A stretch of 64,000 bases of DNA from Cyanidium caldarium (taxonomy: Eukaryota > Rhodophyta > Bangiophyceae > Cyanidiales > Cyanidiaceae), in NCBI GenBank assembly GCA_026184775.1, contig JANCYW010000008.1, forward strand, positions 124,001-188,000, in the 5' to 3' direction. Positions 1 through 64,000 of this stretch are shown here, in pieces (the first letter of the stretch is position 1; the number at the start of each line of letters is the position of its first letter). The position numbers were made by a program, and so were the translations under genes. A model generated the notes under the pieces. That model saw only the letters and a list, made by a program, of their open reading frames with translations. It was not told the origin of the DNA and searched no databases.

Positions 1-2024
1 GGTGCGCGCCCGGCGGCCACGCCGGCGGGCATCTCGAAGCATTCCGGCGGCAAGTACCAATACGTGCCGGCGCCCTGCGAGGTCAGCTCCATGCCGTCCA
101 GCGTGCTGGAGTCTTCTTCCATGATTTTGCTGAGCCCGAAATCGGTAATGCGCACCTCGCCGTCGGTGTACAGGATGTTGCCGGGCTTGAGGTCGTAGTG
201 GATGATGCGGCACGGCTGCGAGTTGAGGTACAGCAGGCCGCTGAGCACTTGCGCGATGATGGACTTGGCCTCGCGCTCCGGAATGACGCGGTTCATCTTC
301 AGATACGAGTCCAAGTCGCAGGCATCGCCACAGTACTCCAGGACGGTGCAGAAGGAGTTGTCGTCGATCTCGAACACATCGTACAGGCAGACCACCCGCG
401 GGTGCTTGAGCGACGCGTGAATGCGGTATTCGCGCGTGGCGTGCCGAATGTAGTTGCTCTTCTTGGCTTCGCTCCAGTAGCTGTGCAGTTGGTGCACCTT
501 GCAAGCGACGTAGCGTGTCTCCAGCAGGTCGAACGCCTTCCACACTTCGGAGAAGCCGCCGCGCCCGAGCAGACGCATCAGGAGGTATCGCTGCGTTAGC
601 AGCGGAAAGTCGTTGAAGCGTGAGGCATTCTCATCGCGTACGCGTTTCAGCTCCCGCATGAGGGTGGCTTTTTCGCATTCCAGGCGGGCTCGCTCTTCGG
701 CCAACGATGCCTCTTCGCGGCGCAAGTGCTGCAAGCGAATTTTGAACGTCTCCTCCTGCTCCATGATGTAGTGCACCATGGCCGGCGCTGCGGGCGTCGG
801 CGGCGCGTCCCCGTGGGCCGGTGGCTTGCGTAGTCTGGTCAGCTCTTTGCGCGAACGATCAATAGCTTCGCGCTGAGCGGTAATGGCCGCCGTCCGCTCT
901 GCCAAGTGTCGAAACTCGGTGCCGTCCTCCCACGCCTCCTGCAGCGTCGTGCCGGTGCGTATCACAGTGACATGCCCGAGCCGCTCACACTGCGCCGCCG
1001 TCTTGCGCGCCATCGACAGACGCTCCTGCCGGGCGAGCTCGCGCACTTGCACAGTGAGGGCACGGCGCAACAGCTCCGTCGAGTGCTCTGCATGGGTCAA
1101 TCGCCGCTGTGCATGATCGAGCTCGAGCGCCACCGAGCGCAACTCGTCCAGCTCGGCGGACAGTTGCTTCACCTGCTGCTCCAGGGCATCGCGGTCGGGA
1201 GGCGAATCTGGCGACGCGCAGCTGGCCATGCCGGGGCTGGCAGCCGCTGTTGCCTCCGCCTCGTCATCATCCAGGGCGTCTTCCTCGAAAGCAATTGAGG
1301 ACACGTCTCGCTCAGGCCGCGGCTTGTCGACGCGTGCGAAGAACTGGTCCAGCGTGACGCCGTTGGAGTCGGCCGCCGCGGACAAGTCGTGCCGCCGCCG
1401 TTTGTGAGTGTGCTGGCTGCTGCCTCGACTCTCCTGACGCTGCGAGCCGAGGGAGCCACGGCTGTCGCGCGTCGAGCCGCAGGGCTCCGTGGTGGGTGCC
1501 ACCGCCGACGGTGATGCTGCAGTGGCATCCGAGGGCGAGCGCCGCGGAGTGGCCGGAGGCGTGGCTGGCAACGCTCCGCTCAGCATTTTGTGCGAGCGCG
1601 GATCCGGGCGAGAGTCGTCTTCGTGGCGGTGAGCCGACGGTGATGCCTCCGGATCAGCACGCTTGTCTTCCGTCGCGGCGTGCACCACACGAGCATCACT
1701 TGACCCACCCGCGTTGGGGGTCGCGGGCGCACACGGCGCCGCGACCAAGCCACCGGCTGGAGACGCGGCTGACGGCGCTGGGGCAGTAGCACGCTTCCGC
1801 CCGCACACTCCCGACTCGAGTTGGAGCGACAGAGAGGGCGCTCGCTCGCCGTCCGAGGTACCCTCATCGTCAAAGGCGCCGGGATTCAAACGCCTCTCCA
1901 GCCGCAGCAGACGCGCATCGCACTGCGCGCCCCATTTGCGCACCAGCGCCTGCGGTGTCTGCAACATCCAACCGCCCACACTCTGTGAACCGCCCTCCAC
2001 ACTCCTACTCAACGCCTCGTTCAT
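1..2024 (-). CDS. TLK: Tousled-like protein kinase, 3' end beyond the window
   Basis: Ser/Thr kinase of the Tousled family, nuclear, known to phosphorylate the histone chaperone ASF1 in chromatin assembly. About 674 residues are visible and the frame is still open at base 1, so the C-terminus is missing. The N-terminal ~260 residues are Ser/Pro/basic and probably disordered. Residues ~270-470 are rich in Leu, Glu and Arg and form long coiled coils, as expected for TLK dimerisation. The kinase domain begins near residue 480 with the glycine loop LLGRGGFSEVW, then the VACK lysine (~505), the catalytic HYDLKPGN (~606) and DFG (~626). The segment GMELTSQGAGTYWYLPPE just after DFG is a TLK hallmark. 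I chose the ATG at 2024-2022 because it is in frame with the kinase and I found no in-frame stop between. It is divergent from the deformylase gene. Family call is secure; the exact start is less so. Confidence 0.93.
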   Translation of the reverse strand, partial: MNEALSRSVEGGSQSVGGWMLQTPQALVRKWGAQCDARLLRLERRLNPGAFDDEGTSDGERAPSLSLQLESGVCGRKRATAPAPSAASPAGGLVAAPCAPATPNAGGSSDARVVHAATEDKRADPEASPSAHRHEDDSRPDPRSHKMLSGALPATPPATPRRSPSDATAASPSAVAPTTEPCGSTRDSRGSLGSQRQESRGSSQHTHKRRRHDLSAAADSNGVTLDQFFARVDKPRPERDVSSIAFEEDALDDDEAEATAAASPGMASCASPDSPPDRDALEQQVKQLSAELDELRSVALELDHAQRRLTHAEHSTELLRRALTVQVRELARQERLSMARKTAAQCERLGHVTVIRTGTTLQEAWEDGTEFRHLAERTAAITAQREAIDRSRKELTRLRKPPAHGDAPPTPAAPAMVHYIMEQEETFKIRLQHLRREEASLAEERARLECEKATLMRELKRVRDENASRFNDFPLLTQRYLLMRLLGRGGFSEVWKAFDLLETRYVACKVHQLHSYWSEAKKSNYIRHATREYRIHASLKHPRVVCLYDVFEIDDNSFCTVLEYCGDACDLDSYLKMNRVIPEREAKSIIAQVLSGLLYLNSQPCRIIHYDLKPGNILYTDGEVRITDFGLSKIMEEDSSTLDGMELTSQGAGTYWYLPPECFEMPAGVAAGRA

Positions 2025-2530
2025 AACGGCTGGTGGGTGCGCCGCGGTGGAGAGCTGAACAACAGCGACCTAAACGGGAAAGCGAACGCGCCAAAACGAG
2101 TCGCAGCCCGACGCGCCCTCCCCCGCCGCTGCGTCCGTCGGGATTGCATCGGGACGGCCGTTCGCGCCATTTGGCGCTGCAACTTCGGTCTCCGACGCAT
2201 TTTCGGTCCACCGACGAGGGGACGTCGAGGCGGGGAGGCCGCGAAGTGGACGCGAGAAGCGATATCTGGGCATACATCTGATAGGGTGCGGCGTTTGGGT
2301 GTCTGCACGAGAAGGGAGAATAGTTAGCCAGGAATATGTCGGTGTAGAGGACGTGGGGAGGTGTTCAGTGGTGGCGAATGGGGATCCTCGTTGCTTGGGG
2401 CGCCTCACGGCGCCTGCTCACTCCTGAAAAGTGTTTTGTATAGGGCGTCCATTGACCTTGGGCGACGGTCCCTATCCGGGCGAGGGAGCGACCGGTAAAA
2501 CGAACGCACGCTGCGATATTTTCATGACGT
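2025..2530. other. Head-to-head intergenic region (TLK / PURU)
   Basis: About 500 bases separate two divergent start codons. Short frames here have no recognisable protein features. It presumably carries both promoters, but I see no clear TATA box, repeat or RNA gene. Confidence 0.5.
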
Positions 2531-3661
2531 GTGCATTTGGCGAGACGCCTGCCTCATCGGCTGCTTGTCGTCTTGCACTCGCCGCGTGGCACGAATCAGA
2601 GCACTTCTCGGCGGCCTCCCGAGATGGGTTTCATCGCCTCCACGTTCCTCCAGCATTTGCGTCGGCCAGAGCGCGCTTGCTGGCACATCAAGCGCTCCCG
2701 CGCGGCATCGCCACCGAAAATGGCACCTGTTCGCCTCCGCAGCACAGTGCCACGGCCATCGCCCCGCGCTCGCAAGGCGCTCGAGGCGGACGATCATGTC
2801 GTGCCACCGGCTGCGCCTCCGCCCGCTACGCATCACACGGCGACGCTGTTGGTGCAGTGCGCTGACCGGACCGGCGTGGTGGCGGCGATCGGGCAACTTC
2901 TGTTCGGACTGGGCGCCAACATCATCGAGTGCGACCAGTTTACCGACCAGAGCGCTTGTCGCTACTTTCAACGGGTGCGCCTAGACTACAGCAACATTCT
3001 GGTCGGCGCCGGCAACGTGCGTCCGATGCTGGAACAGGCGATGCGCGAGCTGGTGCGGCGGTATCCGGACATGCAGTGGCGGGTGGCTTACGACAGCGAC
3101 CGCCGACGTGTCGGCGTGCTGGTCAGCAAAATGGACCATTGCCTGTACGACCTGCTGCTGCGGGTACGCTCCGGCGAGCTGCCAGCGGACGTTCCGGTGG
3201 TTATCAGCAACCACGATGACCTGCGCCCGGTGGCTTCAATGTTCGGCGTCGACTTTCACTTTGTGGACGCGCACAAACTGGGTGCCGAGGAGACAGAGCG
3301 GCGCATCGAAGAGCTGCTGTTCGACAAGTACGCCGTCGACACCGTGGCGCTCGCCCGATACATGCAAATTCTGAGCAGGCGCTACTGCGAGCGGCACGCC
3401 CACCGCACCATCAACATCCACCACTCCTTCCTGCCAGCGTTTGAAGGAGGCCGACCCTACCATCGGGCACACGAGCGCGGTGTCAAACTCATCGGCGCCA
3501 CTGCACATTACGTCACCGTCGAACTGGACAGCGGCCCGATCATCGAGCAGCAGGTAGCGCGCATCACCCACCGCGACTCGGTGGAGAACATGATACGCAA
3601 AGGACGCGACCTCGAACGATTGACTCTGGCACGCGCAGTGCGGTGGCACGTGGAGGATCGA

Positions 3662-3694
<33 letters not shown>

Positions 3695-3703
3695 GACGAC
3701 TAA
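2531..3703 (+). CDS. PURU: Formyltetrahydrofolate deformylase (PurU type)
   Basis: Hydrolyses 10-formyl-THF to formate and THF; in plants the orthologues are mitochondrial and keep the folate pool balanced. An ACT domain at residues ~100-175 (ATLLVQCADRTGVVAAIG) is followed by a formyltransferase domain (~185-385). The active-site signature NIHHSFLP is near residue 294 and the catalytic aspartate is in DSGPIIEQ near 333. The family's Asn, His and Asp are all present. The first ~95 residues are Arg-rich and lack acidic residues, consistent with an organellar presequence; bacterial PurU proteins are about 280 residues. In-frame ATGs at 2633 and 2720 are alternative starts. The stop lies only 5 bp before an upstream in-frame ATG of the next gene, so that gene probably starts further downstream. 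Confidence 0.93.
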
Positions 3704-3858
3704 ACGCGATGCGCGGACACTGTGGACCGGTTTGCGACAACGGCACCCTCAATAAGCACGAACGGTGCACAGCGATGGAGCCATTTTCGCTCAGCGCATT
3801 GCGCCGCTCTGGTCCACGTTGCGTCCTGACGAGGTCGTCTGCCACGGAGACCAGCGTC

Positions 3859-4758
3859 ATGTTTGTCACTGCAGCTGCAGCCACCTTCAAAACCTCCTTC
3901 ACGTCGCGCTGGAGGATGCGCTCTCCACAGCCGATGGCCGGCCTGCACATGAGCGCAGCATCGCCGTCCGCGTCGATGAAACGCAAGTTTTTCGTGGGCG
4001 GCAACTGGAAGTGCAACGGGAGCATGCACAGCATCAAAGAGCTGTGCGAGGCACTGAACGCCGGTGAGCGATTGGAGTCGTCTGCGGTGGAGGTCATGGT
4101 GGCACCGCCGGCACTGTACGCGAGCTACGCGCGGTCGCTGCTTCGCGACGATTTCGCCGTCGGCCTGCAAAACTGCTGGATCGGCAAGCCGGGTGCGTTC
4201 ACCGGGGAGATCGCCGCCGACATGATCCGGGACGCCGGCTTCCCGTACGTGATTCTGGGCCACTCGGAGCGGCGGCACATCCCGGAACTGCGCGAGAACG
4301 ATCAGACCGTGGCTCGCAAGACGCGCTACGCCATCGAGCAAGGTCTGGCGGTGGTGCTGTGCATCGGCGAGCTGCTGGAGGAGCGCCAAGCCGGCAAAAC
4401 GCGGGAAGTGAACGAGCGCCAACTGAATGCCGTCAAGGAGGTGCTTTCCGACGAGGACTGGAGGCGCGTTGTCATCGCCTATGAGCCGGTGTGGGCTATC
4501 GGTACCGGACAGGTGGCCACGGTGGAGCAGGCAGAGCAGGCGCACGCGGAAATCCGCAGCTGGCTGGAGAAGCAAGTGGGCAGCACCGCGGCTGCAGAGA
4601 CCAGGATTTTATACGGTGGCTCGGTCACGGCGGACAACTGCGACGAGTTGGCCAAGCAGCCTGACGTGGACGGGTTCCTGGTCGGCGGCGCCAGTCTCAA
4701 GCCAGCGTTTTTGGACATTGTGCGCTCCCACAAAACGAAGGCCGCGGCGATGGTCTGA
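3859..4758 (+). CDS. TPI: Triosephosphate isomerase with N-terminal extension
   Basis: Interconverts dihydroxyacetone phosphate and glyceraldehyde 3-phosphate. The whole TIM barrel is present: GGNWKCNG (catalytic Lys), GHSERR (catalytic His), AYEPVWAIGTG (catalytic Glu and loop 6) and the phosphate-binding YGGSV and GGASL segments. The core starts near 3979 at MKRKFFVGGNWK and has the normal length of about 250 residues. The frame is open from 3709, but that ATG is 5 bp after the PURU stop. I prefer 3859, where MFVTAAAATF opens an extension rich in Ser/Thr/Arg with an early Phe, as in red algal plastid transit peptides. ATGs at 3775 and 3979 are alternatives; the latter would give a cytosolic enzyme. 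Compartment is therefore unresolved. Confidence 0.95.
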   Translation: MFVTAAAATFKTSFTSRWRMRSPQPMAGLHMSAASPSASMKRKFFVGGNWKCNGSMHSIKELCEALNAGERLESSAVEVMVAPPALYASYARSLLRDDFAVGLQNCWIGKPGAFTGEIAADMIRDAGFPYVILGHSERRHIPELRENDQTVARKTRYAIEQGLAVVLCIGELLEERQAGKTREVNERQLNAVKEVLSDEDWRRVVIAYEPVWAIGTGQVATVEQAEQAHAEIRSWLEKQVGSTAAAETRILYGGSVTADNCDELAKQPDVDGFLVGGASLKPAFLDIVRSHKTKAAAMV

Positions 4759-4889
4759 TAGGACAGCGGTTGCGGGCGCGCCCGGCCAAGCACCGCGGAT
4801 CGATAGCGCGTGTCCCGTAAAGCGCCGATGATGCAGAGAGCGCACGTAGCGAGTGGCGGTTCTTTTCGTCCTCGTCGACTGCCCACGAC

Positions 4890-5177
4890 TCACTCCGACA
4901 GCTCCCGGACGTACAGGACGTTGTTGCAGCGTATGATCATTTCACCCAGCACCGCCGGCGGCACACCCTCCTCCCACTCCTCGGCGTCCTCCAGGTGAAA
5001 GTTGAAGTAGTCGTCAAACGACGAGAGGCGGCCGCGGTACTCTAGACCCCACTTCAGTCGCACGGCCACACGACGCCCCAGCAGGCTCTTCAGAAACGGC
5101 CGCGGCGTCAGCCACGAGCCGTTGCGACGGGGAACCTCATCGGACAGCTCCATCTGGTCGTCCAGCTCCACGGCCAC
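4890..5177 (-). CDS. SNRPF: Small nuclear ribonucleoprotein F (SmF)
   Basis: Core Sm protein of the spliceosomal snRNP heptameric ring. The 95-residue protein is nearly all Sm fold: RPFLKSLLGRRVAVRLKWG and YRGRLSSFDDYFNFHLEDAE form Sm1, and LGEMIIRCNNVLYVRE forms Sm2. The PFL...L.G..V.V.LKWG.EY.G pattern and the RCNNVLY ending identify SmF rather than LSm6. An alternative start is the internal Met nine residues in. Its presence shows that splicing machinery is kept even though genes in this window look intronless. It is convergent with TPI and head-to-head with the next gene, at most 44 bp away if that gene uses its first ATG. Confidence 0.93.
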   Translation of the reverse strand: MAVELDDQMELSDEVPRRNGSWLTPRPFLKSLLGRRVAVRLKWGLEYRGRLSSFDDYFNFHLEDAEEWEEGVPPAVLGEMIIRCNNVLYVRELSE

Positions 5178-5221
5178 ACATCACTCACTGAACGCGCCTC
5201 TGTGCTTGCCTTGAAAAGCGT

Positions 5222-6613
5222 TTGGCGCCTGCGTCGTCGTTCTCCACCGCGGTGTCGCGCGCGCGCCCCGCGTTGCCCGTCGGAGCGCTGCGATTCGCAT
5301 TCGGCGTCCGGCGGCGTTCGACCTCCGATTGCGCAGCGGGCTGCTCGGCAGCAAACACTGCAAGGCACCCCGACCACAGCGTGTCTGTCGAACCAAATTT
5401 TCGCTGGATGTTCGTGCTGGCGCCAGTCCGTCTGCGGGTGGCGGCGTGCTCGGGTGACGACGCGTCCGGACTCGTCGACGAGGAGCGCAGGCGCCGCTGC
5501 CGCAACTACTGGAGGAAGTTTGAAAACTTCTCGGCAGAGCTGCGTCGCTTTCAGCTGGCGGCGGGCATTCCGCTATCGCAGCTTCCGAGCGACGGGCAGT
5601 TGCGTAAGCATGCCAGCAACGGGGGACAGGCGCTGTGCTGGGCGTTCAAGGTGCACGGCGGTTGGAAGGCGGTGTCCTTGAGGCTGGCCAGCGAAGACGG
5701 CCGCGACGCGTTGCTGCAATCGCGGCCGCGCGGCCGCGCAGTGCGCGAGCGACAATCTGCGCGGGCGGCCGAGTTACTGCGGCCGCAGATTGATGAAATA
5801 GCCCGCAAAACAGGCCTTCCGCCCAACACCGTGCCCTGCAAAGAGGTGCTGCGGGCGCACAACCCGCTGCTGGCCAACAAGATGTACGCCGTGCCGGGCG
5901 GCTTGCGAGCTGTCGCAAAGGCACTCGGGTACGTGATGGAGGCAGATCTCCAATCGCACGAGCAGACCGATCACGAGGTGCATCAGCCGGAGGATCTGGA
6001 TAAGGTGAAGCGAGAGCTGGAGGAATTCATACAGGCGCACCCCGAGCTGCAGGGCGTCGTGCCCCACCAGCAGATGCTCGCCCAAGAGGGACGCGACGAT
6101 CTAGTGGTGATCATGCGACGATATCTGGGGCCGGACAAATTGGCCCGCCGACTCGGGCTGCGAGCGCCGTCCGATTGGCAGTACTTTCTGGAGATTCGAG
6201 CGCTGGTACGGAGTCTGCACGAGTACATGCGAGCGCACCATCTGACCACGCAGATGCCCACCTTGTCGCAACTGGAGCACGATGGCTGTGGCGCGCTGGC
6301 CACGGCCATCCGCAAACACGGCGGCAGCACGGCGTTCGCGGCGCGGTTCGGCCTGCGGCTGAAGATGGTCGGTCGTCGCCAAAAGAACTTGCTCGACTGG
6401 GGGCCGTTCTCGCTGGAGTATGCATGCGAGATATACGACGCCTGCGACGCGTGGAATCGAGCCGAGGATGGCGCCGTGCAGATGCCTCCATTGGATACGT
6501 TAAGTGTGGAGCTGCAGAGACAGACGGCACTTTATGGAGGTGCGGAATGTGTGGCACGACGACTCGGTCTCGCGCTCCCGTCCGAAACGGATACCCCACC
6601 TAAATCGGCCTGA
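5222..6613 (+). CDS. Five-repeat protein resembling HCF145 TMR repeats; candidate organellar RNA factor
   Basis: No enzyme domain is visible. The 463-residue frame has five degenerate units of about 50 residues. Each has a helical lead-in, a short Pro-containing turn before a 'xxL' helix, then a hydrophobic segment, a 'GG' (or GP) and 'xxVAxxLGL'. Clear endings are KVHGGWKAVSLRLA, AVPGGLRAVAKALGY, YLGPDKLARRLGL, KHGGSTAFAARFGL and LYGGAECVARRLGL. From memory, this matches the TMR units of the plant plastid RNA-stability factor HCF145. RNA binding in the plastid is therefore an inference. The first ~60 residues (MAPASSFSTAVSRARPAL...) are Ser/Ala/Arg-rich like a transit peptide. An ATG at 5408 would give 401 residues and remove most of that. 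It is convergent with MRS2, with a palindromic element between them. Confidence 0.55.
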   Translation: MAPASSFSTAVSRARPALPVGALRFAFGVRRRSTSDCAAGCSAANTARHPDHSVSVEPNFRWMFVLAPVRLRVAACSGDDASGLVDEERRRRCRNYWRKFENFSAELRRFQLAAGIPLSQLPSDGQLRKHASNGGQALCWAFKVHGGWKAVSLRLASEDGRDALLQSRPRGRAVRERQSARAAELLRPQIDEIARKTGLPPNTVPCKEVLRAHNPLLANKMYAVPGGLRAVAKALGYVMEADLQSHEQTDHEVHQPEDLDKVKRELEEFIQAHPELQGVVPHQQMLAQEGRDDLVVIMRRYLGPDKLARRLGLRAPSDWQYFLEIRALVRSLHEYMRAHHLTTQMPTLSQLEHDGCGALATAIRKHGGSTAFAARFGLRLKMVGRRQKNLLDWGPFSLEYACEIYDACDAWNRAEDGAVQMPPLDTLSVELQRQTALYGGAECVARRLGLALPSETDTPPKSA

Positions 6614-6655
6614 ATTGCGTTATACGTTGATACACGTAGCCGAGTCTGTCGCCCG

Positions 6656-6829
6656 CGACTCAGCTGCGTCCTCCCTCGGCCCACACGCTCCTCCGGGCTA
6701 CCCGCAAGGCCGGTTGTGTCGCGAGAGGGCACTCTTTGCGGCCAAGCCTATTGAAACTACTACATGGCAACCAGGTATTCCGGGAACACCGGAGAGGAGT
6801 GTCGGCCGACGGAGGGCATCGCTGGGTCG
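6656..6829. mobile_element. Palindromic element, copy A (Fanzor-end-derived MITE candidate)
   Basis: About 174 bp starting CGACTCAGC and ending GCTGGGTCG, so the ends are inverted repeats of each other with one mismatch in nine. The arms of ~45-55 bp pair imperfectly: TGCGTCCTCCCTCGGCCCAC on the left against the reverse complement of a GTCGGCCGACGGAGGGCATC-like right arm. The centre carries a conserved core that starts AAGCCTATTGAAACTACTAC. The same core and arm occur at 24432-24582 and, in the opposite orientation, at the 3' end of the decayed nuclease gene at 18109. It has no coding capacity. It fills the tail-to-tail gap between the repeat protein and MRS2. No clear target-site duplication is visible. 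Confidence 0.75.
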
Positions 6830-6880
6830 AGAGCTGGCGGCGCGCCTCTTTGGATGAGCCCGGCAAGAGTGGGGCTGCTT

Positions 6881-8740
6881 CTACTGGTGTGATTGCACGC
6901 CAAAGAGCAGACCTCTTCGCGAAAGAACGCCGAACGCCACCAGGAAGAAAGCCAAACCCACCGACAGATTCACAACCATGACTATCCCCCACACCCATCC
7001 TGGCGTGTCCGCCGCAAAGAGCGGCAGTTCCACGTTCATCCCAAAGTAGTCCGCCGGCACCGCAGCGATAAATAACGTCGCCACCACCAAGTGCACCAGT
7101 ATGCTGAACGACCACAGCCGGTTCTGCAGCATGCTCAGCTTGATCTCCACCACCTCCTCGGTGTCGTTGATGGTGCGATCCAGCAGCTCCATGCGTTTCG
7201 CCAGGCTCTGCACCGCCTGCAAATAACTCTCCAGCAGCAGTTCGGCCTCATCGTGCTCCAGTGGGCGTCGCGACCGCTCCGGGTGGCACCGCATCTCGGT
7301 CAGGTACAGGTGGCTCATGTCTTCGTCGTCGTCCAGCACATGCTCCAGCAGGCGCAGCAGGTGTTGGGCGCGCGACAGCAACAGCGCCAGCCGGCTCTCA
7401 TCGATGCGCAGCTGCTCGATCTTCAGCTGGCTCGGTTGCGTGCTGATATCGTTCAGTTCGGCGGCGATGAGCGGCTCCAGGCGCGCGAACCCCACCTCCA
7501 GGTCGTGGCAGGCTGCGATGAGCAGCGCCTCCAGCGCCGCAAACTCGAACGGGCAATAGTCGTCGGCGACGGCACTCTGCAGGTGTTGCGCAACGATTCG
7601 GGCTGCCTGCTGTCCACGCGTACAGGCGGCATCGAACAGAAACAGGCGGTTGCACTGGATGGCGGCGCGGATGTGGTTGTCCAGCACCGCCAGAATCGCT
7701 TGGTCGCGCACCACCAGCATCGGCTCGGTGTTGAACGCCGGATCCAGAGCGCGCACATCGCGGTACTGCACCGGGCCGTACTTGCTGCGCTTCTTGGATC
7801 GGGCGCCTCGCGATGCGCGCGGCCGACGCACCGGATAGGCGTCCAAGTCGAGCGTTTGCGATACCGACGTCGGAGCAGTCTCCCTCGCGCCATCGGTAAT
7901 GTCGGGCGTGGCCAGGACATCGGTGGCGGCAGGCATCTCTGCCGGAGACAGCGTCGTCTGGTGCACTTGCCCTGCCGCCGTCATCGCCATTGTTGGTTCT
8001 TCGCGCAGACGTGCCATCAGCTGCTCACGGGTGAGTGACATTTCGGTGCGCTTCCCGAACGCGTCAAACAGCACACAGGGAGTCGCCCACTTCTGCATCA
8101 CACCGGCTCCGGTCAGCTGGGCGATGGGGTCGTTGTAGCGACCGTGAAAAACGTCATCGTGTTCCTGCGCCAGCACCAACGCCAACGTGAGTCCGCTCTT
8201 GAGCAACTGCTTCTCGTCTACGTGTTCGCTGGTCTTAGCAGTTCCCAACACCGGCCCGAACACTTCACCACCGTCATCGCCGGCAGGTCGCGTTACACCG
8301 TCGACTGCTGGCGCGCTCACCCCCTGCTGCGCTCCCTGCGCAGATGGCGACGGCGATAACCCCCGCAGAGGTCCTCGCGTCTCTTGCAACCAGATATCTC
8401 GCGGCGACGCTCGGCCTCCCGGCGCTTCGGCAGCTGCCAGCGCGTACAGTTGAGACGCGTTGGATGGCTGCGCCATCGAGCCCAGTCGGCGTTGCTGTCG
8501 TCGCACCAAACCTGAGCGAACACCTCCTGCTGGTGGCGCTGCCCCCGAGGGCGATGCCATCGCCCCGGCGTTCACCGCTGCGCCGCTGACGGGATTCCCC
8601 GGTGACCGCGGCACGCCGTGCGGAGCCGCCGGCCCCGCGCCGCGGCCGCCTCGTCGTGTTCCCGACGGTAGGTGACTCATGGGGAGGAGAAAATAGCGGT
8701 CGATCGAGAGCGAATCGTGGCGGTGGACACCGAAATCCAC
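6881..8740 (-). CDS. MRS2: CorA/MRS2-family Mg2+ transporter
   Basis: Pentameric Mg2+ channel of organelle inner membranes or other endomembranes. The signature GMN is at residue ~565, directly after TM1 (ILVHLVVATLFIAAVPADYF). TM2 follows (VWGIVMVVNLSVGLAFFLVA), ending in a short basic tail, which is the standard MRS2 topology. The long helical region before TM1 (residues ~330-540; IQCNRLFLFDA, LLEHVLDDDEDMSHLYLTEM) matches the soluble funnel and stalk. About 300 N-terminal residues are Gly/Ala/Pro/Ser-rich, and the protein (619 aa) is longer than a typical MRS2 (~400-450). An ATG at 8680 (MSHLPSG) is a possible start. Subfamily call is good; the membrane it occupies is unknown. Confidence 0.9.
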   Translation of the reverse strand: MDFGVHRHDSLSIDRYFLLPMSHLPSGTRRGGRGAGPAAPHGVPRSPGNPVSGAAVNAGAMASPSGAAPPAGGVRSGLVRRQQRRLGSMAQPSNASQLYALAAAEAPGGRASPRDIWLQETRGPLRGLSPSPSAQGAQQGVSAPAVDGVTRPAGDDGGEVFGPVLGTAKTSEHVDEKQLLKSGLTLALVLAQEHDDVFHGRYNDPIAQLTGAGVMQKWATPCVLFDAFGKRTEMSLTREQLMARLREEPTMAMTAAGQVHQTTLSPAEMPAATDVLATPDITDGARETAPTSVSQTLDLDAYPVRRPRASRGARSKKRSKYGPVQYRDVRALDPAFNTEPMLVVRDQAILAVLDNHIRAAIQCNRLFLFDAACTRGQQAARIVAQHLQSAVADDYCPFEFAALEALLIAACHDLEVGFARLEPLIAAELNDISTQPSQLKIEQLRIDESRLALLLSRAQHLLRLLEHVLDDDEDMSHLYLTEMRCHPERSRRPLEHDEAELLLESYLQAVQSLAKRMELLDRTINDTEEVVEIKLSMLQNRLWSFSILVHLVVATLFIAAVPADYFGMNVELPLFAADTPGWVWGIVMVVNLSVGLAFFLVAFGVLSRRGLLFGVQSHQ

Positions 8741-9030
8741 CGGAGCGGGTACCTCTTCAGAATTACTGTGGTGGTATGCTGCGGTCTACTCAGCAACCTT
8801 CTTCCGAAGCCTGCACGAGTTCGAGCTGCACGACAGGCGTGCTCACCGCGTCGTGTCACGGAGCCCGACTGCCACCCACGAACACGCGACGGATGCGCCG
8901 CCGCGGCCATCGCTGCTGACCTTTCGGGAAGCTTCCACCGGTGGAGGTTATCGGAAAGCACCGCAAGGTATACGAAAGTCAGCTGTCTGAATCAGCTTGA
9001 CGCCACTCAAACTCCCCAAATTGACCTCCA

Positions 9031-9381
9031 ATGCCCGCCTTCATCGTCTCGTGCAACGTGGTGCTCTCCAAGGAGGCGGCGACGGCGTTCTGCAACGAGG
9101 CGTGCACGGTGCTGGCCAAGATGCTCGGCAAGCCCGAGTCTTTCATGTGCGTCTCGTACGACAATCCGTTGGCGTTGAATTGGGAGCGCAGCGACGAGCC
9201 GGCGGCGGTGTGTAGGTTGGTGTCGCTGGGCACCTCGAGTCCGGATCTGAATCGGCAGGTGTCGGCCAAGGTGTCCGAGCTGCTCGACAAGCACTGCAAG
9301 GTGGCGCCCAACCGCTACTATCTAGAGTTTGTGGACCCGCCGCGTACCGAACTGGGCTGGAGCGGCCGCACGTTTGCCTGA
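9031..9381 (+). CDS. MIF: MIF / D-dopachrome tautomerase-like protein
   Basis: A complete 116-residue tautomerase-superfamily protein. Pro2 directly after Met is the family's catalytic base and is present (MPAFIVSCNV). The two beta-alpha-beta units and the C-terminal segment NRYYLEFVDPPRTELGW followed by SGRTFA match eukaryotic MIF in order and length. Plants have similar MIF/MDL proteins; their physiological substrate is unclear, so no pathway is assigned. Cys residues are present, but the mammalian CxxC motif is not. It is convergent with the aminotransferase gene, 93 bp away. Confidence 0.92.
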   Translation: MPAFIVSCNVVLSKEAATAFCNEACTVLAKMLGKPESFMCVSYDNPLALNWERSDEPAAVCRLVSLGTSSPDLNRQVSAKVSELLDKHCKVAPNRYYLEFVDPPRTELGWSGRTFA

Positions 9382-9474
9382 GCGAGCGAGAGATGGTGTT
9401 TGCGAGTAGGGCACATGCGGGAATTTTCGGGGAATACTTTACATGCTGCCGTAAATGTCACCGTGCATCCACGC

Positions 9475-10764
9475 CTATCCTCTCACGGTGGCGTGCGCCC
9501 AATCGATCCATTCGGTGAGCGCCTCGATGTCCGCCGCCTCCACGGTGGCGCCGCACCAGATGCGCAGGCCGGGCGGCGCATCGCGATAACTCTCAATGTC
9601 GTAGGCGACGTCCTCATCACCAAGCATCTTCACCAGCTTCTTGACGGCGGCCGCGTCCAGCGACGTGAAGCGCAGGCACACGCTGGTGTTGCTGCGGATG
9701 GCCGCGTCCTGCGCCAGAAACTCGATCCAGTCGCGGGCGGCCACCCAGCGTTCCAGCACCGCCAAGTTGGCGCGGCTGCGGGCGATCAGTGCCGACACCC
9801 CGCCGATGCGCTCGGCCCATTGCAGCGCGTCCAGATAGTCCTCAACACACATGAGCGACACGGTGTTGATAACGTTACCCTGAAAGAGCGCCTCGTCCAG
9901 TTTGCCCTTTTTCGTCATGCGGAACACCTTGGGCAGTGGCCACGGCGGGCTGTACGACTCCAGGCGCGCCACGGCCCGCGGCGACAGGATCAAGACGCCG
10001 TGCGCCGCCTCCCCGCCCAACACTTTCTGCCACGAATAGGTGATGACGTCGAGTTTGTGCCACGGAACGGGCATGGCAAACACCGCCGAGGTGGCATCGC
10101 AGATGACCACGCCCTCTCGATCGTCGGGTATCCAGTCGGCGTCGGGCACCGCCACGCCGGACGTGGTACCGTTCCAAGTGAAAATGACGTCGTGCTCCGC
10201 CGCGTTCACCTCCGACAAGTCCGGCAGCCGGCCGTACTCGCTGGCGGCAAACGCGCGCACCCGCTCGAGCCGCAGATGCTTGACGGCGTCGGTGTACCAG
10301 CCCTCCCCGAACGACTCCCAGTAACAGATATCCACCGGCCGCGCACCCAGCATGCTCCACATAGCCATTTCCACCGCGCCGGTATCGCTGCCCGGCACGA
10401 TCGCCACGCGATAATCCGGCGGCAGCTCCAACACCCGCTTGGTGTCCGCGATGGCCTGCGCCAGCTTGGCCTTGCCCACCGCCGACCGGTGCGACCGCCC
10501 CAACGCCGCACCACCCAACGCCTCCTCCACCGTGTACCCCGGACGCTTCTTGCACGGTCCCGACGAGAAGCACGCGCTGGACGGTTTGCGCGTCGGCCGG
10601 GCGATCGCCGTCGGCGCCGTACTGGAGGTCGCCCCCGAGCCGTTCTGGGCCATGAGGAGGGGCGTCCGAGTGGATCGGGAGCAACGGAATCTAGAAACGC
10701 TGATCTGTCGCGATTGGTGGCGCGAAGGTTGCAGCGTCGTCCACTCGAGCGTCCCCGCAAACAT
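9475..10764 (-). CDS. SERC: Phosphoserine aminotransferase, alphaproteobacterial/Methanosarcina-like subtype
   Basis: PLP enzyme of the phosphorylated serine pathway, converting 3-phosphohydroxypyruvate and glutamate to phosphoserine. The PLP lysine lies in [14 protein letters not shown]. Upstream are the substrate/cofactor segments [31 protein letters not shown] and [18 protein letters not shown]. This wording ([17 protein letters not shown]) fits the subtype of alphaproteobacteria and methanosarcinas rather than the usual E. coli/plant SerC. The frame is open to 10896; I place the start at 10764 (MFAGTLEW) because it begins a Ser/Arg/Thr-rich targeting-like leader. An ATG at 10653 (MAQNGSG) would remove most of that. 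Plastid or mitochondrial location is inference. Confidence 0.88.
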
Positions 10765-10961
10765 GAACGGAGGGAGCGTCTCTCTCTCTCGCGGGAAGAG
10801 GCGACGCGCGTCGATGGGCGCGGCCGAGTGCGCGCGGGTTTCGGCGCCTGCGCTCGACACGCCTCGAGACGAACTGCCGTTGCACGACAACGACAAAGGC
10901 GCACACTCCCGGCCATCACCCCACTAGAAAACACTTTAGAATGTCGCTTTTCCCGCATCTT

Positions 10962-12437
10962 TCACTCCGTCGAAGGCTCTATCGGTTCCACGACTGCCTC
11001 CACTTGCTCGAAGCGGACCGGAGCGGGCGAGCGCGTACCCGCCAGCTCTTGCAATTGCGGCAACAGGAGGGCGCCCATGGCGGCGCCGCAAGTATAGGTG
11101 CCACCTGTGTACGGCAAGCGATCGCGATTCCGCAGCACGCACAGAGCTGACTCCACCACCAGCACCGCTGTGGCCTCGTACATTTCGCACGTCTTGCACA
11201 CGCAGTGCACGTGGACGCGCACCTGTCGGGTGTTGTCGGCGGGATCGGCACCGAGCGCCTCCCCGAAAAAGTGCACATCCGAGGAGATGGACGGCCGCAC
11301 CGACTCGGGTGGTCCGTACCCGCTGGGCTTCCAACGCTCCAGACGCGAGCGGCCCCAGCTGCCCAGGCGGGCGAGCGCCACCACCGACAGCGCGTGGTAC
11401 ACCAACCGCGCACAGGCACCCACCGAATCCATCAACAGGTAGTGCGCGTAGGATGTCAGCTCGGCCTGCGCTTCCGCCTCGCCTTTGAAGGTGTTGCGGG
11501 TGGTCAGCACCACCAGCGGGTCCGAAGAAGCGAACGGCAGCGCCACTCCGTGAATACCGCGGCTGTGCTCCCAGTGAAGGCGCGGTCGGGAGCGATCCGG
11601 CCGCTCGGCGGACGACAACGACGACGAGGCCATCTCCCGCCGCTGTGCCGCGCGACCCCGCTTCCACGCTTGGTACTCCCGCTGGTGCGACATCGACTCG
11701 AGCAACGTGAAAAACGTGCCCGAGCTGACGCCCTCCAACGAGCCGCGCGAGAGGCTCACCCCACCCTCAAAGTGCATATAGCACTCCACGCTCGCGAACA
11801 GCCGTGCCACAGCGGCGGCGGCGCCTCCCGCTTTCGCGCGGCAGTGTTCCCGATATCGCTGCTGCAGTAGCTGCAGGACGAACAGCGTGCCCAGGTCGGC
11901 CGGCACCGAATCATACCCACACGCTGGCACCACCAGCACACCGGCCTCGCGCGCCGCGCGGGCGATCTCATTCCGCTCCACATCGTCTCCAATACCCAGC
12001 CGCGCCAGATAACTCGGTTCGCCGCTCACGTCTAGGTAGTCGGCGCCGGCGGCGATGCACGCCCGCACCACCGGCTCGCCGCACAGCGCAAACGGCCCCG
12101 CGCAATTGATCACCACCCGCGCCTGCCGCACCACCGACTCCAACTCGGTAGAAGCATCGCCCTCGGTGCGCGCCACCAAGCACGGCAGGTCAGCCGCGCC
12201 GAGCTTGTCGCGCAACCCCTCCAACTTGTGATGGTTGCGGCCGGCGACGGCCACCCGGACACCTGCCGTCCGCGCGTGCTCCACGGCGTACCGGCTGACC
12301 AGCTCGCCGGTGAACCCGGTGGCCCCGTAGATGAGCAGGTCGTACGGGCGCGATGCCCTGGAGGACGACTCTGCAGTGCCGGCGCTCTCCTCCATTCGAG
12401 CGGAGGGTTTCGGGGGGTCGCAAACGCGGCCACCCAA
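10962..12437 (-). CDS. SCCPDH: Saccharopine dehydrogenase-like oxidoreductase (SCCPDH family)
   Basis: NAD(P)-binding protein of the SCCPDH family, a relative of saccharopine dehydrogenase whose substrate is not established. A Rossmann motif YDLLIYGATGFTGELVSRY sits at residues ~32-50. It is followed by RVAVAGRNHHKLEGL and by the family segments VVINCAGPFALCGEPVV and GADYLDVSGEPSY. VVPACGYDSVPADLGT near residue 185 is another family signature. Total length (491) agrees with eukaryotic SCCPDH proteins (~430 aa) plus a short N-terminal tail. An ATG at 12395 (MEESAGT) is an alternative start. It does not have the C-terminal domain of true lysine-pathway enzymes that I can recognise. It is in the same orientation as SERC, ~200 bp from that gene's preferred start. 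Confidence 0.87.
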   Translation of the reverse strand: MGGRVCDPPKPSARMEESAGTAESSSRASRPYDLLIYGATGFTGELVSRYAVEHARTAGVRVAVAGRNHHKLEGLRDKLGAADLPCLVARTEGDASTELESVVRQARVVINCAGPFALCGEPVVRACIAAGADYLDVSGEPSYLARLGIGDDVERNEIARAAREAGVLVVPACGYDSVPADLGTLFVLQLLQQRYREHCRAKAGGAAAAVARLFASVECYMHFEGGVSLSRGSLEGVSSGTFFTLLESMSHQREYQAWKRGRAAQRREMASSSLSSAERPDRSRPRLHWEHSRGIHGVALPFASSDPLVVLTTRNTFKGEAEAQAELTSYAHYLLMDSVGACARLVYHALSVVALARLGSWGRSRLERWKPSGYGPPESVRPSISSDVHFFGEALGADPADNTRQVRVHVHCVCKTCEMYEATAVLVVESALCVLRNRDRLPYTGGTYTCGAAMGALLLPQLQELAGTRSPAPVRFEQVEAVVEPIEPSTE

Positions 12438-12565
12438 TGTGTCGACAAGCGTCCCGACGCGGTCGAGATGTTCGCTGCACGTGGCGATGCATGGCCTGTC
12501 GTAAAGTGTCCTGAAACACGGTAAGACCGCACACTCCCCTCCCCATACCGAGTCGCCTCTTCCCT

Positions 12566-13351
12566 TTACTGAAGCTGATGCTTTTGCAAGAGGCGCTGGA
12601 CGCGCTCGACGTGTTCTCGCTTCACCCGTTCCATCTCAAACTGGTATATCTCCAATGCCTGATCCAGCTCTTGCGCCAGCGTCAGAGGTGCATCCCGTGC
12701 GGCACCGTTGCGGGCGCCCGGCCGCACGTCCCTGGCCGGGCGATCGGTAACCGCTGCCTGTGGAGAACTCCCTCGTCCAGCGGTGGCCATCTCGCTCAGG
12801 TACTCTTTCAGGGCGGACGCGAAACTTTCGGGGTCGTCTTGGGCAGTCACGCGCTGCAGTCTCTCCTCCCGCGATGGAGAAGGAGGAGGTGGTGGTGGCG
12901 TCTCGGGCCAATGCGAATCCGCTGCCGCCGTCGCCCCCGACGCCATGGCATTCTTCAGCGTTTCGTGCTGAAACTGCAACGCCGCAAACTCCTCGCGCAT
13001 TTTCTGCAACATGGCAGTCGCCTCATCCAGGCGCGCTCCGGTGTTCGTCTCGGCGGCGGCCGGTGCACGACGTGGCGGCGGCTCTTCGGCATCTGCCGGG
13101 GCTCGCGCTGCGCGCCGTTGCCGTTGTCGCGACGCCGCCGCTACCGACTGCATCACCTCCTGTCGTCTCTTCCGCGAAATCTGGTTCAACTGCCATATGT
13201 ACTTGTCGCCCTCGTTCAGGTGCGCCGGCGGCTCGTCCTCCTCCTCCTCGTCCTCTTCCTCCTCCTCCTTTTCCTCCTCAGGAGGCGGCGGCGGTGGTCG
13301 GGACGCCCGCCGCACTTCCCCCGGCTCCGGCCGCCGATACCGCGCTTTCAT
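12566..13351 (-). CDS. Unrecognised acidic coiled-coil protein
   Basis: I do not recognise this 261-residue protein. From the preferred start at 13351 (MKARYRRPEPGEVRR) it has a basic head, a Pro run and a Glu/Asp run of ~20 residues (near residue 40). Then comes a compact conserved-looking segment HLNEGDKYIWQLNQISRKRR. Two predicted coiled coils follow, around residues 110-150 (ATAMLQKMREEFAALQFQHE) and at the C-terminus (ALEIYQFEMERVKREHVERV). The frame is open to 13519, but that extra part looks like leader sequence of low quality. Possible roles include nuclear scaffold or splicing-associated protein, but nothing proves this. Codon pattern and GC match its neighbours, which supports a real gene. 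Confidence 0.6.
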   Translation of the reverse strand: MKARYRRPEPGEVRRASRPPPPPPEEEKEEEEEDEEEEDEPPAHLNEGDKYIWQLNQISRKRRQEVMQSVAAASRQRQRRAARAPADAEEPPPRRAPAAAETNTGARLDEATAMLQKMREEFAALQFQHETLKNAMASGATAAADSHWPETPPPPPPSPSREERLQRVTAQDDPESFASALKEYLSEMATAGRGSSPQAAVTDRPARDVRPGARNGAARDAPLTLAQELDQALEIYQFEMERVKREHVERVQRLLQKHQLQ

Positions 13352-13909
13352 GTCCTGCGGCGGCCATTCGCCCTGCGCCCGCAGCGGTAAGCGGGCGGTC
13401 CCAAGGCGGTGGACGTAAAAATGTTGCGCGCGAGAGCAGTGCTGCCCAAAATGGCTACCGACAGGCGCTTTGAGTAGCGCAAATGGATTCCAAAAGGCAG
13501 ATACGAACGAGAGAGCCATAGAGAGAGAGAGAATTCCTGTCCCAAAAGGACCAAAGCAATGGGCGCAAGCAACGGGACGCCGCCGGCAGAACCGTAACGG
13601 CGGAATGTGCGTCGATTCTCCTCACCCTCACACCGACCGAAATCATCGCTGCCGATCGGAATGGCGGGTGAGAGAGATCGCGGATTCGGCGGAGGGATCG
13701 CGGCCGGGAGCAGACGATGCCCGAGAGGGACACCTGCTGCGAGACGCAGTGGAGCGTCGTTCTCTTGTCAGTCGGTCGACGAGAACCGCGCTATCCGATC
13801 GACTTGTCCTGTTCAGGGGGAGGAAAAAGTGAACGCTGTTCAGAGATTGTCTCCGGATTCCCACCTCCAATTTCAAACCCTCTCACCGACTCTCGCCCTC
13901 CTCCCGCTC
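13352..13909. other. Head-to-head intergenic region (coiled-coil gene / helicase)
   Basis: About 560 bases between divergent starts. It includes a short AG run near 13520 (GAGAGAGAGAGAA). Open frames extend into it from both sides but look like 5' leader. No RNA gene or repeat is apparent. Confidence 0.4.
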
Positions 13910-16513
13910 ATGGACACGAACACCACGGTGCAGGCGCTCTGTGCTGGGTTGAGTGCAGCGCAGGTGGCGGCAGTGCGGGCGCCGTTAGATCGTCCACTGC
14001 TTCTCGTGGCATGCCCTGGGGCTGGAAAGACGCGCACGCTGGTGACGCGCATGGCGTACTTGGTTGCAGCGGAGCGGTTGCCGGCCGAGCGGGCGCTGCT
14101 GGTGACTTTCAGTCGCACCGCCGTGGAGGAGGCCAAAGAGCGGTTGCTGCAGTTGTCGCGCACGCCGGGTATGCCGCCGGCACTATCGCGGGCGCTGCTG
14201 CAGTGTCGCGTGCGCACGTTGCACGGCCTTGGCCGCGAGCTGCTACGCGCCGCCAGTTTTGGCGAATGGGAGCGGGTGTGTGGGCGCGTGCCCGTGCCGC
14301 GCCGGGTAGAGGCGGCCGAGCGACTGGCGATCATTCGCGAAGCGATGGAGCTGTGCGAGCAGCAGGGTACCAACACGGGAGCGGGTGCAAATGGTGGCAG
14401 GGAGTCCGAGCGCAGCGTGTTGGAGATGATTGCTGCAACCGCAGCGGCCGCCAACACTGACGACGCCCGAATTGCCAACAACGAGTTCAGCGAGACCGTA
14501 GACCTGACCGACGAGCGCGGCAACACCGAGCGTCGTCGCGCAGTACTGCAGATGAGCCATGACATCGCCGAGCGCAAAGCGGCGCTGGTGGCACCGGTGG
14601 ACGTGTCCACGCTATCGCCCGAGGCGCGCGCGCGCCTGCACCTGAACGATATCGTGTACGCCTATTACGAGCGCTGGCTGCAGCAACTGAACTGCATCGA
14701 TTACGATGATATGATCGCCATGCCGCGCAAACTGCTCGGCGCCAGTGCGCCCGTGCGCCAGCGGCTGCAGCGCGGCGTGGCCGCCCTCTTCGTGGACGAG
14801 TTTCAGGACACCAGCACTGCGCAGCTACGGCTGCTGCAGGCCATTCTGCGGCACACCGGAGCGCATTTGTGCGCGGCCGGCGACGACGACCAGTCCATCT
14901 ACGGCTGGCGCAACGCTCAGCCGGCGTTCATGACCGAGTTTCACACCCACTTCCCCAACCCGCACCGCATCTTCTTGACGTGCAACCACCGCAGCACCGG
15001 CCAGATCGTGCGGTGTAGCGACGGCCTCATCCGCCACAATCGCCAGCGCATCCGCAAAGCGATGGTACTGCCCGAGGACGCTCCGGCCGATGGCGGCGAG
15101 CCGGTGCGCGTGCATCGGTACGCCACCGCGGCCGACGAGGACGCCGACCTAGCCCGACAGCTGCAACAGCTCCATCAACAGCACGGAGCGCGGTGGCGCG
15201 ACATGGCGGTGCTGTGCCGCCTCTCCAAACCGCTCGAGGCGGTGCGAGCCGCCTTGCAGGCGCGCGACATCCCGCTCGCCGGTGCCGACCAGGCCAAGAC
15301 GGTAGCACGCAGTGCAGCCGTGGATGCCGCGCTGCGCATCGATGACCAGCGACGCGAGTCCGCCTGGGCCGCCGCCGCCGCCAGTGCGCGCCCCGTCTTG
15401 GCGCTCATCGAGCTGCTGGTGAACGAACGCGACGTGAAGATGATGTCGTGCGCGTGTGCGGCCTTTGCGCCCGAAATGCACGCCCTGACGCGGGCGTGCA
15501 TCGCGCGCGAGGCCCAACGTGCCGGCGGCGAAGCGCTGATGCAGACGGTCCGACGCATGATCCGCCACCCCGAACGTTACTTTCGACCGCCGCGCGGTGT
15601 CCGTGGGGTTGCGGAAGAGGAGGCGGCCGCCCACGGCGGTCTGTCAATGAGGTTGGCGCCGAATCAGCTGTCGGCTTGCAAGGCGCTGGCGCAGGCGTAC
15701 GAGGCGCTGCGGGCGCATGCGCGCGAGCATGGCGCGCGCATCAGCTTGAGCCAGTTGGTGGCAGCCGCACAAGATGTCGCCCGGCGCGCACCGCACCAGC
15801 AGCGGCATCGACACGGCGACAGTGAGTACGGCGGCCGTGCGTTGCGCAATCTGTGTCAAAACGTCGAGCGCGAAGTGGCCACTGCCGCCTTGGAGCAGAT
15901 CGATGAAGAAGGCGTCGGCGGCGGCGATGACGCAGCGCTCTTTCGCGGGCTGATGCGCGTCGCCCATCCGCCGACGGCACCGACGACTGCCTTTCAGAAC
16001 GCGACACTCGCCGCAAACCTGCCCGCCGACGACCGCCGCCACTGGCTGCTGCCGCTGAGCGCCATGCTGCACAAATTGCATCAGGTGTTGCAGGACGGGC
16101 CGGCGGCGCTGCATCGCACCCGACGACGGGAGGCCGTCGATGCGGTGGCCGTGTCCACCATCCACAACGCCAAGGGCAAACAGTGGCGCTACGTGTTCGT
16201 GGTGCGGCTGGTCGAAGGCATCTGTCCGCTGTCGGTGTGGTTTGGCGAGATCGAAGAGGAGCGCCGCCTGCTGTACGTGGCCATGACTCGCGCCATGCAC
16301 CGATGCACCCTCAGTGCCGCATATGAGGAGGAAACCGGGGATAGTACGGAGAGCAATCAGCCGTCGCGTTTCCTGGCCGAACTGAAGGCGGCGCACTGTG
16401 TGTTGGAGCAGCGACGAAAAGGTGTGGTGGAGAGCGAGGAGCGTCGACTGGCCGCCCAGGCCGCTCGCAAGCCCAAACGACTGCGCTGTCAGGCCGCCGC
16501 GCCGACCTCGTAA
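13910..16513 (+). CDS. UvrD/Rep/Srs2-type superfamily 1A DNA helicase
   Basis: ATP-dependent 3'-5' DNA helicase. All SF1A motifs are seen in order: the Q-like LSAAQVAAVRAP, Walker A CPGAGKTRTL (residue ~35), motif Ia LLVTFSRTAVEEAKER, Walker B LFVDEFQDTS (~295), and motif III AAGDDDQSIYGWR. Motif IV is seen in FLTCNHRSTGQIV, motif V in VSTIHNAKGKQWRYVFV, and motif VI in ERRLLYVAMTRAMHR (~790). The wording VDEFQDTS and HNAKGKQW is typical of UvrD/PcrA/Srs2 enzymes. In a eukaryote this could be a nuclear Srs2-like anti-recombinase or a plastid UvrD of cyanobacterial origin; I cannot decide. The frame is open from 13607, but the ATG at 13910 (MDTNTTVQ) lies just before the domain and gives 867 residues. 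It is convergent with the next gene, 31 bp apart. Confidence 0.88.
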   Translation: MDTNTTVQALCAGLSAAQVAAVRAPLDRPLLLVACPGAGKTRTLVTRMAYLVAAERLPAERALLVTFSRTAVEEAKERLLQLSRTPGMPPALSRALLQCRVRTLHGLGRELLRAASFGEWERVCGRVPVPRRVEAAERLAIIREAMELCEQQGTNTGAGANGGRESERSVLEMIAATAAAANTDDARIANNEFSETVDLTDERGNTERRRAVLQMSHDIAERKAALVAPVDVSTLSPEARARLHLNDIVYAYYERWLQQLNCIDYDDMIAMPRKLLGASAPVRQRLQRGVAALFVDEFQDTSTAQLRLLQAILRHTGAHLCAAGDDDQSIYGWRNAQPAFMTEFHTHFPNPHRIFLTCNHRSTGQIVRCSDGLIRHNRQRIRKAMVLPEDAPADGGEPVRVHRYATAADEDADLARQLQQLHQQHGARWRDMAVLCRLSKPLEAVRAALQARDIPLAGADQAKTVARSAAVDAALRIDDQRRESAWAAAAASARPVLALIELLVNERDVKMMSCACAAFAPEMHALTRACIAREAQRAGGEALMQTVRRMIRHPERYFRPPRGVRGVAEEEAAAHGGLSMRLAPNQLSACKALAQAYEALRAHAREHGARISLSQLVAAAQDVARRAPHQQRHRHGDSEYGGRALRNLCQNVEREVATAALEQIDEEGVGGGDDAALFRGLMRVAHPPTAPTTAFQNATLAANLPADDRRHWLLPLSAMLHKLHQVLQDGPAALHRTRRREAVDAVAVSTIHNAKGKQWRYVFVVRLVEGICPLSVWFGEIEEERRLLYVAMTRAMHRCTLSAAYEEETGDSTESNQPSRFLAELKAAHCVLEQRRKGVVESEERRLAAQAARKPKRLRCQAAAPTS

Positions 16514-16544
16514 TGTAGGAGGAGAGTGGCATCGAGCAGTTCTA

Positions 16545-17942
16545 TCATGTAGACCGAGTGGCACTCGGTGATGTCTGCGCTATGCTTGCGCATGCCTCCG
16601 CATGGCGCATCGTCGCGTGCAGCAGCATCACCACCGATGACTGGGCTTCGTCGGCGACCATGTGCGCAGCGGTCACCTCCACGCTGGGGATGTGCAGGGC
16701 GCGGGCCAAGGCGCGACAGCCGTGGTGGGGCGTGACCGCATCGTCAGCGCCAAACAATATCCATGATGCCACCGGCATGATCGTTCGTAAATATTCCAAC
16801 TCGGCACGAGTTAGTGTGTGCGACCGGATCGCCTGCAGCTGTCCGGCAAAGCCGTCCCACTCGGTCGAGGGAGAGGCAGGCGTGCTGGACGATGCCTCGG
16901 TCACATACTGGCGCAACAACAGCGTACGCCGCGGTATTAGCGTAAGTGCAGCAGGTGAAGATCGATGCTGCAGTGCAGATGATGACATGGGTGGTATTCG
17001 CTCCTGCCTCGCTTCGATATATTCGTCCAAATATGGTCCCGTGAAATGCAACTTCAAGTCCAGCTGCGCTCGAGCTACTAGACGGCGGTAGCGCCGTTCT
17101 GCGGCGACATCTCCATCCGCAGCCCCTCTTGAGAACGCATCTCGTAGGCGCCACCACAGAAAGCATAGTGCAGCCCATATCATCTTCCACCGCGGCGGTA
17201 GCCAGTCGCGCAACCAGCCGCGGTTCATAGATAAGAGGCACACACCAGCCGCCCAGTGCGGCCGCTGCAACAGCATACGGCAAACGATAGCGCTGCCCAG
17301 CGAGTGCCCCACCAATATGATGGGGAGCAGAGGAGCACAGCGAGGTATGTGGGGTGAGCGATGGTGTTGGATGTCGTTTGGTGTTGTCGATGTGCTTGCG
17401 GCGTGCACCTCTGCCTCTATCACGGCATCTGCCACGAGCCATGCATCTTCGGCCAGACGGTGCACGCTCCAGTGGGTGGCGGAATCGCAATACCGTCCGG
17501 TAGCCTTGCCTCGAGGAGTATTCCGCTTTGCCGGAAAAGCGTCCGAGCCGCCCGTGCCCCGGTTATCCACACTGCAGGCCAACCAATTCTGTCGCCGACC
17601 GCCGTGCTTCTCCATCTCCTCCCGCAGTGACCGCAACAAATCGCTCCACATACCGTGCGATGAAGCCAGTCCCGGCACCAGCACTACCAACGCCGTCATC
17701 ACCGCATTACCCGATTCGTCCACCACCTCCCAATTGTTCAGCCGTTGCAGCGCGCAAGTCAGCCGGTAGGCGCCGCGATGGTGGCGTTCAGCTGCAGAGC
17801 GCCATGCCCATTCGTGTCCCGCCTCGCAACGCACCGATTTGTGTTTGTTGTCAATTTGCACCCATATTGGGCGACATACCGGTCCTTCTTCCGGCTCAAC
17901 TCCCCATGAGGATGCGCGTCCGCTACGAGCAGCGCTCATCAA
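16545..17942 (-). CDS. Alpha/beta-hydrolase fold protein
   Basis: Predicted serine hydrolase of unknown substrate, 465 residues. A lid-less N-terminal beta region includes TALVVLVPGLASSHGMWSDL (oxyanion region) and CSVDNRGTGGSDA. The nucleophile elbow GHSLGSA is at residue ~211. Near the C-terminus, WILFGADDAVTPHHG supplies the acid and VEVTAAHMVADEA a plausible catalytic His. A hydrophobic Trp-rich stretch (MIWAALCFLWWRLRDAF, ~255) may contact a membrane. Base composition and codon choice look less GC-biased than the neighbours, and similarity to known families is weak outside the fold motifs. An insertion of low complexity (~165-195) separates two strands. It borders the island with transposon relics. 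Confidence 0.72.
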   Translation of the reverse strand: MMSAARSGRASSWGVEPEEGPVCRPIWVQIDNKHKSVRCEAGHEWAWRSAAERHHRGAYRLTCALQRLNNWEVVDESGNAVMTALVVLVPGLASSHGMWSDLLRSLREEMEKHGGRRQNWLACSVDNRGTGGSDAFPAKRNTPRGKATGRYCDSATHWSVHRLAEDAWLVADAVIEAEVHAASTSTTPNDIQHHRSPHIPRCAPLLPIILVGHSLGSAIVCRMLLQRPHWAAGVCLLSMNRGWLRDWLPPRWKMIWAALCFLWWRLRDAFSRGAADGDVAAERRYRRLVARAQLDLKLHFTGPYLDEYIEARQERIPPMSSSALQHRSSPAALTLIPRRTLLLRQYVTEASSSTPASPSTEWDGFAGQLQAIRSHTLTRAELEYLRTIMPVASWILFGADDAVTPHHGCRALARALHIPSVEVTAAHMVADEAQSSVVMLLHATMRHAEACASIAQTSPSATRST

Positions 17943-18030
17943 ACCGGAAGGGCACTGTCAGAGGGGAATAGCCTGAAAACCGCCCCTGCGTTGGCCTCGG
18001 ACGCGCAGCGCGTGTAGCGCGACTCGCCAT

Positions 18031-18124
18031 CGACTCAGCTATGCCCTCCGTCAGCCCACACTCTCCTCCAGTCCTCCCAGAGGACCTGGTCGCCAAGTAG
18101 TAGTTTAACTAGGCTTGGCAGCGA
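18031..18124 (-). mobile_element. 3'-terminal segment of Fanzor-type element, shared with palindromic elements (copy B)
   Basis: About 94 bp homologous, in reverse orientation, to the core and right arm of the palindromes at 6656 and 24432. Read on the minus strand it runs AAGCCTAGTTAAACTACTAC, then a CCAGGTCCTCTGGG stretch, then an arm ending in GCTGAGTCG at 18031. Over the 41-base core it differs from the 24.4 kb copy at 3 positions and from the 6.7 kb copy at 7. The stop codon of the adjacent nuclease frame (18111-18109) lies inside the core. Only one arm is present, the other being replaced by coding sequence. This marks the 3' end of the transposon. Confidence 0.75.
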
Positions 18125-18980
18125 TGTTCTCTCGTTCGCGACACGCACTGCCGTTCGGGTTCTGCGGTACCCGATGGTGACAACGTGAAAGTGTCCGACC
18201 TGATCAAACGCTGCCGGGAAGAAGCGGCAGCGCCAATTGCTCGATCCGATCCGCGCGTCGATGGAGTCGATCGGCGCTTGCGGGATGAACGGTTGGATGC
18301 AGAATTCCTCTTCTTCTTCTTCTTCCCATAACTGACACCTTTACGGGGGCGACCCAGGTAGGCCGGACGTGGAAGGTCATGCGGAATGGTGAACGCGGTC
18401 CGCAGCAGATCGAATACGACATTTCTGTTGCGGTTGTGTATCCACTCGCACTCCGTATTCTGACACTGCACCAAACGCCACACTGTGCGCTCCTTGCTCT
18501 GTCTCCCCTTGCGCGTATCGGTGCACTGCATAAATGTCTTCGTCTCGCCGCCACAACAGCGCACCGAACACCTCTTGCTGGTGTGCGCCTCATTGATGAG
18601 GCGCACATCATAACCATGTTTCTCAAACAGCTCCCGCATGCCCTTGCTCTTGGTCGGCGGGCTGCCCTCCCTATCGTCGACATACCCATCTCAAGTTGTA
18701 TTGACCACAGTATGCCATGTCCCACGATAAGCTCCTTTCTCTCATTGGCGTTCCTAGCTTCTCGTCCGTGAGTTTGCCAATTCGTTGTGTTGACTGCTCC
18801 AATTTGCCCAGTCCGTGCTTCGCCAAACATGGTACCCCCGACTCGTCGTTTGCGAGCTCCCGTCGGACACAACGCATATTCCGTCGTCAGCACCACCTGA
18901 CAGTCACGGAATGAGTCCGTCGTGCACGCCTGCCATACCCCGCGCCGAACAGCGAGTCTGTCGTGCGAGCACCGCACTCT
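18109..18980 (-). pseudogene. Decayed Fanzor-type (TnpB-like) nuclease gene, C-terminal part
   Basis: Remnant of an RNA-guided RuvC-like nuclease carried by a DNA transposon. The last 176 codons are open. They contain the TnpB/Fanzor tail: RLINEAHTSKRC opening a zinc ribbon, a second Cys pair in VQCQNTECEWIHNRNRN, and a NVVFDLLRTAF helix in the position of the family's final RuvC strand. The usual acidic residue of that last motif reads Asn here, which suggests loss of activity. A Lys-rich, Ser/Arg-rich tail follows. Upstream, similarity continues only in scattered pieces across frames to about 18.98 kb, so the copy is truncated and interrupted. No N-terminal domain is recognisable. The gene ends inside the repeat core at 18109. 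Confidence 0.68.
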
Positions 18981-19104
18981 GCAACATCAGGAACCGAATT
19001 TCTCTGAACAGCCTTCACAGCAAACCACAGCGGCCTGAGGCGATGCACCCCGTGGCACCTCGACTCCGCGCACCTCGCCCAACGTCTACCTACACGAGAG
19101 TTTC

Positions 19105-20480
19105 GTGGATGCCTTTGACTCCGACGACGACCTATTCGAGGTGACGTTTCGCAGGTTCGTGCTGCAGGGAGGCCTGGACCGGTTGGCCAGACACTCTTAC
19201 GCGGAGGAGCTGCAGTCGCTCCTGGACGCGCGCCACATCGCCTATGATAGCGACGCGGGCTATGAGCGCCTCGTCGACCAATCAACCGACGTCGCCTGTG
19301 GACCGCCCGGCCAGAGTGGGGCGCCTGCCGCGGAAGCGGCGGCGCTCCGGCTGAATCGCCTGCGCAGGCGTCCGCCCAGCATCGAAGCACCGCCACAGCG
19401 GGAGCCGCCACAAGAGGCTGTCGCCGTGCTGGACGGCCTGCTCGATTCGACGGCGATTCTCTCGGCATCGTTCGCACTGACCGACGATGAGGAGCATCTG
19501 AGTTGCGTCGACCGAATACTCGATACGTGTGTGGTGTTGCATTACCCGCAGCCGCCCGAGCCGCAGCCCACGGCGCCCGAAAACCGCAAGCCGTTGCCGG
19601 TGGTCTCGAACCGCGGCCCGGCGGCCAAGTACGCGCCGCAGCTGCGCGAGGCCGTACTGCCCCGGTGACACCGTGTTTTCCTCGAGCAGGGCTCGCAACA
19701 CCACATCAAGCGTCACTCAGAAGAGTGGATCCGCCGCCATTTCACGGTAGGTGCGCGCGATTGAGGAGAGCGCGTGCGCATGTGCCGGCGGTGTTGCCGC
19801 TGCGCGGTTCCCATGTGCCCGGCCACATTATGCTGGACACAACGGGACTGACGCAGCTGGTGGCGCTCCGGTCGACTGTGCCGCTGCGGTCAGCTGCGGG
19901 CGCGGAGCGCGCGGCAAGAATGGTCGTCGGGTTGGCGACTGCATCGCCGGGGCAGATCGCTGCAGGCGCTGGGCGAGCACTACGTCCACGAGGTGTTTCG
20001 CAAGATGCGGCACGCATTCCAGTGCAACGCGGCGCGTTCGTGTGTGACCGCCTCCTGAACCGTTTCCAAGAGTGCTGTTCGGCAAGCCGGGCGACGTGCT
20101 GGTGCTTTTTGGCGACTGGGTATGAGCGCGTATCTCATGCGCAGCAGCCCGCCACTGAAAGTCAAGCAGTGGCGCGACCTGTTCGTGCGCCGCGTCCACC
20201 ACGTGTACCTCATCGACGCAGCGTGCACCAGCAGGATACGCGCGGTGTGCTACCGCAGCGAGACCATGCACTGCAAGATGCACAAGGAGCCGCATTCTGG
20301 CTAGGAGCGTTGAATATGGCGTTGGGTGCAGTGTCAGAATCCGGGTCGTAGCCGCATATTGCGCCGCGAAAAGAACGCCATATTCAACTTGATGCGCGCC
20401 GCCCAAGCCATTCTGAATGACGAGGAGCATCCGATATACTTGCGTCGCCGTAATCTATCGGCGAGCGCGTCGAGTGTGCA
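19105..20480 (+). pseudogene. Second decayed Fanzor-type nuclease copy, divergent from the first
   Basis: A longer relic on the opposite strand. An open segment of 187 codons starts at 19105 (MDAFDSDDDLFEVTFRRF). It may be the N-terminal region or an unrelated small gene. Downstream, family-like segments appear in more than one frame: a GHIMLDTTGLTQL piece, a GKPGDVLVLFGDW piece at ~20080, VYLIDAACTSRI at ~20210 matching the zinc-ribbon opening of the other copy, and NAIFNLMRAAQAIL at ~20380. The ending HPIYLRRRN resembles RPAYLGRPR of the copy at 18.1 kb, so they are one family. Several interruptions show it is dead. The 3' core found at 18031 is not seen after this copy. Confidence 0.6.
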
Positions 20481-20879
20481 ATCCGTGCCATTCGATGCAT
20501 TCGACCCGATCCGGCGCCATTGCCCGCGCGATCGACGATTTCGATTTCGGACGAGAGACGGCGGGAGATGGCGACGGCGAGCTGCATTGGTTTTTCCGGT
20601 GGTAAGTACCACAAAACGCGCTCGCGGACAGATCACACTTTGGGTGGACGCTCGAGCATATTTGGACACGCAGACACTTACGGAAACTGCGATTCGCGTT
20701 CCTTTCTGCGTCGCCTTTGTTCTGTTGTACCCAAAAAAAAACGTGCAGGGGTCTGGGTCGGCCCGAAGGAGCTGGCGGGTTGACGCCGGAGCTGGCTGGA
20801 TAAGAGATCGGAGCCGGGCGGCAGGGAGCGCCAGCGTCTGGGGACCAATTTTAAGACGCTTCGTCCTGCAGTTCTTCTC
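20481..20879. other. Upstream region of the Rho-like GTPase gene
   Basis: About 400 bases after the transposon relic with no convincing gene. It contains a run of nine A at 20740-20749 and is less GC-rich than the flanking genes. It probably holds the GTPase promoter. No second copy of the palindromic core is seen. Confidence 0.4.
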
Positions 20880-21584
20880 ATGCCCATGAGGCGACACATC
20901 AAGTGCGTCCTCATCGGCGACGGCGGTGTGGGCAAGACGTGTCTGGCCACCAAGTTCGCCAAGGGAGTGTTCCCGTCAGGCTACGTTCCGACCACTTTTG
21001 ACGCGCACACCGTGGCTTGTACGCTGCCTGGCGGTCGAGTGGTGGAGCTGCACGTGTGGGACTGTGCCGGGCAGCACGAATTCGATCAGGTGCGCCACTA
21101 TGCCTACTTTCCCACGCTGGATGTGTTTGTGCTGTGTTTCTCGCTGGTGAGTCGGGTGTCGTTGGTGCACTGCGAGCGGCGGTGGATGCGAGAGGCGCGC
21201 GGCTTTGATGAGCGCATCCCGGTGATTCTGGTGGGCACGCAGCTGGACGCCCGCGATAATATGATGGTGAAAGAGGGTGGCGGCCAGTTGAAACGGGTGA
21301 TATCGCGGCGCGAGGGCCAAGAGGTGGCCGCGCGCATCGGTGCGGTGCACTACTTTGAGGTGTCCGCGCTACAAGGCAAGAACGTGAGAAAAGTGTTCGA
21401 GGCGGCCGCACGGCTCGGCGCGGAGGAACGATTGGAGGAGGAGGGGGAAGAGGGAGAGGAGCAGGATAAGGGAGGTATGAGGAGGGTGGGAAACGGTGAG
21501 CAAGTGTTTATGCGTGGAGGGGAGAGGATGATCGAGCCGGATACGCGACCGGGGCGTGAGACGGGATGTTGCACAGTACAATGA
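20880..21584 (+). CDS. Rho-like small GTPase with acidic insert and CAAX end
   Basis: Ras-superfamily switch protein closest in wording to Rho/Rac. G1 is GDGGVGKT (residues ~13-20), the effector region YVPTTFDAHT keeps the Rho PT.FD pattern, G3 is WDCAGQHEFDQVR (Cys replaces the usual Thr of DTAGQ), G4 is VGTQLDARD and G5 is FEVSALQGKN. After the G domain (~180) comes a Glu-rich stretch of ~15 residues and a tail ending in GCCTVQ. The last four residues CTVQ form a CAAX box, with an extra Cys before it for possible palmitoylation. The length of 234 is above the normal ~190 because of this tail. It could act in polarity or cytoskeleton signalling; the role is not shown by context. Confidence 0.85.
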   Translation: MPMRRHIKCVLIGDGGVGKTCLATKFAKGVFPSGYVPTTFDAHTVACTLPGGRVVELHVWDCAGQHEFDQVRHYAYFPTLDVFVLCFSLVSRVSLVHCERRWMREARGFDERIPVILVGTQLDARDNMMVKEGGGQLKRVISRREGQEVAARIGAVHYFEVSALQGKNVRKVFEAAARLGAEERLEEEGEEGEEQDKGGMRRVGNGEQVFMRGGERMIEPDTRPGRETGCCTVQ

Positions 21585-21748
21585 TAGGGCGGAAGAGGAA
21601 TAAATGGTTACTTCGTAGATTCGTCGACTGGCCGTGGCCTCCAGAACGCTCCGCGAGTCAGGAACTCTCGCGCGATGGAAAACCCACCGCCCGTTCATGC
21701 ACGAATTGGAGTTGTCGTTCGACCGGCCCTGCAGAATCACGTTTGAAG

Positions 21749-24247
21749 ATGTCCTCAGAGAGACAACGCCCGATGGGCCTCTCTTTTCTCGTGAGCACGA
21801 ATGGATGGTGCAGAATGGGGTCAGTGAGGCGGTGTGGTGCGACATCATCGTTTTTGAGCCGATTTGACCCTCCTCACCACGTTCGGTGGTTGCCTGCCGA
21901 GGTGAATCATCGCAGATTTCCACATTCACCGCGGCCGTGGACGTTCTGGAGGGCAGCTGCTGTAGGAGAATACGCCAAACGTTCTCGCCCATCTATCACC
22001 ACCATCGCCACCACCGAGGGATCTGCCTTGAGAAACGGCACCTACTCCGGTTCTACCAACGGCGCCTACGACGGCCCTCCGCTCGCCTACGATCCCGACG
22101 ACCTGCAGGCATATTGGTCTCGTCGTGGACTGGAGTTGGGCGCTCGCTGGGCGGACTTTTTGCGCATCATGGGCCCGTTCGTGGCGCGGCTGGTACAGGA
22201 GCTGACCCGTGGCAATCTCGACGAGCCCACGCTGCGCAGTCTGGCACGACAAGGGCGCGAGTGTTGCGAGCGTCTCGGGCCTACGTATGTGAAATTGGCC
22301 CAGATACTGTCGGTGCGACCAGACATTCTACCGCTGGCCGTCACCGATGAGCTGTCTCTGCTCCAGGACGCCGTCAAGCCGTTCGACACCGCGGTGGCGG
22401 TCGACATGATCGAGCAGTCGCTCGGTCGGCCGCTGCGCGAGGTGTTCTCCGAATTCACCGACGAGCCGGTGGCGTCTGCCTCGCTCGCACAAGTGTATCG
22501 TGCGCGCCTGGCCGAGACCGGCGAGGAGGTGGCGGTCAAGATCCAACGGCCGGACGCATTGACAGTCGTCTCCAAGGATTTGTACGTATTGCAACGGGCG
22601 ATGAATCTGTTTCAGGGCATCATGCAGCGCTTTACGAAACAGCGCACCGACTATGTGGAGCTGTTGAACACGTTCGCTGCTGGATTTTACAACGAGATGG
22701 ACTTTTTGCAAGAAGCCGACAATCAGCAGCGCTTGCGACAAACGCTGCTCGAGTCCATGGATGGCGCGGTATACGTGCCGTATGTGTATGGCGAGATGAG
22801 CTCGCGCGTCCTCCTGGTCACCGAGTGGGTGGACGGCATCAAACTGACCGAATCGCCGCCAGAAGTGCTGCGACAACTGCTGCCGCTGGGACAGGAGTGT
22901 TTCCTCCGACAGCTGCTCGAGGAGCCCGGCCTGTTTCATTGTGATCCGCATCCTGGCAACATGCTCTACCTACGCAGCATACCGCCGCGGGCGCGCGCCC
23001 TACACGTGCAGCCGCAGCTGTGTTTGGTGGATTTCGGCCTGGTGATCTCCATTCCCAAGCGCGACCGCGACCTCATCGTCACCGGCATTGTGCACCTGGC
23101 CAATCGGGACTGGGACGCCGTCACCGACGACTTTATCCATTTGGGCATGCTGCCGGCGGGGGAAATCGACCGAGCACAGGTGACCCGCCTGTTGGAACGG
23201 GTGCTGGAACCATACGTGTTTGTCGGCGGCGGTCTGGCCGGATACACTGGCGAGGGCGGCATGTTCTCACCCAGTTTCCAGAACTTGGCGCGGGATTTGG
23301 CGCGAGCATCCGCCCAGATACCGTTCAGCTTACCGCCGTATGTGTCGCTACTAGCGCGCGCCATCAGCACATTGGAGGGTATCGCGTTGCGCGCCGATCC
23401 CCAATACAAGATCGTGCTGCAGAGCTACCCTTACGTGGCTCGTCGGCTGCTGCGCAGCACCGGTGGTCAGGCATCGTTCCGTGCGGCACTGCACGAGATC
23501 CTCTATCCGGGCGGCGGTACGCCCGGCGAAAAGGCACACCCGCTGAACATGCGCCGGCTGTTGACGTTTTTGAACAGCGCACTGGGCAAGACCTCGACGG
23601 CATCGGCCGCCTTTGTGGATTTGGAGGCGATGCCGGAGGGCGAGCAGTCAGCATCGGTGTCCGAGGTGCTGGATTTGGTGTTGGCGCCGGATTCGGAGGC
23701 GTTGCGCGAAGTGGTGGTGCAGGAGGCGAGTGTGGTGTTGGACTTGGCGCTACGGCAAGTGACCCGTCGGGCGGTGCTGGTGCTGGGGGAGGCGCCGCCG
23801 TCGCCGCTGGAGTTGTTGCGGCGCCTGCTGCCGCGGTCACTGCAGCCGCCGCTTTTCCTGCCGCTGCCGCCGTTGCCGCCGCTGATACCGCCAGTGCTGC
23901 GGGAACGCGTGCTGCAGCCGTTGGTGGATCGGCTGGCGCCGCGCCTCTCCCAGTCGGAGAGCATCTATCTGCGGGATGCTTTGACCGTGCTGAGCGATTG
24001 GCTGGGGGTGGATTTGACGCCTGTGGCTGCTGGCCAGTGGTCGGCGGTGCTCCGGGCATGGACGACATCGCGCGATACCAATGCAAGGCGCAAGCTGCAA
24101 CAAATGTGGCAGGAGGTGAGCGGGTCGAGTCCTCGCGCGCGTCAACGGTCGAGGGCGTTGCGTCAGTTGGTCACGGAGGTGTCGAATAGGTTGCGGGATA
24201 TCGAGGTGGCGCGCATGTCGGGGAGCTCGCTTCACTCTCCGCGTTAA
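21749..24247 (+). CDS. ABC1K: ABC1/UbiB-family atypical kinase, plastid ABC1K-like
   Basis: Atypical kinase of the ABC1/ADCK/UbiB family; plant plastoglobule members control prenylquinone metabolism. Family motifs are complete: ERLGPTYVKLAQILSVRPD (KxGQ-type region), the Ala-rich nucleotide loop ASASLAQVYRARL, the ATP lysine in VAVKIQRP, FYNEMDFLQEADNQ, the catalytic HCDPHPGNML and the metal-binding VDFGLV. The lead-in AYDPDDLQAYWSRRG resembles plastid ABC1K1/K3. About 350 residues follow the kinase domain, with a Pro/Leu-rich stretch (PPLFLPLPPLPPLIPP) and a helical tail, so the protein is longer than minimal UbiB. The frame is open from 21566, overlapping the GTPase gene. The first ATG after it is 21749; 21773 (MGLSFLVS) and 21815 are alternatives. 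Leader is consistent with plastid import. Confidence 0.92.
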   Translation: MSSERQRPMGLSFLVSTNGWCRMGSVRRCGATSSFLSRFDPPHHVRWLPAEVNHRRFPHSPRPWTFWRAAAVGEYAKRSRPSITTIATTEGSALRNGTYSGSTNGAYDGPPLAYDPDDLQAYWSRRGLELGARWADFLRIMGPFVARLVQELTRGNLDEPTLRSLARQGRECCERLGPTYVKLAQILSVRPDILPLAVTDELSLLQDAVKPFDTAVAVDMIEQSLGRPLREVFSEFTDEPVASASLAQVYRARLAETGEEVAVKIQRPDALTVVSKDLYVLQRAMNLFQGIMQRFTKQRTDYVELLNTFAAGFYNEMDFLQEADNQQRLRQTLLESMDGAVYVPYVYGEMSSRVLLVTEWVDGIKLTESPPEVLRQLLPLGQECFLRQLLEEPGLFHCDPHPGNMLYLRSIPPRARALHVQPQLCLVDFGLVISIPKRDRDLIVTGIVHLANRDWDAVTDDFIHLGMLPAGEIDRAQVTRLLERVLEPYVFVGGGLAGYTGEGGMFSPSFQNLARDLARASAQIPFSLPPYVSLLARAISTLEGIALRADPQYKIVLQSYPYVARRLLRSTGGQASFRAALHEILYPGGGTPGEKAHPLNMRRLLTFLNSALGKTSTASAAFVDLEAMPEGEQSASVSEVLDLVLAPDSEALREVVVQEASVVLDLALRQVTRRAVLVLGEAPPSPLELLRRLLPRSLQPPLFLPLPPLPPLIPPVLRERVLQPLVDRLAPRLSQSESIYLRDALTVLSDWLGVDLTPVAAGQWSAVLRAWTTSRDTNARRKLQQMWQEVSGSSPRARQRSRALRQLVTEVSNRLRDIEVARMSGSSLHSPR

Positions 24248-24431
24248 TGTACAGAGAACGAGGAGTATAGACTGGGTTGCCACGCCTTGCGATCACGGAA
24301 TGCCTACCAGTCCTCCATGCGTCGGGTCACTTGTAGGCCACGTCTGCACTTCTCATCGGAGGCTCGGCGCTTGCTCTGCTGCTCCGTCACCCTGGATAAA
24401 TCCGAGCTCACCGAGCGGCGCCCCTTGCTTC

Positions 24432-24582
24432 CGACCCAGCTGCGTCCTCCATCAACCCACTCTCTTTTGCGGGCCGCTCAGAGGACTCTTCGCGGTCAAG
24501 CCTAGTTAGACTACCACTTGGCAACCAGGTCCTCTGGGTGGCTCGCAGAAGAGTGTGAGCTGACGGAGGGCGCAGCTCGGCC
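24432..24582. mobile_element. Palindromic element, copy C (Fanzor-end-derived MITE candidate)
   Basis: About 151 bp. The left arm begins CGACCCAGCTGCGTCCTCC and the right arm ends as its inverted partner (GGAGGGCGCAGCTCGG). Pairing extends inward over ~50 bp to a CAGAGGAC/GTCCTCTG pair. The unpaired middle holds the core AAGCCTAGTTAGACTACCAC, followed by TTGGCAACCAGGTCCTCTGG. It is oriented like the copy at 6656. The core is nearly identical to the nuclease 3' end at 18.1 kb (3 differences in 41). It lies in the tail-to-tail gap between the ABC1 kinase and ProRS genes, ending 46 bp before the ProRS stop. No coding capacity. Confidence 0.78.
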
Positions 24583-24628
24583 GATGACCAGTGATTCATG
24601 CGGGGTGCTGATTTGCCACCACTCGCCA

Positions 24629-26368
24629 CTAGTACGCACGCGCGAACAGTGCCATATGCGTCGCCATCTCGCCAGAGTAAAAGCATCGCTTACCTCCCGC
24701 CTCTTGTTGCCATCCATCCGGGTAACACCTTATCGTCGCCTTACACTCCTCTTTGATCCGCGCCTCATTCTCCACGCTATCACGCCACGGCGCCAAAAAG
24801 AAACCTCCCATATTCCCCTCTACCTCCCCATCCTCCGCCTCCTCCGCCTTTCTGCCTCTCAACCGCTCGCGCATCTCTGCATACTGCTCCACCCGGTGCC
24901 AATGCTGCTGCACAAACCGCTGCGCCCTCTCCAACATACCCTCCTGCACCTCCTCCAACATATCCTCCAGCCTCGCCTCCAGACCGTCCACCGGCAACGC
25001 CATCTTCTGACCATCGACCCGTCGCGCACACATCACCCCCTTATTGGCCACGTCGCGCTTACCCACCTCCAACCTCAAAGGCACACCTCGCCGCTCCCAG
25101 TCGAAAAACTTGGCGCCCGGCCTCAATGTCTCCCGCCTGTCCATCTCCACTCGCAGTCCATGCCCGCGCAACCGCCCCAGCAGCGACTCGCAAAACGCCC
25201 GCACCTCCTGCCGCTCCGCCTCCTCCTTGGGCAGGATCGGCACCAGCACCACCTGTGTGGGCGCCACCCGCGGCGGCAACACCAGTCCGGTATCGTCGCT
25301 GTGCACCATGATCAGCGCGCCCAACAGCCGCGTCGAGGCGCCCCACGACGTGGCCCATACCAACTCGCGCGTGCCCGCCTCCTCGGTCTGGTAGTACACG
25401 TTGAACGCGCGCGCAAAGTTCTGCCCCAGGAAATGCGAGGTGCCACACTGCAGCGCCCAGCCGTTCTGCATCATGGCCTCCACGGTGAGCGTCTCTTCGG
25501 CGCCCGCGAAACGCTCCGAGGCGGTCTTGAAGCCGGCCACCACCGGGATGGCCAGCCACTGCTCCAACAACCCGCGATACACCTCTAGCATCTCGCGCGC
25601 CTTGTCCATCGCCTCCTCCCGCGTGGCATGCGCTGTATGCCCCTCCTGCCAATAGAACTCCGATGTACGCAAGAATGGTCGGGTGCGCAGCTCCCATCGC
25701 ACCGCGTTGCCCCACTGGTTCACCAGCAGCGGCAGGTCACGGTACGACTGAATCCACCTGCCGAACATGTGCCAGATAAGCGTCTCGCTCGTCGGCCGCA
25801 CCACCAGCGCCTCCTCCAGTCGCGCGTCCGGGTCCGGCTCCAGCCGCGACTTGCCGTCGGCGGCGGTCACTGCGCGCAGCCGGTGGTGCGTCACCAGGGC
25901 GCACTCCTTGGCAAAGCCGTCCACGTGCTCGGCCTCTCGACTCAGAAACGACTGCGGGATAAACAGCGGAAAGCAGGCGTTTTGCGCCCCGGTGGCTTTG
26001 ATGCGCCTATCCAGTTCATCGCGTAGCCGCTCCCATATGGCCCATCCGGTGGGACGTATCACCAACGCGCCCTTGACCGGCGAGGTGTCCGCCAGCTGGG
26101 CGGCAGCGATCACGTCCAGATACCACTGCGCATAGCTCTGACTGCGCGGGGTGATGCGCGGCGCATCACCAGAACTGGAATCTGCCTTGGCGGTGCCCGC
26201 TCGCGCCGAACCGCTGGCCGGCGCCGTCGCCAGGCGCACGCGCAGCGCTGCCGTCGGCCGCCGTCGGGCGCACCGACGTCCGGGGACGAGTCGCGTCCAG
26301 CAACGTCGCGACGAACGCACCAGAACACCGTTGGGCCTGCCTAAGGCCGTGATGGATACAAATCCCAT
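24629..26368 (-). CDS. PRORS: Prolyl-tRNA synthetase, organellar type
   Basis: Class II aminoacyl-tRNA synthetase charging tRNA-Pro. The catalytic core lacks the bacterial editing insert and has the eukaryote/archaeal-like layout used by the plant dual-targeted organellar enzyme: KGALVIRPTGWAIWERL (motif 1 region), RPTSETLIWHMFGRWI, motif 2 RPFLRTSEFYWQEGHTAH, and motif 3 in WGASTRLLGALIMVHSDD. The anticodon-binding domain begins at LPPRVAPTQVVLVPI, followed by the C-terminal zinc-like domain. The frame is open from 26548. I prefer 26368 (MGFVSITALGR), which starts an Arg/Ala/Ser-rich leader of ~60 residues with an early Phe, typical of plastid import here. Length from that ATG is 579. A separate cytosolic ProRS would be expected elsewhere in the genome. 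Confidence 0.93.
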   Translation of the reverse strand: MGFVSITALGRPNGVLVRSSRRCWTRLVPGRRCARRRPTAALRVRLATAPASGSARAGTAKADSSSGDAPRITPRSQSYAQWYLDVIAAAQLADTSPVKGALVIRPTGWAIWERLRDELDRRIKATGAQNACFPLFIPQSFLSREAEHVDGFAKECALVTHHRLRAVTAADGKSRLEPDPDARLEEALVVRPTSETLIWHMFGRWIQSYRDLPLLVNQWGNAVRWELRTRPFLRTSEFYWQEGHTAHATREEAMDKAREMLEVYRGLLEQWLAIPVVAGFKTASERFAGAEETLTVEAMMQNGWALQCGTSHFLGQNFARAFNVYYQTEEAGTRELVWATSWGASTRLLGALIMVHSDDTGLVLPPRVAPTQVVLVPILPKEEAERQEVRAFCESLLGRLRGHGLRVEMDRRETLRPGAKFFDWERRGVPLRLEVGKRDVANKGVMCARRVDGQKMALPVDGLEARLEDMLEEVQEGMLERAQRFVQQHWHRVEQYAEMRERLRGRKAEEAEDGEVEGNMGGFFLAPWRDSVENEARIKEECKATIRCYPDGWQQEAGGKRCFYSGEMATHMALFARAY

Positions 26369-26582
26369 AATGCAGTAGGTGGGCAGGGAACTTGGGAGCG
26401 CTCCCCGGAGGTCACGACTCTGGTGCGTTGCACGCGACGGCGACAGACGAAGCCATGGAGAAGAGCGGTGACCGAGAAAAGCGACCTCAATTTCCTTTTC
26501 GTGACGGGCCGCTTTCCGCTCACTGTTTTCTGTTGCGACGGCTCGCACCTTTCAGAACCGCCTCTATCGGTGGCAACTCCTG

Positions 26583-28355
26583 GTGGTGCTGTTGCAGAAG
26601 GTAGCCATGATCATCGAGCTAGCGTATAGAAGACGTCTTCGCCGATCACGCTTTGGCATTGCCTTTGTAGTACCTTCACTCCGAAGGGGCGGTAGCGCCG
26701 GCGACAACCACTGTAGCACCTCTTTCGTATCACCCTGGCGAAATCCCCGCGCAACTTTTCGGCGAGCGCGTCACCAGGGAACATCTCGACTCTGTTCCAG
26801 CACGGAATCGGAAAGGCAATCGTCCAAAAGCCGGGAGGACACCTCCGTAGACGGCACCGCGGTCAGTACCAACGGACGCGGCCTTGCTCCCCCTCCTCCG
26901 CGCTCATCCACCGCACCGGGGCGCGAAAGCACGACGCACGATGTGCGACGAACAGCGGCGCTGGTATCGGCACTGCTATTGTTGGCGTTGTCGATCCGCG
27001 AGGAGTGGATCGAACACAACGTGCAAGTGGCGCTGTGGATCTTGTTCGGCGTCGGGTACACCGGCATCGTCCTGGAGGACGTGCTGCAGTTTCACAAGAC
27101 CGGCGCGGCGCTGCTGATGGCGGTGGCCATGTGGACGGCGCTGGCAGTGGCCCAACCCGCATCCACCAACGCTGCTCCGGTGCTCGCTCAACTGAGCGAG
27201 ACGTTGTCGGGCGTGGCGCCGTTGCTCTTCTTCCTCCTGGGCGCCATGTCCATTGTGGAAATCATCGACAGCCATCGCGGCTTCCGAATCGTCACCGACT
27301 ATATCCGCACCCGCAACCCGCGCCTGCTGCTGTGGCTGCTTAGTGCGGTGACCTTTTTCATGAGCGCCGTGCTGGACAACCTCACCACCACCATCGTAAT
27401 GGTGTCGGTGGCGCGACAGCTGGTGCCGCGCGCGTATCGCCGCCTGATCGGCGCGGCGATCGTGGTGGCGGCCAATTGCGGCGGGGTGGCCACCCCGCTC
27501 GGCGATGTCACCACCACCATGCTGTGGATCGGCGGCCAGATATCCACCTTGGCCACCGTCTCCGACCTGCTCCTGCCTTCGCTGATGTCGCTGTTGGTGT
27601 CGGTGGCGGTGTTGACGCCTGCGCTGCCCACCGAACCCCAGCTGGAGACGCACGTGGAAGAACGCGGCGCGACCGATGGTCAACCAACCTCCACGCCGAG
27701 GCTGGCACCGCGCGGCCGTCTGGTGTTCGTAGCCGGCGTCGGCGCCCTGCTATTCGTGCCCGCTTTCAAAGCGCTCACCGGGCTGCCGCCCTACATGGGT
27801 ATGCTGTCTGGCCTCGGCTTTATGTGGCTGCTCACCGACCTGCTGCACGCCGGCGAGCCCGAACGCGTCAACCTGCGCGCGCCCAGCGCCCTGTCGCGCG
27901 TCGATCAGAGCAGCATCCTCTTCTTCCTGGGCATTCTGATGAGCGTCGGCGCGTTGGAGTCGGCCGGCGCGCTCACCGACCTGGCACAGCGTCTGGATGC
28001 GGTGATCGGCTCGCGCGAATGGATCGCCACCATCATCGGACTGGTGAGCAGCGTGATCGACAACGTGCCGCTGGTGGCGGCCACCATGGGCATGTACGAT
28101 CTGCAGGCGTATCCGCGTGACTCGCCGCTGTGGCAGCTGATCGCCTACTGCGCGGGCACCGGCGGCAGCATCCTTATCATCGGGTCGGCAGCCGGGGTGG
28201 CGTTCATGGGCATGGAGAAGGTGGACTTTTTCTGGTACTTGCGCCACGCCTCCCTGAGCGCGCTGGCCGGATATGCCGCCGGCATTGCCGCCTACCTCGC
28301 CTTGCACAGTCCGGCGGTGAGCCATTGGATCGGCGGTGTGCTGGGCGCCTCGTAA
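26583..28355 (+). CDS. NHD1: NhaD-type Na+/H+ antiporter
   Basis: Ion transporter of the NhaD family; plant orthologues sit in the chloroplast envelope and export Na+. At least eleven hydrophobic segments are seen, starting with TAALVSALLLLALSI (residue ~120). Conserved transport motifs are FMSAVLDNLTTTIVMVSVAR (the DNLTT helix), VVAANCGGVATPLGDVTTTM and a second internal DN motif in SSVIDNVPLVAATMGMY. GTGGSILIIGSAAGVAFMGM near the C-terminus is also typical. The first ~115 residues are polar, Arg/Ser-rich and have no membrane segment, consistent with a transit peptide. The protein ends at ..GGVLGAS. It is head-to-head with ProRS (~214 bp) and tail-to-tail with FolD (65 bp). Confidence 0.92.
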   Translation: MVLLQKVAMIIELAYRRRLRRSRFGIAFVVPSLRRGGSAGDNHCSTSFVSPWRNPRATFRRARHQGTSRLCSSTESERQSSKSREDTSVDGTAVSTNGRGLAPPPPRSSTAPGRESTTHDVRRTAALVSALLLLALSIREEWIEHNVQVALWILFGVGYTGIVLEDVLQFHKTGAALLMAVAMWTALAVAQPASTNAAPVLAQLSETLSGVAPLLFFLLGAMSIVEIIDSHRGFRIVTDYIRTRNPRLLLWLLSAVTFFMSAVLDNLTTTIVMVSVARQLVPRAYRRLIGAAIVVAANCGGVATPLGDVTTTMLWIGGQISTLATVSDLLLPSLMSLLVSVAVLTPALPTEPQLETHVEERGATDGQPTSTPRLAPRGRLVFVAGVGALLFVPAFKALTGLPPYMGMLSGLGFMWLLTDLLHAGEPERVNLRAPSALSRVDQSSILFFLGILMSVGALESAGALTDLAQRLDAVIGSREWIATIIGLVSSVIDNVPLVAATMGMYDLQAYPRDSPLWQLIAYCAGTGGSILIIGSAAGVAFMGMEKVDFFWYLRHASLSALAGYAAGIAAYLALHSPAVSHWIGGVLGAS

Positions 28356-28420
28356 AACCGGCGGAGCGTGTGCGGCTCGTCGAAAGCGGGAGCGAGGATA
28401 CACCATCCTTTCCATCTACC

Positions 28421-29293
28421 TCACCCATTTTGCACTTGTCGTTGAGCTGCGCGCACCGTATTCCGCAACAACATGGCGATGGTCATCGGGCCGGTACCGC
28501 CGGGCACCGGGGTGATCTGACCGGCCACCCGCCGACAGGCGTCGAAATCCACGTCGCCCACCAGGCGATACCCGCGCGCACTGGACGCATCCGGCTTCTG
28601 GTTGATGCCGACGTCGATCACGGTAACGCCCGGTCGCAGCCAGTCGGCTTGCACGTACTCGGGCTTGCCGATGGCGGCCACCAGGATGTCCGCCTGCCGC
28701 ACCACGGCCGCAATATCCCGCGTGCGCGAATGACACACCGTCACTGTGGCATTCTCCCGCAGCAGCAACAGTGCCACCGGCAGACCGACGATATTGCTGC
28801 GCCCCAACACCACCGCCTGCCGCCCGGCGATCGCCGTGCCGCTGTGCCTCAGCAGCTCGATGCAGCCGAGCGGCGTGCAGGGCACGAACAGCGGATCGCG
28901 GTTCTTCATCGCCAAACGCCCGATATTCACCGGGTGAAAGCCGTCCACGTCCTTCTCCAACGACACCTGCGCCAGCACCCGCTCCTCGTCTATGTGCGGC
29001 GGAAGTGGCAACTGCACCAGGATGCCGTGCACCTGCGGGTCGGTGTTCAGCTCCCGCACCCGTCCCACCAACTCCGCCTCCGACACCGACTCGGGCAGCT
29101 CCACCCGCACCGACCGCACACCCACTTCAGCACACGCCCGGTGCTTCATGTTCACGTAGGTGACCGAGTCGGGACGCGTACCCACCAGCACCGTGGCCAG
29201 ACCCGGTTGCACCGGCAAGCGCTGCACTTGCTCGCGCAGGTCCGCGCGAATGTCCGCCGCTATGGCCTTTCCGTCGATCAGACGGGCGGACAT
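28421..29293 (-). CDS. FOLD: Bifunctional methylene-THF dehydrogenase/cyclohydrolase
   Basis: Converts 5,10-methylene-THF to methenyl- and then 10-formyl-THF with NADP+. The 290-residue length is that of the standard two-domain FolD. The catalytic Lys is in TYVNMKHRACAEVG, the substrate loop in GILVQLPLPPHID and EKDVDGFHPVN, and the cofactor site in VVLGRSNIVGLPVALLLL. ITPVPGGTGPMTIAMLLRNT near the C-terminus is the family signature. No targeting leader is present, so a cytosolic location is likely. In the same window PURU consumes the 10-formyl-THF this enzyme makes, though the genes are 25 kb apart and not an operon. Confidence 0.96.
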   Translation of the reverse strand: MSARLIDGKAIAADIRADLREQVQRLPVQPGLATVLVGTRPDSVTYVNMKHRACAEVGVRSVRVELPESVSEAELVGRVRELNTDPQVHGILVQLPLPPHIDEERVLAQVSLEKDVDGFHPVNIGRLAMKNRDPLFVPCTPLGCIELLRHSGTAIAGRQAVVLGRSNIVGLPVALLLLRENATVTVCHSRTRDIAAVVRQADILVAAIGKPEYVQADWLRPGVTVIDVGINQKPDASSARGYRLVGDVDFDACRRVAGQITPVPGGTGPMTIAMLLRNTVRAAQRQVQNG

Positions 29294-29541
29294 GTCTGCC
29301 CAGAAGGTGGTGAGATCTAGAGTCAGTGATGGGTACGAAAATCTCTACCCCGTCTCATTGAGCCCGCAGAACGCATCCCGTGCAGCGCGCTGTCCTCGGA
29401 CCACACCAACCTCGGCATCGACCGAGCGCGTCCGTTCGCCCGATGGCGGCAGCGGCGGCGGCGGTGGCCACGGCGGCGGCGGCGGCGGTTGTTATCAGCC
29501 TGGTCGTCGGGTTCGGTGTGTGCACGCCCACCCTATCGCCG

Positions 29542-30768
29542 GCCATGTTTGTATCCGTGGGATACGGGTTCAAGAGGGCGGCGCCGGGACCGTTCAGCGG
29601 TGGGAGGCGGGGCGGGTCCGGGGTTGGTGCGTCCGCGGTGTCTGTTCGAGGGATGCACCGCGGTGAATGGCTATCGCACAAGGCTCGGCCGCAGCAGCTT
29701 CCACCGGAGTCGGTACGACGTTCCCTCGAAATGGTACAAGAGCGACGGCAGCCACGAAGTGCAAAGGCGCCTGCACCGCAAGGGGCGGTGAATCGCCAAG
29801 AGGCATCGGCTGCACCGCTGGAGGCGCTCGATTACGCCACCGTGCCGCGGTATACCTCGTTGGAGGGGAACAGCTCGGTGTTGGAAATCGGGTCACTGCG
29901 GGTGTTCATTGACCCGGTGCTGGTGGGCCCGCTGGTGTTCTTTCACCCGATGGTATTCAAGCAGCGCAAGCCGAGCATGTTTGTGGAGCCAGCACCGACG
30001 CCCGAGCAGACGCGACAACGACTGGAGCGCCAGTTCGGACCGGTCGGCTGTGTGCTGCTGACGCAGTCGCTGCCTGATCACGCGCACCCGCCCACGTTGG
30101 ACTGCATTCCGCGCGATACCGAGATCGTGGCGGTGGAGAGCGCGCGACCGCTGTTGGAGCGAATGCGCTTCGATCGTGTGGATTTTCTCAAAGAGGGCGA
30201 GGCGTCGTGGATTTATTGCGGCCCGCCCGACCAGCCGGAATCGGAATGGGTGGAGTTCTGGGCGGTGCCCGGCGCTGTGGTGGGCCCGCCGTGGCAAGCG
30301 CCTGAGAACGGTTATGTGATCCGGCACTGGAAACAGGGCGAGAAACGCAATCAGCGCACCTGCCTCTTCCGCATGCTGTACGAGCCGCACGGCTACGTGA
30401 ATGTGGACTTTGCGCGAGAGGTGCTGGCGGACACCGCAGATGCCGCGGGACGGCTGACGGACGTTGTGCTCACTCCACCGCTATCGGTTTACGTCGCGGG
30501 CGTGTATCCGTTGCTGAGCGGGGCACGCGCCGCCGCGCGCCTCACTCAGACGCTGAAGCCGTACACCGTCATCGCGCTGCGCAACTGGGAGGGTCAACAG
30601 TCGGGACTGCTCGCGTCGCTGGTGAGCGCCCGCGGCAGCTTGGACGAATTTCACAACGCCGTGACCGCGGCCGCCGCCCGCGCCCAATGCAACACCCGCG
30701 TGCTCGTCCCCGACGCCGGAAAGCCGTATCTGCTGGGTGGCAAAGAGAACGCCCGAGACAGGCCGTGA
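29542..30768 (+). CDS. Metallo-beta-lactamase-fold protein, plastid-type
   Basis: A metallo-beta-lactamase-fold protein resembling an uncharacterised plant plastid family (like Arabidopsis At1g29700, from memory). SLEGNSSVLEIGSLRVFIDP gives the opening beta strands and VLLTQSLPDHAHPPTL the metal region. Only part of the classical HxHxDH motif is kept (a DH..H arrangement), so full dinuclear hydrolase activity is doubtful. Further fold segments are DTEIVAVESARPLL and LTDVVLTPPLSVYVAGVYPL. The frame is open from 29380. I favour 29542 (MFVSVGYGFKRAAPG), whose early Phe and basic leader fit a red algal plastid transit peptide; 29443 is another choice, with a poly-Ala stretch. Substrate is unknown. 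It is convergent with the thioredoxin gene. Confidence 0.75.
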   Translation, partial: AMFVSVGYGFKRAAPGPFSGGRRGGSGVGASAVSVRGMHRGEWLSHKARPQQLPPESVRRSLEMVQERRQPRSAKAPAPQGAVNRQEASAAPLEALDYATVPRYTSLEGNSSVLEIGSLRVFIDPVLVGPLVFFHPMVFKQRKPSMFVEPAPTPEQTRQRLERQFGPVGCVLLTQSLPDHAHPPTLDCIPRDTEIVAVESARPLLERMRFDRVDFLKEGEASWIYCGPPDQPESEWVEFWAVPGAVVGPPWQAPENGYVIRHWKQGEKRNQRTCLFRMLYEPHGYVNVDFAREVLADTADAAGRLTDVVLTPPLSVYVAGVYPLLSGARAAARLTQTLKPYTVIALRNWEGQQSGLLASLVSARGSLDEFHNAVTAAAARAQCNTRVLVPDAGKPYLLGGKENARDRP

Positions 30769-30862
30769 CGGCAACGCTTCCGCGGGACGCGTAAACCACT
30801 ATTCCGCTCGCCGCACCTTCCGATCGGTCCATCTCACTGCGCTCTCCGCACCCTCGCTCCCG

Positions 30863-31180
30863 TCACTTGTGCCGGGCGACCTTCTCCCGCAGCACCTTCT
30901 CGTTCGCGCCAGTCAGGTCGTCCACCTTCTTGCCACCCTTGTAGAACAGGAACGTCGGCATGGCCGCCACACCGCATCGCTGCGCCAATTCAGTGGCCTG
31001 ATCCACGTCCACCTTCACGAACGTGACCGCGCCCTCGTACTCCTTGGCGAGCGCTTCCACTGCCGGGGCGATCATACGGCACGGCCCGCACCACACCGCG
31101 AAAAAGTCCACCACGATCAGATGCGGCGTATCCTTTAGTAGCTGATCAAACTCCTCCACGCTGGTTATCGTTTGGACCAT
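30863..31180 (-). CDS. TRX: Thioredoxin, cytosolic h-like
   Basis: A 105-residue disulphide reductase. The active site WCGPC lies in VDFFAVWCGPCRMIAPAVEA near residue 30. The cis-Pro is in GVAAMPTFLFYKGGKKVDDL, and GANEKVLREKVARHK closes the fold. The wording around TITSVEEFDQLLKD and FFAVWCGPC fits cytosolic thioredoxin h/Trx1 rather than plastid m or f types. The frame is open upstream to 31468, but that would come within 7 bp of the TRM5 stop and has no targeting character. The ATG at 31180-31178 (MVQTITS) gives a full-length, leader-free protein and is preferred. Confidence 0.94.
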   Translation of the reverse strand: MVQTITSVEEFDQLLKDTPHLIVVDFFAVWCGPCRMIAPAVEALAKEYEGAVTFVKVDVDQATELAQRCGVAAMPTFLFYKGGKKVDDLTGANEKVLREKVARHK

Positions 31181-31474
31181 CTTGAGAAGAGAATGGGGGT
31201 GGTTTTTGGTGTGGGGGCACGAAGGCGCAGCGCCGAACGTCGTCCAGACCATCGCCGATCGACAGGCCATCGCGCGCGCCCGAATTTCCTGGGCAAGATT
31301 TACGTGCGGGTGCCTTCCGAATACCGGTCGCCGCGGGCAGAACGGCAGAACCGGAGCAGGAGACGGCGCCACACTTCGCCCTGTTGCAGATACCACGGCG
31401 GCGCCGGTCATATTCGCCCATGCGCCCACAGGCAAATATTCCCCTCGCGGACAAATGCGGCACCGCACCCTTGG

Positions 31475-32911
31475 TCACCGCTCCGGGGAGGGCGCCTCCC
31501 TTAGTGCCTCTCTCGCTCGGCCCATGCGCTCCGGGAGCACAAATTCGACACAGAACATGGCCTTGTTGGGAGCGACCGCGCGCACGTACCGCACTTGCCA
31601 CTCATCTCGACCAGCCTGGAAGACAAACGGTTCTTGTGGCCGCACACGCTTAGGCTCGGGAACGTGCTGGCCCTCCGCTGACGCACTTATCGGAGCCGCG
31701 AGGGCGGCAGCCACGCGATCGACTGCCCGCTGAGCACCCTGCTCGCCGCCCTCGAAGCAGTAACAAAACACACGTGGCATCGGTCGGCCCGGGGCGATCG
31801 CTCCGAGCAGCACTGGCAAAAACTCCGGCGCCTGCAGCGGCAAGTTCATGATGATATGGGTGACGGGCACGCGCTCCGTCACCAGCAAGTGCTGCAGAAA
31901 CGCTCGCGCGTCTGTACACGAGACGAAACAGCGTCCAGGCGGTACGTGGTTCTTCCGCAAGTTGCGCCGCAGCCACAGCGCGCTGTCCGGATTGAGGTCG
32001 TTGGCGTACACCGGTATGTCCTGGCGCGCCAGCGGCACGGCAAACGGTCCGACGCCGGCAAATGCATCCGCCACCCGCACTGGAAAGCGCTCCGATGCAG
32101 TGACGGCCGCCTTGCCGATCTCCTCGATGACACGACGGTGCTCGGTCTCCAGTCGCGAGTTCCAGTACACCTGCCCGAAATCCAGCGTGAACGTGCAGCC
32201 GTTCTCGCGCACCTGCGTGACCAGGGTGGCGCCCGGGTGCGCCGCCAGCGTCTGCATACCAAAAGTGCGAAAGGCGCCACCCACCATTTCCGCCTTGTTC
32301 ACCACGATCTGCACGTGCCGATGCTTGTCTAGCAACACCTGCCCGATTAGTCGAGCGTGGGGCAACTGCGGTGCGCGCAAGTTCAAGTGCAGCACGCTGC
32401 CGACCACCTCGAAGGAGCTCGGCACGGTGACCGACTCGGGCAGCAGTCGGCGCAACACATACTCGGCCGAAAAGTAGGAGTAGTCCAGCATCACGTCGTG
32501 GGTGACCAGATCATCGACGGTGAGCCACGCCGACAGCGGTTCGGCCGCGGTGGTCGTTGAGGAGGAGGCGGTCTCCTCGGCCAGCAGATGTCGGTACAGA
32601 TCGGCCCGGTCGCGATCCACAAATTCCCGCGACCAATTGCTGCACTCGGGCAACTCGTTCTTGCCACCGCAATCCGCCGCCAAATACCGCAGCAGCACCA
32701 GCCGCCGGGTCGATGCGCCTCCCTCGTCCGCCGCCACCGACTGCTTTCGCGGCAGTCGCAACAGGTGCCGCGTGCCCAGCTGTGACATCACCATCTTCAC
32801 CCGTGACGCCTCGGTGCGCAACGCGAACGACGTCCACACTTGGCGGAACGCCTCCCGCGGCACCTGGAACGGAGCCTCCGCACCGTTGACGTTGGCGGAG
32901 CGGTCGGCCAT
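31475..32911 (-). CDS. TRM5: tRNA (guanine-37-N1) methyltransferase TRM5
   Basis: SAM-dependent enzyme making m1G at position 37 of tRNA, which prevents frameshifting; in eukaryotes it works in cytosol/nucleus and mitochondria. The D2 region FEVVGSVLHLNLRAPQLPHA matches Trm5 wording, as does the tRNA/SAM segment TFTLDFGQVYWNSRLETEHR. Motif I is VADAFAGVGPFAVPLA, the next motif is VYANDLNPDSALWLRRN, and the catalytic NLP is in HIIMNLPLQAPEFLPVL. A D1 domain precedes D2 (~residues 20-140). The frame is open from 33082. I chose 32911 (MADRSANVNG) because the upstream part is Arg/Trp-rich, although that part could be a mitochondrial presequence. Product length is 478. Confidence 0.93.
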   Translation of the reverse strand: MADRSANVNGAEAPFQVPREAFRQVWTSFALRTEASRVKMVMSQLGTRHLLRLPRKQSVAADEGGASTRRLVLLRYLAADCGGKNELPECSNWSREFVDRDRADLYRHLLAEETASSSTTTAAEPLSAWLTVDDLVTHDVMLDYSYFSAEYVLRRLLPESVTVPSSFEVVGSVLHLNLRAPQLPHARLIGQVLLDKHRHVQIVVNKAEMVGGAFRTFGMQTLAAHPGATLVTQVRENGCTFTLDFGQVYWNSRLETEHRRVIEEIGKAAVTASERFPVRVADAFAGVGPFAVPLARQDIPVYANDLNPDSALWLRRNLRKNHVPPGRCFVSCTDARAFLQHLLVTERVPVTHIIMNLPLQAPEFLPVLLGAIAPGRPMPRVFCYCFEGGEQGAQRAVDRVAAALAAPISASAEGQHVPEPKRVRPQEPFVFQAGRDEWQVRYVRAVAPNKAMFCVEFVLPERMGRAREALREAPSPER

Positions 32912-33398
32912 GCGGACCGGTCGGCCAGAACAAGTATATCGCCTCCGCTGCCGCCACGGAAATGGATGACACAGATATTTCGGCCGCTGAATCTGCAGCG
33001 CGCCGCAACGTCGCCGGCCCGTCCAACCGCTGAGGGTGATCCAACTCAAGCGAGTGGTCCAGCTTGATCGAGCGAGTGGCATGAAAATGACCCGTCACAC
33101 CACGGACTCCCTCTGAGCATAAACAAGTTTATGCATCAACGGAAGATGGCCATTCAGCTGCTCCTAGACAGTTCAACTTCACGGACTCGGCGGTTTCCGC
33201 GTCGGTACCCCGCCAGCTCGTGACCCGAGACGCATCTCGCCGCGCCTGTCGCCGGGAGACAGAACACCCGGCAACACCAATCTCGGGCAGAGAGGTTGCG
33301 CGCATCGCATGTCTCTCGACGTTTGGGGAACCGTTTCTACCTGTCGATCCCACGCAGCGCATGCTCGTAGTATCCACCCGAAACACGTATTCATCACA
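32912..33398. other. Head-to-head intergenic region (TRM5 / phosphodiesterase)
   Basis: About 490 bases between the two preferred starts. Open frames enter from both sides but carry no domain. I see no repeat, RNA gene or clear promoter element. Confidence 0.4.
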
Positions 33399-34937
33399 AT
33401 GCACAGTTTATTTGCTTGGTCTGACAACCGTAACTTGTACAGCGGTGTGGGCGCTGCCCGTTCATTGGTAGAAGAGGACGGCACGTCGTTGCACGCGCCC
33501 CCGACGCTGTCCGGTTGGCGGCTGTGGCTCCTGCAGGCGCAGTCGGCGTTGTGCAAAGCCGGTTGGGGTCGCTCGCTGACGGCAGTGTTGGTTGGCGGCT
33601 ATGTGTTGCTTATTGTGCGGTTGTATAGCATGCGCCAAGTGCGCTGGGGCACGGTGTTGGGCGTGCGCACGGCCATCGTGCTGCCCTTTCTGTTGGTGGT
33701 GCCGCCGGCCGTGTACGGGGTCGTCGCCTGGCACTGGGAGGCGTGGTTGGGACCGAGCGGCCTCTCCGCCGGCACCACCAGCCTTTATGCCCGCTTCAGC
33801 CGCCAACGGTGCGCGCCCTTCTGCAGAGCATGTTTGGCGGCCGCGACGGTCGCGGCCGCCCTCGTCTTGTTGTACGTGGTGTACACGCAGTGCCGCCGTT
33901 ATGGCGATTATCGCCGGGCGGCATTGCGTTACCGCGAATACCTGCAATCACCGCCGCAGCCTGAGAAGGCCGATGTGCCCCAGCTGCCGGTGCGCCTCAT
34001 CACGTACAACGTGTTTGTGCGCCCGCCGGGCGTGGCCGGCCAGCACGGCAACGACCAAAAGGATCAGCGGCTGAGGCTGCTGCTGCCGCGCCTGGCCAAT
34101 TACGACGTGGTCTGCCTGCAGGAGATGTTCGATGCCTTCAGCACCCGCCGCGCTGCCCTCGCGCAGGCGGCGACCGTGCTCGGCTTACGCTTCTCCACGT
34201 ACCTGCCGCGCAATCTGCGGATGTATCCACCGCGGATTATCGACGGCGGGGTGAGCATTCTCAGCCGCTACCCCATCGTCACCAGCGATTACTGGCACTA
34301 TCGGCATGTGGTGCGCGGCACCGTGGACTCGTTCGTGGGCAAGGGCGTGCTGTATGCGCGCATCCTCTTGCCCACACGCGAACAGCACACCCGCCATCGA
34401 CCCACGTTTCTGCACGTGTTCTCCACCCACATGCAGGCCGGTGATCGCCCCGGCTACCAGCCAGAGACGCTGCACGCGAACACGCGCCTGCAGCAGGCGG
34501 AGGAGATGCGTGACTTTATCCTGCGCTGCATCGCCGACGACGAGGGCAACGGCGCCGTGGCCATCACCGGCGACTTTAACATCAACGCGCGCATCTCCCG
34601 CGACGACGGCCACGAGAGCCAGTGGTATCGCCAGCTGATGCAGCGCTTGCAAGCGCCCTCAAAGGGAGACGATGGCGTGCACCGCAGCCTCCACCTGGCA
34701 GACTTGCTGCGCCAGTCGTTTGGCGAACATCCCATCACCGACGACGCCAAATGCATCGATTACTTGCTGTTCGATGCGCGCGACAGCGGCATACGTGCCG
34801 CGGTGCACGGCCCGAACGCCGTCCGCATCGAACCGTTCCACGTACCGCAGGACGAGATGGGCCCCGACACCACCATCCGCTACGACGGCTTATCCGACCA
34901 CGACGCCGTGATCGGCACCCTGTGGCACACGCTCTAG
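33399..34937 (+). CDS. Membrane-anchored neutral sphingomyelinase-like phosphodiesterase
   Basis: Endonuclease/exonuclease/phosphatase-fold hydrolase similar to neutral sphingomyelinases, which cleave sphingomyelin or related phospholipids. Three hydrophobic N-terminal segments (AVLVGGYVLLIVRLY, TAIVLPFLLVVPPAVYGVVA, AAATVAAALVLLYVV) anchor it before residue ~190. The catalytic domain follows: RLITYNVFVRPPG, VVCLQEMFDAFSTRR (metal Glu), GGVSILSRYPI, HVFSTHMQAG, AITGDFNIN (Asp/Asn) and the final LSDHDAV with catalytic His. All catalytic positions are kept. The ATG at 33399 (MHSLFAWSDN) gives 512 residues; the frame is open from 33309. Sphingolipid specificity is an inference from fold and topology; other phosphodiesterase substrates are possible. 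Confidence 0.82.
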   Translation: MHSLFAWSDNRNLYSGVGAARSLVEEDGTSLHAPPTLSGWRLWLLQAQSALCKAGWGRSLTAVLVGGYVLLIVRLYSMRQVRWGTVLGVRTAIVLPFLLVVPPAVYGVVAWHWEAWLGPSGLSAGTTSLYARFSRQRCAPFCRACLAAATVAAALVLLYVVYTQCRRYGDYRRAALRYREYLQSPPQPEKADVPQLPVRLITYNVFVRPPGVAGQHGNDQKDQRLRLLLPRLANYDVVCLQEMFDAFSTRRAALAQAATVLGLRFSTYLPRNLRMYPPRIIDGGVSILSRYPIVTSDYWHYRHVVRGTVDSFVGKGVLYARILLPTREQHTRHRPTFLHVFSTHMQAGDRPGYQPETLHANTRLQQAEEMRDFILRCIADDEGNGAVAITGDFNINARISRDDGHESQWYRQLMQRLQAPSKGDDGVHRSLHLADLLRQSFGEHPITDDAKCIDYLLFDARDSGIRAAVHGPNAVRIEPFHVPQDEMGPDTTIRYDGLSDHDAVIGTLWHTL

Positions 34938-35290
34938 GTGAGTGTAGGCCGACCGCACCCAACACAACCCGAGCGCCCACAACCGGTGGACACTCCCCAG
35001 GACCGCTACCATCATAACCCCCGAAAACGAAACCTGCAAAGCTCGAGGCGACTCGTGCGCTCCCCTGAACACGTCGAGCCTTCTCGTCGAGCACCTCCAG
35101 GCAGTCGACGCGGTGTCGAGACCCCGACGCGCATCTCGCATCTCGATCAGCCGTCCGTCCGACGGCCGAATTTTCGGTCGGACGTCGCTGCCTCCCCGCG
35201 GCGGCGTGACGACGTGGCAAGGAACCCGCGCGAGTGCCGACAACGTTCGGGGAATTCATACCGCCATTCCCGCACTGAAAGGCTGACAGA
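34938..35290. other. Intergenic region upstream of IGPS
   Basis: About 350 bases between two genes on the same strand. It is GC-rich without a convincing frame on either strand. I see nothing definable; it presumably holds the 3' UTR of the phosphodiesterase and the IGPS promoter. Confidence 0.4.
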
Positions 35291-36469
35291 GTGCCGGACA
35301 TGACAGAGTGCACCTCCCCTCTGGCGTTTTGTGTGGCAGGTGCGCGGCCGACCACCGCGCACCGCCGGCCCGCCCGACGCTGCGAGCGACCGCTACTCCC
35401 TCATCCGTCGGGACGCGCCCTCATCTCTCCTCTCCGGCGAGCGAGACTATCGATGACCGCCACCGATCCCTCCGTCGCGAGCAGCGAAGGTTCCAGGGGC
35501 TTGCCGTCGGTGCTGGTGGACATTTTGCAGCGCAAGGAACGGGAGGTGCAGCAGTTGAAGGCGGATATGGAGAGGGCCGGCGCGGAGCATCCGCTGCGCA
35601 AGCGCATGGCGCAGGCGGCTGCCGGCAACATCTGTAGCTCCACGGCATTTAGCGGGGCGATTCGCAAACCCCGCGGCACCGTGTGTGTCATCGCGGAGAT
35701 CAAGCGCCAGTCCCCCAGCGCTGGCGTGCTGGCCGAGGTGCCCGACGTGCGCTTCTACTCGCAGATGTACTACAAGGCGGGCGCGGCTGCGATATCGGTG
35801 CTGACCGACGAGGCGTTCGCCGGCACGCTCGACGATCTGCGCACGGTGGTGGAGCACCAGAAGAACTACCGGGGCAACTTTCCGGGCCCGTGCCCGGTGC
35901 TGCGCAAAGACTTTATCATCGACGAGGTGCAGATCGCCGAGGCGGCTGAAGCTGGCGCCGCCGCGGTGCTGCTTATCGTGGCTGCGCTGGGACGCGAGAA
36001 ACTACAGCAGCTGCTGCAGGCCACCGAACGCCACGGGTTGGAGGCGCTGGTGGAGGTGCACGACGAGGCGGAGCTGGAGGTGGCCAAGGCGGTGGGCGCC
36101 AAAATCATCGGTGTCAACGCGAGGAACCTGCACACCTTCGAGGTGAACCTGGATGTGTGCATGTCGCTCATCGAGCGGTTTCCCGAAGGTGTCATCGCGG
36201 TCGCCGAGAGCGGCATCAAGGAGACCACCGACGCGTGGCGCCTGCGGGATGCCGGCTTCTCGGCGCTGCTAATCGGCGAGCTGCTCATGCGCGCCTCGCA
36301 GAGCGTCAAGCATGGCGCCAACGCTTACGAGAGCAGCTACAATCAGGCGTTCGGTATCATCCGCGCCTTCCAGTCCAAGGGCAGCGTCAAGTTCGGGCCG
36401 ACCACCCTGGCGCGCGGCTACGGCATGAACGAGGGCGCCAAGGAGAGCCTGGGATATCTGGAGATGTAG
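35291..36469 (+). CDS. IGPS: Indole-3-glycerol-phosphate synthase with C-terminal extension, plastid-targeted
   Basis: Tryptophan pathway enzyme closing CdRP to indole-3-glycerol phosphate; plastid-located in plants. Catalytic segments are all present: VIAEIKRQSPSAG (Lys), ISVLTDEAFAGTLDDL, VLRKDFIIDEVQI (Lys), LVEVHDEAELEVA (Glu), IIGVNARNLHTFEV (Asn) and AVAESGI (Ser/Glu). The barrel ends at ALLIGELLMRA, where bacterial TrpC proteins stop soon after. Here ~55 more residues follow (ESSYNQAFGIIRAFQ ... RGYGMNEGAKESLGYLEM), rich in Gly/Tyr/Ser, whose function I do not recognise. The first ~55 residues are Arg/Pro/Thr-rich and look like a transit peptide; an ATG at 35453 begins the mature-like part. 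No fusion to anthranilate synthase or PRAI is present. Confidence 0.94.
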   Translation: MPDMTECTSPLAFCVAGARPTTAHRRPARRCERPLLPHPSGRALISPLRRARLSMTATDPSVASSEGSRGLPSVLVDILQRKEREVQQLKADMERAGAEHPLRKRMAQAAAGNICSSTAFSGAIRKPRGTVCVIAEIKRQSPSAGVLAEVPDVRFYSQMYYKAGAAAISVLTDEAFAGTLDDLRTVVEHQKNYRGNFPGPCPVLRKDFIIDEVQIAEAAEAGAAAVLLIVAALGREKLQQLLQATERHGLEALVEVHDEAELEVAKAVGAKIIGVNARNLHTFEVNLDVCMSLIERFPEGVIAVAESGIKETTDAWRLRDAGFSALLIGELLMRASQSVKHGANAYESSYNQAFGIIRAFQSKGSVKFGPTTLARGYGMNEGAKESLGYLEM

Positions 36470-36498
36470 GCGCCGTGAGACAGAATATATGCGGCTCG

Positions 36499-36909
36499 CT
36501 ATCGGGGGTAAAGGACCTGCGTGCGGTCGGCGCTGCAAGGTGCACGCATCCACAAAATTTGCGCCAGACCACCATCGCCCATCTCCTGCGACGGCATCTC
36601 TGCGCCTGCCATCAGGTCGCCCTCGGTGCTATGCATAGCCGTCAGCAGTAGCAACAATCCCTTGGTGGTCTGTTCCTGCTCGCGGATCTTGCGCTGCATC
36701 CGCTGCGCCAGCGTGCGCGGCAGCCGGAACAGCGTCTGCACCCGGTCGCGCACCCACGTGCGCGCCTCTGGCCGACCCCGCAACCACCGCCGATTCTGCT
36801 CCATGATCCTTCGGTATAGCCGCGGAAACCCGTACGTCCGCGCTATCATAAACAGCGTCACCTTTTTCACCACCGACAACAGCAGCAGCTTGCCGAGCAC
36901 GTTGGGCAT
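36499..36909 (-). CDS. Small basic protein of unknown function
   Basis: I do not recognise this 136-residue protein. From the preferred start (MPNVLGKLLLLSVVKKVTLF) it has an amphipathic or hydrophobic N-terminus, then a strongly basic helical part (RLYRRIMEQNRRWLRGRPEA, TLAQRMQRKIREQEQ). It ends with a less charged tail, DGGLAQILWMRAPC. The N-terminus could be a mitochondrial presequence or a membrane-associating helix. An ATG five codons earlier (36924) is possible. Support for a real gene comes from position: it is tail-to-tail with IGPS (29 bp) and head-to-head with the RPP40-like gene, in the regular pattern of this window. No known domain assigned. Confidence 0.5.
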   Translation of the reverse strand: MPNVLGKLLLLSVVKKVTLFMIARTYGFPRLYRRIMEQNRRWLRGRPEARTWVRDRVQTLFRLPRTLAQRMQRKIREQEQTTKGLLLLLTAMHSTEGDLMAGAEMPSQEMGDGGLAQILWMRAPCSADRTQVLYPR

Positions 36910-37232
36910 GGTGTCGAAGAACACTCTCCGGCGTAGCCGGTTTTCCGAGTGGACTGGCGACGGGAATCCCTAAAACATCGAGCGCAATTGACGGATCTCC
37001 TCTCGGTCACAATGGGTGTTCGAGCCCGAAGGTGTCATCGGGCCTCCCCAGACCGCATCCCGGTTTTCGGAACGACGACAGACCAGCCGCGGAAAGCGCA
37101 GCCGTCGGCGATGCGCTGTGCGGGAATCCGAAATCGGGGCGGCGATTTGCGCATTTCGGCAGGCACCGCGTCTCTCCGCGTTGCGCCTCGACTCGAAGAC
37201 GGCCCGCGGGTGCTGAGAGTGTCGGTCGAGTC
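36910..37232. other. Head-to-head intergenic region (small unknown / RPP40-like)
   Basis: About 320 bases between divergent starts. The RPP40-like frame is open back to 37032, but the part before 37233 lacks family similarity. No other feature seen. Confidence 0.4.
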
Positions 37233-38471
37233 ATGGCCAGTTGGAGACCGCAACGGGTGCCGAAACAATATTTACGGCTAGAGCATTGCTTTTCAGACGA
37301 GGCAGCACTGCAACGACGTTTCTCGCGACAGCAGCTGGTGAGCGAGATTGCGGTGGTCATTCTGGGCGATCAACGCTCAGCGGAGAATGGATGCGCACAG
37401 GTCGCAGTTGCCGCGTCGGAGGCTCTGTCGGCACTCGAATCGCTCTCGTTCCGACGACAGCGACTGACGCTACCATTATCGAAACTGGTGTCGGAGGCGT
37501 TTCTCTTTCCGCGAGGCGACGCGGCGCCCGTCGCCGCCGACGACGCCATCGTCCAGCGGCGCCCGCTAGGATGGACGGCTGTGGCCCGCGACCCGGATAC
37601 CGCACTGGTCATCAACGCCGCCGATCAACTCATAATGCGTGTCGATGAGCGCGTTTACACCGAACTGGGGTTGATCGGTCGGGGACATCGGCGCGACACC
37701 GGCAGACGCAACCGAAAACGCGTGCGCAACGGCGGCGCGGATATCGTACTGGACCTGGGCGCCGCGAGTTATCGCCCTGGCAAACGGCTGTACGAACGAG
37801 TGCAGACCTGTTTCAGTCACCTGACCCGCCCGATCGCCATCGACGCCACCACCTATTCGGGCACCGAAGTGCCTTTCCCGCACGCAGCCGACGCCGTGTC
37901 GCAGACGAGTGTGGCGCTCGTCGATGGCAGCGACGACGTGGCCGACCTGTCGGCGGCGGTGAAACGCCTGCTGCACAGTACGGCCGAGGGTGCCGACCAC
38001 GACACCGGTCGGGACGAGGCGGCGAACAGCGCCATGGAGTGGATCGGCACCCTGCTGCTGTCGACGCCCACCCTGTACCCCAATGCCGATGAACGCAACG
38101 AGTTTCTGCATCCCCTCGGAGTGTCATACTTGGACCAGAGCCGACGGCGCTGCCTCCGACGTCTGCGCTGGGACGCCGACCGCCGCTCGTTATTGCCGCG
38201 CGATTTCGTCACGCAAGTGCTGCACGCGACGTGGCGGTTGCGACAGGCGCTCGACGCGCACACCGACGTTTTGGTCATCGTGCGCACGCATGCCGCCCCA
38301 GCGAATATTGCGACGGCGTCCGCCTGTCGCGCGCCGCAGCGGACCGGCGTATTGCCGCACACCGCCGCCCAATGCCTCGCTGCATTGTTATTCGGCGACG
38401 GCCTGGCCGTTGTCGAACCGCATTCGCCTCTGCCCATTCCGGTGTTGACCGCCTCTGCCATTCCGCTCTAA
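37233..38471 (+). CDS. RPP40: Putative RNase P/MRP protein subunit RPP40
   Basis: Candidate protein subunit of nuclear RNase P (tRNA 5' processing) or RNase MRP. The diagnostic stretch is in the middle: RVDERVYTELGLIGR followed by VLDLGAASYRPGKRLYERVQ. This fits the RPP40 pattern of a Tyr-E-xLGL-xG motif, then a short strand and a PGKK/R-xxERV motif before a helix. The remainder (TYSGTEVPFPHAADAVSQTS, WIGTLLLSTPTLYPNADERN) is compatible with the C-terminal half of RPP40, including the W-x-G segment. N-terminal similarity is weak. I chose 37233 (MASWRPQRVPKQYLRLEHCF) over the upstream ATG at 37032, giving 412 residues, near the family's ~360-400. The call rests on one strong motif region, so it is moderate. 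Confidence 0.58.
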   Translation: MASWRPQRVPKQYLRLEHCFSDEAALQRRFSRQQLVSEIAVVILGDQRSAENGCAQVAVAASEALSALESLSFRRQRLTLPLSKLVSEAFLFPRGDAAPVAADDAIVQRRPLGWTAVARDPDTALVINAADQLIMRVDERVYTELGLIGRGHRRDTGRRNRKRVRNGGADIVLDLGAASYRPGKRLYERVQTCFSHLTRPIAIDATTYSGTEVPFPHAADAVSQTSVALVDGSDDVADLSAAVKRLLHSTAEGADHDTGRDEAANSAMEWIGTLLLSTPTLYPNADERNEFLHPLGVSYLDQSRRRCLRRLRWDADRRSLLPRDFVTQVLHATWRLRQALDAHTDVLVIVRTHAAPANIATASACRAPQRTGVLPHTAAQCLAALLFGDGLAVVEPHSPLPIPVLTASAIPL

Positions 38472-38485
38472 TCGCAGCATCCTCT

Positions 38486-41400
38486 CTACGACATCATCTC
38501 CCCGGCCGCCATCCACTGTTGCAATGCGTCGCCGAGCACCGCCGGCAACGCTCCCACCTCGTTCACGACCACGTAATACGGGAACGGGAAATCCTCCAAG
38601 TACCGTCTCATGTGCACCTTGCCATCGACACCCAGCTCCACCTGCTGCATCTCCACGATCGATTGGCGTCCCTGAGCGGCGCTCTCACCAGTGCGTGCGC
38701 GCACCCGATCGATCAGCACGAACGCAACGAGTTGACGGCGGGTGGCCGCATCGCGCACCAGCCGTCGCACCGCCTCGCGATCGCTCAGCCGCCCGTCCGA
38801 TATCACAAACAGCAGCTGCCACAGCTGCGCGTCGCTGGCGGCGGTCTGCCGCGAGGCGTCAAACGCTGCCAATGCGCACTGCAGCATGCGCGGCATGTCG
38901 GTCATCGGCTGCGCGAAGCGAAAACTGCACAGCAACTCGTCGGCCAGCGCGCCCGCCCCCGGAATACCCGCATGCAGCGGGTGCACCACGGTGGCATCAG
39001 CGCCGAAGCGAATCACGCCCAGCCGGCCGACTTCCAGGCGGCGCAGCGCGCTCGCCAAAAGCACCAACGCCTGCAACGACGGCGTGCCGACGCCGGCGTC
39101 GGCCATGCTCGCCGAGTCGTCCACCGCGATGAGCACGTCGTAGGCGCGGCGATCGGGACGCACGCGCCGCAACCATATGCGGTCTTTGCGGAAATCGCTG
39201 GCAAAGTACTCGATGACGCGGCGCATGTGCAACCGTTTGCCGGTGCGATAATCGCCCGCCAGGCGCGATCGCTGCGTCGGCTCCAGCACGCTCTGCAGCC
39301 GCAAGCACAACTCGCCGATGTAGGCGTCGTTGTGCGTCTCCAACGCGTTCCAGTCGGGCGGCGGTGAGGGGGGCGTGGCGAGCGCGGCATCGTCCGGTTC
39401 CGGCTCCTCGGGCGTGGGATCACGCGGTGGCGGCAGCGGCGCACGATCCGTCGACGACGACGGCGAGTCTGGCGCCAACGTCAACGCGTGGTCGGCCGTC
39501 GGGCGTCCTGATTCCGGCGCGTTATGCTCCACATCCTCTTCCTTCAGAGGCGACTCCGACATGGCCATGTTCTCTTCCGCATCGGTGGCCTCGTCGCATC
39601 GCTCCATTCCCGGCGCCTGCTGCGGCCGGTCCGTCTCGGCGGCCGCATCCCAAAACGCGTCGGACGCGTCGGCGGCGGCGTCGGGCATGCCATCGGCGAA
39701 AGCGGACAGCGGTCCGTGCGCGCTGGCGCTCACGTCTTGCACCTCGGGCGGCAGCGGTGGCTCAGGGCGCGCTGATGCCTCGGCCACCGACAGCACCTCT
39801 AGTCGCTTTCGCCACCAGGCGCGCAGATGCTCCGGCGCCATCACGTATGGATTCCCGGCCTCGGCGGCGGGCAGAGGTAATGGCGGCTGCGCCGACGCTC
39901 CCGCCCGGGCGAGTTGCCCCTCAGCGCCGCTACCCCCGTCGATGGTCACGCCGCTGGCGTCGTTCCCCGCGGCCGGTGGCGGTTGCGGCTCGGCAAGCGC
40001 CTTGCCATCGTCCAGACGGTGCTGCTCGGTATCGCCATCCTCGTCCATGTGTTCGGCGTTGGCGGTGCGCTCTTCGGCGATATCACCGATGCCGCCATCA
40101 CGGCGCTCCCGTCGAAGCTCGTTATCGATGACAAACTCGGGCGCCGGCGCCGGTGCCTCCTCTGCTGCCGCGGCCGACGATTCCACCTCTCGCCTCTCAC
40201 CCTCAACCTCTGCCTCCGCGTTGGAGGCGCCACTCCCCGCGTCGGCGCCCGCAGATGACTCCGACTCTTCCGACAGACTCGCCCCATCCCACGTGTCCCG
40301 CTCCTCATTCTCCTGCGGCTGCGCGCGCGACAGCTCCTCCCCCGAACCACTGCCACCCCTCAACTGCCCATCCTCCTCCTCCTCTTTCTCGCCGTTTTCG
40401 CTGGCGGCGCGCTGCACTCGCTCCTCTGCCTGCGACCCCAATGCGCTGTCCTCCGATGCCGGCTCCGCACCGCTTAGCGCATCCGAAGCATCCTCCTGCT
40501 CCTCCTCCCGGTCGTGCAGCGCGCTGGCGACGTCCATCTCCGCCGACACCCCCGGCGGCTCCTCGGCATCATTGTCGTCGTCCGGTGCTCGCTCGGAGAG
40601 AGCCTCGTCGTCGCTGCTGCCTTCCAGATGGCGTAGCTCCTCGAACAGATCCGCATCGCGCTCATCCACCTCGACGGGCGCGGCGCCCCGGGTATCGCCC
40701 TCGTCCAGACCGACACCCTCACGGCCGGTCGATGCTTCGGCCGCAGCGTCCGCCTCGACGGCCGTATCGAAACCGTCGCGCAGAATGTCCTCGAAGAAGA
40801 CCACCGTGCTGTGCATGACAACGAGTGCGCTGGCGTGCAAGTACAGCTGCTGCGCGATGAACAGCTGGCATGCCGGGCAGCGGCCATCGTGACACTCGAA
40901 GCGCATATCCATATCGGCGTTGGGCGACGTATCCGGCGATGCGGACCGCGGGCGCCACTCCAACATCGCTCGCAGCGGCGGCCGACGCTCCATCCAGGTG
41001 TGCCAAGTGGCCAGGCGCTCCGTCCACGAGCACTTTTCTATCGGCATCACCGCCGCCGCCGCCGCCGCCGCGGCCACGCCCGCATCATCCGGAGACGGTG
41101 CATCGACCTCCCGCAGCCGGTTCCGCAGCGCCTCCAGCGACGCTAGCGCTATCGCATCCGATGGCACATTCCCGTGCATCGCCTCTACAGTCTGCTGTAC
41201 CCGATCTACCGCTTCGCGTACATCCCCAGCGTGCCATCGCACCAACGCCACCTGCAACTGCGCATCCACCGCTTCCAAAACATTGCTCGGCCCGCCGCTG
41301 GTGGCCACCATGGCCCGCGCTTCTGCCATGGCGAATGCGATCCGGCGCCACGATCCGCCACGCGTGAGCGCGCGCCTATTGCGGCCGGTCGCCAACCACT

Positions 41401-43595
41401 GCGACAGCCGCTGTCGGTGCATCGCAATGGTGTACAGCATCGCGTCCATCAAGGCGACCGCCAGCACCACTTCGCGCTCGGGCCGGCGCGTGCCCGGTGG
41501 GGCATTCCACACCGACTCGCGCAACGCTGTCGCCCGCTCGACCGCCTCACAGAACGCCACATCCAGCGGGGTCAGGCGCGTCTCCAGGGTGCCCAACAGC
41601 TGGCCCTGAAACAGGCGCCAACGGCAGTGACAAATTTGTGCCTCGTCGGGCGGCAGTGGCACAAAGCCGTCTGTCTTGACGGTGCGCAGCACATCGCCGA
41701 CGCAACGGCGGACGGCCGTGGACGCCTCGGTGTCCAGCGTCCGCAACTGTGCCAGCCGATCGACAAGGGCGATGGCGGCGGCGCTGCGGCGGCGGCTGCT
41801 CTCCTGCATACCTGCAGCAATACGCCGCCATTCCGCCGATGCGCTTTCCAGCGTGCTCCTCGCAGCGGCATCCGCCGCCTCCCGCGTCATTGCCGCGAGC
41901 ACGCCCTCCGTTTCCTCGGCGCGGCGGCGCATCCCCGCAGCCGCTGCCGCCAGGCTCTCCCGCAACGGCGACATCACCGCCGCCAGCGGTTCACTGCCAG
42001 CACGCACCGCCTCGCGCATGGCCTGCTGCACCATCAAGTGCTGCTCCCGCACGTACGCCTGATACTTGTCAAACTCGAATCCGGGCAGCTGCTTGCCGAA
42101 CACATTCCACCGAATGCGCAGCGGGCCCGCCTGCAACCGTTGGCGCAGCACCGCCCGAGCACGCTCCATGTGCTGCGCACTGCGCTCCCCATACCGCGCA
42201 TAGAACACGTGCGCGTGCGCCAGCACTGCGGCCACTGCCGGAAGCCCGACCTCTTCGGCGTATCGTGCCAGCTGCTGTACCCACTCCAGCCAGTGCGGCA
42301 GTGTTCCCACCGTGAGCGACGCGGCCGTGCCCTCACACGCCGCCCACGCCCGCGCCGCACGCGACGTCTCCCTTTCCCAACGCTCTCCAACGTCTGGGGC
42401 CGGTTCCTCCTCATCGAACAGGGCATCGAACAGCAGAGGAAACCAACCTAGCGCCCGCTCTCGCAGCAGCGCCTCCCATTCCGCCACCCGTTGCTCGCCC
42501 TGCTGCAGTTGGTGTTGGCGACTGCGCACCACCACATGTCCTAAACGCGTCGCCAACTCCGCCACCGATGCCGCGGCCGGCGCATCGGTCACCTGCCACT
42601 CGTGCATCCACTCCAACAGCCGGTCGATGCACCCCAGCAGGTCAGGCGGCGCGCCTGCCCAGATCGGCGAGCGCAACATCTCCAGCGCCCGCCGACACCA
42701 TCCCAACATCTGCTGCAGCGCGGCGTGCTCCTCCAAGTCATCGGCCATCTCCGCGAATCGATGCGCACACGCCTCCAACACCTCCACGTAGGCTGCGGTG
42801 GGCGCGCCCCATACCAAGGCATCGTCGTCGACGGCGCGGCCTTGCTGCAAAGCGCACCGCAAATACGGAATGGCCATCCAGGCGCCGTCGGGTGCTACGG
42901 CACTGGATTCGTTCCACACCGCGGCCACCAGACTGGTGTAGGCGGCGAACGGCTGCACACAGGCGGCGCGCGTCTCCGTCACCATATTGCGGGTCGCCCC
43001 CGCAAACAGACAGTATAGTGTCCCCGGTTGACAATAACGAGCCACCAAGTCAACCTGCGGCTCTCCGTCGAGTGGCTCCCGGCAATGCATCCCGTCCAGG
43101 GACGACTGCGCCTCGGGTGATTCCTCAACGGCATCCGCCTCTGCAGGCGCCGAGATGCTGTGCTGCAGGCATTGGCGCACCAGGTATCGCAGCGCCTGCA
43201 ACCCATGGGCGGTCACTTGCGCGTGCAGCATATCCCGCCCGGCCACCAGCAGCGCACGCGTTATCGAACCGCGAGGCGCGCTCAAGCGGTCCTCGTCTGC
43301 AATGACTGCCGTTGGCGCCGCCAAAAAGCTCGGGCGCAACAGCCCCGCAACATCGGTTGTGCGCTCCTCGGCAATGGATGGTATTGCTCGTATGCAGGCA
43401 CCAAACAGCCGCTGATATAATGCCAATGCGACGCGGCCACCAGTGTCCACAAACGCCCCTAGCTCGCCGGGGCGCACCAGCTGTCGACAGCAGCTGAGCA
43501 ACAGCCGCACCGACGACGGATGATCGGGCGCCGCATCGCACACCATCGGCAACATCGTTGCGACCCGCGCCGCAAACGCCGCATAGCTCAGAGGC

Positions 43596-43626
<31 letters not shown>

Positions 43627-46600
43627 TCCGATAGAACGCCACCGCACGGCCCTGCCGCTCCAGCTGCGCCAACCGCTCGTCGTCGACCTCCACGCGGCGC
43701 ACCAACGACACCGGCGGGTCGCCCACAACGTACGCCTCACCATCCAGGGCGCGGTGGATGAGCGCATCGTCGCGAGCGCGGGCGTGTCGAATCTGCCCGC
43801 TCACCTGCTGCACCCAGTGCCGACCGATCTCGGCGACATCCAACGGCTCCACGGCCGTATCGACGGCGTCCAGCAGCGGTAGACGCTGCGCCCAGTGTCG
43901 CCATGCGGCCACGCCAGCCGTATACAACTTGGTCAAGCGCGCCGCCAGACGCCAACCGTCGTCCCGCGCGGATGCGCTCAAGCACATCCCGCCCGGCATA
44001 TTCGAAGCAGTCTCCGTGCGCAACGAAGCCACCGCCTCCAGTGCCGCCTGCACCGGCGCCACCCCGCTCCACAGCGGCAACGCCGCCTCATTCTGGTCAC
44101 CTTCACCATCCTCACCGCTCCCGGTATTCCACAGCACCGCAAACCACTGCAGCAAAAGGTCGGCGCGGGCGCCGCGCTCTACACATACCTCCATCGCACC
44201 GCCCGATTCCATATAAGCGACGCGCTTCACCGCCGCCAGCAACGCCATCGGGCACGACGGCAGGCGCTGCAATGTCCGCTGGACCGACACGGCATCCCGG
44301 GCGCCCGAGCACAGACGCGCCACCTGATGCAAGGCGATCGAGCGCTCGGTCACTGCAATGGCCCGGTCGATCACCGGAAACGATGACGCAGCGACCGACG
44401 CGCTCCCTTTCGATGCCAACGCCGACACCAGACGAGCGATTTCGGGCGCCGCCCGGCCACCGCCCGGCCGCGTCAGAGTGCACACCGCGTCGGCGGCGGC
44501 ATCCCGCAGATCATCGGGCAAATGCAAACTCTCCGCGTAGCGCTCCAGCTGCAGCAGCAGCGTCATGGAGACGTCATCGTAGGCGTTGGGCAGCAGCAAC
44601 GCTGGCAGCGGCAGCGGCACGCCATCGGCCAGCCATTCGGTGGCGTGTCGCCAGGCGGCCACCGCCGCCGCGTCGTCGGCCACGTGCTCTCGTTGCCCCC
44701 GGGCGAACAGCGCCAGGCGTTGCCGCTGAAACGCCTCCACCGAGTCGACGTGCACCGCCGCCGGCCATTCGCCCAGCGGCAGAAGCAAGCGTGTGCGCAA
44801 CGCATGCTGCCAACCCGCGCGCAGCAGCTCGTCCGACATGGCAGAAGACGACGATGTGCACACCGCGTCCACTAGCGGGCGCGTCGACGGCAGCATCGAC
44901 GGCAGGCGGGGAGCGAACGACGGCAGGCCCAGCAGCCGACAGCGTACGGCCACATCTACCACCGAACTCAGAAACAGGAACACCGACCGGAACGCTCCAT
45001 TCGCCACTACGTCCTCCCCTTCCGAGAAGAGACCGCTGTTGCCTAGTCGCGCCCAGTCGCGCTCCACCGCCGACCGCACCGGGTCATAGCGAAACGCCAA
45101 CGCGTTGCTGTGCGACCAGTCCCAGGGGCACACCGAAAGTCGCCGGCCGAGATATCCCTCTGCGGTACGCAGTGCCACCGCATCGCGTGCATCGGCCCAG
45201 CGGTGCATCGGCAGCGTCAGGTCGGCGTGCAGACAACCGCGCGCCACCGCCAACTGCCGCCGATCCTCCTCCCCGGCAACCACATCCAGCGGCACCACCA
45301 ACGACCGGTTTTGCAGCGCGCGGGAGACGCGCAACGAGCCGCGGTCTGTGGCGCTCGTGCACTGCGCGGTCATGAACACGCGAAACGATGGGTGTACCCG
45401 GAAACGCCGATCGTCCGGCGCCTCGGGCACCAATAGCTCCACGGCCGCGCCCTCCAACAGCGGATTTAACCGATCCAGCACCGCCGGCGGGCACTGATGC
45501 ACGCGGCGCAACAGCACCCACGCGCCGCGCTCAGCGGCCTCCAACAAGCGCGAGTCGCGCCACCGGAAACGCGCGGTGGGGTCATCGTCGTCGCCTCGGC
45601 GCCGAACCTGCATATAGGCAGCGGCCGCCTCCTGTACACCCGGCGGCAATACCGCCACCTCCACCTCTGCGCCCTGTCGTGCCCGCTCCCGCACCGTCAA
45701 CAACGACGCGATGCCGGACGCGTCGGTATCACCATGCACCGTCCATATCCGTCGCAGCTCCGCATCCACCGCGGCCTGCAAGTGTTCGGCAGCTTGGCGC
45801 GCCGCCTCGCGTGCGTCGACCTGCACATACCCGCCCAGCAGGTCGCTGACGTCCGTCGACGCGCTCAAAAACACCTCGTGCAGCGGTGCGCCCGTCGCCA
45901 GCGCCAGACTGTGCACGGCGCTCGCCTTGCCCACCCCGGCCGCCCCGATGACCAAACATGGCCAGGCGTTGGCCACCGCCGCCGCCATCGCCTCCACAGC
46001 GTGCATCTGGCCGCCCAACAGCTGCGGAAAGGCATCGCTACCGGGCGGCGCGCAGCTCAGTCCCACCGGGCGCAGCGGTTGCGTCTGCCGCGGCAGGGCC
46101 ACGCGTCCCACCACCAACTCCCCGGCACCGTCCGAACGCGTCTCCGGCCACTGCACATACGGACGAGATGATGCCCGGCGAGCAGGTGACGAGGCGCACT
46201 CCCCCGAGCCGGCCCATTCACGCTCACGGCTCGCATCCGCCGCATCCCCCACCATCATCGACTCCCAATCGGACGCGCTGCTGTCGGGATACCGCCGCAG
46301 CAGCGTCGCCCAGCGATGCAGCTCGCGCAGGTTCAGGCGCGCTGGCCACCGCCGCACCGCCCGCAACAGGTACGCCCGTTGCGCCGCCTCCGCCTCCGGG
46401 AATGCCGCCTCCAGAATGAGCGCGTAATCGTCGGCGGTCAGCGCCGCACAGTGCACGCTCACGAAGCGGTTCAGAAAGCTGCGCGGCAGTTGGCGGCGGC
46501 CCCAGCCGCTGCTGGGCGGATTCTGCGCCGCCAGCAGCCGGAAACCGGGCGCCGCGCACACCTCCACGTCCGACTCGGGCACCCACACCGATCGCCGATG

Positions 46601-49600
46601 ATCCAACACCGCGTTCAGGCCCTCCAGCACCGATTGGCTGGCCAGATTCACCTCGTCCAGCAACAGCCAGCTGCCGTCGCGCATGGCCCGCGCCAGGGGT
46701 CCGTCTCGAAAAGTGAAATGGCCGTCGGCGGTGGGCACCACCGCGCCCACCAGATCCACCATCTCGGTGTGCTCCGACAGGTTCACCCGGGTCACCGGTG
46801 TGCGCCGCGCGGCCGCCAGCGCCTGCACCAGAGCGGTCTTGCCCACCCCGGGCGGTCCCTCCAGCAGCACCGGCCGCTGCAGCAACAGCGCTCGCAGCAA
46901 CCGCGACGCGTTCGTGGCGGTGGTCGGCGCCTGGAAACAGAACGGCCCGTCCAGCGACACCCCGTGCCACAGAAAGGCATCGGCGGCGCGCTGCATATCC
47001 AGACCGCAAGCGTCGGTCAGTTGCGCGCCCAGCCGATGCCGATCCGCCTCGGGCAGGGCATCCAACACAAACGTGTGCGCGCCGTGGACAAACGCGTCCG
47101 CCGCCGCGGCGCCGTGCACCGCCATAGCGCGCTCCACCAACTCCACCCATCCGCAAACGTCGCGCAGGGTCAGTCGCCGCATTACCGTCTCCCGCTCCCC
47201 GCAGCAGCTCAACGCAGCCGCAAACCAGCGCTGCAGTTCCGCATCCGCCAGGCGCTCACGCACCAGCACCATCGCTTCGGCGACAGTGGCTTCGCTCGAC
47301 ACCCACACCTCCGTCAGGCGGTTGCGCAGCGCCGGCGACAGTTCGCGCTTGCCGAAATCGCCGCCCGGGTTCATGCAGGCGAACAGGCGGAACGCCGCGT
47401 GCGGGCGCACCTCCTCCACCGCTTCGCCGCCGCGTTCGTACAGAAACAGACATCGCTCCGGCTCCAGCAAGCTGTTCAGACGTTCGACGACCGCATCATC
47501 GGCGGCGTTGATCTCGTCCAGCAGCACGAAATGGCCCAGCCGCATGGCGCGCACCACCGCGCCATCGCACCAAGCGAAGCGGCCACCACCGCGCTTGTCC
47601 GTGGACGACGCCACCGGCTGATAGCGACCGATCAAGTCGGCCGTGTCCATGTCGCGATGACAGCTGACGGTGATCAGTTCGCGTCCGCACACATCCGCCA
47701 GCAGGCGGCAGGCGGTGGTTTTGCCGATGCCGGTCTCGCCCACCAACAACAGCGGCTCGCGGTGCGCGACACAGTGCAGCCCCAGACACAGCAAGCGCCG
47801 CATGGACGGCAGCAGCGATACTTGGCGGTGCCGCGCTGCCGCTTCCACTCGCGCCAGCACCGCATCGGCCGGCAGCAGATCGGGGACGGACGCATATGTG
47901 GCATCGCCGTACCATTGCTCGGGGGCGCGACCAAGTGGATTCACGGCGCGCTCGCCCCACACACACCGACAAAGTACCTCCAGCACCGTTTGGCGCTCCG
48001 ATTCAGAGCGCAAACGCTCCCCCAACAGATACCAACCGTGTCGAAAGAGTTCCTCGCGGCTCTGTGGCGCGCGCGCCGCCCACCGCATCAGGTCGCGCGC
48101 GGTCACCAGACTCTCCCGCCCCAAAAAGATGCGCTGCGCGGAACGCTCCAGCTGCAGACGCCGCAACGTCTGCACCATCGAGCGCACGAACGATGTCGGC
48201 AGGGCGTACCGCTGCTGCAGAATGTGCTCCAGTTCCGCGTCCGGCAGCTCCGGCACGTGTATTTGCAGGAAACGGGAGCGGAACGCCCGCGACAGCGCCT
48301 TGCGGCCGCCGTATAGCCCGCCGCTCTGATTCTGGGTGGCGAACAGCGCAAACGCCGGATGCGCCGGCACCGTCTCGCCGGTGTCCGGCACCCGCAGCTC
48401 GCGATGGTCGTCCAGCAGCCGGTTGAGCGATTCCAGCACCTCGGGCGGCGCCAGATTCAGTTCGTCTAGCAGCACCCAGTCGCCACAGCGGGCGGCGCGC
48501 ACCAACGGGCCCTCCTGAAACACCACACCGCCGTCGGCATCGGTCACGTAGGCACCGAGGTAGTCGCTCACGTCAGTGTGATCGTGGTTGTTGATACGCA
48601 CAAGTCGATGGCCGGTGCGCTGTGCCACATACGCCACCAGCGACGTCTTGCCCGAGGAGGTCGGGCCCTCGAGCAGCACCGGAACCGACGGCGACCCGTA
48701 CAGGAGGCAGCGCGCCAGTTCACGCAACGTGCGCGCCACCGAGGGCGTCACCACAAACGACGATTCGACCGACGCTGCAGAGAATGCTGGCCCCGTCGCC
48801 ACCCACTGACCGCCCATGGCGATGGCATCGGGGGCGGGCGCGCGCACCTCTTCACAGATGTCGCGCAGAGCGCCAGGCAACCGCCCCAGAAAGTGCCGGG
48901 CGGCGAGAGCGGTCACCTGCGCCCGATCGTCCGGCGGCAGAAACGCCGTCAAGCTCAGCATGGCGCCCTCGTACAGCGCCCGCCCGATGCTCACCTGCAG
49001 CACCAGCTGCCGCGCACACCGCAACAGGCGCAACAGCGAGCGCACCGTGAAGCGCACCCGCTGCCCGCTGGCGTCCACCAGCTGGCGCTCGGACAGTCCG
49101 CGCGCCTCGAAAAAGAACTGCACCACGCGCTCCATGGCCGATGTCGCCGTGGCGTCCGCTGCAGCGGTGCCGGCCGCTGACAAACCGCTATGTGCCACCA
49201 GTGCCCGCACATCGTCCGCGGTCAGCACGTCGTCGACGGCGATTGCAGTGAACAGGCGGCGGATAGCGGCCGGCAGCGGTCGTTTGCCCGCATCGGTGGC
49301 CGGGTTCATGCAGGCCACCAGGCGGAATCGCGGGTGACACCGCGGTGCACGATCCGCCGCTGCCGAATCGCCGTCGGCGAACTGCGCCATGCACGGCGAC
49401 ACCCCATCCTCCCCATTCACGCCGTAGCCAGCGCCCTCCAGCACAGCATATACGCGCTCCAGACAATCGCCCGGTGCCATGTTGATCTCATCGAGCAACA
49501 GCAGGTCGCCGCGCCGCATCGCCCTCAACAGGGCGCCCTCGCGGAACACCAACGCCATACCATCGCGATGGTGGAAGGGAGTGTGCTCCCGGCGGACTCT

Positions 49601-51895
49601 CTTCACCACACCATCTGGACGACTTCCGTCCCTCCCATCCTCCTGGAGAAACGTCTCCTCGCACTCCTCCCCAACTGCTCGCAGCGCCGCTCGACATTGC
49701 CGCAGCAACACGCTCGCGTCGATCCAGTGGCGCTCGCCGACGCGATCCCCGACGTCCAGCTTTTGGGAGGCTGCTCGCAGCACGCCCTCCGCGAGCGCCA
49801 CCAAGCGCGCCGCGTTGCCGGTGGTGGTCGCCTGCCGCAGCGCATCCACCACCGTCATACTTTTGTCGGGCACAAAGCACTGTCGCAACACCCGCTCCAC
49901 CGCCCGACACGTCTGCACCGTCAGCTGCCGCACGGGCATCGGCACGTAGCCACCCACCAGCTCGGTCACATCGGTCTGTTGCGACAAGTTGAGCACCACC
50001 AGATGTCGTTGGGTGTGCGCGGCCACCTCTTGCACCACGGCGGTCTTGCCGACGCCGGCCTCACCCACCAACAGCGCCGCCTCCGCGTTGCTGATGCAGG
50101 CGCGCAGTCGCTGCAGCAGCAGCGTCGTCTGCCGCGTCGGCGCCAGATGCGCCGTCTCTGGAGCATCGGTAGGCGGCTCCGTGTCCGGACGCGCTGCTTC
50201 GCCCATACGCTGCCCGTACACTGCCGGCAGGCTCCAGCACGCCGCCAGTAGCGCCATCAAGCGCAGACGCGACTGCGCATCTGCCTCGCCGCCGGCCAAC
50301 ACGTCGCAACAGTGCGCCAAGCACACCTCGGGCGACAGGCGCGGCAACACTGCCGCACTGTGGGCGAGTCGTCGACCGATTTTCACGGCCTCATGCAGCG
50401 AGGGCAGACACCGCGTGCTCCCGCTGTCCATTGTCATGGCCTCGCCACAAGCGGTGAGGCAGTCCACCATGCGCCCGGCGGCATCCCGCACTGTGGGAAA
50501 GCGACGATGGAGAATCTCCCGGATACGTGACACAGGCACCGGTGGCAGGGACACGCAGCGCCACGACGTTCCCAGCAGCATCTCATTCAAGCCGTGTGGT
50601 GATCGCACATCCCCTCCGGTGGTGCGCGTGCACACCAACCGGAAACCGGCGCCGACCGGGATACAGCGGTGGCGCCCGGGCACCGCAAAGCGATCGCCGG
50701 GCTGCAACGCCGCCAGCTGATACAGCAGCCCCGACAAGCTCCCGACGCCTGATGCAGCCGCCTTCGCATCATCAAAACCCTCCAGAATGAGCCAATGACC
50801 GTCTCGAATGGCCCGGCCGATCGGCCCGAGCATCCACCGAAAGCGACCCCGCCCAACGGGCACCACCGCACCGATCTCGTCCAGAAACGCCTGTTCGTCG
50901 GCGGCCATACCCTCCATCTGAAACCAGGTGCATCCGCTCCCAGTAACACCCGCCAGATACTTGAGCAGGGCGCTCTTACCGCAACCGCTGGGTCCGTCGA
51001 GCAACAGCGGCGCCCCGAGCAACAGCGCGCGAGCCGCCTGTCGCACCGCGGGAACGATCTCCTCGTCCAATAAGAACGCCGACTGCCACTTGACATCGAC
51101 GCGGGACGCGTCTCGCACCGGCAACGGCACTCCGCATATGTGGATGACCGGTGCGCTGTCGTCGCCGGTGGGTGACCTTGACGGCGGGGATGACGCTGTT
51201 TGGGTGTCGTCGCTGAACATCCGTAGGCGAGTTGCATCCAACCATTCCAGCTCCTGCCAGAAGGTGAAGTAGTCACAAGAACGAGTGTCGCAAGTTGTCC
51301 GCTCCTCCTTCTTCCCCACCACCATTGTGCGATACTTTTCCAACACACTGGAGGGTGCGCCCCACAACAGGCACAGGGCGATGTGCGCCTCCCGCCTTTC
51401 CACCGCCTCCGCGCTGTGTAAACGCTGCGCCACGCCTCGCCAATCAATCAGCTCCAACACCCGGTGTCCGCATACCCACGCCAGCAGTGCCGCTTCTCGC
51501 GGTGCCAACGGCACGCCGGCGGGCACATACGCTAGCAGCGATCCGCCGCAACCCAGGGCCACGATTCGAACCAGCGCCGGATAGGCCGCCGCGGCCGCCA
51601 TCCGTCCCGCCACCGCCGGCAAATCACCCTCTCGCAGCGATGAGACAGTGTCGTAGAACCGGCGCAAGCGCTGAGCACATCCCGTCGACAAGGGATCGCT
51701 ATCCTCGGCCAGTCGGGCCAACCGGCTCACCCGAGTATCGATCTCGGTGGCATCGAAACGCTCCGATATATCCCACTCGCCTCGAGACTTCCCGATACCG
51801 TTCCCGACGGTATTCATCTGCACTAATTCTGGTGTCTTCGACGGGCTCAACTCTCTCCCATTGCACCCAGCGAGGCGCACCCGAACGCCGTCCAC
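38486..51895 (-). CDS. MDN1: Midasin (Rea1/MDN1), six-AAA ribosome assembly ATPase
   Basis: Giant dynein-like AAA+ ATPase that strips assembly factors (Rsa4, Ytm1) from pre-60S ribosomes in the nucleus. One uninterrupted frame of 4,469 residues. Walker A motifs mark the six AAA units: GPSGCGKSALL (~300), GEAGVGKTAVV (~609), GPTSSGKTSLV (~1076), GETGIGKTTAC (~1384), GPPGVGKTALV (~1678) and GAAGVGKASAV (~1982). The last has GKA in place of GKT/S, so AAA6 may not hydrolyse ATP. A long helical linker (~2200-3650) precedes an acidic D/E-rich stretch (~3710-4200). The C-terminal MIDAS domain (VLIAVDDSASMADAG, ~4250) has the DxSxS metal site and binds UBL domains. Yeast and animal midasins are about 4,900-5,600 residues, so this one is short, mainly in the linker. 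A Met at residue 27 is an alternative start. Its stop lies 14 bp from that of the RPP40-like gene. Confidence 0.97.
43594..43626. repeat. GAC trinucleotide tract inside midasin
   Basis: A near-perfect run of GAC repeats. On the coding strand it reads GTC and encodes a Ser-rich stretch (TSSSSPSSSSSPLS) in the midasin linker, a loop that should tolerate length change. Confidence 0.8.
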
Positions 51896-52055
51896 ACACG
51901 ACGCCCACCCGCGCGACCGACCGGGACGCCGGGCGGTCCGATCCGAGCGCTAGCGCTTCCGCCAGCGGGGTGGTGCGCTGCGCACCATGCGGGCGGACCG
52001 AAAGTTGAAAGACTCCACCGCCGCTCGGGTCATCATACTACACACGAGTCGTGAT

Positions 52056-53534
52056 ATGGCTTTCGCTTCGCTGAGTTGGCGTCCGCTCTGGGCGGAGGAG
52101 TTCCGCTGGAGAACGCAGCACCGGCGAATCCGGACGTACGCACCGAGACGATCCCCGCTCTTTTATTCTCAGCAGAGGCGACGACACTGCTACATGCTCA
52201 GCCACCACACCCGCCGCTCTGATGATCTGCGGGTGTTGGTGGTGGGCGGTGGTGCGCGAGAACACGCGCTGTGCGACTGCCTGTCGCAGTCGGAGCGGCT
52301 GTCCGACCTGTTGTGCCTGCCTGGCAACGCGGGCATCGCCGAGGTGGCGCGATGCATCGACGGCGTCGACGTGAGCGACGTAAGCAGTATCACCTCGGTG
52401 GTGAAACGAGAACAGGTGGATCTGGTGGTGATCGGGCCCGAGGCACCGCTGATGGCGGGCTTGGCGGATACGCTGCGGGCGGAGCGGGTGGCGGTGTTCG
52501 GGCCGTCGGCGGCGGCGGCGCGCCTCGAGGGCAGCAAGAGCTTCTCCAAAGATTTCATGCATCGACACGGCATCCCCACGGCTGCGTATCGGCGGTTTAC
52601 GGATGCCGTCGCCGCCAAACAGTATGTGCGGCAGTGTACGCGCTTCCCGGTGGTCATCAAAGCGGACGGTCTGGCGGCGGGCAAGGGCGTGCTCATCGTG
52701 GCCGACATCGAGCAGGCCGACTGTGCCATCGACGATATGCTGGTGCGGCAGGTGTTTGGCTCTGCTGGGCGTGAAATCGTCATCGAGGAGCATCTGAGAG
52801 GTACCGAGGTCAGCTTCTTCGCCCTGGTCGATGGCGATTGCGTCGTGCCACTGCTGCCCGCCCAGGATCACAAGGCCGCTTTCGATGGCGACCGCGGGCC
52901 CAACACCGGCGGTATGGGCGCGTACGCGCCGGCGCCAGTGGTCACCGCCGACATGGCCGACGCCATCATGCGCCAGGTGGTGCGGCCGACGGCGGCCGGG
53001 ATGGTGCGCGAGGGCACGCCCTTCCAGGGCATATTGTACTGCGGTCTGATGCTGACCGATCGGGGCGATATCCGCGTGCTGGAGTACAATGTGCGCTTTG
53101 GTGATCCCGAGTGCCAGGCACTGTGCGTGCTGCTGGAGTCGGATCTGTTGCAAGTGCTGCACGATGCCGCCGTGGGGCGTTTAGACGCGTGGGCCGCCCG
53201 CGGCGGCCTGGCATACCACCCGGGATCGGCGCTGACGGTGGTGCTGGCGTCGCGAGGGTATCCCGGCCAGTATGCCACTGGTTCGCGCATTGACGGGCTG
53301 GAACAAGCCGCCGCCGCCGCGCCGGACGTGAAGATCTTCCACGCCGGCACCGGCCGCGGCCCCGATGGCGCTTGGATCGCCACCGGCGGTCGCGTGCTCA
53401 GCGTGACCGCCCGCGCGCCCACCCTCGCCGAAGCGCAACGACGAGCGTATGCTGCGGTGCACCGCATCGAATGGCCGGAAGGATTCTACCGCACCGACAT
53501 CGGCTGGCGCGCTTTGGCCATGGAAGTAAAATGA
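52056..53534 (+). CDS. PURD: Phosphoribosylamine-glycine ligase (GAR synthetase)
   Basis: Second step of purine synthesis, joining phosphoribosylamine and glycine with ATP; plastid-located in plants and monofunctional there. The N-domain begins [19 protein letters not shown]. Then come [32 protein letters not shown] and [20 protein letters not shown]. The ATP-grasp core follows, with [36 protein letters not shown], the signature [18 protein letters not shown], and [13 protein letters not shown] with metal-binding Glu/Asn. The C-domain ends ..[19 protein letters not shown]. No AIRS or GART domain is fused. I chose 52056 ([16 protein letters not shown]), which starts a transit-like leader; the frame is open from 51987. 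Head-to-head with midasin (160 bp). Confidence 0.96.
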
Positions 53535-53600
53535 GGGAGCCTAGGTGTGGTCGGGAGGCGACCGTGTCCCTCACCTCCCACACGGCGCTTGCACCCGCGC

Positions 53601-54224
53601 TTACGGCTCATCGGCAGTCATATGCAGCGGGAACAACAGTGCCGCTGGCAGACGGTTCTCGTCGTTCAGAAAGTTAAAGGTGGCACACGCGTTCGAAGCC
53701 GTGGTCACTTCGTAACGCATCCGCAGCGACTGTTCGAGGTAGCTGCGGCACGCGTTCGGCACCTGTTGCCAATACGCCAGGCTGGCAGCTTGCGTCTCAC
53801 CGATACCCACCAGCAGGATGCTCGGGCGCTGCTCCAGCAACTCGAACACCGCCAACACCTCGCCGGTCAGTTGCGACACGCGCTGTAGCCGCGGCAGACC
53901 GATGATGCAGTTGGAAAGCAGCAGCAGCGCCGTGCCCTTGAGCAGGAAGCCGTTCACAGTGAAGCCGCTACGCTGGTAGGCGTTCACGCGCACGGCGTTC
54001 TGAAACGCGTGCGGCGCCCGGTGCGACACCAGGATGCGCAACTCCTCGGAGATGCGGCGCGCTCGAGTATCGATCCCGGCTGGCGACGGCGGGCGATTGC
54101 CTCCGGTGGTTGCTGCGGAACAGGGCCGCAGCCATAACACGTACGGATAAGAGTTGGGGGATGTTAGGCGTTCCCACAGGCTCAGATGCCCGCCGACTCT
54201 ACGTAGTGCTCGTCGACAGGCCAT
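53601..54224 (-). CDS. NDUFAF3: NDUFAF3-like complex I assembly factor (DUF498/Mth938 fold)
   Basis: Probable mitochondrial factor for respiratory complex I assembly. The single domain shows the family's features: RSGFTVNGFLLKGTALLLL (beta-roll opening V.G...G..L.L), a central ...LTGEVLAVFELLEQRPSILL, then VGIGETQ. The signature ending is EVTTASNACATFNFLNDENR, corresponding to the family's T..A..T(Y/F)N.L..E.R. The C-terminus LPAALLFPL is also typical. The first ~70 residues are Arg/Ser/Ala-rich, as expected for a mitochondrial presequence. The ATG at 54224 (MACRRALRRVGGHL) starts a good amphipathic helix; 54269 is an in-frame alternative. Length 207 fits eukaryotic members (~180-200). Confidence 0.85.
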   Translation of the reverse strand: MACRRALRRVGGHLSLWERLTSPNSYPYVLWLRPCSAATTGGNRPPSPAGIDTRARRISEELRILVSHRAPHAFQNAVRVNAYQRSGFTVNGFLLKGTALLLLSNCIIGLPRLQRVSQLTGEVLAVFELLEQRPSILLVGIGETQAASLAYWQQVPNACRSYLEQSLRMRYEVTTASNACATFNFLNDENRLPAALLFPLHMTADEP

Positions 54225-54630
54225 ATTCGACCGGAGCGCCGCGGCGGGCGCCTGAATCGCGCAGTTCATGCCCCAAAACGTCTCCTAATCAACCCTTCAA
54301 CTGCTTCGGCGCGACCGAGACGCGACTGTTATCGTCCTTGCGCATAGTGCTCTCACAGTCTGCTCACCTCCTGATGTCCCTTTCGAACTCAGCTATCTCC
54401 CCGACGCGTGGCGCAGACCGCCAACGCGCCATCTCGCCACGCGGCGGGATTCCCGCTGGCCGATAGCGCCCCTCCACCGCCTCCTCCTCCGGGCGTTGCC
54501 GAGGGGAGTGCTCGGACAAGACGGAGGGCAGGAAAGGGTGAATCTCCAGACCGGAACCTCTCCGGAAGCACACACAAAGTCACGGCGTGCTGGTGGATCG
54601 GTGCAGAGTACGGGCCGGTGGCGGAAACGA
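54225..54630. other. Head-to-head intergenic region (NDUFAF3-like / GLYR-like)
   Basis: About 400 bases between preferred starts. The downstream reductase frame is open back to 54496, and part of this region may be leader. No repeat or RNA gene is recognised. Confidence 0.4.
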
Positions 54631-55890
54631 ATGCGTTGGTTGGGATTCGGGGCAGCGCCGACCGTGGGACTGCGTACCGTGCGGACGCACTCAATTCAGC
54701 AGAGCGCGTGTCGGGTGGGCAGTACTGCTATCAATTCAAAGCCATCGTGTGCGCGTGCCCTGATCGGGGGCAAGACAGTGAGTGTGCGCTGTCTGGAGGG
54801 TCGAACGACGCCTCGTGCGGTGCGGTCGGCCAGGCGGGGAGTAGCGTCTGTCACGGGCCATCGCCGCGGTCGGCGTTACCTCAGCATGACCAGTCCACAC
54901 ACTTCCGAGTCGCCAGTGGGCTTTATCGGGTTGGGTATTATGGGCCACGGCATGGCGGCGAACCTGGTTCGCTCTGGAAAGCGGTTGGTGGTGTGGAATC
55001 GGACGGCAAGCAAGGCCGAAGCGTTTGCCCGCGAACACAACGACGACGGCACACGCTCGTCCTCATCGCCGCCGCCGGTGCAGTTGGCGCAGAGCGCACG
55101 GGAAGTAGTGGAACGATGCCGCTTCACCTACTCAATGCTGACCACCCCGGAGGTGGTGCGGCAAGTGCATTTCGACCCACACCACGGCACGCTGCAAGGC
55201 ATGGCCGCCGGCAAAGTGCTGGTGGAGTGCTCCACGCTGGACGCGGCGGCCATGCGCGAGATCCACGCTCACGTCACTGCCCACAGCGGCCGCTTCCTGG
55301 AGGCGCCCGTGAGCGGCTCCAAGGCGCCGGCCGAATCGGGCAGCCTGATTTTCCTCTGCAGCGGCGACGCCGCCGCCTTCAAGGAGCTCTGCGACGGCGA
55401 CCTGGCGGCGATGGGCAAGCGCTCGTTCTTCTTCGGCGAGCAGATCGGCGGCGGCACCCATATGAAACTGGTGGTGAACATGATCATGGGCAACATGATG
55501 GTGGCGCTGGCCGAGGGCGTTAACCTCGCCGAGGCGTGCGGCCTATCGTCGGACAGTTTACAACAGGTGCTGCAGCTGGGCGCGATGAGCTGCCCGCTGT
55601 TCTCCACCAAGCTGCCCAAGATGGCGCAACAGGACTACGAACCGAACTTTCCGCTCAAGCACCAACAAAAGGACATGCGGTTGGCGTTGAATTTGGGGGA
55701 CGAGAAAGCGGTGGCCCTACCGACCACCGCCGCTGCGAACGAAGTGTACAAGAGGGCGCGCGGGATGGGTTTTGCCGACGAAGACTGCTGCGCGGTGTAC
55801 GAATCGGCCAAGGACCGATCACGGACGAACGAGGCGCCCGAATCGGTGGCTGCCGTTCGGGAACACGCCTCCAAAAACTACCGAGGATAA
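54631..55890 (+). CDS. GLYR: Glyoxylate/succinic semialdehyde reductase-like (beta-hydroxyacid dehydrogenase)
   Basis: NADPH-dependent beta-hydroxyacid dehydrogenase. Plant GLYR reduces glyoxylate and succinic semialdehyde, detoxifying photorespiratory and GABA-shunt aldehydes. The Rossmann fold is VGFIGLGIMGHGMAANLVRS; the substrate site is in FLEAPVSGSKAPAESGSL (the family's GGxxxA/G-like region); and the catalytic Lys is in GTHMKLVVNMIMGNMMVAL, followed by the AEACGLSSDSL helix. FPLKHQQKDMRLAL is the family's C-terminal signature (F.lk...KDl.LA). The core begins at 54886 (MTSPHTSESP), which would give a leaderless protein of 334. From 54631 (MRWLGFGAAPTV) there is an 85-residue basic leader that could send it to plastid or mitochondrion. 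The frame is open from 54496. Confidence 0.88.
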   Translation: MRWLGFGAAPTVGLRTVRTHSIQQSACRVGSTAINSKPSCARALIGGKTVSVRCLEGRTTPRAVRSARRGVASVTGHRRGRRYLSMTSPHTSESPVGFIGLGIMGHGMAANLVRSGKRLVVWNRTASKAEAFAREHNDDGTRSSSSPPPVQLAQSAREVVERCRFTYSMLTTPEVVRQVHFDPHHGTLQGMAAGKVLVECSTLDAAAMREIHAHVTAHSGRFLEAPVSGSKAPAESGSLIFLCSGDAAAFKELCDGDLAAMGKRSFFFGEQIGGGTHMKLVVNMIMGNMMVALAEGVNLAEACGLSSDSLQQVLQLGAMSCPLFSTKLPKMAQQDYEPNFPLKHQQKDMRLALNLGDEKAVALPTTAAANEVYKRARGMGFADEDCCAVYESAKDRSRTNEAPESVAAVREHASKNYRG

Positions 55891-55975
55891 CCAGAGGCGC
55901 CTCCAGGTGGCACCGGAAAGCGTAACCTGAACGAGAAACGGCAATCGCCCTACCCGTATATCTTGTCGCCCGACT

Positions 55976-57430
55976 TCAACGCTGCATCATACGTACAAAC
56001 TCGGCAAACTTGTGCAGGTTGCCCTCGTCCAACAAATCCGGCCCGAGGCGCAGGAACGTAAAACCGAACAACGCATCCTCCCAGCGCGTCTGAAAGCGCC
56101 GCGGAACGTACCGCTTCAGCATGCCTGGCTTGGACTGCTGCAGTATCTTTTTGAACGCACTCGGATCGTACCGCGGCAACGCGTTCTCGCCGCCCAGCGG
56201 CACGCCGTTGGCCGCGGCCGCCTCGCGCAGCATGCGCACCAGGCCCTCCGGGGAGCACTTGCCCACAGGTTGTTCGCCGTCGCTCATCTCGAAACAGGTG
56301 AAGTTGAGTGCCCCGCCGTGCTTCTTCAACACCTTGGCGATGCCGTCGTAGAACGTGTGACGGTCGCCGCGGATGTGGTAGTAGCCGGCGGTCTGCTCGG
56401 CAGCGTGGCTCTTGGTATTGAACCACCAGTGCACTCCTGATACTTTCACACACAAACGCACTTTGGACGCCTCCGCGTATGACCGCAGGGCGTGCTTGGT
56501 GGCCGTGAGCACGGTGTCCGCATGCTGCAGCAGCTTGTCCGAGTACCATCTCAAAAAATGCTTCCCGGCCCGGGTATCCACCAACTTGCTGAAAAACTCG
56601 GTGGCGTACGGCTCGTCTTTGTACGAGCCGGCCGTCTCGCGCGGCGGCAGACATTGGGCGAGCTCCTCGTTGCTAAAGTTTTGGCCCTCGAGCGACTTCT
56701 CCAAGTCCTTGCTCAAAAACGTATCGTAACACTGAAACTCGCCAATACCCGGAAACTCCCAGATGCCTTTGGCCAGCGGGTACGACGGGTAGCGGATCTC
56801 CCCGGCCGGGCCGAGGCCCACGTGGATCTCGTGAATGACGTCCCCGAAAAACTCCTCGCCAAACTCGTCGGCAAACGCATTCACAAACTCCGCATAGCAC
56901 TCCACCGGGGTGCGTAGCCGCGGCTGGGAGGTACTGCCATTCCCGCCGTCCGCCTCCGTAGGCAGCGGGAACAGCGGCTCGTTGTCCGCGCCGCACGAGA
57001 TATACTCGGGGTTGCAGTAGCCGTGACGGTCCCGGTACAGAATGCACGTGTCAGCTGTCTCCTGAAGCTCCTTGGCGCGCGCCGACACCCACTCCGGCAA
57101 CGACACACTCACCGAATCGCCCACGTTGCCGCCGCACATGTGGAAGCACAGCACCACTTGGCACTTGATCCGCAGCACCCGACACATTCGAAACAGCGTT
57201 TTGTACCGCTCCCCGCACCAGGTGTACTCGCGCGGCCTGATCTCACACAGACCCCACCACAGATCCACCATCACGCCGGAGATGCCACTCGCGCCCACCA
57301 GGTGCGGCAGGGAGCCCTCCACCAGGTTGTGGAAATCCTCATCAGACAGGACCGGGAACTCCAGTGGCATCATGACGCACACCGGCACCGCCGGCGCACT
57401 GCGAGAAAAGCGCCTCCACAGCTGTGACAT
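55976..57430 (-). CDS. BAM: Beta-amylase (GH14)
   Basis: Exo-hydrolase releasing maltose from starch. The glycoside hydrolase 14 barrel is complete: SGVMVDLWWGLCE, FHMCGGNVGDSVSVSLPEWV, CNPEYISCGADNEPLFP, the acid Glu in HEIHVGLGPAGEIRYPSYP, and the base Glu in LNFTCFEMSDGEQP. KVSGVHWWFNTKSHAAEQTA is also family-typical. Both catalytic glutamates and the flexible-loop region (GGNVGD) are present, so it should be active. The frame is open to 57640, but the ATG at 57430 (MSQLWRRFSRSAPAVPVCVM) is close to the domain start and gives 484 residues, the usual size. Red algae keep floridean starch in the cytosol, and the very short N-terminus fits a cytosolic enzyme. Tail-to-tail with the GLYR-like gene. 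Confidence 0.96.
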   Translation of the reverse strand: MSQLWRRFSRSAPAVPVCVMMPLEFPVLSDEDFHNLVEGSLPHLVGASGISGVMVDLWWGLCEIRPREYTWCGERYKTLFRMCRVLRIKCQVVLCFHMCGGNVGDSVSVSLPEWVSARAKELQETADTCILYRDRHGYCNPEYISCGADNEPLFPLPTEADGGNGSTSQPRLRTPVECYAEFVNAFADEFGEEFFGDVIHEIHVGLGPAGEIRYPSYPLAKGIWEFPGIGEFQCYDTFLSKDLEKSLEGQNFSNEELAQCLPPRETAGSYKDEPYATEFFSKLVDTRAGKHFLRWYSDKLLQHADTVLTATKHALRSYAEASKVRLCVKVSGVHWWFNTKSHAAEQTAGYYHIRGDRHTFYDGIAKVLKKHGGALNFTCFEMSDGEQPVGKCSPEGLVRMLREAAAANGVPLGGENALPRYDPSAFKKILQQSKPGMLKRYVPRRFQTRWEDALFGFTFLRLGPDLLDEGNLHKFAEFVRMMQR

Positions 57431-57714
57431 GGGGAGAAAGAGGCGGGGTGTGGATTCAGCCGGTAAGCATGTTGCGGCGCCTGCAGGGCGCGTCAGCGAT
57501 AAGCGGCTGCGCTTCCAATCGATGGACGGGAGGGGCATCCCATGCGCACAAATCTGGAGATCCGGGAAGGGAACGTCACAGCATGGGCAGAATTGGGGAT
57601 TCCTGCTGGGAACACGTGGCGCTGCGGAGAACCGGAGCACGAGAACCTCTCCTCCACGCCGCCTCTACCATCTTCATCCGCCACAGCACCCGTCCAAATC
57701 ACCCACCGACATCC

Positions 57715-58365
57715 TCAGGCGTCCGGAGGCTCCGTCTCGGGCGGTTCTCTTGCAGGTGCTCTCTTCACCCTTCTCGGCCCGTCACTCCCATCATACACCG
57801 CAAAATTGCCCGGATGACGCGCGGCAAACTCCTCCACGAAACGCTCCAACGCCCCAATGGGCTCACGCAGATCTGGCGCCACCCCTGACACTCCACCATC
57901 ACCACCAGACTTGTCCAGACCCCATTCGGTCACCGCTGACTCCCCCAAGGCGTGCATCAGCGGCCGCCGCACCGTCACCAGTCGCAGCACGCGCTCATCC
58001 AGCCGCAGCAGTCGTTGCAATTCTCGCAACGCCAGCGGCGCCATAAACGCGCAGCACTCAAACACCAGCGCCTCCCGATGTCGCTCGCGCGACACTGTGC
58101 GGATCGGTTGCGGCAGCGGCCGCGCTGATGGCCACCGAATGGGCTGGCGAGCCCCCATCCGCAAGTCCCGCGCCAGCGACGGCGGCCAAATAGGTCCCTC
58201 CGCCGCCTCGGGCAACTGTTTGGGCGCAGCCGACGGAAGCGCCCGCAGCCGCGACACTTGCCCGCCCAGCTGCATCACCGTCTCCGCCACCCGCACCACC
58301 AGCGACTTGAGTTCCGTCGGGCCGATCCTCGCGCTCGCCATCACCAAATTCTCGTAGTACGGCAT
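57715..58365 (-). CDS. MRPS6: Mitochondrial small ribosomal subunit protein bS6m
   Basis: Ribosomal protein S6 homologue, likely mitochondrial. The N-terminus MPYYENLVMASARIGPTEL followed by VVRVAETVMQLGGQVSRLRA matches bS6 (M-x-x-YE, first strand and helix, then G-G-x-V-xxLRxL). The second half of the ferredoxin-like fold is recognisable in LVFECCAFMAPLALRELQRL and LRLDERVLRLVTVRRPLM. A ~40-residue insert rich in Pro lies between the halves, and a long charged tail follows. The frame is open to 58710, but the ATG at 58365 aligns with the bS6 start and gives 216 residues. The insert and tail make it larger than bacterial S6 (~100-130). Nuclear-encoded plastid S6 is an alternative. Confidence 0.75.
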   Translation of the reverse strand: MPYYENLVMASARIGPTELKSLVVRVAETVMQLGGQVSRLRALPSAAPKQLPEAAEGPIWPPSLARDLRMGARQPIRWPSARPLPQPIRTVSRERHREALVFECCAFMAPLALRELQRLLRLDERVLRLVTVRRPLMHALGESAVTEWGLDKSGGDGGVSGVAPDLREPIGALERFVEEFAARHPGNFAVYDGSDGPRRVKRAPAREPPETEPPDA

Positions 58366-58664
58366 ATTCTCGAGGTTGAAAATGAACGCGGCTCCTACGT
58401 CTGAGACATGTTCCGACGCGGCGGCGTCTTGCCCCCTGAGCGACCACTCGCAGCGATGGCGCGGCAGGTGAATGTTTCGGCGGCGGCACTTGCTCTCTCT
58501 CGTTGCAGCGTTGACACGCCGATCGCAGCCGCCCCTCACCCAATACTTGCAACTTGCACAGAGAAAGTGCCACTGAATCGGACAGTGCATACGGTGCTTA
58601 AGGTTGCTGCACCCATCCGGACGCTCGCCGCCACGAATATTTCTCTCTACCCTCGCCTCCCACC

Positions 58665-59519
58665 ATGTCCGGCTCGGGGAAGGAGGCGGCGGCGCGGCTG
58701 GCCAAAGCACTCAACACCCTGGCCAGGTACTCCATCGCGGTGGGCGTACTGGGCGGTGCGTTGCAAACGTCGATCTACACTGTGGAGGGCGGTCACCGGG
58801 CGGTCATCTTCAATCGCTTCACCGGGGTTGAGCGGCGGGTGGTGAACGAAGGCACCCACTTGCGCATTCCGTGGGTGCAAAAACCGATCATGTTCGACGT
58901 GCGCACACGTCCGCGCACCATATCCTCGGTAACCGGCACCAAGGACTTGCAGATGGTGAACTTGACGCTGCGCGTGCTCAGCAAGCCGGACCGAGAGCAG
59001 CTGCCGCGCATCTACTCGCGCCTGGGCGTGGACTACGACGAGCGCGTGTTGCCTTCGATCGGCAACGAGGTGCTGAAAGCCATCGTAGCGCAGTACAACG
59101 CGGAGCAGCTGTTGACGCAGCGTGAGAAAGTCAGCAAGCAGATTCGGGAGACGCTCACCAACCGGGCGCGGGCGTTCGACATCGAGCTGGATGACGTGTC
59201 GATGACGCATCTGACGTTTGGCAAGGAGTTTGCCAACGCCATCGAGCAGAAACAGGTGGCACAGCAGGAGGCGGAGCGCAGTCGCTACATCGTGGCAGTG
59301 GCCGAGCAGGAGCGCCAGGCGGCTATTACGCGCGCCGAGGGCGAATCGGAGGCGGCGGCGCTGGTCAGTCAGGCACTGCAAGAGAGCGGTTCCGGCATCA
59401 TCCTGCTGCGGCGGATCGAGGCGGCGCGCGAAATTTCCGAGACGCTGTCGCGCTCGCCCAACGTCACCTACTTGCCGGGCAAGGAGCACACCAACATTCT
59501 GCTCAATGCCGGTCTGTGA
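58665..59519 (+). CDS. PHB1: Prohibitin 1
   Basis: Subunit of the ring-shaped prohibitin complex in the mitochondrial inner membrane. The hydrophobic N-terminal anchor is ARYSIAVGVLGGALQTSIYTV. The SPFH/band-7 domain includes GGHRAVIFNRFTGVERRVVN, LRIPWVQKPIMFDVRTRPR, TGTKDLQMVNLTLRVLS, YDERVLPSIGNEVLKAIVAQ and LTQREKVSKQIRETL. The C-terminal coiled coil is FGKEFANAIEQKQVAQQEAE onward. IPWVQKP and DDVSMTHLTFGKEF favour PHB1 over PHB2. Length 284 matches the family. A PHB2 gene must exist elsewhere because the complex needs both. Confidence 0.97.
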   Translation: MSGSGKEAAARLAKALNTLARYSIAVGVLGGALQTSIYTVEGGHRAVIFNRFTGVERRVVNEGTHLRIPWVQKPIMFDVRTRPRTISSVTGTKDLQMVNLTLRVLSKPDREQLPRIYSRLGVDYDERVLPSIGNEVLKAIVAQYNAEQLLTQREKVSKQIRETLTNRARAFDIELDDVSMTHLTFGKEFANAIEQKQVAQQEAERSRYIVAVAEQERQAAITRAEGESEAAALVSQALQESGSGIILLRRIEAAREISETLSRSPNVTYLPGKEHTNILLNAGL

Positions 59520-59590
59520 CCGTGCGCAGTCGTATTGGGTGGTGGATAAACCGCAGCGTGCGCGGGTAGTGTACACGCCGTTTATGTCTT

Positions 59591-60637
59591 TCACTGATGA
59601 TACATTGCCTTAGGTGCATCCGGCCGCTCGAATCGCAGCGAGGCGCACACCTCCATCAGGCGGCGGGCCATCGCCAGCGTCTGTGCATTCTCGTTCTCGC
59701 GATGAAAATGCGTCGGCCCCAGGCAGCACAGCACCACGCCTATGGCGTCGCCGCCCAGGCCGGAGCGCAACGCGCCGGTCAACGGCGAGCACGTCAGGTG
59801 CGCGGGATCGTCCAGGACACCCTGCTCCAGGGTGAACAGCGCCAAGTCCTCCGTCAGCTGCGTGCCGCGCGGGGTGACTCGCGAAGAGCTGGCCAGGTCG
59901 GCAAACGTCAGGCTGCGCCCACTGTCCAGCACCACCCGGAATACCCAGTGCGGAGAGCAGCTGGCCGACCGATCTGGCGGCGCCCGCAAACACTCCTGCA
60001 TCTGGCGCAACGCCTGGCGTCGACTCACATCCTCCTGCACCACCATCGCTTCCTCCGCCTCGCGATGGGCGTCGTCCTGAAAGTAGCGGGTGACGGTGAA
60101 CGAGCGCACGAGCGGCTCGGCATGCGCACCCCCGAGACGCTCCTCCATGGCCAACTGCAGCACGCGGCTGAGCAGGAACGTCTTACCGGTGCACTGACCG
60201 CCGTACGTGAACACCACCAAGTTGGTCAGGCCGCGCAACACCGCTTGCACCGCGTCCTGAATGGACCAAACCGGCAGTCGCGGCGGTCCGGACGTGTTCC
60301 CTTGCGGGTCGACAGCGCTGCGAAACGCCGCATCCATGTAAACCGCCTCGATGCCACTGGAGCCGTCCACCACCAGCGCCCCGTCAAAGTCGTACGTCTC
60401 GCCCGATATCACGTCCGACACGGTGCTCTGCTCGCCGTCGCAAGCATACACGCTCTCATCGGCGGCGCCGCACAGCGTCACCCCCGCCAGTCGCTCGGTG
60501 CGCAGCCGCGGTCGCACCTGTACCACCACTCCCACAGGAAGTCGCGCCTGCAACCAGGGAGGCAATTCGAGACTTGTGGTCGGCGAGGCGGTGCCCAACC
60601 GCCCCCCCATCGTCTCGGAGAGCCCAGCGCTGGCCAT
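59591..60637 (-). CDS. Degenerate kinesin-like motor-domain protein
   Basis: A 348-residue protein that is essentially a stand-alone, divergent kinesin head. VGVVVQVRPRL matches the opening strand of kinesins. LVVFTYGGQCTGKTFLLSRV matches FAYGQTGSGKT with the GKT kept. SLTFADLASSSRV occupies switch II (DLAGSER) but lacks the invariant Gly. LTCSPLTGALRSGLGGDAIG then VVLCCLGPTHFHRENENAQT matches SKLTRLLQDSLGG...VSP...ETL. The switch I motif SSRSH cannot be found; SPHWVFRVVL stands in its position. No coiled coil or tail follows. The family link is good by motif order; motor activity is doubtful. It could be a regulatory pseudo-motor. It could also be a member of the short atypical kinesins, but I cannot place it in a subfamily. 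Confidence 0.72.
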   Translation of the reverse strand: MASAGLSETMGGRLGTASPTTSLELPPWLQARLPVGVVVQVRPRLRTERLAGVTLCGAADESVYACDGEQSTVSDVISGETYDFDGALVVDGSSGIEAVYMDAAFRSAVDPQGNTSGPPRLPVWSIQDAVQAVLRGLTNLVVFTYGGQCTGKTFLLSRVLQLAMEERLGGAHAEPLVRSFTVTRYFQDDAHREAEEAMVVQEDVSRRQALRQMQECLRAPPDRSASCSPHWVFRVVLDSGRSLTFADLASSSRVTPRGTQLTEDLALFTLEQGVLDDPAHLTCSPLTGALRSGLGGDAIGVVLCCLGPTHFHRENENAQTLAMARRLMEVCASLRFERPDAPKAMYHQ

Positions 60638-60936
60638 GACGCGCTCCCCGTCGCTCGACGTTCCGCCGGCGTCCTACGTTTTGTCTGCCTCAGCGACCAC
60701 TCGACCAACAAAATTATGAATACGTGCCCCTGCACACTGCCCCCTTCCTCTCATTTCTGCTTCCATCAACGCTCCACCTCGTGCACCCGACTTGCACGGG
60801 ACGCACTCCCGACGGCCGCGCCGGCTGTCGTGTGTGGTTTCCGCATCCTTCGGATCGGTGAGCAGCAACCGTAGCAGCGGCAGCACGAAATGGGCGTTCC
60901 AAGCCGCCCGCACTAAGGGCAGGCACCGGATACAGG

Positions 60937-63111
60937 TTGCAGTGCGCCATGTCGGGCTATGCGATGCTGTCGTCGACGAGGGAGCAGCGGTCGGATCAAC
61001 GCACGGTGACTTTTTGGACGCGGCCGCCGGAGCGGCAGCATCGGTACGGCGTCGAGTCGCTGCTGACGTTGCCCGCCTCGGACGGCGATTTCGACGACTA
61101 CTTTCTGGCGTCGGCCGGTCGAGACGGATCGGTGCGGTTGTGGCGCGGTGGCAAGTCGTTGACAGACACGTGTCAGCCGTCCGACGTGCACGTGTTGTCG
61201 CTGGAGGAGCACACCGACTGGGTCAACGATATCGTATCGCCGACGGGCTTTCCGGTGCTGGTGTCGTGTGCCTCGGACGCTACACTGAAAGTGTGGGATC
61301 TGGCACGCGGTGTATGCACGGCCACCCTGGTGGAGCACCGCGACTATGTCAAGGGGCTGGCGGTGGTCGACGACACCCGGGTGGCCAGTGCGTCGCTGGA
61401 CGGCCGGGTGCTGCTGTGGGATCTGGAGCGGCTGCAGGCGGTGACAGAGTCGCACCTGGACCAGTCCTCTATCTACTGTCTGGCGTCCACGGTGCCGCGC
61501 AATGGCGTACGGTCGGCGGAGTGCAGTGCACGAGCTCCAGTGTTGGCGGCTGGCCTCAGCGATGGCACCGTCGGCCTGTTCGATTCCCGCACCGCCGCCC
61601 AGGAGTGCACCTTGCGCGGCCACAGCGACGTTGTGCGCTGCGTGCTGCTATCGTCCAACGGTTACTTGTGCCTGAGCGGCGGCAGCGATGCCACCGTGCG
61701 TCTGTGGGATGTGCGGCAACAGCGATGTCTGCTGACGTATCGACGGTTGCACGAAGAGTCGGTGTGGGCGCTGGAGGCGCCCGAGTCGTTGGCGTGGTTC
61801 GTGTCGGGATCGCGCGACGGCTCAGTGGTGCGCACCGAGACGCGCGACCCCAACCGAACGTGCACGGTGCTGCCGCCGGTGGCCGCCGCCGCCACCGCCG
61901 CCGTAAATGAGAGGGCGGTGAACGGGGAACGCGAGACACGACTGCATGATTTGCTGGCGCACAGCGTGTTGCGATTGGCGCTGGCACCGCGCAGCGCATC
62001 GCCGCCGCACCTGTGGGTGGCCACCGCCGAGTCGACGCTGCGGCGCATCGACTTGACGCCGCCGCCGCACAAGTTTCGCGTGAGCGGCCACATCGACGGT
62101 CTGCCGTCGGTCACCGAGTACAAAGTGCTGCACAACAGGCGGCACGTGCTGACGGCCGACAGCAGCGGCCGAGTGCAGCTGTGGGATGTGTGTCGGGCCA
62201 CCTGCCTGAAACAATTCGATGCCGGCCAGATGTTGGAGCAGGTGGCCGCGCAGCACGATTCCATGGTGTATGTGCCGTCGTGGTTCACGGTGGACACCCG
62301 GTTGGGCAGTCTGGGCGTACGTCTCAGCAAGTCGTCGGTGAGCAACGCCGAGGTGTACGCGGTGGACGCCGACCTCGAGGCCCACAGCGACGAACAGAAA
62401 GTGAACATCGGCGAGCACACGTTGCGCGGCCTGTTTCACTGGTGGCGCAAACAGTGGTTGAAACGACAACCGAACGCGGACGAGGAGGGCCGCCCATCGC
62501 CAGACGCTGCTGGAGCGGCGGGCAGCACGCGGCCGTCCTCACCGCCGGCGCTTGCTGCTAACGCCGCCTCCAGTGAGACCGAACGTCGACCCAGCAACAC
62601 CCTACCGCCGTATCTGATGCCCGGCGATATCCCGGTGGTGATCAACGAGGTCGGTCACGTGGAGCCGCTCATCCACAAATTGGCGCACCGCTTCGACGGC
62701 TCGGATGCGGAGCTGGCGCTGCTACCCTCCTGGGTGGTGGATATCGTCGGCGACGGCAAGACCTTTGCGCGGGAGCAGCTCAAGGTATCGTTCTCGCTGG
62801 AGCCGGAGGAGGGCACCGACATGCCACGACTGCGACAGAGCAAACTGTCGGCGTCGCGCATCTTACGCATCCGCAAAGCGCAGATGTACGTCTTCAACAA
62901 GCTGCGCGAGCAGTCCGCGTCCGGCACCGGCGGCGGCGGCTTGCCGGATGCGGTGAACGTGCCTGAACCGGCCGATATCGAGATTGTGTGCGCCGGCCAG
63001 GCGCTGCCGGAGAACATGAACCTGGGCACGGTGCGCTGGTGGCTCTGGAGGGAGCCGCGCGATCTGGAGCTGTTTTATCGGCGCCGAAGACGCTCGTCCG
63101 CCGAACGATGA
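60937..63111 (+). CDS. WDR48: WDR48/UAF1 homologue (USP1/12/46 cofactor)
   Basis: WD40 scaffold that activates deubiquitinases USP1, USP12 and USP46 in DNA-damage control. The N-terminal beta-propeller covers residues ~25-420, with repeats ending in ASAGRDGSVRLWRG, SCASDATLKVWDL, ASASLDGRVLLWDL, LSGGSDATVRLWDV and LTADSSGRVQLWDV. The segment HTDWVNDIVSPTGFPVLVS is nearly diagnostic for WDR48. The C-terminal ancillary/SUMO-like part is seen in LPPYLMPGDIPVVINEVGH, LPSWVVDIVGDGKTFAREQ, LSFxLEP-type VSFSLEPEEGTDMPRLRQ and RILRIRKAQMYVFNKL, ending in a ubiquitin-like segment (LPENMNLGTVRWWLW). Length 724 is close to human WDR48 (677). The Met at 60949 is an alternative start. Head-to-head with the kinesin-like gene. 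Confidence 0.92.
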   Translation: MQCAMSGYAMLSSTREQRSDQRTVTFWTRPPERQHRYGVESLLTLPASDGDFDDYFLASAGRDGSVRLWRGGKSLTDTCQPSDVHVLSLEEHTDWVNDIVSPTGFPVLVSCASDATLKVWDLARGVCTATLVEHRDYVKGLAVVDDTRVASASLDGRVLLWDLERLQAVTESHLDQSSIYCLASTVPRNGVRSAECSARAPVLAAGLSDGTVGLFDSRTAAQECTLRGHSDVVRCVLLSSNGYLCLSGGSDATVRLWDVRQQRCLLTYRRLHEESVWALEAPESLAWFVSGSRDGSVVRTETRDPNRTCTVLPPVAAAATAAVNERAVNGERETRLHDLLAHSVLRLALAPRSASPPHLWVATAESTLRRIDLTPPPHKFRVSGHIDGLPSVTEYKVLHNRRHVLTADSSGRVQLWDVCRATCLKQFDAGQMLEQVAAQHDSMVYVPSWFTVDTRLGSLGVRLSKSSVSNAEVYAVDADLEAHSDEQKVNIGEHTLRGLFHWWRKQWLKRQPNADEEGRPSPDAAGAAGSTRPSSPPALAANAASSETERRPSNTLPPYLMPGDIPVVINEVGHVEPLIHKLAHRFDGSDAELALLPSWVVDIVGDGKTFAREQLKVSFSLEPEEGTDMPRLRQSKLSASRILRIRKAQMYVFNKLREQSASGTGGGGLPDAVNVPEPADIEIVCAGQALPENMNLGTVRWWLWREPRDLELFYRRRRRSSAER

Positions 63112-63177
63112 GACGCAGACTGCACGGGCATGCCGAGAAGCGCTTGACAAATTTGCTGCGCGGCCTTTCTATCCCGT

Positions 63178-64000
63178 TCACCGCGATGGCAGCTCGTACT
63201 GCTCCACGATGCGCTTGGCGTATTCGGGCACGTGCGCCTCCAGCTTGTGCGGATAGTTTCGCCGCACGTACAGGTAATTTCGCGTAAAGTGGCTGTCGAT
63301 AGAGAAGCGCGCGTACTCCAGTCCGCGCGGTCCAAACTGTTCGACAAGCACCGCCAACATCTTCGCCAGCCACATGGGCAACGTCAGCGCCGCATCGTAC
63401 GCCGGAATCGACTGCTGCACCGCCTGCCGTCGGTCACCGCGCGACATGACCGGCTGCTCCTCCAGTACGCCCATCGAGCGCAACAGCTGCAGCATTTCCA
63501 GCCCGGCATCGTTGCGCGCCATCACCCACTGCCAGTGGAGCGGCGCGCCCATGTAGCCTACCACCAGATCGGCCAGCGAGTTGACGTAATCGAAACAGGA
63601 CAGGCAAGAGGGCGCGAACACGTCCTTGAGCAGGTTGGTCTTCAGTCCGAAGAACGGCACCGTCTCCTCCCAGGTGTTGCCCGGCCCGCCCACCACGGAG
63701 TCGTCGTGTTTCAAGTGGACGCGAAAGTCCTGCATAAACTCGTAGTACACCACAGTGTGTGGCGACGCCGAAGTGGTCTCTAGAAACCGTTGCAGGCCGG
63801 CCCGGGTCACATTGTCCACGCATGGCGTGCCCAACACGTACAGTCTCTCCAGGCCGATCTTGTCCTGCACCGAACGGAGCGCCTCCACCTGACACCCGAC
63901 GCCGATAAACAGCAGCCGCCGGATGCCGCTGCGCTCCACCGCATCCAACACCGAAAGATTCGGCGACAGCGTCGGCTTGTTGACCCGCGCCGCCAGCACC
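63178..64000 (-). CDS. BCIB: FrhB-family ferredoxin-dependent 8-vinyl reductase (BciB-like), 5' part outside window
   Basis: C-terminal two thirds of a coenzyme F420-reducing hydrogenase beta-subunit homologue. In plastids and cyanobacteria this family includes divinyl-chlorophyllide 8-vinyl reductase (BciB) and 7-hydroxymethyl-chlorophyll a reductase (HCAR). Seen are RVNKPTLSPNLSVL, LFIGVGCQVEALRSV, LYVLGTPCVDNVTRAGL, YYEFMQDFRVHLKH, VFAPSCLSCFDYVNSLADLV (Fe-S Cys) and VGYMGAPLHWQW. The frame stays open at the right edge, and ~120-150 N-terminal residues should lie beyond. I favour BciB because red algae lack chlorophyll b and have no need of HCAR; sequence alone does not settle it. Tail-to-tail with WDR48 (66 bp). 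Confidence 0.85.
   Translation of the reverse strand, partial: VLAARVNKPTLSPNLSVLDAVERSGIRRLLFIGVGCQVEALRSVQDKIGLERLYVLGTPCVDNVTRAGLQRFLETTSASPHTVVYYEFMQDFRVHLKHDDSVVGGPGNTWEETVPFFGLKTNLLKDVFAPSCLSCFDYVNSLADLVVGYMGAPLHWQWVMARNDAGLEMLQLLRSMGVLEEQPVMSRGDRRQAVQQSIPAYDAALTLPMWLAKMLAVLVEQFGPRGLEYARFSIDSHFTRNYLYVRRNYPHKLEAHVPEYAKRIVEQYELPSR

Follow-up and report, generated by a model that had tools for sequence, protein, structure and literature searches.

Fanzor relic, right-end module and palindromes in the window

The present study concerns a 64-kb stretch of the Cyanidium caldarium genome (the window; C8:124001-188000, within the 8.79-Mb, 20-contig genome that was searched), in which a nuclease relic and two palindromes have a sequence module in common. 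The relic is a minus-strand ORF at 18109-18639 (stop codon at 18111-18109), a 5'-truncated, Fanzor1-type C-terminal piece of 176 aa identified from the ORF itself, a PF07282 match and comparison with a copy on contig C3. The PF07282 match (2.3e-5, 24.9 bits) falls slightly below the cut-off of 26.3, and 98 aa align with the C3 copy at 70% identity. The last RuvC motif has changed from RD to RN (HNRNRN in the relic vs HNRDTN in the C3 copy), so that its aspartate is absent; of the complete Fanzor1 motif, only the C-terminal part is present, with RN for RD. An earlier note on this DNA had described a Fanzor-type nuclease gene: the affiliation holds, but the gene is a truncated and dead relic with its RuvC aspartate gone. 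Head to head with it, at 18856-20801 on the plus strand, lies a relic of a second Fanzor family (Fz2).

The 3' module (18031-18150, minus strand), which we interpret as the right end of a Fanzor element, overlaps the last codons and the stop of the gene, and in gene sense consists of last codons, stop, and then hairpins A and B. Hairpin A (18093-18117, minus strand) was recognized from sequence and alignment and reaches across the stop codon, and hairpin B (18032-18091, minus strand), recognized from folds and pair counts, follows immediately 3' of it. Further out is a decayed and weak outer extension, the hairpin C region, at 17982-18030 on the minus strand (nhmmer 17982-18068, 33.5 bits, E 4.5e-9). 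In the copy at C2:34.9 kb hairpin A has a perfect 7-bp stem. Across all 16 aligned rows, 4-6 of 6 pairs are present in A and 12-17 of 17 in B, and 81.8% of cells are paired, compared with 29.0-46.1% for slid partners. Double changes occur in 4 of 7 pairs of helix A, chiefly from the C3/C13 and C2:34.9 kb copies. Covariation over the 16 rows was not above that of shuffled columns (a score as high in 82/500, paired cells in 111/500), and the module had no match in Rfam from four sources. Fanzor guide RNAs are encoded just at or after the stop codon (PMC10432273), the same position as that of the hairpins here; the fold is plausible, though covariation does not prove it.

Both palindromes are short, non-coding inverted repeats on the plus strand. 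The first, of 174 bp, lies at 6656-6829, with a right-end arm at 6710-6829 and an inverted arm at about 6656-6704; the second, of 152 bp, lies at 24432-24583, with a right-end arm at about 24480-24583 and an inverted arm that begins at 24432. Beyond the inverted arm of the latter is an outer extension with hairpin C that is common to other copies (24375-24431, minus strand). A 41-base core at 18077-18117 differs at 3 positions from the 24.4 kb copy and at 7 from the 6.7 kb copy. A profile was built from eight gene-linked copies, 18.1 kb included and three of the eight from inverted-ended elements, and gave five matches in the window at E<=1: 18031-18151, by construction; the right-end arms 24578-24480 (E 1.2e-26) and 6829-6709 (E 5.4e-24); and the inverted arms 6656-6716 (E 2.5e-9) and 24432-24511 (E 1.2e-8). 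From 20 block-shuffled windows the same profile gave no match at E<=1. Direct comparison thus bears out what the earlier note had claimed of the core, namely these mismatch counts, the stop codon 18109-18111 lying inside it, and its recurrence at 6.7 and 24.4 kb as palindromes, of which both arms match the nuclease 3' end. The palindromes are without a Fanzor ORF and have ends homologous to the Fanzor element, yet both ends match its right end only. A calculation of the chance of three modules in one 64-kb window (P ~3e-4) was post hoc and is not counted as evidence, because the finding was picked for that very repetition.

The earlier note had also taken sequences like CGACYCAGC for the ends. 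In many copies homology goes beyond them, continuing past CGACYCAG into hairpin C some 75 bp farther out. A different pair, the 6.7 kb palindrome and the element at C10:47 kb, have a common outer flank that is unlike the flank of other copies. Homology beyond CGACYCAG together with this differing flank leaves the termini unsettled, and no target-site duplication was seen by eye at the flanks of the palindromes. The common flank stands on the inverted-arm side, at 6560-6655 in the window and at 6847-6905 of L038, the C10:47 kb element.

Fanzor copies across the genome

The full module occurs at 15 loci at least: 6.7, 18.1 and 24.4 kb in the window, C1:227 kb, C2:183 kb, C2:34.9 kb, C3, C6:341 kb, C7:465 kb, C7:497 kb, C10:47 kb, C10:44 kb, C13, C16:214 kb and C16:131 kb. 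Fanzor coding sequence adjoins 11 of the 15, and is the only coding sequence found adjoining module ends; no transposase came up in these comparisons. The C16:214 kb locus is ambiguous, with DNA similar to the gene tail and no protein match, and three loci (6.7 kb, 24.4 kb and C16:131 kb) are gene-less palindromes. Only outer parts were found at two further loci, C7:215 kb and C8:319 kb. The core is therefore not spread over many loci unlinked to the nuclease, and chance placement of a palindrome beside the 18.1 kb gene does not account for the match there, since the same module stands 3' of other gene copies, including those on C3 and C13. The copies are old, about 70-84% alike, and no movement was dated. 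Among the best 41 of 75 candidates scored, Fanzor protein matches were mostly broken or partial. Several of the Fanzor C-terminal fragments are no more than about 15 kb from the end of a contig (C4:13.8 kb, C13:3.8 kb, C9:7.3 kb, C16:8.7 and 10.4 kb, and others). Four of the five gene-less loci, two of them partial, lie between long convergent ORFs, including 6614-6880 and 24248-24628 in the window; C16 is the exception.

One copy, on C3, has an unbroken ORF, of 1121 residues from stop to stop and with the first Met at 35. The Fanzor motif was applied as D-X(125-275)-[TS][TS]xx-C4 zinc finger-X(5-50)-RD (PMC3627910), and the C3 copy matches it as Fanzor1 with D793, 171 residues, TS, a C4 finger and RD at 1015 (D-X171-TS-x2-C4-RD), provided that T-S is accepted for one position of the [TS][TS] pair. 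PF07282 scores 40 bits on this protein, and the closest solved structures by phmmer are Parasitella parasitica Fanzor1 (3e-11) and Spizellomyces punctatus Fanzor (2.5e-9). A protein search with it scored 7998 candidates, none at E<=0.001, and gave no close relative from C. merolae or elsewhere. Two possible guides, each of 20 bases just outside the C3 right end, were matched to the genome allowing up to 3 mismatches: the first found itself only (1; control 1) and the second itself plus two places with 3 mismatches (control 1), neither a convincing target. The copy on C13 is a relative of the C3 copy and mostly 94-100% identical to it; compared by region, identity is 86-100% along the body and drops to 71-93% near the end.

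A similar difference between body and end was found on C1 and at C2:34.9 kb, where identity between the bodies is 97-100% for almost every 100-base step (lowest 91%) and then falls to about 69% at the ends. The copy on C14 has the same body, stopping at the same point, and is without the right end. These copies on C1 (L040/L064), C2 (L055/L063) and C14 (L065/L066) are broken and near-identical in their bodies, with 3' ends that are different or missing and a single breakpoint. Fast evolution of the right end was considered as a cause of the contrast between C1 and C2 and was rejected on the body and stop point of C14. As C14 has the body without the right end, a simpler account is ectopic conversion from a template that had no end. 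From these alignments the bodies of old Fanzor copies are read as having been ectopically converted while each copy kept its own end. A conserved body with a diverged end would indicate that ectopic copying homogenizes Fanzor bodies, a point to be considered when such elements are dated.

The Fz2 relic at 18856-20801 has a close copy at C2:566.0-568.17 kb, 92% identical over 1183 positions with gaps and 99.3% over 840. Both copies end sharply at ...GGAGCTGGCTGGAT, beyond which their sequences differ, and no target duplication was seen by eye. The sharp end resembles the ...GGACGCAGCTGGGTCG of the first family, with weak profile scores (2-3 bits). On C12 and C14, too, inverted Fz2 relics lie 5' of first-family copies.

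Origin of the palindromes

No inverted arm or outer module was detected at E<=1 on the 5' side of any of four long copies (C2:34.9 kb, C1, C3 and C13), and C14 has the module on neither side at E<=10. As the 5' inverted arm is missing from all four long copies, the palindromes join two right ends and are not plain internal deletions of the present long copies; with C14 also lacking the module, inverted right ends can be called only candidate transposon termini. Fragments of the gene lie between inverted right ends at C2:183 kb (427 bp), C7:465 kb (625 bp) and C10:47 kb (788 bp). The palindromes at 6.7 kb and C16:131 kb have the same junction between inverted arm and right end, after ...CGGGCTRCCC, and that at 24.4 kb fits it with a further deletion, all as judged by eye. 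A common junction favors one founder that spread. An unrelated junction in each palindrome was rejected, as direct alignment puts those of 6.7 kb and C16:131 kb at one place, with 24.4 kb compatible.

We consider it reasonably probable, taking both parts together, that at 18.1 kb the right end of a transposable element with a Fanzor1 gene survives in decayed form and that the palindromes are old, non-autonomous, ghost-like or MITE-like derivatives of that element. The right end of such an element would run from the C-terminal codons and the stop into a conserved non-coding hairpin end, its hairpins being a putative guide-RNA scaffold, and a palindrome would be a whole right end plus the inverted outer part, of about 49 bp, of a second right end. 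Palindromes would then spread as units, with the end-recognition machinery of the element presumably acting in trans. The earlier note had read the palindromes as MITE-like derivatives mobilized by a Fanzor-bearing element. That the core belongs to a Fanzor element is upheld by the 11 of 15 loci, and MITE-like derivation from it is likely; the ends given there do not limit the homology in many copies, target duplications were not seen, and a Fanzor-bearing element is a putative agent of mobilization.

An alternative explanation is that each palindrome is a scar, i.e. a Fanzor copy that collapsed in place when its right end was duplicated by fold-back and the remainder deleted, with no movement of a unit. 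Arms resemble each other more within a locus than between loci (matched or exceeded in 8 of 720 permutations), mainly through C2, C16 and 24.4 kb and most strongly at C2:183 kb (0.92), which also fits a separate inverted duplication at each locus or homogenization of arms. Collapse in place also agrees with the size series with gene fragments (427, 625 and 788 bp), with junctions at short shared words such as CCCG (by eye), and with the many broken Fanzor fragments in the genome among the best 41 of 75 candidates scored. However, one junction in the 6.7 kb and C16:131 kb palindromes, with 24.4 kb compatible, comes about more easily from a single founder, and half of the six inverted-ended elements have an inverted arm that resembles other loci more than its partner arm (ranks 6, 5 and 14 of 19). 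We regard such scars as an unlikely, though serious, account of the palindromes.

A doubtful but comparably serious alternative is that an inverted right end serving as the left end is ancestral, the family being one of true terminal-inverted-repeat elements whose long copies lost that end or had it overwritten. Full-length inverted right ends do occur at C10:47 kb and C7:465 kb, the bodies of long copies have been overwritten by conversion, and C12 has a weak arm-like match (6.4 bits) where the Fz2 relic, placed in inverted orientation ahead of a Fanzor 5' part, has its outer end. On the other hand, the four long module-bearing copies all lack a 5'-side arm at E<=1 and the 5' side of C14 lacks one even at E<=10.

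Quite improbably in our estimation, the palindromes may be stand-alone guide-RNA loci, whose retained scaffold hairpins would read out into the flanks on both sides and might supply the C3 Fanzor1, the one unbroken copy, with guides in trans. The resulting breaks might, with similarly small probability, favor ectopic copying of Fanzor bodies between relics while each locus kept its own end, as is seen in C1/C2/C14 and C3/C13.

Least probable is an origin as host elements (e.g. bidirectional 3' processing or termination signals of convergent genes), one of them captured as a Fanzor end: the 6.7 kb palindrome does have convergent ORFs on its two sides (one unnamed, of 463 aa, the other MRS2-like), as do the palindrome at 24.4 kb (ABC1-kinase and prolyl-tRNA synthetase) and, judged from ORFs only, the partial copies at C7:215 kb (L053) and C8:319 kb (L057), but the palindrome at C16:131 kb does not, Fanzor coding sequence adjoins 11 of 15 module loci, the module includes Fanzor C-terminal codons, and a distant second Fanzor family has a similar end (...GGGTTGACGCCGGAGCTGGCTGGAT). 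A host-gene origin was rejected.

Known gene-less Fanzor and tnpB relatives

The preferred reading, of old non-autonomous derivatives of a Fanzor1 element, has several parallels. In Spizellomyces punctatus, the Fanzor1 element Spu-1 has 'ghosts', i.e. gene-less loci (n=134) with working guide RNAs, and the 3' inverted repeat directly after the stop codon is where its guide RNA is transcribed (PMC10432273). Like these, the Cyanidium palindromes are gene-less, dispersed, and have ends in common with a Fanzor1 element. In ghosts, though, 30-nt inverted repeats enclose about 550 nt, a left end is present as well as a right one, and the guide RNAs have been tested (PMC10432273), whereas the Cyanidium forms are right-end/right-end palindromes of 151-178 bp, few, old, and known from sequence alone. 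Distinct left and right repeats of the ghost type were not found, none of the four long copies having a 5' inverted arm. In Cyanidioschyzon merolae, TE-N2_CMe shares the 5' 635 bp of CMe-1A (PMC3627910). This too is an old cyanidiophyte Fanzor1 family with a related short element, described as having no TIRs, no determined target duplication and no assigned class (PMC3627910). TE-N2_CMe keeps the 5' part, in contrast to the Cyanidium short forms, which keep the 3' end; C. merolae is compared here by description only. The PATEs of Haloquadratum walsbyi are end-only palindromic relatives of tnpB elements, in which core deletions leave end-only forms (PMC3119063). They resemble the Cyanidium forms as short gene-less relatives with near-terminal palindromes; they have no target duplications, and none was seen by eye in Cyanidium. 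PATEs are described as lacking terminal inverted repeats (PMC3119063), while the Cyanidium short element is wholly an inverted repeat of one end.

Since ghosts, PATEs and TE-N2_CMe have been described in these sources, gene-less derivatives with element ends are already known for Fanzor and tnpB. Fanzor palindromes of two right ends were not reported in the literature searched, which does not prove their absence elsewhere, and they are likely a structural variant of the known gene-less kind. If so, a red alga with a compact genome would join the hosts of Fanzor ghosts, with a form that has one end only, and the two ends, as well as the guide-RNA region overlapping the right one, would have roles that can be separated and tested in a small genome.
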